64,000 bases of DNA, from positions 19,494,001-19,558,000 of the forward strand of contig NC_092674.1 in assembly GCF_964355755.1 (NCBI RefSeq). Direction: 5' to 3'. The first letter of the stretch is position 1. Each line of letters begins with the position of its first letter. The DNA is from Antedon mediterranea. Taxonomy: Eukaryota; Echinodermata; Crinoidea; Comatulida; Antedonidae. Under the pieces are notes generated by a model that saw only the letters and a list, made by a program, of their open reading frames with translations, did not search any database and was not told where the DNA came from. The position numbers and the translations under genes were made by a program. Positions 1-64,000 of this stretch are shown in pieces.

Positions 1-1
1 C

Positions 2-406
2 AGTCCCAACTGTTATGACGATTTTGTAAAGAATCCATATACTTTATGCAACACAAACCCGTTGATTCAGCTATGCGTTACCTCCTATGGTTATTTTGAC
101 AGAAAGGTTCAACCATCTATATACAATGAATGGAAAGTATCAGTCACATCTATGCCTAAGAATCAAGTTGCTCCAAAGCCCACTACTGATTTCAAGCTAC
201 AGGTTGGTATAACTATGTGCAGACTTGACTTAGCTAACAGACGACGTCGCCACGTACAAGTGCCTTTACCACAACAAGTTAGTTTGAATAGAAACCGAAG
301 AGGTACCCAGCATTGTTGCAGCTCGAACCAATACTGGAATGGCGCAGCTTGTACTACTTGTCCTTCTGGTTCAAGTCAAAGACAGAATGGCTATTATTGT
401 CAGTAA
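2..406 (+). CDS. C-terminal exon of a secreted cysteine-containing protein (partial)
   Basis: An open frame enters at the left edge and ends with TAA at 404-406, giving 134 residues without a stop. An internal Met codon at 62 is not a convincing start because the frame stays open to the window edge and the upstream residues look like the same domain. Visible features are scattered cysteines, a polybasic stretch (NRRRRH and NRNRRG) that resembles furin-type cleavage sites, and a C-terminal CC...C..CPSGSSQRQNGYYC segment, similar to the C-x-x-C-P-x-G modules of extracellular GCC2/GCC3-type repeats. It is therefore probably extracellular. I do not recognise the family. The 5' exons lie outside the window. 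A possible AATAAA signal lies at 744-749. Confidence 0.55.
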   Translation, partial: SPNCYDDFVKNPYTLCNTNPLIQLCVTSYGYFDRKVQPSIYNEWKVSVTSMPKNQVAPKPTTDFKLQVGITMCRLDLANRRRRHVQVPLPQQVSLNRNRRGTQHCCSSNQYWNGAACTTCPSGSSQRQNGYYCQ

Positions 407-3400
407 AGAGTGCATGACCCTGAAACCCTTCACAGAAACTAAATGTTGTGTAGTCGACTTCTTGTTGTCTGTCGTGTTTTTTCCATCTTTGTGGCCTTTT
501 TTTTTATTTAAAAAAAAATTAACCCAAATGGTTTTTTATAATAATATTTCCTAGAATGGCATGACTTTTGTTTGATTCCTCGCTATTTGTAAAAGTTATT
601 ACCTTTCATTAATGTTTTATTTGTTTAATATTAAGTGTTTCATAACATGAGGCCTAATTGTTTAATAACATTAATTGTTTAAAAAATATTTGATATTGTT
701 TATTTATAATTATAATAATTGTTAAAAAATATAATTAATATTTAATAAAAAAATTACTAATTTAATAATACATGTTTAATCATAATATTCATCCCTACTC
801 AGGATTATTAAAACTCATATCAGCTGACAATCCTATTAAAAAGACAGGACACTTATGGGATACCAAATGTTAAGAAGAAAATATTTTTTCAATCGAATAA
901 CAACAATATAGCCCAAACAATTATATTAATGTCTAATCGTAATAATGTTGATACTTTCTCTGGTCTGACAGTTTTCATTGTTGAAAATTTAACTGCAAAA
1001 TGTTCAATTCTTCTCAATTTATTGCGTCCAGATCAATTATTGTTAATTTTGGTATTGTTTTTGTTTTTCACCCGAAAACCTTTGTTAAAGTGACAATTTT
1101 GTTGGTTTTTCTTTGGTTTGTGTTCCTTGAATAGGGGTAACACTATTAGGGGGTATAATGATTTGGATCCCGAAGGTATCCACTTAATAGATGTTCAATT
1201 GTAATTGTTGATTGATTGTAATTTACTAAATAATTAATTCATTAAGTTTAAAATGTATCACTAATTTGATTTTATAATGTCTAAAATAGATACTGTAGAT
1301 AGCACTTCTTATGGCCAATTATTATTGTGTTGTGTTCTATGCAATGTAATACTATAATCTGTTATATTGTTGCTTAACATGTTGGTTCTGTTCTGTAATA
1401 TTGCATATCAATTGTATTTTGTAGAAAAAAAATCTAAATTGAACGTTTAAAAAAGGTGTTGCGTCCTCGTACGTGAGAAGTATGTTTAGGACAAGACCAT
1501 CTTAGCCTACCAAACATCATTTTATAAGATGTGCCATTTACGATCGTATCCGCATGCATAAAGGTTTTGTTAAACTGTTGTTTCGGTTGATAATTCCAGT
1601 GAAGTTATTTGTCATTTCAGTCAAAATTTAGACCCTACGGTCTTATTTACTTCTCATTAACTATTTAACAGTTTTGTTTTGTTAACATAATGTCTCATTA
1701 TAATACGTATCTTTCTAGCTTTAATTATCGTTAAATTAAGCTTTTCGAACATTTTTTATGCATTTTAAGATTAAAGGCATTATAAAAAAAATCATTGTTC
1801 TTGTTTACTTTTACGTAAAATAAATTTTATATTTACTTTGTACATTCACTCATCCCTAATTTATTTGCAACACTGTTATAGACACAGACATCAGTTTTAC
1901 CGGTAAGGTTAATGATTGTTTGTAAGCATTTGCTCTGCACCAGTCGTCAACACGCATCGTCCGCGCTAATCGTCTGAACCAGTCGTCTGCACGAACCATT
2001 TAACTTACTTTAGGTAAAACTTACACTCGTTATTAAAATAGGCATTTGCGGAAAAACTGGAATTAGTCACAGAAAGGCATTTGGAAGATGACCTTTAATT
2101 TCAACACTTGAAAGTAACTATCCCAAATTTGTTTAAATGATATAAGTTCGTTACTATTATCAAATTTGCTTCAATTCAAAATAATTATTGATTCGAATTT
2201 GTATAGAATTAACTAAAGTACATTAAAAATAAGTAAGCCTATCAACTTTAACTTCCAAGCTACAAGGTGAATGTTACGAACCAAAAATTCCCTCTTTAAA
2301 ATCAGATGTAGGCCTAGATCAGGTTTATACGACGAGAAAACAAACAAGTTATATAGGACACATCAAACAATACAAGTTGAATTAATGTATTCGCTTAATA
2401 ATAATGGATTTTGTATACAAGGTTTCGTATTGCTGCAGCCTAGGCCTGTTAGTATTACCAATTATTGCAACATAGCCCTCACCTGTAGATTTATAGTAAT
2501 AACTTTATTTGGATTGACGATTTTGCAACAGCGGCACATGACCAATCGGTTATGCATCCTTTGTAGGCCTAATATAATAATTTATTTCATAAAAAGAAAT
2601 ATCATATCTCGTGGCCTCGCGACCAAATTTCACGTAATTTGATAATAAACATAAAAAACACAGGAAAAAACCACTCAATATAAATCAATACAATCGATAT
2701 TAACAAGGGTAAATATTTAAAAATTACAGAAAATACTTACATAGTTTTGTTAATGTTAGAGCGTAAGTCATACTTTTTAAAATGTGTAACCGTTATTATT
2801 TTAAACGCCTAAATAAATTCCTATTATTTGATTGGACGATTGTGGGTCACATGGCGTACAATAGTACGCACTATTAAACGATCGTTTAATAGTATTTTTG
2901 TATACGAAGTTTTGTATTGCTGCAGCCTATGCCTGTTAGTATTAGACTAGGCCTAGGCGTTTTAGCCTTGCTAGGCCTAGGATTGTTTGTTCGTTTGTTG
3001 ACAGAATTAACACTACAGTAGGTGCATTTATAAAATCCATATAAATAATAATATTTAATATAATTATTAAAAACCAAAATGTTACTGTTTTAATTAATGT
3101 GAATCAATTGTAGGTATTTGATTCAAATGACAGGAATCTATTTAGATGTTATAAAACAAATAATGAATGTTTTATATTCGTGTATTGGTACAAATATAAA
3201 TGGCATTTGGTGAATGAAGTTATATTTCATCATTAACCTCAATTATTTGTACCGTTATACACTCATAAACATTCATTAGTGGAACACGGGAATTTCCAGA
3301 TTACCCTTTGGAGATTAAAGTCAAAAACAAATAAACACAGTATTTAATAGCATTCCAAAATTCTGTAAATCAATTAAAAGTAAAATAATTAAAAAGTAAT

Positions 3401-5816
3401 ATATTTACAAAACTTATCAAATAATTATAAAGAAGATTAAACTTTGGTTCAATAATAAAGTAGTATGAGTGGAAGAGTGTTAATTTTAAGTATAAATAAG
3501 AGATCAATAATTAAACAAATCATTAGGCCTAGAGATCAATTGGGCTCTTTAACAAACTCGTTGGCTCGGATAAAATTCAGACATTTATAATAATTAAAAA
3601 AGAAATGGATTAGATATTCGGATCCTTCATTACATAATGGAAATGTGTTATCATTGTCCTGTTGCTATTGAGAAGTAGAGCCTAATGTATTTGAGCGAGC
3701 CGTGAATTTCAATCTAGTCGTGGAAAGTTATTTACTTTAGATATTTTCCCAGGAAGTGCCCTGTACAATGGGAGGTTTTAATTACAGCTGCATCATATAA
3801 AAGTAGGCAGAATCATAATTGACTTGCACAATTTCCAGTTAAAAGTAATATCAGAACGTGACCCATTTCATTGACTGAGAATGTTTTTACTCAAATAAAC
3901 ACCCCACAACATATGCATAGAAACACAATTTGTATTATAACACATTTCTATTTGTAGTAGAACTCATTTTACTTCCATGATCTACAATATTGACCATGCA
4001 TTTTTTACTGTATTTTATCACTTTTTAATATTAATTGTGTTGTATGTTTTCATATCTAAGGGAAAATTTATTTGATTATACATGTTACCATGACTCCCCC
4101 TGAAAACCTTCCCGATTAATAAACGCGCCTTCGAAACGCATCCCCTTCCCCCTATCATAGAATTTTTGTTTGGTTTTTGGGAAAAAAAATGTTTATAAAT
4201 AGTGTATATACCATTACATAAAATACAATATTATTGTATTTAATAGAACACATTTCTATTGCAGTAGAATTAATTTGAAAAAAAAATCGGGAAAAGAAGC
4301 GTAAAAAAGAGTAAAACTTTCACTTTTGATTTAAATACATTGTTTCAGCGCCGTGCTAAATTACTTTTTATTAGAGGTCACCATTAGAGTTGCGAAATGA
4401 ATTGCCTATTTTCACCTGAAAAATAAACGCATTCTTGTCCCTGGATGTAACATGATATTGACGCGTGTATAGTATACATACTCGGCTCGAACGATTCGTA
4501 CAAAGGACACCGCCATACAACCGCGCAGGTCTACCTATTGTTTATATCGCTGGCATGCAGTCAGCATTAATAATAATATTGTAGGCCTACTGTGGTAACT
4601 GTGTAGGCCCTACTGTCTGTAGTGTACATTATAGCAACCGATTTTTTTTCTAGGCCACCCACCCAACTGTATCAATACCTATTTATATATTTAATTTCTT
4701 CAACAAATTGATGTAAATAAATATTGAGCCATAATAAGCATTAAATTTGCGCTTTTTTTCGGGGCTTCCCCTAGATGGACGTTCGCATTGAACTTGAACG
4801 CAATCAAAACTAAATACTGAGTGAATGAAATCGGCAACAAAATGTTATATCGTCCTGTATTAGTCACGTGTGTTTATTGGAGGGAAAAAGTATGATCGTT
4901 TTGCTCATTGGTAGCATGCTGCATTATTATGAGAATGTCTTTTCCTGCAAATTAGAGGTGCCATTTATCATAAATTTTATGTGCGAGAGTACCATTTCTT
5001 CCGGCCATCTGGGGCGTCATTTAACAAAGTTCTCTTTCACCACCACAGGTCCTGTCGACGGCCTTGGAAAAGCACCTTTTCCGCCATGTACGTGCAAACG
5101 CTGACTTGCACGAAACGCCCTGTTGTGACGCTTTACTCAAAATAAGCCTATAGGGAAAATGTCACTCTTTAATTAACTAGTACCTCAGTTTTCATATTTA
5201 AAATATCAATTTTTAATACATTTATTTAACGTGAGAGTGCCATTTCCGACCATCTAGAGGTTTTACATTTTCAAAATCGCCTCACCTCAGCCCCAACCAT
5301 GGTGGGGCTGAGTTGGTGTCGACACTCTACAGTTGCGCCCCCCCCCCCCTTTCACAAAATCCTGGATCCGCCCCTGTTTAATTATAAAGCTAATTGAAGA
5401 TGTGCATATTTTATTAACTAAAAATGAGTACAAAAATATATACATTTAAAATTATTATTATTTATAAATATACTTTGGTTTATTATAAATTTAATTATAG
5501 TTTATTAATGAATTATTTAGTATCAAATGAAACCTATACAATATACTACCTTGTACATATCTAGGGGTATTTATTTGATTTGAAGTTACCATATTACATC
5601 AAAAAATAATAAGCGCCGCTCTCGAATAAACGCTTCTTCCCCACGTCACGTCCAACAACAACGAACAAAACCAAAGAAGTTCTTTTATAGAGGGCGTATT
5701 TAAATTTTACGTTGATAACATAGAAGTACGACGAACACGTTTAGAAAGTAATTCAATCATTTTAAGTGCAATTTTATAATTTTTGTATATTTTTAGTCTA
5801 AAATAACCTTGGCAAT
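407..5816. other. intergenic region, no gene seen
   Basis: AT-rich sequence with no ORF that looks coding; open frames near 2271-2642 and 4868-5104 have no recognisable domain and low-complexity composition. It holds fragments of dispersed repeats: two related pieces at about 2400-2470 and 2890-2950 sharing the words TATTGCTGCAGCCTA and CCTGTTAGTATTA, an inverted-repeat element at 2810-3300, and at 5357-5376 a sequence ending GGATCCGCCCCTG that matches the end of the transposon at 43607-44337. Confidence 0.5.
2810..3300. repeat. dispersed inverted-repeat element, copy 1
   Basis: It begins near TAAATAAATTCCTATTATTTG followed by ATTGGACGATTGTGGGTCACATG, contains the self-complementary ACTATTAAACGATCGTTTAATAGT, a TAGGCCTAG-rich stretch (2940-2985), then CAAATGACAGGAATCTATTTA and ATAATGAATGTTTTATATTC. 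The same blocks recur in inverted orientation at 17440-17870 and 18770-18870, and in direct orientation at 39455-39600. It is probably a non-autonomous (MITE-like) family. Confidence 0.5.
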
Positions 5817-8800
5817 ATGAGTAAAACACAAAACAGATTCGATACGTAAGTAAATTATCTTTATATTCAACTTAATGATGTAGAGTGGGGCTAGCTAGCT
5901 AGGCCCTACTACTAGCCTAGCTAGAGGCCCTCTAGCCTAGTAGTAGTAGTGACTTGTAAGGCGCTCCGCTAGCTAGAGAGAGTGAGTGTACTATTGAATG
6001 TACTATTCTATCCCTACTAGGCTAGGCCTACCACTGTAGGCCTAACTTAACTAGCCCAAGCATAGGTCCATTCCGTGAGTGATAGAAAGGTGGTGGGCAG
6101 GCCTAGGTTTAACAAAGTGGAACCGAAATTGGAGGCGCTAAAATAATATTTTTTTCCCTAACTAGCCGGCTCTAGAAAGATTGATTAAGCTACCTTTTGT
6201 CTTTTGACTTTTTGAGGCTAGGCCTAGGCTATTCTGTGTGTGTTTAGCCTAAACTTTAGGCCTAGGTAGGCTAATTTCACTACAACCATGTGTATGTGAA
6301 TTTGGTGTAATGGTTATGTAACCGGCCTTTCGACTAATATTAGAACAGCAACACCAAAAACAAACGGTGAATTTGAAAAGAAATAGTTTTTTTTTTAAAA
6401 CCTGTTAGGATTTCGGCACTGGAACTCAACTGCACATTGTAACAGATTCTGACAGACACTATAACACTGAATTAATCAAGCGTTCGGTCCTCTAAACCTA
6501 GTAGGCAATGGTGGGTAAAGATGATGATGGATAAAGACGATGATGAATAAAAGACAATTTTTGAATTAAAACAATTTTTTTTTAATCGATTGCGAATTGA
6601 ACCTTCAAAACCACTAACCCCACTAAGCCAGCCAACCAGTCGGAAAAATTGGTGTTAAACTTTGTACAAGAGGTTATAAAAATGTGCATGTATGAGCAAT
6701 TTTCAATTGCGTTGATTCTGCCGGAATCCTAACCACTTTGTCTTTTAAAACTACTCGTATCAAAAAACCTGTTTTTTAAAACTACTCGTTTAAAAAAACC
6801 TGTACATTAAAAATTCAATTTCAGTTTACTTGTTACTTTAAGACTGCTCGCTGGTTTCCTATCTTTTAACACTAGCAAGTCTGAAAATAATACTAAAAAG
6901 TGGTCCAGAATTAGGGCCGCAGTCCTTGGCGGAAGTAAACAATGAAATTATGTGTAGAAATAAGTGACACAATTATTAAACATTGTTTTAAAGTTATTAT
7001 AAATATTCTAAACTATAGTATCAATCTACCTCTTCTTATCGACAAATACAACATATACCGTTTTAACAACTATTCTCTTGCCCTCCCTGACCCTTTCAAC
7101 CACTCCCCACCTCCTAGTACATTACAACATACCACAATCCAAAAACACTGTATAACTACAAACATACTATACAATACATGCATACCCAATCCCGAAATAT
7201 TCCTTACCCACCCACAAAACAAAACCACTATAAAAAAGTTGTTTTTTTTACAATCTAGTATCTATGCATATTACAAAATATATACAAAATACCTCAATAC
7301 ATGAACATACCTGCATATCCCCACACAACCTACTTAAAATGAAAAAAACATATTTTGAAATAAATTAACTTGACACACTTGTATTATTTTTTCTTTAATT
7401 TGGAAACAATTCATTTGTCCTACAGTGAAATTATACAGGGTCACAGTGCATATCACCTGATATCAGATGATAGGCCTAGTGAGTAAAAAGTTATTAATTT
7501 AGGCCTTCATAACTGGTGGCTGTGTTTCAATTGTCGACTGGCCATTTCTACTATCACAATGTCAGATAAACAAATGTTTTAAAATAAAATGTAAACCTCA
7601 ATCACTAAACCTTTATAATTAAAAACAATTTTGAATTGAAGTGTCCCATCATCTTTATCTGGAATCTAGCCTAATACCCCAGTCATGCCTGTGTTTCACT
7701 TCATTTTTTTAAGACTCGATGATGAAAATAATGGAGAAGAAAATGAAAATACCAAAGATAAAAAAGAGGATCAGGTGAAAAAGCAACAAAGTCTTGTAAG
7801 TAACTAATATTTAATATCATTAATCAGTACTGTATATTCTGATATACCTACTACTTTTTTATTTTATAAATGTACAATTAAAAAAAAAGATAATTCTCAA
7901 AATAATGGTTTACGTAAACAAACTATATATTTTTTAAACTGGTATATTATTTTTTACATTTATTACACATTGAAATCTCATTTGGATTTACAATTGTCAC
8001 CAAAAGCATTAAACTACTATTTATTTTCTGTATAATGTTGGTTGCATATGATTAAATAAAAGTTAAAATTGTCACCAAAAGCATTAAACTACTATTTATT
8101 CTCTGTATAATGTTGGTTGGATATGATTAAATAAAAGTTAAAACGCAAGATAATGAATCTAATCAATAGAAAAGAGAACATAAATCATGGTTTTTATAAT
8201 AAAAATATGATTATTAGTCATGACACTGCAATGCACAAGAAATGAGTCCAAATACACATTTACTAGAATGCAGCATAAACCAAAGATTAATACATCTTAT
8301 AAAGTAATCATCTTAACAAACACCTATATGGTCATTCCATGTCAAAAATCATCCAAAAAAGCTTCAAATTTGGTTTTTGGGTCAATTTGAAAAACAAACC
8401 CAACATTTTAAATTTATGCTTACATCACAAAAACAAATTAAAGTTATATTATTTTTTGTTTGATAACTCATTTTACAGTTTGCATACAGTACTTGAAAAT
8501 TTTGTTAGTATTTCTGTACAATACATACAAAATGTAATGTAAAACACCTATTACTATGTATTTCAAAACATCATTTATTGATCATCAATTGTTACTCTGA
8601 AGTTGTATGACCATAGAATTCTCTGAATTCTTCAGTTTCAAAATATTTGTAATTCAGGTCCTTTTGCAAAACATTTTAATTGAAACTGTTTTCACAAATA
8701 CAACCTAAACCTATGAAGTTCCAATAACAAAAATGAACAGAGATGAAAGAGTTCTCCAAAATATTTTGTTATAGACGAAACCAAAGATAAATGCAGGTGA

Positions 8801-11660
8801 CCATAAACTCCAGTTTGTTTATACTTTGTGGTTCTCAAGACGAAGTCCTGGCAACAAAGCATCCTCTTCAAATTATGAAGATAATATAAAAATGGTGGCA
8901 TCATTTGCATCAGTAAGTACTGCAATTTAAATGTCTTTGTATTGTAATTACTGTTAAAACAGTTAAAGTATAAATTTAATAATAATTTTATAATTTTTCA
9001 GGTTGAACAGTTCTGGTCATTTTACAGTTTTTTAACTCGACCTTGTGATCTTACTAGTAGTAGTGACTACCACCTCTTCAAGCAAGGAATAAAACCGATG
9101 TGGGAGGTACAAATACTATAATATAGGCCTACATTATGACTGAAATAATATCTTTTTTTTTTATCTTTAAAGCACAATTTTCACATAAAGAATGAAAAGC
9201 ACTCACCGTTTTTTAATAATACTATTAACACTTTCTTTGCCATAGGATGATGCAAATAAAACGGGGGGCAAATGGATTGTTCGATTACGGAAAGGTCTTG
9301 CCTCAAGACTGTGGGAAAACCTTATTCTGGCAATGCTGGGTGAACAGTTCATGGTTGGTGATGAAATCTGTGGAGCAGTTGTGTCAATACGATTTGCGGT
9401 TTGTTAAAGTTATTTCCTGCTGAATATAAACTTACAGTATTTTAAACACTCAAATTTGTTACCATTTCTTTCTCAGACAATTGAGCAATAGTAAAACTAA
9501 ACTGCAATGAATGTGTACATGCTGTATGCAAAAAGCTAGCTATTTCTTACTTCAGCCACACCATGAATCATATCTATATGCAGTCATGTCTAAGTTTTAA
9601 TCCTAAGAACTCATCTGAGCCTGGTCTGTGTGCTTAAATTGGATGGCTCAGAAATGCTTTGTCTTAAGAAAGAAAAGGCAACATTTATCATTGCGTGCAC
9701 AAATTATTTTACAAAATGATGAACTGATGTTTTTCTTACAATTGATATTATGTCACGATACACCAATCAAAATCAATCAGAAATCTAGGTGTAGTATTTA
9801 ATTGTCAGCACAGAATGATGAGGTTTAATCTCTCAACCATCCATATTGAGAAATGGAGTCGAGGGTCAGATGTCATACTTCTGTTCATTTTTTTTGTTGA
9901 AAATGTTTCATTAGAGCAAATAGAAATATGTGCATTCTGAATACAGGTGTTAATAAACTGTCTAGGATTAATGGTTTTCAAGATATGGGAAGACTGTAAT
10001 CTCACCCCCTTATTTGCATATTTCATTTAACTGTACTACTAATTTGCATTTAGAGATGTGTGTATCTGAGTCATTAGAGCACAAAAAGTCTCTACGGACA
10101 TTTTAGTCACATGTATGCAAACATTAAGAAATGGGGTTGTGACTTCCGGCCATTTTTTCGTAAAATGTTTCATTAAAACAAATATAAATTCTGAAATAAT
10201 CAGTGAAAAAATCAACTTTCTCTGACTAATAGTTTTTGAGATATGGTAACCTGTAATTTTACCATAATTTGCATATTCAAGCTAATTTCACTCTAATTTG
10301 CATTATTCAAGCTAAAAAATCTCTGTTTGCAATTGGTGTCACTTTAGGCTGTTTTTTTTAGATATATTGCCAAGAAAACAGAATATAAATAATATGTGAT
10401 AGTATACACATATTATAAGCATGATGTAGAATGTTTGAATATGATTATTATTTTATTATTATGCATCCGTATATGTTTTATGTTTATGCTTAGGACTACA
10501 AAGACCAGCCACTTTGGCTTCTGTGTATCTTAACCCATAAACTATATATCTACATATCTTTATTATCAATGTAATTATTGTATTTATTGTATTGAGTGTT
10601 TACCATTAAATTTTATGTAATATTTTTTTTGTAGGAGGACATAATATCTATTTGGAATAGAACAGCAAGTGATCGAACCATAACAGCACGAATACGAGAC
10701 ACATTAAAACGAGTCCTAAATCTTCCTTTAAGTACCATAATGGAATACAAAGCTCATACAGACAGCATCAAGTTAGTACAGTAAACTCTCTAGATTTTTA
10801 TTTCAGTATATTTCCCTTCTCTTTTAATTAGTCAAAATGTTTTGAGTTCAGTGTTCCCTGGGAATTTGAAGGATGACATTACACGCTGTTTATCACATTG
10901 ACAATTGAATACCTGAATTTCGGCCGTGTATGCTAGACATGGTCTTGGCGTTTGAAATGAGGGGGCTGACAGTCGGCCTATGTAGCCGAGTAATTTCCAA
11001 AAAACCAGTTGCCAAAATTGGATCAGTTAAACAGACATTTCAAAATTTTACCCGATTCTTCTGACGAAAACAAAGCTCAACTCTATCTCCAGCTCTCCCA
11101 TGATTTTTACCCTCACAAACATGGGAGAATGAAGATTGAATGGTTAGCCTCTAGAGATTCGGCAATATGATTTTGCGATGCACCTGTGACGTCACAGCAA
11201 TTTACGGCGACTACTGTACGGCGAGCGTGTGCGGCAATATCCTTAATTTCGCGATGGTTCTGAAATCATATGTACATCCCTAATACGTTGTTAAAATATG
11301 GTCCTCGGTCAAGATGCCCTTTAAGTTAAATATATTTTGTATACGAGTGGGATATTGCGTCATTGATGCACTCTGTACAGTATAGTTATACTAACATGCA
11401 TGATAGTTCTGTATCTTCAATATAGGCCAAAATTAAAATACCACACCCTATATTGCTCTATGCATTATTTTACCATCGAATAATAACATCAAAACTGATT
11501 TGCATCTATTACATCAGACCTTTAATTAATTACAATATATATCTATTAATCCAATTCAAATTCTCAGTCCATTTTGAAGTGTTTTGTCATTACTATTATT
11601 ACTATTTTTACTTGCAGAGATCAATCAAGTTTCAGAAACACAGATGTGTTTATGAGGTGA
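5817..11660 (+). CDS. EIF4E2: eukaryotic translation initiation factor 4E type 2 (4EHP)
   Basis: Complete coding sequence, join(5817..5845, 7714..7795, 8775..8912, 9002..9106, 9246..9398, 10635..10771, 11618..11660), 228 aa. All introns are GT-AG and phases agree. 4EHP binds the mRNA cap but not eIF4G and represses translation. Diagnostic blocks: YTLWFSRRSPG, SFASVEQFW, HLFKQGIKPMWE, GGKWIVRLRKGLASRLWENL, MLGEQFMVGDEICGAVVSIR and IMEYKAHTDSIK. The class II signature is visible: Tyr71 (SSNYED) stands where class I eIF4E has a cap-stacking Trp, and Trp117 (PMWE) is kept. The acidic/Lys-rich N-terminus (residues 10-37) is unstructured, as in vertebrate 4EHP. The last exon gives a short tail ending DQSSFRNTDVFMR; vertebrate proteins are variable here. 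The start ATG at 5817 is the only one in the first exon. The N-terminal exon assignments are slightly less certain than exons 3-6. Confidence 0.93.
5885..6255. repeat. CTAG / TAGGCCTA-rich block in first intron of EIF4E2
   Basis: Starting about 40 bp after coding exon 1 there is a dense run of CTAGCTAGC, TAGGCCTA, CTAGGCC and related palindromic words. A comparable block lies just upstream of ERCC5 (62420-62640). No coding potential. It may be simple-sequence expansion of a palindromic word. Confidence 0.5.
7992..8141. repeat. 75-bp tandem duplication in EIF4E2 intron 2
   Basis: Two adjacent copies (starts 7992 and 8067) of a 75-bp unit beginning AATTGTCACCAAAAGCATTA, nearly identical. Intronic; no further structure seen. 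Confidence 0.75.
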
Positions 11661-12629
11661 TCATGGGAATATTATGATGGCAGATCATACAACAATGTAG
11701 TAAAACCATGGACCTATAAAGTAAGTTCCATGGTTAAGCTATTTAGATACATTGGTTATCTACTATTCCTTTCTATATAAAGCATTGCAATTGATAAAAG
11801 CCATGGAATGAAATATAAATGTTCCAGTGTAAAGAATCAGAGTATTAAACAGTATTTAGAATTTTATTGAACGTTTTTAAATATACAGTAGTGCTTGGTA
11901 CTTTAATATTCCATGTAAACTACCTTTCTTTTTAATCCTGCAGTGGGTGTCTTATACCTTCATTTAAAAATAGGTAATTTAAGGACCATGTACAGTGTAT
12001 CCCCTTTTTTTTTTTACAGTACTTAATTATAGATGAATAACAGTTATTCTCACTATTATATTTACATAATATTGGTATTATTAATCTATTGTTTTCATTC
12101 TTTTGTGAACCAACCAATTTTTTGTATAATAATGTTCTAGCAGGTCTTTTGCCAAAATGCTGCCAACTATTATGTATATTTTTCAAATAATATTCAGTTA
12201 TATTAATTACACAATAAACATATGAAGACTGAAAACTGTTTTTATTTCTTATAGTCTGTCTGTCATTTTATAATAACATATATTATGCTACATACAGATC
12301 ATATCGTTGTTGGACAATACAATTCACCTTCTTCCTCCCCCCCCCCCCCCCCCTTTAAAAAATGTAAACGATTTTATATGATCAAAGGGAAAGAACAAGT
12401 AATCTCAATACAAGAATATTAATTAATACCATAATTCATCGTCCTGGTGACATCTTGTATATATTGTGCGAGCAATTATGTGAAGAAATGATACACACTA
12501 ACCCTTTAGATCCATGATTTTATATTAATAAATTGTTTTATTTAATAACTACCAACTGAGTCAAAAGCATGTGTGTATTACTACGACTAAAACAACTAAT
12601 TACTTATTTTTGTATATTTATGAAACTAT

Positions 12630-12840
12630 ACTAAGTTTGCGGTACACCACGTATGTTAGTTCTAAAAAGAACTGTTGAGTTTCTCAATGTTTCGAACAAT
12701 ATGCTTTGATCGTCCTCAGGAGTGTACATTTTCTCACTCCTGAGGACAATTAAAGCATATTGTTCGAAACGTCGAGAAACCCAACAGATCTTTTCAGAAC
12801 ATACGTAACTAACATTTGATTTCGCCATGCAAATCTTCAA
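12630..12840. repeat. inverted-repeat element related to 36915-37065
   Basis: The block ACTCCTGAGGACAATTAAAG ... TTCGAAACGTCGAGAAAC occurs here as a head-to-head palindrome centred near 12730, flanked by AGTTTGCGGTACACCACGTA on the left and CATTTGATTTCGCCATGCAAA on the right. The same words in single orientation occur at 36915-37065. This type of sequence is often found at ends of Penelope-like retroelements, but no coding part is present, so the family is uncertain. Confidence 0.5.
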
Positions 12841-12954
12841 ACAATATATAATATACTAGCAGATATAACATGTATAATTGATATTTTAAATTGTTTGTTT
12901 TCTAAAAGCATTACTTCTTATGTACAGTATAATGGTAGACCTAGGCATGCTCTC

Positions 12955-13047
12955 GATAATCCTGTCCTGTAGTCCATCACCAATATCCTATCCTGTAGTC
13001 CATCACCAATATCCTGTCCTGTAGTCCATCACCAATATCCTATCCTC
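12955..13047. repeat. 26-bp minisatellite (CCTGTAGTCCATCACCAATAT)
   Basis: About three and a half tandem copies of a 26-bp unit containing TCCTGTAGTCCATCACCAAT, with a G/A polymorphism (CTGTCC or CTATCC) alternating between units. Confidence 0.8.
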
Positions 13048-13319
13048 ATGTCATCTCAAAGAACATAAAATCCTAAAAATAAAAATTACTGGAAAAATTA
13101 CGGTCATAATAACAATTTTATTAACATTTTTTGGTTGGTCACTATCAAAACTATGATATTGTAAGTTGGCCTTAAAGATGTAGAGTATTGTCTTTAAAAA
13201 ACATAAACAATGAAGATTAATAAGATCTTTGAACTTTAAAAACTTTGAATATGCCATTTTGAAATTTTAATATAATTAACTTCAGTAGAGGAAAAAAGCA
13301 CGAAAAAAAAGTTTTCACT

Positions 13320-13910
13320 TTCCTCTCAGATAGGTGGTTAATCCTCTGAGACCGGGGGGAGGGGGGTTTTTTTGTGAGCCATGATGAGCTGGGTTCTTTA
13401 AAGTGAACACAAACTATGTAGGCCTACACTGGATCCTTATCACCACCAGAACTAGGGCGAGTTGGCCTCGAACCCATGCCGAAATTATTGCCTCTTTAGG
13501 TTCGGTAAACGTCGTCCCTGCCTTAACCTCTCCGCCATAAAATTGCCAATTCCCAACGCATGCGCAAAATCAATTAATATTTATTTATTATTTATTTTAT
13601 TTTATGTCTTTAGGCACTGTGGCCAAGGATTACCAATAGTGAATTAATCACTGTCCTATCAGATAGGTGGTAATCCCCCTGATACAGAGGCTATTGTGTG
13701 AACCAGTTCACCGGGGTAACCCCCTACTCTTTTTCGAATAATGAACTGGGTTCTTTAAAGTACACACAGGTTATAACTGTGTACACTGGACCTACGGTTT
13801 ATAGTCCTTATCCGAGAAGACTTGTTCCACCACCAGAACTAGGAGCGAGTCGGCCTCGAACCCTTGCATTGTATGTCTTAGATCGTCGCAAATCGAAAAG
13901 GCATTAAGAC
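13320..13910. repeat. two tandem-related copies of a dispersed repeat
   Basis: Copy 1 (about 13320-13520) and copy 2 (about 13645-13870) share TCAGATAGGTGGT-AATCC, GAACTGGGTTCTTTAAAGT, CACCACCAGAACTAGG and GGCCTCGAACCC in the same order. GGCCTCGAACCC resembles a tRNA-type B box, so a SINE-like origin is possible but not shown. Internal Poly-G runs vary between the copies. Confidence 0.55.
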
Positions 13911-13933
13911 GGTGACGGTAAAGCTGTACATAC

Positions 13934-16900
13934 CATGAGGAATCCTGCTCCAATAAGTAACGTCTTTTCTATGACGTCGAGACTCGATGGAACTATAAAA
14001 CAAAAATTAATGGAAACAAATGAAAATTGGTAGTCAGCTACACTATTGTCAACAACATCACTAGGATGATTCGGATTCGTGTAGCAAATTCGAGATTACA
14101 GCTTAAATATAATACTGTATTCTACAATTTATATAATTATATCTACACAATAAATCAAAATGCATGACTGACTGTTCGTTAGGTATTTACAATTTATTAC
14201 AAACTGTTCGTGATCTACATTCAGTGTGTCTTTTTTGCCTCTCCATTGTTTTCTTATAGTTCCTTCGTTCTCAGTTCCCAAAGCAATCACCTTCATAAAC
14301 AACAAAACAAAACCTTATTGTATAGGTAGATATGACCTCAATTAATGTGAACTGTTCTATCGATACAAGAACAGTAGAAAAAGTAGTTTGTCATAGTAAT
14401 GTATACCTATTTTCTTATAATATCGATGAATTACAGAAAAATACGGTAGTAGTTCTTTCTAGGGATATGGGACTTCGTTGTTTGCGGGAGATGTAAACCA
14501 TAAATTGATTAGTTTCACTATCCAATCCGTTGTGTACGGTACCTTAAATTCCATATCACGAAAACATCGACAGGGACAACAAGACGTGACAATCTCCAAC
14601 ACTGGCTTTCCTTCAGCCGATTCCACAATAACCTTTGCGCCAAATATTTTCCACCTATTGCAACGTAAACAGAAATAAGTTTTTTCTTCACGAACTCAGA
14701 TTATATTTATATTATATAAAGATGATAATGATGTTGATATTCATGATGTTCCTTATCTAGATTTTAATACTGATCATAACATTGTATATCATGATGTTCG
14801 TTATATTGATGTTGATTATTCGAAAATACTCTAATTAAGAATAATAATCTAAGTAATGTTAATGCGGTCATGATGTTGTTGGTTATGTCAAGCAGAAAAA
14901 GTCTACAGTCGTTACAAATTAATCTTACTTTTGTTTAACGTAACCAAGAACTTCACCGTCTGGCGTCTGGACCATAAGGCGCATCATACAACAAGGGCAG
15001 CAGCATCCATCACAACGAACCGGTCGTACGAACCGCGCTATCTCCTGACCACTCTTGTTTTGCAAATACATATTAAATGACCGCGCTGGTCCGCAAACAC
15101 ATCTGCAGCAACATGATGTTTCTATCGTAAAGTTAAAACTAAAATTGTTATACAGCTTCGCGTCAGATTGGATTTAAATGACTTTTAAATAGGCCGACTT
15201 CTTTATCATTAATAATAAAACATTACCTTCTGTGGCAAAGAATATTTGTTTTTTTGTGTCATTCATGATTCTGTATTCATTGTCCTGGTTACACCCGGAG
15301 CCTAAAACAAAACAATTGTCATTAATATTACGATAACAAAAATACTGCTTGTTTGTGATTAGTTTAAATTCTATTTTTAGATTTAAAATAAAATGTCGTA
15401 CGAGAGTTGGGGTTTCGGTGCAATTGAGACCCGTGCCATTTATTGTCCTTTTTTTCGAAAATTAAGCCAAACATTTAAAATATTGATTGGTTCTTATGAA
15501 ATAAAACATTCGAAACTGTAATCTACACGACGGTATGTAAGAGTTATGTATGTTTTCATAGTGTTGCTTATACAGTAGGCCACGGTTCATTATTTGTTTT
15601 GGACACGTTGAAGTGGACCATGATGCAAAAGTGAGGTTTCAATAAAATTACATATATATACTTTCTACTTAATGATGACAGTTATAATCTTTATTTATTT
15701 GCATCAATTTGAAATCAAACTTCCTCTTATGATGAAAACTACTTGTTGATTATGTTTAGATAGTTTGTTTTCTACAATGATGTTACTTGCTACATTATCA
15801 AACCCCTTTAAAGAAACAACCCTATGTATTAACGTGTTACAGACGCTATTTGTATATACTGTACGTATACCATTGTCCTAAAAATAATAGTTATTTTATA
15901 CTACTTGTGCAGAAAACATTCGATATATAATAAAAAAAAGCTTTCGTTTCCGGCAAACAGCCAAATAGGCCCTACTTCATACTACGACACACTGAAGGCC
16001 ATCTATCAACCCCAATTTACTTACTGTGCCCATTCTAATATTAGCAACCTATTGTAGTCACCGTCTTTGCTTCTATTTGATTACGTGTTACGGTTTGTTT
16101 ACTATCAATATGGTTGAATGGAATTGAATGAAATGTTTTCGTATCGTAGGTAAAGGAATGCCAGTATACCGATAATCCTCCATGAATGTCAGACCAAATA
16201 CATAGGCCTACTTAAATGCCCATGAGAAAATTTATAACGTCAATTTCGAAACTTGATATGCATATTATTGTTTTTAAATTTGCGCCATACATGCTTAAGA
16301 TAAAATATCATTCGCTTCTAATAATATCTATGATTATATACACCCTGTATCACAATTTGTGAACGTATTAACTATTGATGATTCTACTATATTACAGTGC
16401 CTACCATTCAAGGTGTGTAAGGAGACTTGGATGGGTTTCATCCCCTTTTTTCCCCTATGCCTTGCTGGCACTCGCGTATAACGCTTTTGTTTGTATTTAA
16501 GTGTTCTTCCTGTTTGTGGTATCGAAATAAATACATTTATAAATAAATGTATAATTTTATTTTAAAGATGAATTGTCTCCACAAAATTAAAATTAAATAA
16601 ATCAAACCTTGAATAGGCCATTTTGCAGTTTTACAAAAATAATGATTTTCCACTTTTCCACAAATAGACAAATCTAACCAAAAAACCCATTGTCTGACAT
16701 ATCCAATGTTTGGTCAAATTGAATAACTATTATGTGACATTAATATGATATATTATAAAAATTGCTTTAATTAATTTTTTTTTCAGGGGAACGATATCTT
16801 TAAAGCTTTAAATAAATACTGTAGGCCTAGTATTTTAAAACTTAAAAACCAAAATTGTTATAAGGAAATAATCCACTTAAAGATTTAGTGGTCATAAATT

Positions 16901-17240
16901 ACGGAATAAAACAATTTGAACTGCAAAATTTCTCTAAAAATAATGTAGGCCTACAAACACTAATGAAGATTGAAAAATAACAATAATAATGAATGAATAA
17001 CAGCAATTTATGATTAATGACATGATTAATATTGACAACATAATAATTGTAATCATTTAAGCTCAACTTACCAATAGTGTCTATTGTTTGACGTATAATC
17101 ACCATATTCACATCTGAAAGTACCATTAGTTCTGATGGTATCCCCTCCTTGGTTCTTTCAACAGGCGATCTGACCCATGTTAGTTCGAAAGACGATGCAG
17201 TTTTTGAACGTGGTTGCTTGGTAACAGGACGAGAAGTCAT
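13934..17240 (-). CDS. phospholipid scramblase (3' end not located)
   Basis: Coding exons on the minus strand: 17240-17072, 15301-15227, 15121-14929, 14654-14543, 14290-14191, 13992-13934; 236 codons, phases all consistent, GT-AG introns. Scramblases move phospholipids between membrane leaflets. Recognised blocks: GIPSELMVLSDVNMVI, EYRIMNDTKKQIFFATE, CGPARSFNMYLQNKSGQEI, RPVRCDGCCCPCC, IQ-type GYVKQKWKIFGAKV, EGKPVLEIV, EGTIRKQW and FPSSLDVIEKTLLIGAGFLM. The CCCPCC palmitoylation motif (residues 121-126) is intact. The protein lacks the long Pro-rich N-terminus of vertebrate PLSCR1, having only about 30 residues before the conserved part. The calcium-loop region (NVDHEQFVINFPSS) is degenerate. 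After residue 236 a normal donor (GTATGT) follows, so a short final exon is expected. Paralogue within the PLSCR family cannot be assigned. Confidence 0.88.
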
Positions 17241-19911
17241 ATTTGTTGCTTTTTTGAGAAATGGTATTTAATTTGAAATTATCAAATTGAACATTATGTG
17301 AAGCATTTTAGCTGTTCCGTCTTATCTTTGCTATCTCCTTGTCTTTGTGATAAGAATCAGCAACTTGAGGGTGCTATACACATCATCATGTTCTTTTTCT
17401 TTACCATACCAAGGTCGCGGTAGTATTCGTAATATCGGCGACATTATACAAATAATTGATGTTTATGAATGTAATAGTACATATAATGGCATGAGGTAAA
17501 TGATGAAAGGTTATATATCAATGAGGCGAAGCCGAGTTGATATATAGCCTTTCACCATTCACCAAGTGCTATTACTTGTACCATTAGGCTACACGAATAT
17601 AAAAGAAAAACATTCATTATTTGTTTTATATAACATTTACATAGATTCCTGTCATTTGAAACAAATAAAAGGTAGGGACTAGCCAAGGCCTACATTTGAT
17701 TCACATTGATTAAAACAGTAACAGTTGGTTTTTAATAATATTATATTAAATATATGGATTTTATCAACACACCTACTGTAGTAGTAGACCTTTTAATCCT
17801 AGGCCTAGCAAGGCTAAAAAGCCTAAGCCTAGCCTAATACTAACAAAAAGCCTAGGCCTAGCCCTAGGCTAGTGTAATATAGTGTTGTGTTGTTGAGGTA
17901 CTGACTTGTAATGAAGACTCTACTCGCTTGACTGTCGTAACACATATATTGTTTATTCAGTATAATACTTGATACGATAATAATGATACAGCTAACTAAC
18001 TGACTAAGGAACAGAGGATACAGTGATGCTGTCGGTGAGGTGTGAAGTGTGTAGGTCTGCTTCTGAAGAAGTGGCTGTGAGGTGTGTGCTCCGTGAGGTG
18101 GCTGTAAGGTGTGTGTTCCGTGAGGTGGCTGTAAGGTGTGTCTTGGTCCTAAGTTGGTCCAGGGGTGTTTGAGTAGAAGTGATTAACTGTATAATAAGGT
18201 ATTTCAATGATGGATAACACTGTCAAATCTGTACTTAAATAGTGTCAATCTCTCCTGGTTTAACGATGGGAAAAGTTACAAAATTAAGCTAAGTGTTTTC
18301 TTTAGGGATTCTATTATAAAAAATGGTCATTAAAACATCTGGACAAACTCTCCTCTGGACTTTCTGGGCCAAGTTCGTGAACTTATTTGAATTCTGATAC
18401 AAAGGTTGATTTCTTAATTATAAAAGTATATCATTATATTACACTAGCTAGGCTGAGGCAGCAATACCATACGAAACTTCGACAGGCAACTGGAACTCAT
18501 CTAGGCTAATTATGTTTTTCCAACGATTCCACGTCTTGTAGAGATGTTTCCATTAATTAATCAAAATCTTACAAACGATCTAAAGCTAATTTAAATGCCT
18601 TTTGATCTAAATTAGTACATATATATCTCTTTAAAATTATACTTCCATCGCGAAACCAGTTATAACATTCATTCGAGGCAAAAGTACAACTAGGTGGCGC
18701 TGTTGTATTTCAAAAGCAATAGTAAAAAAAAAAGTTTTATATTTTTTTTTTTCGTACACAAAAAAGTACTATTAAACGATTGTTTTATAGTGCGTACTAT
18801 TGCACGCCATGTGACCCACAATCGTCCAATCAAATGACAGGAATTTATTTAGGTGTTATATAACAATAAATATTGGACGGTTTGAAGTTTAGATCTGTAG
18901 CTAGCTAAATGTATATCTATCAATTTAATATTCATACATTTCTATTTGAATATACACTACTTCAATAAATGCCGTTTCATACAAAATAATAAATGGAAAC
19001 AATAACTAAACTATTGATACACATAGGTATATGTTTATATACATGATATAATTCATAGACTTGATTTACTTTCAACATCATTATTTATTCTCCTACTAGT
19101 GCCACATTCAGTTTGTTTTGTTTCGGATATTGACACAATGTTTAAAAAAAAATCAACATTACACTGTGAATAAGATTCCATAATCACATTAACCCTAAAG
19201 CTAGCTAAAATCAGAGGTTTTTGTTTTGTTCTTGTATATAGACTATAAACTTGTGGTTTATTTACTCAATTTATTCCTTCATCATTGTTATTAGTATTTG
19301 TAGTTGCTGCTGAAACCATACTACAGAATCTTATTTATTTTAGTTTATGTAACCGCTGCATCGGTTTTATATCAATATATGTAACTCGGTTACATGATAT
19401 TAAATGTTTTTGAAGATTAACGAAATTCTTCAAAACCACTTTAATGAATGGAAAAATTCCACAGATTACAGTAAAATATAAATAATACTAAATTATTAAT
19501 ACTAATTATAATAATACTAATTAATAAAATTCTGGTTGTAAATATAAAATTGTTTAATGACATAGCATACTATGTTTTGCCACAGTTTTGGTAACGTTTT
19601 CTAGGAATTCACTCGTTGGTTTCAAAACCTGGTATATGTACCATTTAAAATTCGCACGGTACGGACAACATAGTGGGTGCAAATTTCATTAAAAAAATGA
19701 AGGTACGAGGTTTTGATCTATACTCTATAGTAGGTAAGTACTAAAAGCATTGAATAATTACAGTAATTTTTGGACCAGTTACATCAATTTCATTATTAAC
19801 TGTGTACAACCTGGCAATATAATAATACATTTTTTACAAAGCTCATTTACCACTACAAATCACTATACAAATAATGTACACAAAATGGCATGTCTTTTGC
19901 AATATACATCT
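17241..19911. other. intergenic region between scramblase 5' end and TRIM 3' end
   Basis: No coding sequence recognised. It holds a copy of the dispersed inverted-repeat family (17440-17870), a 27-bp minisatellite built on GAGGTGGCTGTAAGGTGTGT (about 18065-18145), and another repeat fragment at 18770-18870 with GTGACCCACAATCGTCCAAT. Confidence 0.5.
17440..17870. repeat. dispersed inverted-repeat element, copy 2 (inverted relative to copy 1)
   Basis: From about 17447 it contains a hairpin around GAGGCGAAGCCGAG (TATATCAA...TTGATATA), then ACATTCATTATTTGTTTTAT, GATTCCTGTCATTTGA, and a TAGGCCTAG-rich end (17805-17875). These blocks are the reverse complement of 2930-3290. The GCGAAGCCGA hairpin core also appears at 36470 as GGCGGAGCCGAG and at 39560 as GGGCTTCGCCGAG. 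Confidence 0.55.
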
Positions 19912-19916
19912 TTATT
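19911..19916 (-). terminator. polyadenylation signal AATAAA overlapping the TRIM stop codon
   Basis: On the minus strand the end of the frame reads ATTAAATAAAGATG, so AATAAA (19916-19911) overlaps the TAA stop (19914-19912). If used, the 3' UTR would be very short. A further signal downstream may be used instead. Confidence 0.4.
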
Positions 19917-22900
19917 TAATAAGGTTTTTCCATCGAAAAATGCTGGACTTAGATTGTTTCAATGTTCCATTCATTGCTCCAACTCCCTGTTCATAAACTG
20001 CTGCAAGTTTTTTTTCATCTTTTTCTTTCACGTCAAGTCCGAGGCTATCGATTGTCATATAAACATCTGATCCACGTCTACTTCCTCTACGAGTTCCAAC
20101 ATAACACTCTATATCAAATCTATCAACATCTTGTGAATGGTTTTTAGGCACCATAGAATTGACTGTGTTTGACCTTTGACGGTGTGGAAGTTTGATACTA
20201 TTCATTGTGATATATCCACCACCACTATTAGGCCGCTGTATTGGTGGTCGAGGTGAACTAGGTACTGGTGGTGGTGGAGGATCTCTTCTAGGAACATAGT
20301 CTGGTTCTTCATTTGGAGGAGCATATTTTGAATCTTCAACTGGATCATCCATAGTGAATGTGTAAGGTGACTTCTTGATTGGCTTTCCCTGGATATTAAT
20401 GCTCATTGTGTATTTTCCTTTAACACTTGGAATGAAATGTGTAACGTAAGAACCTGTGTTTAAATCTTCTAATCGTGGTTTGAAAATCTGACAATTTGGA
20501 TCTTTTATTTCAATGCTGAATGAGTCGCCACCCTGCTTACATGGCTGTTGGTTTTTCGTATAAGCATCGATAACAATATCTAATCCAGATCCCTTTTCTC
20601 GAATTCTAAATGTTGTTTCTGAAGCCACGGTTTTAGTTTCCTTAGACCTGACTTCACCCAACTTGTCTACTGCCATCGGAATCTTGTTGAACATTTCATC
20701 AACGCGTTTGAACTGCAATGGGCCGTTTATATCTGTGAATTCTCCAAATCCAAATGAAATTGTACCATTTACGTCAGGTTTTTCTCTTAATCTGGTTGAA
20801 ATATAGTCTTTTGATCTTGTTTTCAGACTCTCGGCTATTCCCATAATATCACGGTCATTGCTGAACATACTGGTTGCGCTCAGAACCTGTGTCATTGGTA
20901 TTATATCATTGAGTTCGGCTTCAGTGTTTTCCTCTTCTGCATTCAGTTTTGTTGATTTTTCATGAGTAATTTTGGAAACTTCACTCAACAATGTTTTTTT
21001 ACGTATATCAAGACTTTCTTTGAGTTTATCAAAGAAAATATTGACATTTTGTGCTGTAGCCTTCGAAGACTCATATAGACGTTCTTTTTCAAGTCTAACA
21101 TGTTCCATTCTTCTTTGCAAAATTCCTATACTTGTTTCCGCGTCTTGAACCTTTTCACGAATACGCCGGCGAATTGCATCAGCTTCATCCTTTAAAGACA
21201 CTAAATTGTGTCCTGAATGATCACATCTTGGACAACATGAAGCTAAACAATCATCACAAAATCTCATAACATCTTCGCCATGCTTCTGACAAGGCTTATC
21301 ATCAGAGTATCTCACATACGGTAAGATATGATCGTCTCGTATGTTTTGCAATGATATAAACATCTTTACTCCATTTTTGTTAAAGTTGTTGTAAATATGA
21401 ACACATTCATTGCAAAAAAACAAAGGCATATTCCGGCCTGTACACAAATGCGTTGCTTGATTCCCATCGGAACAATTTTGACATTCTTTTACTTTTCTTT
21501 GATGAATTTGTTGCTTAATGTTTTCAAATTGTTCAATGTTCTGGAGAAAGTTGATGCTTGGCAGATCGTTGATTGTTGAATCGCTTTGAATGTAAGACGA
21601 TGCTTTACATATTGGACATCTTGGGTTGTCGGAAATTATCTTTGTAATGCATTCACCACAAAACGCATGAAGGCATTTAAGAAATGTTGGCAACTGAAAA
21701 TAAAAAAGGTAATGTTGGTATAAAATACTATTATAACTTTCAGTAACAATTCAACAAATATAAACAGCAAATAATAATATAAACAACAATAGACTAATAT
21801 AAATCACTCGGAGGTAATAGTACAATCTCTGTCATAAAGTTAATAGGGTCTACTGATAATATGAAAAAGAAAAGGAACCACAGCGCGGATCATAATTATG
21901 GTCCATTGTTTCTTGACGGAGAATGTCTATAAAAAGAATTTTTTATTAACAGTGCATAATTCTGTTTTAAAATTGGATAAAATAGCTATAAAAAATAAAA
22001 CTATCCTATTAAAATTAAATATCGTACCATGCATTAAGAAAACAGACATGAATACAAAACATCAAAACATGCACTTATTAAATATCTTAAAATACTGGGG
22101 TACCAAATTTCAACAAGGAACCAAAACAAGGCCCATTGAATAAGGAAAAAAGGCTAATGGTGCCTATTAATTATATCAACCATGGTGGGAACTGATGACG
22201 ACCTAAGTCTGCTGGTTTTACAATGAGATAATTCGAGAAATCGGTTGACTCTGAGAGACCGAGCTGGCTTATGAAGAGGGGGAAGTATTTCTTCAAACAG
22301 CTCGAATTTTAATAAGCCTTCCCCGAAAGACAACACCAGATTGTTTCTTCTCTCTACAAGAGTAGGTAATCCAGTGACAGACAATGTATGCTCATAGTTC
22401 AAATAGTTGTTCCCTAGCATGATTCGTAATGTTCTCTTTTGTACCTTTTCAATAGACTTCGACATATACAGGGGCAGCATATTCTAATAAAGGTCTTATA
22501 TAAGCAATATAAACAGTCAACAAATCATTAATTAAGTTTACAGCTTTCTTTAAAATGCACAAGAAAAATAAACGTCTAGAGGCTCTAGACACAATATTAT
22601 TAGTGTTAAGTTCCCATTTCAGGTCATTTTGAATGATAACACCAAGAAGCGTCATGTGATTGTCAACCAAGATATGGCATTTAGAGGGTTTGGGTATCAT
22701 ATTATTGGATGAACACCAAACACTCAGACCATCTAACAGGAATTTCATGGAAGGCAAATCACCTTTGCGAACGACCTCCCCAAAGGTGAGGTCATCCACA
22801 TATTTCCATCTTCTTCCACAATAAACAAAAAAATCGTTAATAAGTACTAGGCCAAGCAGTGTCCTCTGTGGGACACTACAAGTCAGTGACTTGGAAGATG

Positions 22901-24023
22901 ACAAAATCCCAGCAAACTTGGTGTTGAGATAACGACAAGTGATGGGAATTATGGACGACCTCACACCCAGCTCAATCAACTTCCTAATAATAACATTATG
23001 ACCAACACGATCAAAAGCCTATTAGTAAAGTCAATGGCACATAGATTCACATAACATTTACCCTTCTCAACATCAATAAGACTAACTAGTGAGTTGAGGA
23101 AGCCTTTTTCCTACCACCAAATTGACGAGAATCTAATTTACCCTTCCCTTAATATCTTCCAGAATCCACTTAACAATAAAATATTCAAATACCCTGGCAA
23201 GAATATAGGTAAGGGAAATAGGTCTAAGGTCAGGGACAGAACTAGCATTCATCGTTTTAGGAATGGGAACTGCAGTAGCCCTTTTCCAAAGGTCGGGGAA
23301 AACACCATCTTTTAATGCATGATTGAAGATATCAAGTTCTGGAGCAAAATCTCTATATAATTTAATTGGGGGTTTATCTGGATGGCCAGCTTTGTTAGGC
23401 TTAAGATTACAAAGGGTTTTTAGGACCTGACCGGCATAGATTAAAGGTGGTGGCCCAGAGGCTGAGAGATAAGCAGGCAAATCATTTAAATATAGGTGCT
23501 GTGGCCGTCAGCCGCAAGATCGTAGGCCTGCTAGAATCGGCTAATAAGACTAGTAGATAAGATGATCAACGTTTGTTACATTTTGGGTATATAACTAGTT
23601 ACATGGTATTTCCTTTGCCATGTTCTTAAACCTGGTTATAACAATTTCCTTCTAATGAGCAACCTAATGTAATTGAAATTGAGTTATTTTCAGCTTAGGA
23701 ATGGTAGAATTGATTGCAATTGAGGCCAATTTACCCGACTCTATTTTTGCGGGATTCAGGTGTTTTATTTCAATTTCAACTATTCAGTAATACATGAAAA
23801 CATACTATACGCAAATTCCTTAATAAAATAATTAATTCATTTACATTCTTTAACACCGAATTTAAAAAAAAACATAACTAAATCAATAATAAGAGAACAT
23901 ATCACTGTAAACAAGTATGAACATAAGCAATGCTCGTACAATTACCTTGTCTTTACTGTTCTTTAACGCAACACGACATTGTCCGCACTGAAGTATTTCC
24001 GCCTTCATTCGAAGTCCTTGCAT
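19912..24023 (-). CDS. TRIM protein: RING, two B-boxes, coiled coil, filamin domain (TRIM45-like)
   Basis: Two coding exons, 24023-23946 and 21693-19912, joined in phase 0 across a 2252-bp GT-AG intron; 619 aa. Exon 1 supplies Met and the first RING cysteines (CGQC, Cys13/Cys16); exon 2 starts LPTFLKCLHAFCGEC and completes a C3HC4 RING (Cys33, His35, Cys38, Cys41, Cys52, Cys55), so it is probably an active E3 ubiquitin ligase. B-box 1 follows at about 97-127, B-box 2 at about 161-195 (CQKHGEDVMRFCDDC, HSGHNL), a coiled coil to about 300, and a filamin/ABP280 repeat at about 370-480 ending IKKSPYTF. There is no NHL domain, so the order fits TRIM45 rather than TRIM2/3/71. The C-terminal tail has a Pro-rich run and Tyr motifs (DYVPR, DVYMTI) that look like SH3/phosphotyrosine ligands. 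Cytoplasmic, no membrane segment. Exon 1 was found from the missing RING half; orthology to TRIM45 is likely, not proven. Confidence 0.9.
22154..23510 (-). pseudogene. decayed non-LTR retrotransposon reverse transcriptase in TRIM intron 1
   Basis: Minus-strand relic lying in the same orientation as the host TRIM gene. The order of RT segments is normal: finger region with ATAVPIPKT and LRPISLT (about 23280-23200), CAIDFT and IELGVRSSIIPI (about 23050-22940), the catalytic KYVDDLT box (about 22800), PSKCHIL, VIIQNDLKWE, LLEYAAPVY, then the C-terminal region with QKRTLRIMLGNNY. Pieces are in different frames with internal stops, for example between 23133 and 22979 and near 22470, so it is dead. 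The composition resembles CR1/L2-type jockey-superfamily elements; no endonuclease part is seen here. Confidence 0.85.
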
Positions 24024-26207
24024 TTTTACCTTCTATATAGTCCTACCCTATGTTTTACTTAATGTAACGTATAACAAACTATGCGTTAACGCTATTCTTC
24101 AAAAAATTATAGCTTCCTCGAGTGTATGTGCAACTTATTACCTTTTTAAAAGTACAAATATCAACTGTGTATTTTATCTGGTTATAAAATCTATGTTAGT
24201 AGTTGAGTTTCAGAATTGTATTTGTTTGTATCGTGAAATTACAATAGTTATTCAAGTAAACTACGCCTGATTGACTAAATTTAAAATGGTTTAGTATAAA
24301 GTAAATACCACACAACTGCTAAGGAGGAAGTATATACAATACGTACTTTCTGTTAACGTATTTGCCTAGCGGTATCCATTGAAAATTAATGATGCTATAT
24401 TTTATGACTAGACTTTTAAATCACATGGCCGTTAATCTTTAACATAAAGCAACATTCATTATTAGAAGCGGCACTATATATCTGCCTGACCGAAGAGCCA
24501 TATATGTCAGAGGGAGAAAATTAAAAGAGTTCTCATAACTAGCGTCAGTGAAAAACAAAACAACAGCTCATCTCTGGGTCCACAGCATTGAAACTAAATA
24601 TGATGTTATTAGGTAAATTACCCTAACGAAATATATTTCCAGGGAGTAGATGAAAGAATCCCTTTAATTTGAAACAGGGGTTGGATCATATCCAAGAAAT
24701 TAATTGAGTCATGTGATTTGTCAATTTTACACTCCGGTCACATGACTCAATTCCCAGTAAATCTGACATTCACCAGGCTATGACGAGGATCGAAAATGTC
24801 ACGTAAGTGGGATTTCGCTGTAGTGTAATATAGTCATTACATTACACAGTGTGATTCTGGTGTATTTTTATGTTTTCTTGTGAAAGCATGTTCAATAGAA
24901 CATGAACCCATTCAGCCATTAAGGCCTTGCTACTACTATTAACAGTTGATAAGCGCATCTGTCTACGTGACAACATTTGACTAGAAATATCAATACAAAA
25001 ATATAATCTTAGGATAAACTGTTCCCCTGAATTGGATTAGCGTATTTCCTCGATAACCAAAAATACTAAAATTGTCTTTCAGACAATGTTTTAATTTTTA
25101 AGTGAAATCATTATTTGTGTGTTTTCTCCCTTTTTTCTACAGAAGTGAAACTGTACAATCCCCTAGTATTCAAAGTTTGATTTTATTAAACTTTATTTTC
25201 AAGTTTTGAGGGACAGATCTTTAATGTTAATGTTTTTTATAAGAAAGCAATTAACATTCAATATGTTAATTTGTTTTAATGCAAAAGCAGCACAATTGTT
25301 GTATTCATCATGCAGTGATTAGGATACTCGTGTGTATACTAGGGCATATTTAATTCAATGGCTAGATGGTCGTGCCCACAGATGGTTCTCGAATACAGAG
25401 TAATTTCAGCGTAAACAAAAATGATTTTTTTTTAAATATGCGTACTGTAGAAGTGGACTATAATAGTTAGTGTCGTTTACAGAAACGAATAAATAGACAC
25501 GATGATTTATGTAGTCAACTAAAATTAGCACCTGGGAATTACTTGCGAAAGTTGTTACAAGATGAGTCCAAATTTGTGATTTGTGTTTGTACGTAACATT
25601 AGGGTTGAGGGATGGGGAAGAGGATGGGTACAAAGAAGAACAATTTTTAAATATATTCTTTATCTACTCAGTAACATTTTTTTTTATGGGCCTATAAATA
25701 ATAAACCACCAATAAGCTACCGTAACATATTTGCGATGTAATATTGTATTAAAACTGTCACTGTCATAGTCGATTGAAATAGCATAGTACATGTACAACG
25801 TTTATATTTTTGTAATTATTAATTAACACAAATGTTGAGAAGCAACTGTTAGTAATAAAGTTTATTTGTATATTGTGCGTTTATATATCTAACAGTAGGG
25901 CCTACACACAGTAATACATTTATTTATACATGTGTTTTATATCTAACAGTAGCCTACCCACACTCACAGTGAAAAAATTGCGATTCAAATTGCGACCAAA
26001 AATGGTTAATACGTATTTACAGTAATGTCCAAGTATCACAATACTATATCTATATATGTTTTAGGTTAATTCACCAAGGGCCAATACATTTACCTACAGC
26101 TACAGCGTTAAACCAAATAGTTGTATTGGAATGTTCCATTCAACGTATATTAAATCTATCAAAGTAAAATCGGCCTGTCTTCAACATTATGATGCTGTGT
26201 TACAACT
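24024..26207. other. intergenic region upstream of TRIM, no gene seen
   Basis: AT-rich DNA containing the TRIM 5' UTR and promoter, not resolved further. No convincing ORF, and no TATA box or initiator that I can defend. Confidence 0.4.
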
Positions 26208-26368
26208 GCTAATGTAGAAACCTCCAGCTTATGTAGAAACACCAACAGCGTATGTAGTAAATAAAAATCAACACCAGCTAATGTAGAAACAGTCAACAGC
26301 TTATGTAGTAACGAAAATTGCCTCCCAGCTTATGTAGTTACTATCGCCAGCTAATGTAGAAAATATTA

Positions 26369-26551
26369 TTTTGCTACTCGGAGACAGCAGCAATTAACAC
26401 ACTCATAGAATACCAAATAAAGATGCATACGACATAAGTTCTGGCTTAAATAGTTTATTAGTAAATGAACATTCACCCATGTAAAAACTGCACATAAAAG
26501 TCATAAGCAAATATAAGTTATATAGCAATAATTTTCCAATTCTAAGTAAGC
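26369..26551. repeat. B repeat of the retrotransposon, outer copy
   Basis: 183 bp beginning TTTTGCTACTCGGAGACAGC and ending TCCAATTCTAAGTAAGC; direct repeat of 26736-26917 with a few substitutions and a one-base length change (CCATGTAAAAACTGC versus CCATGTAAAACTGC). Confidence 0.9.
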
Positions 26552-26663
26552 ACAACAGGGATTCTCAGAGAAAAATAGGCCTTATTAAGTGTCTAAATAT
26601 TGGGCGGGAGGGAGGGAAAATTGTCTTCAACTTAATGTGATCGTGTTAACAGAGAGGGTGCTT

Positions 26664-26736
26664 GATTAAAGAGGTCGAAAAAACCCACCCTCTCCGTTCT
26701 CAAAATAGAATTGTGTTCTCAACCCAATTCTTGATT
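26664..26736. repeat. 73-bp A-segment repeat (copy also at 33871-33943)
   Basis: GATTAAAGAGGTCGAAAAAA ... CCAATTCTTGATT occurs at both sites in the same orientation with a single difference (CCCACCCT versus CCCGCCCT). It is taken as part of the split direct repeats A2 and A1. Confidence 0.85.
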
Positions 26737-26917
26737 TTTGCTACTCGGAGACAGCGGCAATTAACAAACTCATAGAATACCAAATAAAGATGCATACGAC
26801 ATAAGTTCTGGCTTAAATAGTTTATTAGTAAATGAACATTCGCCCATGTAAAACTGCACATAAAAGTCATAAGCAAATATAAGTTATATAGCAATAATTT
26901 TCCAATTCTAAGTAAGC
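26736..26917. repeat. B repeat of the retrotransposon, inner copy
   Basis: 182 bp direct repeat of 26369-26551. Its inner end overlaps the 3' end of the tyrosine recombinase frame (residues from AYLELENYCY onward). Confidence 0.9.
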
Positions 26918-27701
26918 TCCCCATGAAAGTATACGCAGATACTTCATGGCAGTATGTTGAGCATCAGCACCTTCCACCCTTCCGATTCTGAACGAGTGTG
27001 TGTTGTACCGGGTGTGGTCTAAGTTGGCGTGTAACGCGGCTTCTTTTAACGTATGACTTAAATGTTTCCTAAGTAGTGGAGCTCCGGTTTGAAATATGAA
27101 AAATTTCCCCCGAGTCGTAGGCCTGATCGAATTGTAATCCTGTAACGCCTGTACCGGGCATAATATGCTGTTTCCTTTTTTGCTAATGCTGAAATGTTGG
27201 GATTCGCCCTTGTGGTGTTTGAAGGATTTAAATTGGAAGGTAACATTAGTGTGTGATATGGTAATGTCGCGCAGTTTTAGGACGTGTTCCGGATTATTGG
27301 TCCGTACCATTTCACTTGCTCTCGCACAAGCGTAGTAACAGGTGAGGAACAAAGCTTTATAAAGTTTCCTTTCGTATTCGTTGCTCTTAATAAATTTGGG
27401 TTGAGCGAGAAGCTTCTCCATTATAGTAGTGGTAACCGGGTAAAGGCGTCGGCGGCGGCTGGCAACGTTGTATAGCTTCCCAGCACCTCTTGTGACAATA
27501 GTTAACAATGGTATGTTAGTAGGGTCTGGGTTGTTGGTAATTTTGTGCATGAATGCAATGGCACTTAGATACGTTCTTATGGTATTTTGGTTGAGACCTG
27601 TCCGAAAGAGGTGGCAGACGAAAAGTGAGATGTGGGGTGGTGAGATAGGCATTTGATGTGGTAGATGGTGGCTTTGTAGGAACATAAGTAAGGTTGACCA
27701 C
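26867..27701 (-). pseudogene. tyrosine recombinase of the retrotransposon (frameshifted at the 5' end)
   Basis: The long frame 27685-26867 encodes the phage-integrase-like fold: an N-terminal SAM-like part (GLNQNTIRTYLSAIAFMHKI, PDPTNIPLL), catalytic Arg region (TCYYACARASEMV), a SFKHHKGE segment, and the HSFR box (NTHSFRIG, the H-x-x-R motif). The tail (SWGAYLELENY) holds tyrosines that could be the nucleophile, but the exact residue is unclear. The first part overlaps a second frame (27701-27516), which implies a frameshift near 27690. The frame ends inside the inner B repeat. It would catalyse integration of the circular cDNA without target duplication. Confidence 0.8.
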
Positions 27702-27747
27702 GCCCTGTTGTATGATTTTCTGGTTCCAGTCGTGACGGAAGCTCTTA

Positions 27748-29455
27748 TCAGGTTTTCTTAAATGCAGCGAAGTTCTCAGGTAGCAGATGCGGTGGTATTG
27801 TTAATGGGTTTTGATGCATTCCGAATTGTTTGAGAAGTTTTTGCGTTACCTGTGAACGAGAAATTGCATCACTTAGTACATTTTTAATACCTGGTATATG
27901 CCTGGCGGTTAGATGTATATTATGTGTAAGTAGTACTAACACTACCGGCCTGATTATGCGCATTACATCAGAATTAGAACTAGTTTTGTTGTTAACATGA
28001 TAGACATTGGGTAGGTTATCGGTGTGAAATACTACATGAGTGTTGGCCAGTTGGCTTGAGTACAGTGATATCATGAGATAAATAGGGTACATTTCTAAAA
28101 CCATTATATCTAACTTCTTCCAACGTTCTGGCCATATACCGTGTACCCACGTAGCCCCAAATGTAGCACCAAATTGGTAGTACATTGATGATAGTGGTTC
28201 CATTGTATTGGTCAAGAAATTGTATCCAATTTTTTAAATCTTCCCGTACTACTCCTTGTGTAATACGTATTTTTGAGTCGGGATTTGTCTGACCTTTCGT
28301 GAGTGTATATAGTCTTGTAAGGAAAGCCCTGCCGGTCTTAATAACGCACGTGGCGAACTGAAGTTTGCCGGTAAGAGATTGAAGTTCTCCGAGTGTTATG
28401 TAATGTAAACTTGACCATTTTTCTACTTCGGACCTATACTTTTCTAGTTTGTCCTTGGGTAATCTGGCTACCATAGCTCGCGTATCCAGTTCGATCCCTA
28501 GGAAGGTTAATTTTGTAGTTGGCTCAACTGTTTTGTGAGGGAAGAGAGGAAGGCCAATTTCACCTGATAAGGCAATGAGATTGTTAAAGTACCTTTGGCA
28601 CTCATGTTTTGTATCGCCTATAAGCAGGAAATCGTCTAATACATTGACTACGTTTTTACATGCTAGTTTATTTGTCACTATCCATTTTATTCCGTCTGAA
28701 AACGATTCAAAAATTCTACAAGAGGATCCTTGTGGGAGGACCTTATCGTAGTACAGTTTGTTTCACCAAGAGAACCCGGTAAGGTGATACTGCGTTTTGT
28801 GCAAGGGAATGAGCCGGAAAGCATCTTGAATCTCGCTTTTGGATAGGTAGGCTGAGTAGGTGGATTTTTTAATGATATTTACGGCTGTGGATATATTTTC
28901 ATAGTGGACTGTTTTGTAAGGTTGCGGAATATTATGATTCACTGATCTTTCGTCGTGCGGATATGATAAGTTATGAATTAATCTGTATTTTCCTGCAACG
29001 GATTTCTCCCTCAAACTCAGAGGTGACGATTTGATATGTAGAAATGGGGGCGAATCGAATGGACCAGCTATACGCCCTGTAGCAATCTCTTTAGCAATCA
29101 TCGGTTGGATAATTTGAGGTTTCTGTAATGCCGATACTGAATTGTTTGCAGTAAAGCCGGCTTCCGGACCGTCGTAATTCAGGAAAAACCCATTTGTAAA
29201 GCCGGAAAGGAGGTAATCTTTGTTGGAATATCCCGAGAGAAGGGTTTCGAGTTTATCTACCCTTAGCGGGGTTGGCAGTGGGGTTAGCAGGGGATGTTGT
29301 TGTTGATGGGTGTCGTGATTGATTTGTAACTCGTTTGCACAGGAAATATGGGTGTGGCCTGTCTTCGGAGCATTTAAAGCATTGATGAGAGTACTTACAG
29401 CGGTATGGTTGTAAGCACTTTCGCTCTGGGGTGTGGTATGATTGGCAGTATCCAA
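27748..29455 (-). pseudogene. reverse transcriptase - RNase H of the retrotransposon (broken)
   Basis: Frame 29455-28016 contains LLSGFTNGFFLNYDGPE, GRIAGPFDSPPF, AGKYRLIHNLSYP, EIQDAFRLIPLH, and after one in-frame TGA (28763-28765, following LTGFSW) YYDKVLPQGSSCRIFESF and the catalytic box NVLDDFLLIG (normally Y-x-D-D; here V-L-D-D). The connection LGELQSLTGKLQFA follows. Near 28195 the reading moves to the frame 28215-27748, which carries the RNase H part (FGATWVHGIWPERW, VFHTDN, NKTSSNSDVMRII, ARHIPGIKNVLSDAISR). So there is at least one nonsense and one frameshift mutation. Confidence 0.85.
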
Positions 29456-30428
29456 GTGGTATTTGGGAATCGGTGGTCTTCCTGTTGAAAGGTGGGGTGT
29501 TGAAACCCCGAAAATGACTTTGTGGGCGATAGCGTTGTAGCATCAAGTTGTGAATAAGGTCGCTCCGTACTGTGGCCCATGAGCATTTGGTATGTTCCCT
29601 AGCTCTCCGAAAAGCCTCATCGTATGACCGCCAATTTTGTGCGTTGTTCCGCATCATGTTTTGAATTTGCTTAGCGTAAGTGAAAATGTCTTGCATATAT
29701 GCAGGATGATAGCTTAGATGTATAGTGGCAAAGTCGTAAAATGCCATGGACCATTCATGTTCGGACAAGAATCGTTTTTTCTTTTTTGGCACCATTTCAG
29801 GGCCCCCTGAACTGTAACGCGAATGTATCGCTATCGTCTGGGTTAACGATATCTGAAAACTCAACATATTTGTGGTCTTTAATTTTTATTTTTAATTTGT
29901 CGGGGACCAAAGCTCCGGCCCTAATTCCTCCGGTATACCGGAGGGGGTTTGAGCTGCATCTCCTTCAACAATAGTGTATGGAATAAATGTGTCTTTTGCC
30001 GGTGTGGCAATAGTGTCAGGTGCGTGAGTGAGTGGCATGGTGATATCTGATATAGTATTTGGTGTTGTGTCGTCGAAGAATCGAGTGCTGTTTAGTTCTC
30101 CGTCGTTACCTATTGTAGTAGTGGTATCGGATATGCCTATATTAGACTCCCCACACTTACTCAAATTAGTAACTACCTCGGCCAATCCAGAAATCATGTG
30201 CTCCATTTTTTACAGCCTTTCCGAGACCTCGGCGGAAACCGCCGATGCGTTACTTTTGTCAGTATTAGCTGTACTGGTAGAAGCAGTGGCAGGGAGCTTT
30301 TTCTTCTTAGCTAGTTGTTTAGGTTTAGTTTGTGCTTTCCCTTTAGGTGCACCAGAAGCCCCAGAAGTGCTGTTGGATTGTTTGGGTGCTGTTTGTTTCT
30401 GTGTCTTACGTGCTGTCCGTTTGGCCAT
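29253..30428 (-). pseudogene. gag of the retrotransposon (broken)
   Basis: Read from 30428: a basic, Lys/Ala-rich N-terminus, an in-frame TAA at 30210-30212, then the same frame to 29892. Between about 29900 and 29810 the coding sense passes to another frame (DHKYVEFSDIVNPDDSDTFA) and then back, indicating two compensating indels. The main body 29867-29253 has FLSEHEWSMAFYDFATIH, NWRSYDEAFRR and a C-terminal Cys/His cluster (HQCFKCSEDRPHPYFLC), a zinc-knuckle-like nucleic acid-binding site. The 3' part overlaps the start of the pol frame (29455), as in related elements. Confidence 0.75.
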
Positions 30429-30441
30429 TATGAACCCCTAG

Positions 30442-31354
30442 CAGAAATCGATGTAAGAAGACAATACAACAAAATGTTAATAATGTTTACCAAAACGTAG
30501 TGTGTATTGCCGTACGATATATTTAGTATAGTTATTATACCTATGTATAATGTAGCTAGGCTGAATTCAAAACTTCACTTGACCAAACATATGGAAAAGG
30601 GAAACGTTTGTTTGTTTGTGCTATTACAAGGCATAGTCGTTCGTAGACGTTAATATAGCAAGTTAGCTTTAATTTTTTACTAGGAAGTGGAAGTGTGTAT
30701 ATATTTTAAAAAAATTATATATATATATAAAATAATATATATTATTAAAACTAGAATTTAACTCGTCACTTTGACCTAATATATATAAATGAAATAAATA
30801 AACAACAGTGTCCCTTAGTAAATATATCACACAGTAGGGAAAACTGGATACTCGATAGAAGTTTTAATATCTGATAAGGCGAAAAATGCTAGTCTGTTAT
30901 CGCCCGACATACCAAACCAATGTGTAATGTGGTTTTCGGTTACTATAGTGCCTGTCAGTTAAGCACGCCAGATTTCAGTGTAAATCGCACTCTTGGGCCT
31001 GAACCTAATACAGTAGGCCTACAGTTAAAAGAGCTTTTATCACAAAAATGTTTGTGTCGTTAATATCTTCCTACAAGAGGATTTATGTATGGGCCTTGTC
31101 TTCGACTAAGGCGAAAGTAAATGTGCGAGTCGTTATCGCACGACATATAAAATTCATGTGCGAGTCGTTCATCGCACGACAGATAAAAGTATATGTGCGG
31201 GTAATGTTTGTGTCGTTAATATCTTCCTACAAAAGGATTTATGTATTGGCCTTGTCTTCGATTAAGGCGAAAGTAAATGTGCGAGTCGTTATCGCACGAA
31301 ATATAAAAATTCGTGTGCGAGTCGTTAATCGCACGACATACAAGAGGATTTATG
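30442..31354. repeat. leader region of the retrotransposon with tandem duplication and GTGCGA...TCGCAC hairpins
   Basis: No ORF is credible. Two direct copies of about 155 bp start at 31047 and 31202 (ATGTTTGTGTCGTTAATATC) and a third starts at about 31340 (ACAAGAGGATTTATG) but is cut by foldback Y. Each unit carries GTGCGAGTCGTTATCGCAC-type hairpins (near 31123, 31158, 31279 and 31315). Confidence 0.6.
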
Positions 31355-33870
31355 CGTATCCGGATATTCACCCCCTGGACATTTACCACCCGGAAAACTA
31401 CCCCCCGGACAACCACCACCTGGACCACTACCCCCTTAGGACAACTACCCCTTTAGGACAACTACCCCCCAGACAAATACCCGGACAACTACCCCCTTAG
31501 GACAACAACCCCTTAGGACAACTACCCCCTGGACAACTACCCCCCGGACTATTACCCCCTAGGAACAATTACCCCCCGGACAATTACCCACCGGACAATT
31601 ACCCCCCGGACAATTACCCCGGACAATTACCCCGGACAATTACCCCCCGGACAACTACCTCTGACAAAATACTCCCCGTAGGACAACTACTTCCTGGACA
31701 ATACTCCGAGGGCAAATAATCTTTTAGGACAACTACCTCCGTAGGACAACTAACCCCTGGACAACTACCACCCAGAAAACTATCCCTTTAGAACAACTAC
31801 CCCCCGGACGGACAACTACCACCCAGACCATTCAACAACCTGACTCTGCAACAGTGTATAATAGGAATTAATAACTATATTTTAATTCGTTATTTTGACG
31901 AATTACTATTCATTATTGTAAACAAAAGTAAAAGATTGAACATAAATATAGCCTGGTTTAAACTGAAGATTGTCACACATGACCATAGGATAGTCGAACG
32001 TATTATATAGTACTCCCTGTATTTACTGTAAAGACTGGGTTCGCTAATAATAATAATAATTTTTGCGTCAGGACAATGCTTCGATAACCACTGGTCTTAA
32101 AAGAATTAATTTTTGTCTCAAATTTGTCATATTTGTATTTTTGTACACTTGAAGAATAATTATCACTTTTGATATTTGACCTCAATGTTCACTCACCGAA
32201 TAAACGGCGATCTTTAAATAAATTCCCCTCAAATAAACGGTGATCATGTCACTCCCATGAAACATCATATGGAATTAATAATCGGCGTCTATTTCCATTA
32301 GATTATACCCCCTCCCATTGAATAAACAACTTTCTTCCAATAAATGTCCACCTAAAAACCACCTAAACAATAAACAGCCCAGGCCGTTTTGTCAATAAAT
32401 ACGGTACTTTAAATCTAGCACATCTAGGGTCTAGCGTGCTGTTAAACAGAATAATCGGTTAAAAACGGGTGTTTCGAAACTAGAGACCCGAGACCAGAGA
32501 CCAGAGACCCGAGAACCAATTCGAAAAGGGAGACCTAAATATACGAAAAGGGAGACCCACGTACGGGTCTCTAGTTTCGAAACACCCGTTTTTAACTGAT
32601 TATTCTGTTTAACAGCACGCTAGACCCTAGATGTGCTAGCTTTAAAGTACCGTATTTATTGAAAATACGGCCTGGGCTGTTTATTGTTTAGGTGGTTTTT
32701 AGGTGGACATTTATTGGAAGAAAGTTGTTTATTCAATGGGAGGGGGTATAATCTAATGGAAATAGACGCCGATTATTCCATATGATGTTTCATGGGAGTG
32801 ACATGGTCACCGTTTATTTGAGGGGAATTTATTTAAAGATCGCCGTTTATTCGGTGAGTGAGCATTGAGGTCAAATATCAAAAGTGATATTATTCTTCAA
32901 GTGTACAAAAATACATATATGAAAAATTTTTGACAAAAATTAATTCTTTTAAGACCAGTGGTTATTATCGAAGCATTGTCCTGACGCAAAAATTATTATT
33001 ATTATTAGCGAACCCAGTCTTTACAGTAAATACAGGGAGTACTATAAATACGTTCGACTATCCTATGATCATGTACGACAATCTTCAGTTTATACCAGGC
33101 TATATTTATGTTCAATCTTTTACTTTTGTTTACAATAATGAATAGTAATTCGTCAAGTAACGAATTAAAATATAGTTATTAATTCCTATTATACACTGTT
33201 GCAGAGTCAGGTTGTTGAATGGTCTGGGTGGTAGTTGTCCGTCCGGGGGGTAGTTGTTCTAAAGGGATAGTTGTCTGGGTGGTAGTTGTCCAGGGGTTAG
33301 TTGTCCTACGGAGGTAGTTGTCCTAAAAGATTATTTGCCCTCGGAGTATTGTCCAGGTCCAGGAGGTAGTTGTCCTACGGGGAGTATTGTGTCAGAGGTA
33401 GTTGTCCGCGGGGTAATTACCCGGGGGGAGGGGGTAATTGTCCGGGGGATAATTGTCGGGGGGTAATTGTTCCTAGGGGGTAGTTGTCCATGGGTTAGTT
33501 GTCCTACGGAGGTAGTTGTCCTAAAAGATTATTTGCCCTCGGAGTATTGTCCAGGAAGTAGTTGTCCTACGGGGAGTATTGTGTCAGAGGTAGTTGTCCG
33601 CGGGGTAATTACCCGGGGGGAGGGGGTAATTGTCCGGGGGGTAATTGTTCCTAGGGGGTAATTGTCCGGGGGTAGTTGTCCAGGGGGTAGTTGTCCTAAG
33701 GGGTTTTTGTCCTAAGGGGGTATTTGTCCGGGGGTAGTTGTCCTAAAGGGGTAGTTGTCCTAAAGGGGTAGTTGTCCTAAGGGGGTAGTGGTCCAGGTGG
33801 TGGTTGTCCGGGGGGGGGGGGGTGTAGTTTTCCGGTGGGTAAATGTTCAGGGGGTGAATATCCGGATACG
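31355..33870. mobile_element. foldback element Y: 2.5-kb palindrome with minisatellite arms (TU-like)
   Basis: The ends CGTATCCGGATATTCACC (31355) and GGTGAATATCCGGATACG (to 33870) are exact inverted copies. The left arm runs 31355-32489 and the right arm 32565-33870; the 75-bp spacer holds GAGACC / CGAAAAGGGAGACC repeats. Each arm has an outer domain of about 14-15-bp tandem units (GGACAACTACCCCC and complement; 31364-31850 and 33200-33860) and an inner unique domain (31860-32489 and 32565-33190) with AATAAACGG words and TTCGAAACACCCGTTTTTAA next to the spacer. The right arm is longer because one block of its outer domain is duplicated (33296-33478 and 33490-33660). This modular plan matches sea urchin TU foldback transposons as I recall them. 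No coding sequence. Confidence 0.85.
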
Positions 33871-33943
33871 GATTAAAGAGGTCGAAAAAACCCGCCCTCT
33901 CCGTTCTCAAAATAGAATTGTGTTCTCAACCCAATTCTTGATT
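33871..33943. repeat. 73-bp A-segment repeat, upstream copy
   Basis: Direct copy of 26664-26736. It starts exactly at the outer edge of foldback Y and ends exactly where the left arm of foldback X resumes (ATATTTTACAAAAATG). Confidence 0.85.
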
Positions 33944-34911
33944 ATATTTTACAAAAATGTCTAATTCATGTGCTAGCATCGATCTTTTACATAAATATCA
34001 GTCTTTCCACCTCTCGTAACTTCTTCTCATAATCGACCACCTCTTGTAAGGGATCATCTCCTCTCATAAGGGACCGCTTTTCATAATCGACCACCACTCG
34101 TAAGCGACCACGACCTCTTTCTCTCTATTAAAGGACAGCTTCTTATAATCGACTATCTCCCGTCACAACGACCTCTGGTAAGTGACCCCCTCTATTGAAC
34201 GTCCACCGTTTCTATTAAGGGACCACTTCTTATAATCGACCACCTCCCGTGGGTGACCACCTTCTCTCATAAGCAACCACTTTTTATAATCGACCACCTC
34301 TCGTAAGCGACCACTTCTTTTAAGGGACCACGACCTCTTTCTCTCTAACAAGAACCGCTTCTCATAATTATGAGAAGCAGTCCCCCTTAAATAGAGGTGG
34401 TGGTCCTTTAAAAGAGGCCGTCACTTACGAGAGGTAGGGTCGTTAAGAGAGGTGGTCCTTTAAAAGAGTCGTCACTGACGAATATGCGAAGCGGTCCTTT
34501 AATAGAGAGAAAGAGGTCGTGGTTCCTTAAAAGAGGTGGTCGCTTACGAGAGGGGATCGATTATGAGAAGTGGTCCCTTATAAGAGGAGGTGATCCCTTA
34601 CGAGAGGTGGTCGATTATGAGAAGCGGTCCCTTAACAGAGATGGTTGCTTACGATGTGTGGTCGTTTTAGAAAGTTGGTTGCTTCCAAGAGGTGGAAAGC
34701 TAAGTAAAGATCGATGCATTTTCACATGAATGAGACATTTTTATAAAATATATAATATTTTCTACATTAGCTGGCGATAGTAACTACATAAGCTGGCGAT
34801 AGTAACTACATAAGCTGGGAGGCAATTTTCGTTACTACATTAGCTGGTGTTGATTTTTATTTACTACTTAAGCTGTTGGTGTTTCTACATAAGCTGGACG
34901 TTTTACTACAT

Positions 34912-35895
34912 AAAGCCTGTTTTCCTGTCGACGTTAGTCGACGCTATCGTTAACAATAATCGGCGATCTTCTACGTAAACATTGAAATGTTAACGATTTA
35001 CAGGAAAAGGTAGACTTACTCGCTATTGTCATGATTTCAACTTGATCGTTTTCAAACGATCGACGTTGAACTGTTAACGATAACGATATAAAGCCTGTTT
35101 TCCTGTCGACGTTAGTCGACGCTATCATCGTTAATCGTTAAAAGTTCAACGACGATCGTTTGAAAACGATCAAGTTGAAATGTTAACGATAGCGCGAACA
35201 TTTGATTTCTAGCGTTGAACGTTAGAGTTGAAACTCCGGTCTTCTTTCTCGGCGTCGTCGTAACGCGCAAAAATGAATAGAGGACTCCCCTGTCTCTAGC
35301 AGTAGGCTCACAGTGTAGGACACGTGGGCCTAGTCATACTAATATCTCTATACTGATGGTTCTTCGTTTTCAGTAGGCCTAATAACAACTCCCTGGCCTA
35401 TCCTAGTCCAAATAGCATTTTGGACTAGACTGAAGACTTTGACCTACCTAATATCCCCGCGCCTACTTTCCGGAACATCATTTTATAGTAACTTTGGTAA
35501 GGCTAGGCCTAGTTTTGACCTCGCCGCGATGCAACAATAATAAATGTAGTCAGCAGAATTTGCCATCAATTATGTGACGTCATGTGCTGTATCGCCATGA
35601 TGATTGGTCAGTTCTTACGTTTTAGCGTTGCGATATCGCTAGAGTTGAACTGGATTCAACTCTTGCGATTGTCAACGATCGCGACTTGTAGCGTCGATTA
35701 ACGTCGATTATTACACCTTTTCCTGTAAATCGCCGACATTTTGTATCGTCATCGTTAGTTAAAAAAGTACCTTTTCCTGTAAATCGTTAAAATGTTAATG
35801 TTTACGTAGAAGATCGCCGATTTTTGTTAACGATAGCGTCGAATAACGTCGACAGGAAAACAGGCTTAACGTCGACAGGAAAACAGGCTTTAACG
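34912..35895. mobile_element. inverted-repeat element with doubled AAGCCTGTTTTCCTGTCGAC ends
   Basis: The left end AAGCCTGTTTTCCTGTCGAC (34913) is the inverse of GTCGACAGGAAAACAGGCTT at the right end (two adjacent copies, about 35848-35893). About 100 bp of the arms match (TCGGCGATCTTCTACGTAAAC, ACGATTTACAGGAAAAGGT). A second internal left end occurs at about 35092, so the left arm is duplicated as well. The centre (35215-35640) is unique, TAGGCCTA-rich and non-coding. It lies in the right arm of foldback X. Similar solo ends (AAAACAGGCTTA, GGAAACAGGCTTTA) occur at 38055 and 44116. Confidence 0.7.
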
Positions 35896-36914
35896 GTTGT
35901 TCCGTCATTAGCTGGCGTTTTCTAACGGTTGTAACATGCTGTACTCGAGCTGACGGTTCAACCGGTTTTCAGCTATTAAAATAAATTATCGTAGGAGGAG
36001 ATAGGAAAATGCGAAGCATTCTCGTTTATTGTGTGCGGGTATTTTTCAAGATAGACATCCATTAGACAGTGTATACCTCGATCGGAAAACACCCCTATTT
36101 GAGGCAAATCGTTGAACTTCAATTCGTTTTCATTGTCAATAACTAATTATCTAACTCAATTTAATTAGTAAATAGGCTGACATCAGGTGGTTAAAATCAG
36201 TACCAAAAGTTGAAAAACTTTATATACCATCGAGTAAACATTCTAGAAGTAGCACGCGATTTACCGAATTTTGCCCTTACGTAAATGTATATATAGGCTA
36301 GATAATATCAATAGTGAAGTAATAAATACAAAATAGTACAATATTTTAAACTATATACTGTACAAATATAGTAACATTAAATAATATAAAAATAATGAAT
36401 TTTTATGAGGTGAAGGTTGAAAATATTTCACGAGTTGAAAAATTGGACTGCTCTATATTTTCAACGAGGCGGAGCCGAGTTGAAAATAGAGCAGACAATT
36501 TTTCCTCGAATGAAATATTCTCTCCATTCAACGAATACAAACATTCGACCTATTGTTTTATAACAGTTGAAAGATCACACTTAGGTGTAGTCTCATTAGT
36601 AATATCTAACTAAATAGAAAAAAAAACTATGGCATGTAAACTTTGGCCAGTTTACATTTCACTACCCAGTCTGAACACATGGTCTTGTTTGGCCAGTCCA
36701 CACCCAACTTTGAGACAATGCTATTGTTTTTAGCTTGTCTCACCTTGCTTTTCACACCTATCAGAAACAATGCTCTTCTATAGCAAGTTTCCATTCACTA
36801 TTGTTCATGAGAAACAATGCTCTGCTATAGCTAGTTTCAATCCCTCCCACTGTGTGAACTTGCCATTGTTTCTGGCTTTCACACCAGTCCCACCTTTTCC
36901 AAGTTTCCTAAAAT

Positions 36915-37065
36915 GTCTGCATTCTCACTCTTGAGGACGATCAAAGCATATTGATCGAAACGTCGAGAAACTCAACAGTTCTTTTCAGAACTAATATACG
37001 TGGTGTACCGCAAACTTTATATCAACATTTGATTTCGCCATGCAAACCTTCAAACAATATATAAA
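36915..37065. repeat. dispersed repeat related to 12630-12840
   Basis: CACTCTTGAGGACGATCAAAG, TTGATCGAAACGTCGAGAAAC, TACGTGGTGTACCGCAAACTT and TTTGATTTCGCCATGCAAAC occur in the order in which related retroelement ends show them. GATCAA-AGCATA-TTGATC forms a short hairpin. Confidence 0.55.
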
Positions 37066-37066
37066 C

Positions 37067-37290
37067 TATTGTTTTACTATACCTATTAATATGTAAACTA
37101 TTGCTTACTGTACCTAATAAAATGCCAACTATTGCTTACTGTACCTAATAAAATGTCAACTATTGCTTACTATACCTAATAATATGTCAACTTTTGTTTT
37201 ACTGTATCTACTAATAGGTAAACTTTTGTTTTACTGTACCTCTAATAGGTAAACTTTTGTTTTACTGTACCTACTAATAGGTAAACTTTT
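37067..37290. repeat. minisatellite, 31-34-bp unit
   Basis: About seven tandem copies of a unit such as ACTATTGCTTACTGTACCTA-ATAAAATGTCA, drifting to ACTTTTGTTTTACTGTACCTACTAATAGGTAA toward the right. Confidence 0.8.
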
Positions 37291-38064
37291 GTTTTTTCAT
37301 CTTTTATTGAATTTTTCTACATCATTTCAATTATATCATTACTTATTTTATTTCACTTAAATTTATTATTATGTATTTAATACATCTACCACTAAATATT
37401 CAATATTCATCACTACAGACATATAGAAAGTTTAAAACTGACTCTAAGCGGTGTTCTGGGATTGTATTCCAAAGGTTTATCGGACTGCCATGTAGTACTT
37501 AATTCTTAAATCTGGATTAATATTTGGAAAATTATTTCCGCAAAATTCTTCACAACTTTTTGTTCCGTGATCGTAAATGATTCCAAAACAATTTATGTTC
37601 TTGCGACATTTCAATGCGCAGAGAACCGGCGAGTGTGTAAAAAAACGGCGTATAACCGATGGTGGCGCATTTCCATTAGTCTTAAAGACGTGGAAAAGAT
37701 GTGGTTTCGGGAATTCATAATCTGTAAAATAATAAATGCATATTGTGTATTACTATCATATTGTGTCAAGTAAATTCTGGCAAAACTAGCAACAAATCAA
37801 CAACAAAAAAAGACAAGGATAACGAAAATATTAATTTGTAACGTTTATGATGATTTTACAATGATGATGATTTTAATGCTGACAATCTTATTTCATCAGG
37901 CCCAAACATTTTAAAACTGATTAATGACGATTTACGAAATCCCGTTTTTAGTAGTAAGTAATTAACACTAACAACTTTGGTTTTTGCAAGCGTATATTCT
38001 TATGTTCATCTTTGCGATAAAAAAGTCAACCAATCAGAATAGGATTCGCCTAGTGAAAACAGGC

Positions 38065-40627
38065 TTAAAGACAATACATCTTACTTCTAATAAAATTGTT
38101 CAGGTCTCTTGCTTCTTTTACCTCATATTCATCAAGGCTCTCGTGGTAAACCTGTAGCTTAGCCATCTTCATTACACTCTCATCACCACCAAACGCAATG
38201 CTTCCAAAATTGATTTCCGTGAATTCCGTATCAGCCGTACAAGCAATCTCCCCATTTCGCCAAAGTAGAATTTTTCTTTCGAATCCGTTGAAAGTAAGAG
38301 CAAAGAATGTCCACTCTTCAGAACGTATGACATTGCAACGGATAACCTCGCCATACACGTTGTAATTGACCGCTACTTCTGACACGTGATATAATCTATT
38401 AGTGGCGGGAAAAGCAAAAATGAATTCAAATGAATCGGAATAAACGAAGGTATTTTCTGAACCGTCGATCATGAACACAAAGAAAGCCAACGTAAAAGTT
38501 GAGCCTTTGTGTCCATACAGTAAAGTTATCTGCGAACCAATATCTTTGTTTATCAATACTGCTTCATCTTGCTCGCCATAAATTCCGGTAGTAAATTCTA
38601 GATTCGATGATCCTTTTAAGTAATTGATGTTGCAAGATATGTCTTGCAAGTGGTAAGTCTTGTTCAATGGACTAACTTGGATTGGAGTCACATACTGATC
38701 AGGCTCTGTAAAATTGAGGACACTATAATGAGACGGATTTGAACAAATTAACTAACCCACATCAACGATCAGCAAAACTTGATTATTGTGATAATAATTA
38801 CAAACTAGAAAAAATAAATTAGAAGGATTGAGTGAGTGTGCGCATACTCTTATTTACTTTCATTAAAAAACTAAATTAGATTCTTCACGCCATAGTCATT
38901 TTAAACATTTGAAAAATCGAATGAAAACAAATTTAGATGATTGATCAGCGGACTATCGCACCCCATCCACCGGAGATACTTACCAGTATTCATTTTCTGG
39001 TCATCACTGTATACTTTAATTTCACAAATTGTTATGTATTCCTGTTTATGAGGATGCCATAGTTTCACATAGCGTCCTCTGATTGGTGGGTTGCAAGTGA
39101 TTTCAAGCAATGGTGAGCGTAACGCATCCTCATTTTGTACAGGCTGACCACAAGTTGTTACCGTCTTCAAGTCACTTTCAGTAATCATAACCTCAGCACC
39201 CACAATGCGCATGTTGTTCAAAGTACTGGCTGTTCACAAATTATTTTAGATGATGATAATAAATAAAATGAGGGAGTATACCATCTACACATAATAATTA
39301 TAGTCTATTAACTTTCCTACACAAAAGCATCTCTCTCCCCGAAAAAAAATGTTATTATAAGTTTAAATAGAATAACATTTATTCAATATATAATAATTTA
39401 AAAGGTAACAATAAAAACAATAATCGCTTATAACAATAATAAAGATATTTTTATAACACCTAAATCAATTCATGTCATTTGATTGGACGATTGTGGGTCA
39501 CATGGTGTGCAGTAGTATACAAATAATGAATGTTTATGAGTGGAATCGTACAAATGGGCTTCGCCGAGTGGAAATTATCATCTCTCATCATTCACCGAAT
39601 TATATTATTGGACAATTACCATATTGAATAAGGCCTATTTTGATTAACATTGAAATTTGATTCATATTTTTGTAATGTAAAAATATATTGTTTGTTACAT
39701 TTGACTGTGAACCTTATGGCCAATTTTCTGATGAAACCCGTCACTGTGACTTGTAGATAAGTATAGTTTTGTTGATTTTGACATATGATGTTGTTATTCA
39801 AAAGTGAGTGAAAATCATGGCATGCGCGTAAGATGACATGAATGTTATTGTTGGATGGTGACAGTATTCCGGTCTATTTAAGGAAAAAAATACATTGTTT
39901 ACTTATTTTATTAATAATAACCACTGTTGATATGTTGTAGTCAGTTTCAAGATCGATCTCAAGCCATTCACCGACAATCTTTCTTCCTATTAAAAAAAAA
40001 CATTTTTTTTACATTATTTAACATGGTCAGTGCCTATTATAAGCTTACACATAATAAACGGATAAAAGCGAACAGTTTCTTAGGTTGGACATAATCATGG
40101 CATAGGCCTAAATTAAGAATTCTTTTTGTTTGAGGTTAATTGTTTTAAAAATGTTCTCGACGTACAGCTAAAGTTTATTTTAAGCAACTATAGAGACATG
40201 TACCGGCATTAACGAATAGCTTATTTAGGCCTACATATTTCGTCGAAAAGTCTCTACTTTAGAATAATGAGACCTCACCTGTATGAGAACATGACGGTTC
40301 TCTTTCAACTCCATCGGTTGCATACTCAGGCAAGTAACTTGAATATACAGATGATGATGTCACTGTCTTGTTAAAAGATACGAGTGCTGAAATGCATTTT
40401 CATTTCGACCAAAAAACACATATAAATATTTCAAGAAATTGTAAACTGTACTTTGAATTAATCTACGATTTTAATAAATAGGCAAATTCTATTGTTAATT
40501 GTCAAAGTTGTTGAAATGATAATAATCGTACTTATTTATCTATTTCTTGTAAGCTTGCTGCTGCTTCACCATTTGTAAAACTTTTTACCTCCACTATTGC
40601 TACTACTGTACTACTACTACTACTAAA

Positions 40628-40715
<88 letters not shown>

Positions 40716-40957
40716 CTACTACTACTACTACTATCACCAATTGAATGGTTTTACTAAAAGTTGTTAATTGTTGTATTACCAAACAAATAGAAACTGTCGC
40801 CACAAGTCAAACGTTCGCACCCTACATCACCACACTTACTGTTTGCTGATTTAATGAAGAATACTAAATAAATACTATACAACTCACCTGCATGAGCAGT
40901 TGAAAAGTTAAAAAGAAAACGAAAATAAACAAGAAACGCAACACCAAAATACATCAT
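38065..40957 (-). CDS. secreted F-type lectin (fucolectin) domain plus LamG/ConA-like domain protein
   Basis: Five coding exons on the minus strand: 40957-40888, 40386-40279, 39986-39903, 39229-38984, 38705-38065; 382 aa; all phase 1 joins with GT-AG introns. The ATG at 40957 follows an in-frame stop, and the first 23 residues (MMYFGVAFLVYF...STAHA) are a signal peptide. Residues about 24-165 follow the F-type lectin fold: TSSSVYSSYLPEYATDG, CSHT, EWLEIDLETDYNISTVVI, NNMRIVGAEVMI, CNPPIRGRYVKLWHP, ITICEIKVY. Residues about 190-370 look like a LamG/pentraxin-type jelly roll (SEEWTFFALTFNG, KILLWRNGEIAC, AFGGDESVMKMAKLQVYHESL). Probably an extracellular carbohydrate-binding or defence-related protein. 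The Arg-x-Asp-Cys-Cys fucose-binding segment usual after the VVI strand is absent (INKITSTLNNM), so fucose binding is doubtful. Confidence 0.88.
39455..39600. repeat. dispersed inverted-repeat element, copy in lectin intron 3
   Basis: TATAACACCTAAATCAATTC, TTGGACGATTGTGGGTCACATG, ATAATGAATGTTTATGAGTGG and GGGCTTCGCCGAG in order; same family as 2810-3300 and 17440-17870. Confidence 0.6.
40599..40735. repeat. (ACT)n trinucleotide microsatellite in lectin intron 1
   Basis: About 40 ACT/TAC triplets with few interruptions between 40599 and 40735. Its minus-strand reading produces a spurious poly-Val frame. Intronic. Confidence 0.95.
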
Positions 40958-41999
40958 GCTCAATCAATTGCTATGAATCTCGTTAACGATACAACTTGTT
41001 ACTTTGACATCCAATTCACACTGTAAATGCTTAATATCTTCCCCCAATATTTCTAGTCGACCTTCAAACAATGCGAACGTGTGTTTAACAATAAAAAAAA
41101 CCCAATTTATCATTTCGATTTAATAACTTGTAAATAAAAACGTTTAAGTCTTCTCGTTAAATTTCTTTCTTTCATATATTACCTAATTTAAAAAGTAAAT
41201 TACATTATATTGAATCGTGCATGTTTATAATAACGATAATCCTGTACTTTCAGTAGTATTTGTCCACAATAATTAATGTGCATAAAATGTAATTCTGATA
41301 TTCCTGATAAAAATATTGTACAAATAAAGATTTTTTTTAGTTTTTCTAGGTTGAACGTAGAATTAGTCAAACTTTACCCGGTCTCATTTAACACCTGCCG
41401 ACTCTCTGATAATGACGAGTCTTCCTTCTCGCTCTTCCGCTAAAATGTAATTTCTCCCTTTGGATAAACAAACCCATTTATAATTTCTACTACTCTTAAA
41501 AAAATACTAATAGCGATACCCATGTACTATACAGTATTTATTAAGTTATTTTAGAAAAGTTCGTCACATTAGAAAAATGGTAATACAGTATTTTTTAATT
41601 TATTTTTTGCTGATCATTAGGAACCCTCAAATGTTCACAAGACAAAGATATACACAAGATGCTCCACATAAACAAAGTACTATTACAAGTCTTTGGGAGT
41701 GGAGTTGTAATTTTGTCCTAAAAAAAATCATGACATGTGACGGGTGAATTTTGTTTTTAATTATTGTATTATTTATAAATTAAGTGTTTGAGCCAAATTT
41801 CACTTATATGATTCATAACCGTAAGCCTATTATAGTATAATAAGCTAGAACGAATCATACAATTATGATTAATTTAAATAATTATAAGTATAGAATATAG
41901 TAATTTGTTTTTTTTTTTATTACTATAAATATATTCATTTCGTAATAAAGTTTCATAATATTCATACATTAACGTATCTATTTAAATGTTAATTTCTTA

Positions 42000-42475
42000 A
42001 CACATTTTCTTCTTAGCGTATTAATTTCTAAGCGCATTCATTTTCTTAAACATATTCATTTCTTAACATAATCAATTTAGCATATTCATTTCTTAACACA
42101 ATTCATATTTTAGCATATTCATTTCTTAACATAATTCATATTTTAGCATATTCATTTCTTAACATAATTCATATTTTAGCATATTCATTTCTTAACATAA
42201 TTCATATTTTAGCATATTCATTTCTTAACATAATTCATATTTTAGCATATTCATTTCTTAACATAATTCATATTTTAGCATGTTCATTTCTTAGTAACAT
42301 AATCAATTTAGCATATTCATTTCTTAACATAATTCATATTTTAGCATATTCATTTCTTAACATAATTCATATTTTAGCATATTCATTTCTTAGTAACATA
42401 ATCAAATTTTAGCATATTCATTTCTAAACATAATTCATATTTTAGAATATTCATTTCTTAACATAATCATATTTT
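42000..42475. repeat. 33-bp AT-rich minisatellite
   Basis: About 13 copies of TTCATTTCTTAACATAATTC-ATATTTTAGCATA, with occasional TTAGTAACATAATCAATTT variants. Confidence 0.9.
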
Positions 42476-43606
42476 ATTTAATATTTTAATTTAATTTATT
42501 TTTAATATAGTAATTTAGACCTTCGTAATCTAACTGAGGTAGTGAAGGCTATAATGTAATTCGGAAGTAAAGCATGACAATGAGAGCAGAATGATAAGGA
42601 AGTAGCACTTCTACATTTCAAAACACTTGATATATTTTTTTTATTTTAAAAATATTTTTCAGGGATAAAAATGAAAATGTATAAGAGAGTTTAAGAGTTT
42701 TAAACTTAAAATTGTAGCGAGATCCGTTCTTTACAATATTTTTAACCAACAAGCCAATTTATAGTAACATCATCACGGATAACAATAAAAACATATAATA
42801 TGTTTAGTCATGAACGCCTCAGTAGGCCTACTGTATTATTTAAACGATATTTGCTATTATAACACACATGGTTGTATTCTTGCAATTTGTAGTAGGTGAC
42901 CTGTATTGAAAAAAAAAATAATGAATAAGTTTTTGTATTCGTTGAATTTTACTCTTCACTCTTCACAATTGCACTGTTCACCAACCACGACGTTTATTCT
43001 TCATAGTTTTTAGAAATGCCTCTCTATTTATAACATTTCTGTACAATAGAATAGAGATTTTACTGTGTAATTTGAACTATCCCCTCACCGATAAGAAAGT
43101 GCTTATTTTCAACAAGCTTGTGTAACACAAATAAAATTCCAAAAATTATGAAACATAGAAGAAACTTTAGATCGATAATTATGGGAATGTATGATCAATA
43201 GAATGTTTTTACTCGCACCTGGCCTTGACACGTACAGTAAAAAATAGTGGTAGTAAGTAATGTACGTAACAATAGTACATTATAAAATACAGTTTAGGCC
43301 TGCATAAAATGTTTAGTCTATTATAGGCTTCTCCTCCTAGTCAATTTCCCAAGTGGAAGTTTCAGGAGGAAACAAACCAAGTACCAAGTACCAAGGCTCA
43401 TCAGTACATAATAATTGGAAAACAAACACAGTAAAAATACTCCATTTGCCCCGTAAAAACAAAAAATAATAATAGTAGGCCTACTAGGCACACACAATGG
43501 AATACTTGGTTGGCAAACAAACGAATGACAACACTACGTGGTTTGCTATCGGAAACTGGTCTTGGTGGCTGATTGAGATCGTTATCGGTAAATGGGGCGA
43601 ACTACT

Positions 43607-44337
43607 CAGGAGCGGATTTAGAGGCGGGTGGGGGGGGGGCGGTCCGGCCCCGGCCCCCTTTTGTAATATTATGCACCCATTTAGATACGATTTTACAAGA
43701 AAAGGGGGTACAGATCAACATTAAAAATCGTTAAAATCTTCCTATTTTTTTTAAAGTTGAACCGATACCGTACGCGCTGACAATTCGATGACAAACGAGA
43801 CGATGTTTTTTGTACTCTTTTAAAGTCTGATATTTCAAAATAACAAGTGTGTAAGTAAACCTAAATTTTAATATAAAAACAATTTAATTTAATGTTTGTC
43901 TTTAGTGTAAAGACTAGATTAAGATATCAGCGAAAACATTTCCTAGGCCTGCTGGGTTGAAGCATCAAAACCCGTAACTTTTTTCAATTTTCACACGAGC
44001 CCGGCTGCTGCGCGTGACCGGCCTTGGCTTTCCAAAACTTCACGTCCATGTGTCCCAGCAACGTCGAAATAACTAAGAAACCATTAACGATCGCTTAAAA
44101 AATGTGTAAAAATTTGCGACGGGAAACAGGCTTTAGGCGCAAAAAAAACCAGTTCCGTATATTTTAATATATTTAAAAATATGGTCTATAAAACCCACTA
44201 TATTCAGATAATTATATGACAAGAATCGACTGGCCAAAACGCCTCAGATGCTATCTCCGGGCGTCTAGAAAAAAAATTATCCGGGCGAGCATGCCCCCGG
44301 ACTCCCCTAGACGATTAAAATCCTAGATCCGCCCCTG
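43607..44337. mobile_element. non-autonomous DNA transposon with CAGGGGCGGATC ends
   Basis: The left end CAGGAGCGGATTTAGAG (43607) and right end AAAATCCTAGATCCGCCCCTG (to 44337) are inverted repeats, and the pentanucleotide CTACT is found on both sides (43602-43606 and 44338-44342), a possible 5-bp target duplication. About 730 bp, no transposase. The terminal sequence is reminiscent of hAT-like or similar elements, but the 5-bp duplication does not fit the 8 bp of hAT, so the superfamily is open. Confidence 0.65.
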
Positions 44338-46639
44338 CTACTTGCAAGCGCCATAATATTAAAACACTGTACTTACCCCTCTAAACAAAGCCAAAGTGTC
44401 ATGTTATATTTTATGTTATGTAGTTTCATAATCATTATTAAAAATTTAGACATAATATAACCGTACTATAACACTAACAAGAATTCCATTTTGGTGAAGT
44501 ATCAATGTTGAGTGGACAATAATCGGTTTATTTGATTCTTAATTCCTGTTTTCAGAGTCACTATCCAATTAGATTTTAACCATACCTTGAAAGTTGTCTA
44601 ATGGTAGGTCTAAATAACTAACGCACGAGCAAAGATACATCCAGCTATTCTCATTGCCTTTCTTCTGATACTCCATTATTCGATCCACAATACGTGGGTT
44701 TCAATTTTAGTAAAACCCGCTCAGTAGACCAACAGTTCCAGTCATGTTACCCCAATACCCAGCCCCTCCCCTTTTCAAAGAATAATTGAGATAACCAATG
44801 TGTATTGATTTATGAACAAATGTAGGCCTACAAATGTGATAGGTTTAGTCATAATAAAAACGTAGAAGCTTGCCCCTGTGATTTTATATAGAATTAAGAA
44901 GGCTTTTCTATAACAAAGAAAAATGAAGAAAATGATAACCGTTTAACAAGCAGCAATTTCAAATTTTACTGGGTTTAAGATGATGTCTAAACATAAATAT
45001 AAAGAACATCTAATTACACTAGCCAGCCAGATTTGCTCCAACAAAAAACTATTCTTGAGTTGGATGCAAACAAAAATATAACTAGAATTTAATTCGTCAC
45101 TTTGACGAATTATAGGTGATCATTTTTATCATTTTAATGAAATTAATACTTTTTAAACATGCATGTACGTTAACATACGATCGTAAAAAGTTGATGTACG
45201 CCATCCTTGATGCATACGCTTATAGTGCTGAGTTGTGCCTATTATATGCCATATACAATATGTACAGTATATACTGTATATCTATATACAGTGTAGCATA
45301 GGTGAAATTACGGGACCCACATCATGTTCTAATTTTTTGGTATGATGGAATTATCATAATAAACTCGAAGATGGCAATTTCAAAAGGTAATGAATTGAGC
45401 AAATAAATATAAGGATTGGAAGAGAATTTGACACGTAGAAGCGCAATGCGCGCTCTTTGAAATTTGTATAAATTTGACGAAAGAGAAAAAAAAACTGACC
45501 ATTTCATAATGTCACAACATCCGATAGGCCTAATTTTTATATGAATTCATATCCACGTTTCATCAGCTTTTATAATAAATTATAATCTTCAAGGTCACCT
45601 TTAATTCTGAAGAGCTGTAAGATATTCAAATGTATGGTGTAGCTGAAAATACACGACCTAGGTTATTCAAGTTTTTACGCATGATGCCGTCATCAAAACG
45701 AAAATGTTGACAACTCCTGAGAAAGATAATTAATTGAGCAAGCACATCCTAAAATTTGTGCGAAAATTGGGCTCAAATAACGGAGATGGGCTCTGTTGAA
45801 TGTGATAACCCACACAAAAACATAAAAATTACTAATTTTTAAATTCAAGTGGCCATTTGATGACGTAATACCATTTTGTACGTCTAATGTGTATATACAT
45901 TTATATCTACAACTCAATGGCTTCCCGAATAAGTTAAAAAACTTAGGGGTCATCGTGCATTCTGAAGAGTTATATTCATTTTAAAAAGGCCTTATTTTTC
46001 ACCATTTTCAGCACTTTCATGCAATTAATTTGCGCATTTTGTTATTTTTAACCTGCTCGTATAGCGTTATTTTAAGTCGGAACTGACTCAAATTTGGTGA
46101 ATGTACTAAGGATGGTGAGTAGAATGCGATTTGTATAAAAAATTGCAATTTTTACGCTTTGTAAGTATCGCGCGCGCAAAATATTTTTTTTGCGCAGTAA
46201 TTTTTTGAAACACGCAAATGGCCTAATTCATGCTCTAAATTGATTAAAACGTAATTTTGAGCTTTTTAAATTTTTAATGCGCGTTTCCACACGCATGACC
46301 CTACGTGCGCGCACGTTTTTATTTGCTGATATTTTTTCCCTTGACCTGAAGTTTATGTGTAGTGAATTTCATAAATATGTTATAATGAATTATGGATATA
46401 TGATTGATAATGTGATTTCACAAAATGGCGTATACGTGACGTCACGGGTGAGAGATCACGCTGAAAAGCTTATTATGGCTGGTGATCATTTTATTCTAAA
46501 TGATCACCTAATAATTATCTTTCGGCTATGTCCAATAAGGGGGTGTCTGTTCAATTTAATTATGACATTTTTTCCCCATTGTTTAGCTCTAAGTTTTGCG
46601 ATAGTACTGATTACTCTGCTCGAAATCTTCTTGAATATA

Positions 46640-47262
46640 ATGTAGGAACACTTTCGAGATTTCGGGTGGAGCAGCATGTCATGGAGAGAGCCTTCTGAAC
46701 ATCAACATTCATAAAGCCTCTTACTGTGATCAAATTGGTAATGCCATTCTGAAAAAAAGTATTTCTTTAACCAAAGTTCAGTTATTATTGGATTCCAGTA
46801 AATTTCCGTCATCTTTTATCTTTATATAAGACCATTATTAGGCCTCATAGTGACCGTAAAGTGCTTGTTGATAATGTTTTCTTGACAAGATTATGAACTC
46901 TATCTTTTTTAACCTTCGTGACTTTGTAATCCTCTTTAATCGTATCAATGTGACTAAGAGCGGTTTATCCAAGCGCTTGTGCGATTGATTTAACGTTATT
47001 TGTATTGTGTAATGTGTTTGACTCTTTAAAAAATGTCCAAAATTCTGTTTTAAATATTTTGTCATTTTTGTATATTTGTATTGTCTCATGTTTATCAACT
47101 TTGTATAAGGGGAGGTTTTCATCTCTGTCAGTTACTTTCTTTTCTTTGTTGACGATTATTAAATATTCGATCACGTTACCTTCTGCGTCTAACAAATAGT
47201 CAGACCAGAACGGATTGGACAATTCTTCAGCCCTTCTCGCATTGCTTCACTGTAGATAACTC
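46640..47262 (-). other. unidentified coding-like stretch, probably a relic
   Basis: On the minus strand a frame from about 47262 to 46966 reads RRAEELSNPFWSDYLLDAEG, then YLIIVNKEKKVTDRDENLPL and KTEFWTFFKESNTLH before a stop after KSIAQALG; further down, another frame (about 46772-46640) reads GFMNVDVQKALSMTCCSTRN. Amino-acid composition is protein-like and charged, unlike the surrounding AT-rich frames. I do not recognise a family. A TTTTTATC...CTACAG that could be an acceptor precedes it. It may be a decayed mobile element or exon of an unknown gene. Confidence 0.25.
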
Positions 47263-47852
47263 AAAACAAATTTCGGACATTACAAAAAGTTTTGCGGATT
47301 CATAATAAATAAAAGCTTGTCGACACACTACCAGATTTTCCCTTATTGTTTTTAAAACATCAAAACATGGGGAAAAGAATAGGCCTACCAATATGTAGGC
47401 CTAATAATGTTGTGGTATACGTAACTACACTGTAATGATGGTGGTTGTTATGAGATGATGGTGATGATGCCAAATACTATTCCTGTTTCCTAATTTCAAT
47501 CACATTTGGTGTACTTAAAAACTGACCAAATTAATTTTCATCAACATTCTCATCAAATACACAACCGTCTTAGATCACAATGGGAACCGATGGTAAATAG
47601 ACACACCTAGAGCCTGATGTACTAATTTTACTAATTGAAATTGCCGAACGACATTATGAAAAAAACTGATAAATACGACACTAATAACAATTATAAAGCT
47701 TTTAAAGGTAAATTAACGCAATTTGTAGTGATCACAACAAGATCCGACCGAACGGGACGACCAACGAACATCAAGGCAATGTAAATAGAATAAAACACAG
47801 CAAAATAATGCTTCTCAAAAAAGGGGCAAGTGATAAGAGTTGTTAACAATGT

Positions 47853-48596
47853 TTTTAGTCGCGTGGAAGCGACTCTATAGTTCACTATGTCGGTCGGTCG
47901 GTCTGTCTGTCTGTCGGTCTGTCTGTCGGTCTGTCTGTCTGTCGGTCCGGTATCACTATGCGTTTTATCGCTTTCTGACCTTATCTTGATATCAGTTTAA
48001 TCTAGCTAGGTCAATTTTTCACAGTATATTCCTTATGGCCAGGAATCAATGTGGTTATGTTTTCACGGTGCGCAATAAAAAATTACGCGGTCTACGCACG
48101 ATTTAACGAAATCACGTTTGTAATCATATCTTCACAACCATGAATCACAATTAAATAAAATTTGGTACTCATAAATTTCAGGGCATAAATCATCATATGG
48201 CAATACAATTACGTGCGTAGCGCATGTAACGCATGCGTACGCGCGCTTAACATTTTCAAAATTTATTTTCGATGAAATAAGAGTACATTTCAGGCAATTT
48301 TAAGCGTTTACAAAATTGCCATGATTGCGCATATTTTTGCGCGCGCACTGCGCGTTAAATGTTATTGCGCACTCTTTTTGCCCGATTTCTGTTTTCTTGA
48401 CTTACTTTTCAACTCGAAATTACGTTATACGAGCACACAAATTAAAAAAAAATAAATTTTTTTAAACATTTCAACATTTTTAAACATGTTCAGTAATTTC
48501 GGTCAGTATAGTTCACTATGTCGGTCGGTCGGTCTCTGTCTGTCTGTCTGTCGGTCTGTCGGTCCGGTATCCCTATGCATTGTAGCACGCGACTTA
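47853..48596. mobile_element. element with TTAGTCGCGTG ends and GTCG/GTCT microsatellites
   Basis: The ends TTTTAGTCGCGTGG (47853) and TAGCACGCGACTTAA (to 48596) are inverted. Just inside them lie two direct copies of ATAGTTCACTATGTCGGTCGG followed by (GTCT/GTCG)n and CGGTCCGGTATC (47876-47965 and 48508-48583). The middle has TGCGCGCG words. Non-coding, probably non-autonomous. Confidence 0.55.
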
Positions 48597-49309
48597 ATGG
48601 CTGTTGGCCTTGTTAAACATAGTGTTTATAACAATTAAATCCTCATCCTCGTCCACTCCGGTCCTTAGGTCTCTAATGACTTTCCGTACTGTATCTTAAA
48701 AAAAAAAAATTAAATGTACTATATAAATAAAAGGGAAAAAAATGCGTCACCACCCTCTAGAAATAACTTTATTGATATAGTGCGTAATGGGCATGTTAAA
48801 AGAAGTGTACAATTAACAAATGTTATACTATACACTAGAGTGGTGTCAACTTAGTACGATACTAAGTAGCCCTAATACATCTGACAGGTTATACTTCAGT
48901 TTTTATTAAATATTTTCTTATTTTAGATAATATATGATTTATTGCTTATTTAAACTGTATTATTATGTGTACCACCGTAGTATTATATTAGTTAAGTGGT
49001 CAACTACGCATTCATGTGATTTACATCACTTTCGCAACAATGTATTGTATAGTTTCATTATTGTATGTAAACGAAGATGGAACTTTATTTACCTTTACTC
49101 GGATCAATGACATTATTTATTACATTACATGTTTTTTTAATATTGCCATTTGTGTGATTGAAAAGATTTTCATTTTTATTAGGCCTTAGCGGCCCAGGAC
49201 TTTTTGGATGATTTTATAGTTTATTAAGGTTTTTATTATAATAATTATAGGAACTTAAAATTGTCCAGAAAGGCATTATAAGCGACATCAGGATTTCATA
49301 TACTCCAAG

Positions 49310-49995
49310 TCACTCTGCACTTAACAAGTTATTATTTAGTTTCATAATATTTCTATTGTTAACTGTGTATGTGTCACATGAGACTGAATTGCCTTTGTAC
49401 ATGTACGTATTTACGTAGTAAGAAGAAGCGGAGTGAGTTATTTGATATACTGGTAAATGGTCGGAGATTAGCAGGCCTATACCAGAGAAGATCTTTTCGG
49501 AAATTGTATTTGAAAATATGTTGTCAATTAATGTTACTGACTTATTATGTATTCTAGTTGGTCTAGATATAGATGGATAAATAACATCATTTACATCAGT
49601 ACATGAGCAGATTAAGATTAAAATCTCCCATGATATAACATGGTTTACCTTCTTTATCAATAACAGTGAGGACATCATCAAATGAATCATTAAACATATC
49701 TATTTTTATATCTGGTGGATTGTAGACAATACCAACAATTACATTTGTGCACCTTTTTTTTCGATTATCTCAATAAACATACATTCATTTATTTATATAT
49801 ATTTGAGACATATAAGCCAACACCGCCTCCTTTTCGATTCTCCCTGTCTAGAGCATGGAAGTCGTAGTTTGGTAAATATGTCCTAGGTGATGTTTCTTTG
49901 AGCCATGTTTTTGATATGCCAATTACAGTGAATGACTGTTTAATGCTGTTTAGATAAGTAATTAATTTAGTGTTTTTTTTAGTGTTTGTTAATAC
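49310..49995 (-). pseudogene. LINE endonuclease (EEP domain) relic
   Basis: On the minus strand in order: VIGISKTWLKETSP and YLPNYDFHALDRENRKGGGV (about 49940-49830), VIVGIVYNPPDIKIDMFNDS (about 49745-49690), IMGDFNLNLL (about 49630), then SISRPTRIHNKSVTLIDNIF and LLISDHLPVYQI (49570-49440). These are the metal-binding, DFN and SDH motifs of the apurinic-endonuclease-like domain of non-LTR retrotransposons. It has a stop after NIYK and at least one frameshift after MGDFNLNLL, so it is dead. The reverse transcriptase part was not found next to it. Confidence 0.8.
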
Positions 49996-50539
49996 TTCTG
50001 ATATTGTAGTGTAAGAATGAGTAGCTGATATTATTTATTTTATTTACCGAGTCATTTAAGTGCTCACAATTTCTTTTTCCAATGACACCATGGATGAAAA
50101 AAAGGTAAAAAAGATAATATATTAATTTTCAGTGTCTTAAGAAGCGGCTCTATCCTGCGCCTTTCGTTAAAAAGCAGTCAATTGATTAACTCATGAAATA
50201 TTCTCACCATCCAACTGTGTCTGACCATGCCCTGTACTATGCAAGGCAAAGTGTGAAGCGGATTAAGTAAGTATTCCTTATTATTCAAACTCATAAATGA
50301 AGAATTTTTGTTTATAAAATAGCTCGCGTTTTAAAATCCTACATACATTGAAATACATGTAAAGAAAAACAGAAGAATTGAATTTTATAAAATGTTTTTG
50401 TTTATGAATATTTCCCTGAGAATCACATGGGTCATTATACAAATAATTAATTCATTGAACTATTTGATAGCAAACATGAATCACATTTCTATAATACAAG
50501 ACATTATCCAAATCGTTACTATATTATTTCAAGAAGAAT

Positions 50540-51265
50540 TTCACTCTTCCCCGATTATATAAATGATATTATATCAGGGAAGAGTGAAATTACTTCACTC
50601 TTCCCCGATTATATAAATGATATTATATCAGGGAAGAGTGAAATTACTTCACTCTTCCCTGATTATATAAATGATATTATATCAGGGAAGAGTGAAATTA
50701 CTTCACTCTTCCCTGATTATATAAATGATATTATATCAGGGAAGAGTGAAATTACTTCACTCTTCCCTGATTATATAAATAATATTATATCAGGGAAGAG
50801 TGAAATTACTTCACTCTTCCCCGATTATATAAATAATATTATATCAGGGAAGAGTGAAATTACTTCACTCTTCCCTGATTATATAAATAATATTATATCA
50901 GGGAAGAGTGAAATTACTTCACTCTTCCCTGATTATATAAATGATATTATATCAGGGAAGAGTGAAATTACTTCACTCTTCCCTGATTATATAAATGATA
51001 TTATATCAGGGAAGAGTGAAATTACTTCACTCTTCCCTGATTATATAAATAATATTATATCAGGGAAGAGTGAAATTACTTCACTCTTCCCTGATTATAT
51101 AAATAATATTATATCAGGGAAGAGTGAAATTACTTCACTCTTCCCTGATTATATAAATAATATTATATCAGGTAGGAGTGAAATTACTTCACTCTTCCCT
51201 GATTATATAAATGATATTATATCAGGGAAGAGTGAAATTACTTCACTCTTCCCTGATTATATAAA
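50540..51265. repeat. 54-bp satellite in which each unit is a palindrome
   Basis: Thirteen full units and one partial, at exact 54-bp spacing (50540, 50594, ... 51242). Each unit is TTCACTCTTCCCTGAT-(about 16 AT)-ATCAGGGAAGAGTGAA plus ATTAC, i.e. 16-bp perfect arms. Two diagnostic variants, CCCCG/CCCTG in the left arm and AATGAT/AATAAT in the loop, are mixed among the units. It lies about 260 bp downstream of the ERCC5 stop codon. Confidence 0.95.
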
Positions 51266-51304
51266 TAATAAATTAATTATTATATTATTGCCGTCTAATA
51301 ATAT

Positions 51305-51477
51305 ATATAAAGTAAAACCACTCCTTTGAAACACGCCTGTAAGAGACACTTTGCTACAAAACAAGGGGCATCCTTTGAAACTCGCCTTTAAGAGACACTT
51401 TCCTACGAAACAAGGGGAATTCACAGACAATTTGTTGGGTCCTGAAGGTTTCCCCTAATGGGGGTTTTACTTTATAT
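51305..51477. mobile_element. short inverted-repeat element (MITE-like) next to ERCC5 3' end
   Basis: The ends ATATAAAGTAAAACCACTCC and GGGGGTTTTACTTTATAT are inverted. Inside are two 49-bp direct repeats starting CCTTTGAAACACGCCTGTAAG and CCTTTGAAACTCGCCTTTAAG, each ending CAAGGGG. About 173 bp, non-coding. Confidence 0.65.
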
Positions 51478-51490
51478 CTATATGTATTTT

Positions 51491-51496
51491 TTTATT
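51491..51496 (-). terminator. candidate polyadenylation signal for ERCC5
   Basis: AATAAA on the minus strand, 32 nt after the stop codon of the last exon; the only such hexamer before the MITE at 51305-51477. Confidence 0.5.
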
Positions 51497-51527
51497 AAAA
51501 TGTTGAGGTCTCAATTGGATGGAAATG

Positions 51528-54500
51528 TTAATCCGAACTGCTTCCACTTTCTGATAAATTTGGTCCTTCCACTTGACCCTTTGTCTGTTTTGATTTGTCA
51601 TCAGTGTTTGCTTCATCACTGCCACTTTCCTCTTTGTACAATACATTCTTTTTACCCTTTTTTCTTCTTTTAATAGGTTTACATTTAATATCTTGCTTGT
51701 TTCCAGATTCTGTTGTAGTCTTCTTAGTATCATCTGCAGAATCGACTTTTATACATTTTCTTTTTTGTTTTAGAGCCTTTTTCTTCTTTTTACCTTGTTG
51801 ATTATCCGACTTTTCTTCGCTATCACTGTAAGATGTGGTCGGTTGAAATTTTTTCAAGACTCGTTTCAGCCGTTTACTTTGAATGTCTGAATTTTGATGT
51901 GCGACTATTCCAAAGTATGATGTAATTTGCCGCTGAACCTACGAAAATTATAGATATATTGCTTAATTAGGCCACTATAGAAAGCAATTGAAAAATGTTG
52001 TGAGTGCTTAATATGTAGGCTACACTACTGGTCTTGAGGTGTGTCAATATTAAAACATAATGTTATTTATTAATAGTAGCCACTTATCTGACATGGTTCT
52101 TAGTATAGCAGACACTAACAATAAAAAACATTATTTTTATATTTAAAACGAACAGTGAACAAAGAAATGGTGCAAATGAAATTAAAAACTTACGTTTTGC
52201 TCATTCATCTTTTTTAAAACTGGTAGAACATTTTCATCAGTTTTCTTTATGTTCCAGTTTAAACGTTCAAGTGCAAATGTGAAATCAGAAAATTAAAGAA
52301 AACCAACTATAAAACAGCATTGTGCTATTTTAAAGATGTTGTAAACAATCCTAATTAGCATCATGCATACTAATGGTTTGAAATCTTTGTTTACTTTCGC
52401 TCTTGACGATTTTCCAGACGAAATGTAATAAAATTAATTTACCTGTTAATTACGTAAACTTGTTGTTTTTGGCTCGAATTTTTGACAAAGTGAATAACTT
52501 TAATATTACTTTGATATGGCCAATTTAAATTTAGAATATTTTTTTTTTCATTTTTTTGTGTTTCAAGGGACAATGCATCTTTAAAGAAATGTTCTGATTT
52601 CAGAATAAGTAAAGCTTTGACACAATACAAAATGGACGGATTTTGTAAATAATACACCTCACGACGAAAACCTACTTATTGTAGAAACTGCAACATTTAT
52701 CTTTGTATAAAAACAGTCAAAATATTCTTGAACACAATTAATTAATTGTTTGTCACGTCACTAACATTTATAAATTTGCAATTTGTATTATATATTTTTG
52801 CTGCAAAAAAATGAGAAAAGGATATCCTCGAATTGAATCTAGATCTGGCATTCCCCAAGAGAATTCCTCTGTCGACTCATCAACCAGTGGATTCATGAAT
52901 GCCTTCAAGACTTCTTCTTGTGGAAATGTGGATGGAAGATCTAGCTTGCGCAGCTGTGATTTGATCTTGGTTTCTACAGGAGGATTTAGATTACCAGAAT
53001 TGGCATCCCACCAAGCTCTAGAAATATTAATATTAATGTATATGAAGTCAGTGAAACCATAATTTGTGCATTATGTATAAAGTAAAAAAATTACTATTTT
53101 TTTTCAAGATTGTAATTGTAGTTTTTGCGTCAGGGAGTTGAGTAATTTGATATTTTGCCCTATTCTGACGTAATTTGTACTTTATACTAAGTGCATTTGA
53201 GAATACTTGCGAAAAAATTCGCAAGTAGTTCTTGCGTGGGACTCCAACCCACGACCTCTAGATCACTAAGCCTGGCAAGCTCGGTGGTCTAGAGCTATGA
53301 ACGGCAGGCTAGTGATCTGGAGGTCGTGGGTTCGAGACCCACCCGAGAACTACTTGCGATTTTTTTAGCAAGTATTCTCAAATGTACTTAGTATAAAGTA
53401 CAAATTACGTCAGAGTAGGGCAAAACATATAATTATTTTTTTTCAGTTTCAATAAAAACAATAACCTAATAATTAAATGTGATTGTACAGTATCAACACA
53501 TAATGTTACATTAACAATAAGCTTTGTAATACAAAGTTATTATTAAAAAATACAGGCCTGTATATTGTACGTTGGCAGCTGATGAGAATATAATAATGTG
53601 TTTTCCATGGCCTATTAAGGTATTGACCGCGACCACTTCCTGCTATGATGTCCCTACAGCTGTAAATGAGCAACTTACCTGAAGTCTCTTAAGCCATCAA
53701 TACCTTTACCAGGGAACTCACTAAGTATTTCCATAGCTGTGATACAACCAACACCATCTAAACCATCAGTATAGTCACAGCCAAGTAGAAGACCCATATT
53801 AATCATTTTTATTCGATCAAGAACTTGATGAATATGAAAAATAATAGTACAGTAGATTATAAAGTATTTTTTGCTTAAATTTAATTTATATTAGCTACAA
53901 AGAGTTATATATTTCAGTTTTACTATGTCTTAATTTAATTTATATTAGCTACAAAGAGTTATATCGTTCAGTTTTACTATGTCTTAATTTAATTTATATT
54001 AGCTACAAAGAGTTATATATTTCAGTTTTACTTTTAATGTCTTAATTTAATTTATATTAGCTACAAAGAGTTATATATTTCAGTTTTACTTTTAATGTCT
54101 TAATTTAATTTCAATTTAGGAATAATAAAAATTTTAAAATCTTATATTAAATTAATAAAATTGTATTGAGTTACAATTTACCTATCTCTTTTATCTGTGA
54201 TGTCCTTGTGGATAAAAATGATAAAGAGATAGCAGGACCATTACTTAATTCAACCAATGACTTCTATCGTCACGTCATGGGTTTTGCTTAAATTTGGTAC
54301 ACAAAAGAGCCATTAAGCTAAAACGTCAGAATTCTAAATGTTAGCTTAGTTGGCTATCGGTTCGCGAGATATGGACTACTGCAAATCCTGAGTTTTCAGG
54401 CAATAAAATAAATTATTTTATAAACTCAAATATTTCAAACATCCATATTTTCCATATTTATGGTTTAATTTTAGCAAATAAGGTATCATATGAATAGGAA

Positions 54501-57500
54501 ATTAGATATTTTGATAGATAGAACATATGCTAATTTTTTTCTAACAAACCTTTTGACTTTGAATTTAACCATGGCCACCATTTTTAGGTTATGTGTTTTT
54601 ATACCAAATTTATATAATTTTGCATGTAAGCTATAACATATCCAAAAACTGGAGATATGTTTTTCCATATGTTAGAGAATGCTTTTAAAATGTCTATACG
54701 TTTAAACATTTCCATCGAATACATTTGCTTATACACATCATATACAAATTGTGATCTACATTTTTTTTATTACACATCACAGCTGAGCAGTATTTGAGGT
54801 ATAACAATTAACATTGTTACATTTCACTTATAAGCTTAGAAAATGTTTTTCCCGATATTCATTACATTACTCACATAATTGATTTTCAAAGTTACAGCTT
54901 TCATACAACTCAACTTCTTTATCCTTGGTAAAAAAGTTTTTATAAACTTTACGACCGCCAAAGAGCCAGACGTCACTATCATCTGTAATGGATCCATGTG
55001 TTTGGTCACAAAGGTCAAGAAAAGCACATTGCGCTTCTGCCTCTTGAGGGCTTGTAATATATGGAATACCAAAAAGCTCAAGTAATTCCTGAAATATAAT
55101 TAATTAATCATAAAATTAGTTATTTGGTATAATGGGGTTGTATTAAATTCAAAATAACAAAATAAATTTCAAGTTCTTTAAAAATAATCAATTGTATTTT
55201 AAAAGTGAGCGAGTTAAACAAGGCTGCTTTGTGACATGTATGTTTACACATTACATTACAAAAAGTCTTCCTGGACTAGGTCTGTTAATCATAGGTTTTG
55301 TACACTAATTGCCTGTCTACATATAAAAAACATAGAACATATTTGGAGCTAAGTAAAAGTTACCATGGTGATACTAGTTCACACTGCATACAGTATACAT
55401 ACTGTAGCTGTACATTATATGAAATGACCCTTATAGGAGACTTTTATTTAATTATTAAAAGTGCACATGAGCACCTTGAGCATGACATGAATATATATTA
55501 CTGTATGTATCACTTTTGTCAATACCATAACAATGGATGAAGACAACTAAAGACCTAAACAAGATGTATAATTTTGTTGTTTTTTTTGTGTTAAGATTTC
55601 AATACAATCAGCCTTCCCTGAAATTCACAAGACATTCAGTAGTAAAATCTATTTAACTAAATCAATGCCCATGCATTAGTCATTCAGATCTCCCAAAACC
55701 AAACATTGTTGGTTGACGATGGATTTACCTTACTTTCAGCATACATTTGATCAGTAATTGATGCCCCAATTCTTTGCTGACGTTGCTGCTCACTTTTCAA
55801 TGTTGCTCTTTCTTCCTCAAGAGCATTTTTCATTTCACTAACATTCTTCTAAAATATAAGGATATCATAGCAAATCAGTGTCGCCTCCCAGATAGTGAAC
55901 ACAGTGAAATTATTTGTTTAAACCAATATTGTATCAGTTCTTACAAAATTAGATAAAATAGTTGAGAGGTGGCATGGAATTACAAACACTATATATCCTA
56001 AGTTTTTTTAAGCTTTGTATGTTGTGGTTAACTAAACATGTTACTTCTGTAGGTTAAGTAGGCTAATATTGTTGAACTAATCACAAACAATATAATCAAA
56101 ATAATACTAGACTGTTGTAAGTGGATTGTAACTCACAGTATTCATATCTGTCCACTCTTTTATAGACTTTTCTTTATCTTTAGATATAGATTCCATAAAT
56201 TGTTCTTCTTTACGTTGTAGTGTAATTGATTGTTTTCTTGGTGAAAAAAAAAACACATAATTCAATTAAGATTAATTTTACCATTACAGTTTTTTTTCAG
56301 TATTGGCAATAAAAAACTTTATCAACATTTGAAGAACAATATCACAAACAAGTCAAATTTGAGATCTGTGACAATGATTAATCTAGAACAATAATATTTC
56401 ACTGTCGTCTCCTACACCAAAAAAATTCATGGATCGGGTAATTTGATCAAATTGTCAGAATTTCCATATTAGGATGCATATTTTTGTCAGATTGTGCGTT
56501 CTTCTTGAAATAACTCAACAAAGCCTAAACATTTTAAAATATTTTTTTAAACTTGTTAATATTGGCAGCACATGGAGTATAAAATGACACAAGTTTTGCT
56601 TTCATTTTCACCTATTTTTTGTGTTGATTTTGTGCTGTATCTCATCTTTATCCTGCACTTCATAATTATGCATATCATCCGTAACTGGTACACCAGGATT
56701 AGTTTCCATAAAGATTTCAGCAGGAAAAAGTTCATCATTACCTCTTATTTGGGTTGGATCAAATGAGACTTCAATAAAGTCATCTAAAAGGTACATACAG
56801 AAGAAAAAATTACAAAATACTTACAGTAATTGAAAATAAAATGAATGCCTACACTCGTAAGGATCAAAGAAACGGTAAAAATACTATACCTTCAGAGTCA
56901 CTTTCTTTATCCATTTCATTAGTTAATACATTTTTTCTTCCGCTTTCTAATTCTTCTTCTGTGGGTGTCTTTTGAATTTCCTGGTTCTTCACCAGCCTAT
57001 CATCATTCAAAATCTTATCACAATCTGTTTGGTTTATACTTGTACTATCTTTATAATCACTGACTTCATCAATATCTTTCTCTTGTTTTGTACTATTATT
57101 TTTCAGACAAACAATTTCCACATTTTGAGTGTTTGCAATGCTAGTTTCTAACAATTGACTCTCGTCTGCCACAGATATGGTAGCATCTGATAGCAGACTT
57201 CTATTTGCCACGGATTTGGTTTGAATATCTAACTGTAAATGTTGTTGAGTTATTACTTGAATATATTTGCCATCCTTAACATGATCCCTCTTTTTGTCTT
57301 GTGTTTCTGATAGAACCAGATCCTTATAAGCTGAAGATGTAGAACTATTCTCGTTTACAATAATGTCATGCTTGTTTAACCTTGCATCATTTGATGTCAC
57401 TTCTTCTAAAGGCTGATCGTTTCTTGCTTGCTTCTGTGCCATCTTTGCTTTCTGGTTGTCAAAGACTGCCTGCATTGCTATTTCAAGATCATTTGCTGTT

Positions 57501-60500
57501 ATTGGACGTTTTGATTCCTTCTCTTCTAAAACACCAATAGTCTTATTATTCCATAAAGACTTAGAGCTTTCAGCAAGATTTTCAACTTGCAAAATGTCTT
57601 TGCTGCCAGATGGTTTTGCTTCATCTCCAAGATTTTGTTCAGCATTCTTTTGTTTTTGGGTCTTTACTAAAATATAGTGTTGGGTGTCTTCAGACACAAC
57701 TCTTCGTGCTTCTACACTTTTTGTTTCTACATCAAGAATGGAAGCAATTTCTCCAGAACTCTTCCTACTCATCTCATCACGTATATCTTCAAGCTTTCGA
57801 TTGAGTTTGTTCTTATTTAATAGTTTGTTCAGCTGAAAATCTGAAAATTCATTCGCCTCCTGTATTTCAAATAAAAAAAAAATACACAGAGAAAAGAAAA
57901 AAGGATGTTTAATTATATTGTAGAGGCTCTGCCATTTTTAGTCGCAGGACCTGTTTGATGAATAGATGAATATAATGCATAAATGCATTGTTCACCAATT
58001 ATTTATTATAGGCAATAGGCAATAGTGAAGCAATGTGAACAGGGCGACCTCTCGAAATGGCCTATATCTATTTAAAATATTTATTAGTATAGAGCCATCA
58101 TATAAATAATAATAAATAAAATCATATAAATAATAATAAATAAAATCATATAAATCAGAGCTCATCAATAAAATAAAATTTAATTCAAATGCAAATAGGT
58201 GTAGTAGTATGTGACAGAGTAATAGCCACAGCTTCAAACTGGTGTTTTTTGACTGGCTAATGTTGTGGCCGTTTCCATGGTGGCTCGTTTTATAAACCGG
58301 TTTGTGTTGAATCTTGCAACATAATAACTTAATGGTGTAAACAGAGTTGTTTATGATTTCACTTTCTTTGGTGTTATCACAGTAGTACTGTACATTTTAG
58401 AGAATATGTTCAATGTAAACTCATTCTAAGGCATAAAAATTATAGATTGAATGGGCACATTTCTTCAACCTTGTTTAAAAGGGCTGTTGTAATCATTCAA
58501 TATTGAATAAATGGTAGTATTCTATAATGGTAGTATAAATAGCCGTATTGAATTTGAAATGTTTGTATTTACACCGAAGGAATATCTTAATCACAATCTA
58601 ATATAGATATTTACTACAGTATTTAACTGTTTTGACTAACCTTTGGTAGTGTACTTTTCTTAGCCCATGAATTATGCTTGTTTTTTTCTAGATACTCCTC
58701 GATTATTTCATGCTGTATTTCTGGAGGAAGGGCCTTAAAGTCTTCTGAATTTATGTCAAAATTGTCAATGTCTTGATCACTAAACCTTGACATCTGTTGT
58801 TGGTGTTCATCCCAGATGTCATCTTCAAAATCTCTGATAAATTTAACATTGATGACGACACATACTGTATTTATTTAAAAGGCATTTAAAAATATATAAT
58901 TGCCCTGGCATCACAAAGTATGTTAGATCTGCTATTCAGCGTCGCTACTAAATGTTCATTTTTTCAATAATGCAATACATTTGTTCCTAGCTTTAGGGTG
59001 TAGGGCATTGTCACTGTTATGATATTCATAAATCTATAGTGCACTTTTAGTAAAAGTATAAGCATTTATCATTGGAAAAAACCAATTGTTAATATAGTCC
59101 AATGTCAATGAATCAACTACCCAAGCCAACAACAAATCAATCAAAATAACTATCTGCCCAACATAAACCAACTCATGAGATGGAACTACAGTAGTAAAGT
59201 TTTGAATTGTTTGCAGTTTTGTTTAGTGTTTCTAAAAAAGGAAAAAAGTTAGGTGTTTTGGCATTTTGGTCGTAATGCTACAACCATCTTCTGCACAACT
59301 TTATTCCCTTTTGTTTGGAAACACATCCTTTACCACAAACATACTAGTGTTTATTCGCATGCAAACACATATTGAGATAAACCTACAAATAACATCCTAA
59401 TGACCTACTTGAAACTATCATCTGAAGCATCAGGTAGTGGTGGCAGGTTGTACATGTCCTGTGCACTAGCTGCTTTTCTGTCAACTCTAGGCATTTTTGT
59501 TTTTTTTATACTGTGAAATGAAAAATACAAAATAAAATAGAAACACACACAACTATTCAATTTCATAAAAAACAAAGCAAACAAGTTGTATGAAAAAGAC
59601 ACTTTTTGTATTCACATTCTCAAGCAAAAACAAAAACTATATTTTCAGGCTTTGATGGCAACAGTTTAGCTCTTCCATGTTAAGAATGCAGCCTTTCTTT
59701 AACCGTACAATATTATACAGAATAAAATCTTTGATTGTTTTAATCATAGTGAAGTTAAGTGAGGATAGTGGCCATTCCTCTTCATCAGCAGACCCAGTGC
59801 CAGTTATATTGTCCTTTTCATAAGAATATGTTTAGCCCATGCCATGTGCTTCACATCATAAACAGTATCGTTTGTCTGAATATATATTAACAATTTAGCA
59901 AAATAAAATATTCTTTATAGTGTACTCTGCAATTGCTAACCTTTTTTTTTTGCCTAGATATGTATCGACAGCATGGACCTTCATATAGTTCTTGAGAATC
60001 TGTTCTGAAGCTTGGCCTGTTTTATTTATTGCTAATTCCTTTCTCTTTCTTCTTCCTGCCTATGTATACAGAATAAGAATCATAATCAAAAATTAATTCA
60101 ATTATAATAATCATAACTTGTAATGACTTTAATAACACCAATCAAGCACATCCTCCAAGAGAAATAAATATTGAAACATGTTTAATGAAATATAAAGAAT
60201 ATTATAAGCTGGACAATTTTAGAAGCCATCTGAATCTGAAGTGAAAGCTTTTCCTGGAGCCAGAAGTTCCACTGTATTTAATTTTACTGTATTTTGGTTA
60301 AATACTTGATTATGAAGGATAATTATTATATCTTATATGATAAACTATAAATTGCAACAAGCAAAATACACTTACTAACCATTGTACGTCGCTTAAGCTC
60401 TGGAACGCTGCCATCAAATACAAAGATGGGTTTAATTCTGAAATAGAGAAGCTTGCAGATACGATGAACTAATGTGACAAGGTGAGCATTATTCACCAAA

Positions 60501-61859
60501 TTGCCTTCAGAATCCCTCATACCTCGTACAGCTTGATGTAACCAAATGCTGATATCTAATGACTAAATAAGGACTTGAATAGCAATGCAGTCAATAGATG
60601 CAATACAATGGCAGATGTTGGAAATGGAGAGGGTAGGACATTCCTTAGATGCCATCGCTTTTTAAAAAAAATATGCCTGTGCAACTTACAAAATTATTCT
60701 TTTTAATATAAATAAAGGCCAATTTACACAGACAAGTGGTATCGGTAAGAGGAAAACCACATAGCTTGTCCTACGTAGAATCTGTATCTACAGTATCTGC
60801 GTTACATGTAAATGGTCATAATGAATAACATAGATTCTATTTTTTTATTATCGTTAAAGCTTGTCTGTATTGGCCTTAAGAGTAACATCTGATCTGTCTT
60901 CATATAACAGTTTTTTACTGCCAAGTTGGTGTAATACCCTTTACAACGCCGAGCTTATAACAAACCTGTGTCGTGTCTAGATACATTTCCTTTTCACACC
61001 TGATTCTTTAGGCCGGGAATGACATGGGTTGCATGTATTTACAGTCCAAACTACCAACCCGTGTGTAAATGCTTTAGATTATTTGAAATATCGTCCTCTC
61101 ATGCATAAAGGAACACCCTAGTAATGGTCTGCTCATTATACCTCCTACAATATTGTTTTATGGCGATACGAAAACAAATTAGTCTACTCGTGAAGAATAA
61201 TATCGAATAAGCAAAAGCAGTCTTACTGTATCTTAATTGTATGTAAATTAAATACTATAGTGAGCGAGGATAGCAACCAACCAGAAAAACATACGCGGGA
61301 CTGTTAACGTCGCGAACATGCAAGTGCACAGGTTCGCTACTTAGCGAGCTACTGAGGTAGTACATTGTTTCTCTCTTTTTATCATAATTTACCATAAAAC
61401 GTACATTTTTAAGAGAAGGAATGACCTGGTTTAATGATTTTAAAGTAATATAAATTATGCATTATTTTAACAAAACATCAAAAATTGTACGAATAATGGG
61501 TCTAAAAAAATGCAATAACTGTGTCATGCTCAAGTGAATCTGTGAGGTTGTGTAAATTGTTAATTGTGTGTCACATCATTCGAAACTGCTGACTCTTGTA
61601 GTTACAGTAATCATATACTTTAGCAGTCCCTGACCAATTTCATCTTTGTACATTGTATATATGTTTTGTTGGTCGAATAAATAAATGAAATGAAATGAAA
61701 CTGTACTTTATCTATTTCATTTCTAAACTGTCTTTCACTTAACAACTTTTAATACAATTTTAAAAGGATACCGACAGCCAACACCTTTCCTTCCAATGAT
61801 TCAAGCGTTACAGGTTTCCCTGTAGGTTTTAAAAGTTGCCACAGTCCGTGAACACCCAT
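51528..61859 (-). CDS. ERCC5: XPG structure-specific endonuclease, nucleotide excision repair
   Basis: Complete, 1020 aa, 14 coding exons: 61859-61772, 60555-60376, 60055-59941, 59486-59409, 58833-58641, 57859-56890, 56783-56612, 56236-56137, 55848-55729, 55088-54875, 53823-53679, 53017-52826, 52278-52194, 51938-51528; every join keeps phase. XPG cuts 3' of the lesion in excision repair and stabilises TFIIH. XPG-N domain: [66 protein letters not shown]; helix-hairpin region [16 protein letters not shown]. Catalytic acids are present: Asp30 (split across exons 1-2), Asp77, Glu688, Glu690, Asp709, Asp711, Asp760. The spacer (exons 5-8) keeps [31 protein letters not shown] and acidic SDSEDDFIEV, as in vertebrates. 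A PIP box QRQITSYF (886-893) and two Lys-rich clusters (nuclear signals) lie in the tail. Human XPG is 1186 aa; the spacer here is shorter. Intron 12 is AT-AC. Confidence 0.96.
52279..52825 (-). other. AT-AC (U12-type) intron 12 of ERCC5
   Basis: Minus strand: the exon ends ATTCGAGG and the intron starts ATATCCTTTTC, matching the U12 AT-AC donor consensus /ATATCCTTT. It ends with TTTCTTTAATTTTCTGATTTCAC followed by the exon ATTTGCACTTG; TTCTTTAAT resembles the U12 branch site TTCCTTAAC and lies about 12-15 nt before the AC. No GT donor or AG acceptor at these places keeps the frame, while the AT-AC join gives [20 protein letters not shown], aligning with the vertebrate IRE..Q.YFGWNRTKTDES region. 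547 nt. Confidence 0.88.
53144..53434. repeat. long hairpin element with tRNA-like arms in ERCC5 intron 11
   Basis: A palindrome centred near 53290: the left arm TTTTGCCCTATTCTGACGTA, TTTGTACTTTATACTAAGTG, GAGAATACTTGCGA, AAGTAGTTCTTGCG, CCCACGACCTC mirrors the right arm through GAGGTCGTGGGTTCGAGACCC, GAACTACTTGCGA and TACGTCAGAGTAGGGCAAAA. GTGGGTTCGAGACCCAC resembles the T-arm/B box of a tRNA, but a complete cloverleaf is not present. Intronic. Confidence 0.75.
53880..54112. repeat. four-copy tandem repeat in ERCC5 intron 10
   Basis: A unit of about 54-57 bp, TTAATTTATATTAGCTACAAAG-AGTTATATATTTCAGTTTTACT-ATGTC, four copies, the last two with ACTTTTAATGTC. Confidence 0.85.
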
Positions 61860-64000
61860 CTGGACAGTCTGTTGGATGATATACAGTTAGTACTAGTTAG
61901 TCCTGTTAAAAATATGATAAAAAAAATCGACCAAGATCTGTTTTAATTACTCTTTATTTTAGTCATGTCTAGTGTTTTGCATTTCATTTGCCGCATATCC
62001 ATTTAGCTTTCTATCAAAATTGTATGGAACTAAGTTGACTAAATATTTATTATCAATATGCATATATTGATTATTTTTTGTTACAAAATACAAGTTATGG
62101 TTTGTCTATAGGCTTAGATAATTATTATTAGTACTAATATTACAGACAGGCAGCAAACTGAATGGCATAGAACTAGGCTTTGCTGAAGCGTCACACTTTT
62201 ATTGTAACCAGCAAACATGTTTGTACATTTACAGTAGTCTACATTTTTAAATAAAAATATGCTTCACCTAGAGAGTATCATCCAGTAGAAAAAAATCCAT
62301 ACCTGTCGGCCGAAATAAACAACATATTATTTTGTCCTTTGTGGCGTTTCATGCAGTTGGGCGATCCATAACCGGCGGCCGAAATGCACTGTAACTTTGT
62401 GTAACCCCGCGTAGATTGAAGTAGTAGGCCTAACTAGGCTAGTCCCTACTAGGCTAGCCGGGTAGGTTAATTAATACTAGGCCCTAGACTAGGCTAGTAG
62501 GGGCCTAGGCTAGTACTGTGTAGCCTAGAGCCTATCCTCTAGGCTAGGCCTAGGGGCTAGCCTAGGTAGGCCAAGCCCAAGAGGTCAGGCTAGGCTAGGG
62601 GAGGCCCTGGGCCTAGCCTAGGCCTAGGCCTAGTAGTAGCCTACTACGGGTAGTTAGTACTAGTTAGTAGTAGGCATAAAATAAAATACAGATAGATAGA
62701 CTTGCCACTTTTTATAAAAGTTCTTGTGTCATCATCAGTACCTATAGTATTAACTATTATCAAAGAATATAATTATATCACAAGAATTAGTAATCCGCGA
62801 TTTTCCCTGTAACAGTAATATTGTCCATGTGGTAGGGCGCCGCCATAAGTGAGGATGTATCTGGGATGTATACAACTTTTTGTGACGGTTTTTCACTAAT
62901 CAAAGGCTGGACCACCGGTAGTATTTTCATGATAACAAATGTTATCAACTACATGCCAACATCATGTTAAATGCTATTTGGATATTTAATTGTTCGTTTT
63001 ATGCAATTTATTTAGTAAAAACTGCACGAAATGATCAGACACCGTATAAACAGTTCGCTTTATCAACCGGGCGCTACGATAGCGTGACCGGGCGTGTTGG
63101 TGTTTACGCGTTTTCACGAAGGATAGTTTAATAATATTCCTATATTTAACTTGTTTCTGGTAAAACAAATAAACGTTAATGACATTTAACATTTTATCCT
63201 ATTAATAACATGTATTTTATACTAATTTATATCATAAAAACAATACTTAATTTATCGAGCGTAGAGTAGTACGCGGCCGCATGGTAAAGAATAGGCCGTG
63301 CTGAGTAACGATTCGTTGATTTTGGTGTTGCTGTGATGTTAGGCCTTTTTTGTGAACTAATTTAGCATGTTAGTAAATAATTGTCTGTAAAAGTGAATGT
63401 ACACTAGTTTGTTAATAAATATGTATTATAAAATAGTTTACAATTGCGAAATATATTATCATAATTCTATTTAATGTGACATGTATAAATATCTATTAAA
63501 TCAAGTCTTATTTAGTATGTATACAACCGCCGCGAGCATCACTCTCTGGAGCTCTCTGTTACAAATTTCTCATGCAAAAATCGCGGAATACTCATTCTTG
63601 TGATATATTCTTTGCTATTATCAACTCCCTGGATCCATCTCCCTGCTGGATCAGTATACGAAACGTAAACGCCCCCCCCCCCCCCCCATAGTTTAAGTGT
63701 GAGAGCTGAGATGAGTATGGAATGCCCTTGCTGCCTTCTGTGTGTATGTTGCCGCTTAGTCTTGTGTGCGAGTGACGCCTACGAAAAGAGAGGAAAGAAA
63801 AGTGTACTTGATATTTTGAATACTGTAATTCGTTTACTGTAGTTAGTTTAGTGAAATTCACTCACTGTCACTCGCCACTGAACAGTGAGTGTCTGTTATA
63901 TGAAATCATAATTCAGTGACTTGCATATTATTCAAAAAAGTCATTAGTAGGGCGCGGCCTAACCATGGAGGTACCTCCATGGCCTAACTGTTTGATTTTA
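61860..64000. other. region upstream of ERCC5, no gene seen
   Basis: It holds the ERCC5 promoter (not resolved), a dense TAGGCCTA/CTAG block (62420-62640), poly-C at about 63670-63687, and otherwise AT-rich DNA. No ORF with a recognisable domain and no TATA box that I can defend. Confidence 0.45.
62420..62640. repeat. TAGGCCTA / CTAG block about 560-780 bp upstream of ERCC5 start
   Basis: The stretch is composed almost entirely of CTAGGCCTAG, TAGGCTAG, CCTAGGC and TAGTAG words, many self-complementary. Comparable in density only to 5885-6255 next to EIF4E2 exon 1. Confidence 0.7.

Follow-up and report, generated by a model that had tools for sequence, protein, structure and literature searches.

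U12-type introns are defined by their 5′ splice site and branch site, with an optimum branch distance of 11–13 nt (PMC3584512), and their positions are strongly conserved (PMC3584512; PMC2426677). They cluster in genes, and in those surveyed animals in which U12 introns occur, AT-AC members account for 8–47% of them (PMC7367187). In human ERCC5, a clinical paper lists c.2880-2A>G as a variant of the 3′ splice site of intron 13 (PMC11227628), which places that intron between c.2879 and c.2880, i.e. after base 2 of codon 960. The ERCC5/XPG gene of Antedon mediterranea, located in the 64-kb stretch of DNA analysed here (the window), is interrupted at the corresponding site by its intron 12. With a probability of roughly 0.96, we consider this to be an inherited, U12-dependent AT-AC intron that is excised by the minor spliceosome; both its excision in vivo and its class at the transcript level we infer from the sequence.

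The ERCC5 coding exons were assembled by hand from the raw sequence. Conceptual splicing of the 14 exons yielded a complete gene of 1028 codons in a single open frame with a TAA end (Table 1). In a phmmer search, the 1028-aa protein matched human ERCC5 best (PDB 9pd5_S, E 3e-166), followed by yeast Rad2, with GEN1, FEN1 and EXO1 much weaker, and it was predicted to contain the XPG N and XPG I domains as well as the XPG-specific C-terminal segment; judging by this homology, it is an XPG orthologue. The PIP-box pattern is Q-x-x-I-x-x-Y-F, and VQRQITSYF at the start of exon 14 fits it, in agreement with the PIP box that an earlier reading of the sequence alone (the sequence-only reading) had placed beyond the intron. 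By a search of the 354-Mb assembly, ERCC5 is single-copy: exons 12 and 13 matched this locus only, ruling out a retrocopy or paralogous copy with a spliced junction. That the gene is nonfunctional or the product of an assembly error, as might be argued from its having been checked in a single assembly, appears extremely improbable given that the 14 exons form one open frame, homologous over its full length to human ERCC5, and that the intron phase agrees with that of the human intron.

Table 1. Features of the ERCC5/XPG locus (window positions).
Feature	Position	Strand	Description and basis
ERCC5/XPG coding region	51528..61859	-	14 coding exons, 13 introns, 1028 aa; conceptual splice
Exon 12	52826..53017	-	ends ...DLDSIRG, split codon GG|A
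Exon 13	52194..52278	-	28 residues; aligned to human residues 961-988
Exon 14	51528..51938	-	PIP-box-like VQRQITSYF at start, lysine-rich tail after
Intron 12, probable U12-type AT-AC	52279..52825	-	547 nt, phase 2; donor/branch scores, join enumeration
U12-type 5′ splice site ATATCCTTTT	52816..52825	-	exact consensus; pairs with U11 and U6atac in model
U12-type branch site TTCTTTAAT	52292..52300	-	branch A 52293 or 52294; 1 mismatch from TTCCTTRAY
AC acceptor of intron 12	52279..52280	-	conceptual splice
Dispersed repeat copy in AT-AC intron	52338..52583	.	91-96% identity to 39 other scored genomic copies
Intron 1, very likely U12-type GT-AG subtype	60556..61771	-	1216 nt, phase 1; donor score, join enumeration
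Candidate U12 branch site of intron 1, GTCCTTATT	60566..60574	-	weak; score 5.0/14

Exon 12 closes with ...GAT TCA ATT CGA GG at 52826, where the intron starts with ATATCCTTTTCTC. The last bases of the intron run ...TTTTCTGATTTCAC to 52279, so that its 3′ end reads ...GGTTTTCTTTAATTTTCTGATTTCAC and exon 13 opens with ATTTGCACTTGAACG. At this in-frame AC acceptor, GG of exon 12 and A of exon 13 form a Gly codon, and the frame then runs on through exon 13. The coordinates 52279-52825 proposed by the sequence-only reading are hence correct, with the donor at 52825 of the minus strand and the AC end at 52279. Donors and branch sites of all 13 ERCC5 introns were scored with untrained matrices, made by hand from the published U12 consensus. 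The donor of intron 12, ATATCCTTTT at 52825, has the ATATCCTT(T) of the U12 AT-AC subtype and scored 14.3 of a possible 15.2; the 11 introns other than 1 and 12 all scored below zero. Close to the acceptor, TTCTTTAAT departs from TTCCTTRAY by a single mismatch and had the highest branch score of the 13 introns (7.0), a value equalled or exceeded at the same distance by 0.8% of the AC dinucleotides in the 64-kb window. Its branch A lies about 14–15 nt from the intron end, slightly beyond the published 11–13 nt optimum.

On both strands of the window, ATATCCTTTT is present in one copy, exactly at the end of exon 12, and RTATCCTTTT in two, both at the exon ends of introns 1 and 12. As a first-order Markov model predicts ~1.3 occurrences of ATATCCTTT per window (both strands), a chance match at one prescribed base has a probability of order 1e-5. 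Compared with the U12-type AT-AC introns catalogued in U12DB and IAOD, intron 12 is alike in its exact 5′ splice site and short branch-to-AC distance and differs in nothing essential, the branch site having one mismatch and the repeat insertion being incidental. Terminal dinucleotides alone do not set the class of an intron (PMC3584512), and an AT-AC intron may also belong to a rare U2-type class handled by the major machinery; for intron 12 we find this hardly credible, as ATCCTTT at positions +3 to +9 is the U12 signature and a U12 branch site lies close to the acceptor.

All joins of exon 12 to exon 13 with GT-AG, GC-AG or AT-AC ends were enumerated and scored against the human XPG segment. 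The sequence-only reading had held that a single join keeps both frame and XPG similarity. With respect to frame this was slightly too strict, 70 stop-free joins preserving it, but with respect to similarity the AT-AC U12 join indeed stood first (score 161). Six GT-AG and five GC-AG joins were among those in frame and free of stops, which would allow the major spliceosome to use nearby sites and produce a slightly different protein, the AT-AC appearance then being due to chance. Yet the best GT-AG join drops 31 conserved residues (54 vs. 161), the best GC-AG join (129) swaps a conserved 11-residue segment for intron-derived sequence, and the perfect U12 donor found at just the required base would have to be explained by the coincidence estimated above, making this scenario very unlikely. 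More generally, competing in-frame joins come at the expense of conserved residues, which are lost or replaced, and no U12 donor is present in those with the highest scores.

The minor-spliceosomal snRNAs, whose presence in the host genome had been suggested as a check, were all found in the same assembly above their Rfam gathering scores: U11 at two loci (88.6 and 82.9 bits), U12 (125.7 bits), U4atac (97.6 bits) and U6atac (136.6 bits). A second U6atac-like match (G000:C7:8523554-8523655, L014; 33.7 bits, just above the gathering score) is probably a pseudogene. As to the U11/U12 proteins, two stretches in the assembly matched the PDCD7 family, and one short stretch, whose frame contains one stop and which constitutes weaker evidence, matched SNRNP25. 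The U11 5′ end and the GAAAGGAGAG segment of U6atac are able to pair with the donor of intron 12, with modelled energies of –5.8 kcal/mol for U11 and –7.5 kcal/mol for U6atac, and the GUAAGGAAAA segment of U12 with its branch site, the modelled value for the branch region being –8.2 kcal/mol with a helix of ~10 bp possible. Taken with donor, branch site, acceptor, frame and protein similarity, the four snRNAs bear out the claim of a U12-type AT-AC intron in ERCC5.

In the proposed course of splicing, ATATCCTTTT would be paired first by U11 and afterwards by U6atac, U12 would pair with TTTTCTTTAAT, and the acceptor would be the AC 14 nt downstream. Joining GG of exon 12 to A of exon 13 would restore the Gly codon and, with it, the conserved WN..KTDE..PVLK segment and the PIP box in exon 14. 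Conceptual translation of a transcript retaining intron 12 ran for 18 extra residues beyond the split codon before meeting a stop. This stop would lie ahead of the PIP box as well as the basic tail, both of which would therefore be lost upon retention.

The repeat copy inside intron 12, of which at least 39 further copies were counted among the scored copies, is clear of the donor and the branch site and leaves ~300 nt of the intron outside it. At window positions 52329-52585, the repeat is bounded by perfectly matching inverted ends of 10 bp (TTTAAAGATG/CATCTTTAAA). Seven aligned copies run on, on one side, into shared sequence that differs from that of the intron 12 copy, which accordingly looks truncated or recombined there. 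A special RNA structure of the intron was rejected, its predicted fold being ordinary (z –0.56); the 15-nt complementary arms at the acceptor were absent from this fold.

Intron 1, absent from the sequence-only reading, emerged as a second candidate. It splits a GAT codon after the first base, between AV and DISIW, and its donor GTATCCTTTT reached the maximum score of 15.2. In the 64-kb window, this word occurs once on both strands, exactly at the end of an XPG exon, and the resulting join was the best of 16 frame-preserving joins. Like U12-type GT-AG introns, intron 1 combines an exact GTATCCTTTT donor with an AG acceptor; set against the expected pair of a 5′ splice site GTATCCTT and a U12 branch site, its donor is perfect and its branch weak. 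A branch as good as GTCCTTATT accompanies 2% of the AG sites in the window. Modelled donor pairing was as good as that of intron 12, and the predicted helix between the branch region and U12 had no bulged adenosine, leaving the branch point uncertain. From these sequence elements, intron 1 is very likely U12-type, of the GT-AG subtype, and ERCC5 likely has two minor introns, 1 and 12, consistent with what is known of how U12 introns cluster in genes (PMC7367187). The position of intron 1 is not common to the paralogue EXO1, an EXO1-like locus (L022) matching XPG_N 1-56 in one uninterrupted frame; as this locus lacks an intron at the corresponding codon, the nuclease superfamily does not share the position throughout.

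Several other elements lie in and around ERCC5. Just past its 3′ end, 13.5 copies of a 54-bp unit, 98% alike, occupy 50540-51270; the unit holds the complementary arms TTCACTCTTCCCTGAT and ATCAGGGAAGAGTGAA and reads as an open frame on the plus strand. Intron 10 contains a tandem array of ~4 copies of a 54-bp unit (53878-54111), and intron 11 an inverted repeat (53170-53410) with arms around GCAAGTAGTTCT...GTGGGTTCGAGACCCAC, whose GGTTCGA-like motif recalls a tRNA-related element. Frame fragments at 49310-50034 on the minus strand (e.g. VIDKEGKPCYIMGDFNLNLLMY) resemble the endonuclease region of a non-LTR retrotransposon. A U12-donor-like word at 55865 on the minus strand, ATATCCTTAT, is in the wrong place, 17 nt upstream of the intron 8 acceptor, and presumably reflects chance. 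Elsewhere in the assembly, a search for mitochondrial COX1 gave no match.

In the alignment with human ERCC5, E960 (KIREF) falls on the glycine with the split codon, and the conserved segment is aligned on either side of the join. Human intron 13, which lies inside codon 960 (PMC11227628), is thus at the same position and in the same phase, 2, as intron 12, the very circumstance under which the sequence-only reading had taken the intron to predate the split between these animals. The shared codon and phase indeed imply an intron older than the separation of the two lineages, and common descent is by far the simplest reading of the alignment. With intron 12 here corresponding to intron 13 in human, the count of upstream introns differs by one. 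Human intron 13 may itself belong to the AT-AC minor class, as the sequence-only reading proposed. The A at human position –2 (c.2880-2A>G) fits AC and AG acceptors alike, and in the open literature searched we found no statement on the class of this intron or on minor introns of human ERCC5.

It is conceivable, albeit improbable, that minor-spliceosome activity limits the output of full-length XPG and that introns 1 and 12 have for this reason been kept over very long times; if true, nucleotide-excision repair would be coupled to the supply of U6atac or U11/U12 via the ERCC5 introns. In practical terms, gene finders restricted to GT-AG introns would truncate or distort ERCC5 here. As an old, inherited intron of a known kind, intron 12 leaves the knowledge of minor introns unchanged, and provides a clean example of what would be a minor-class intron held at one codon position since before the split from vertebrates.
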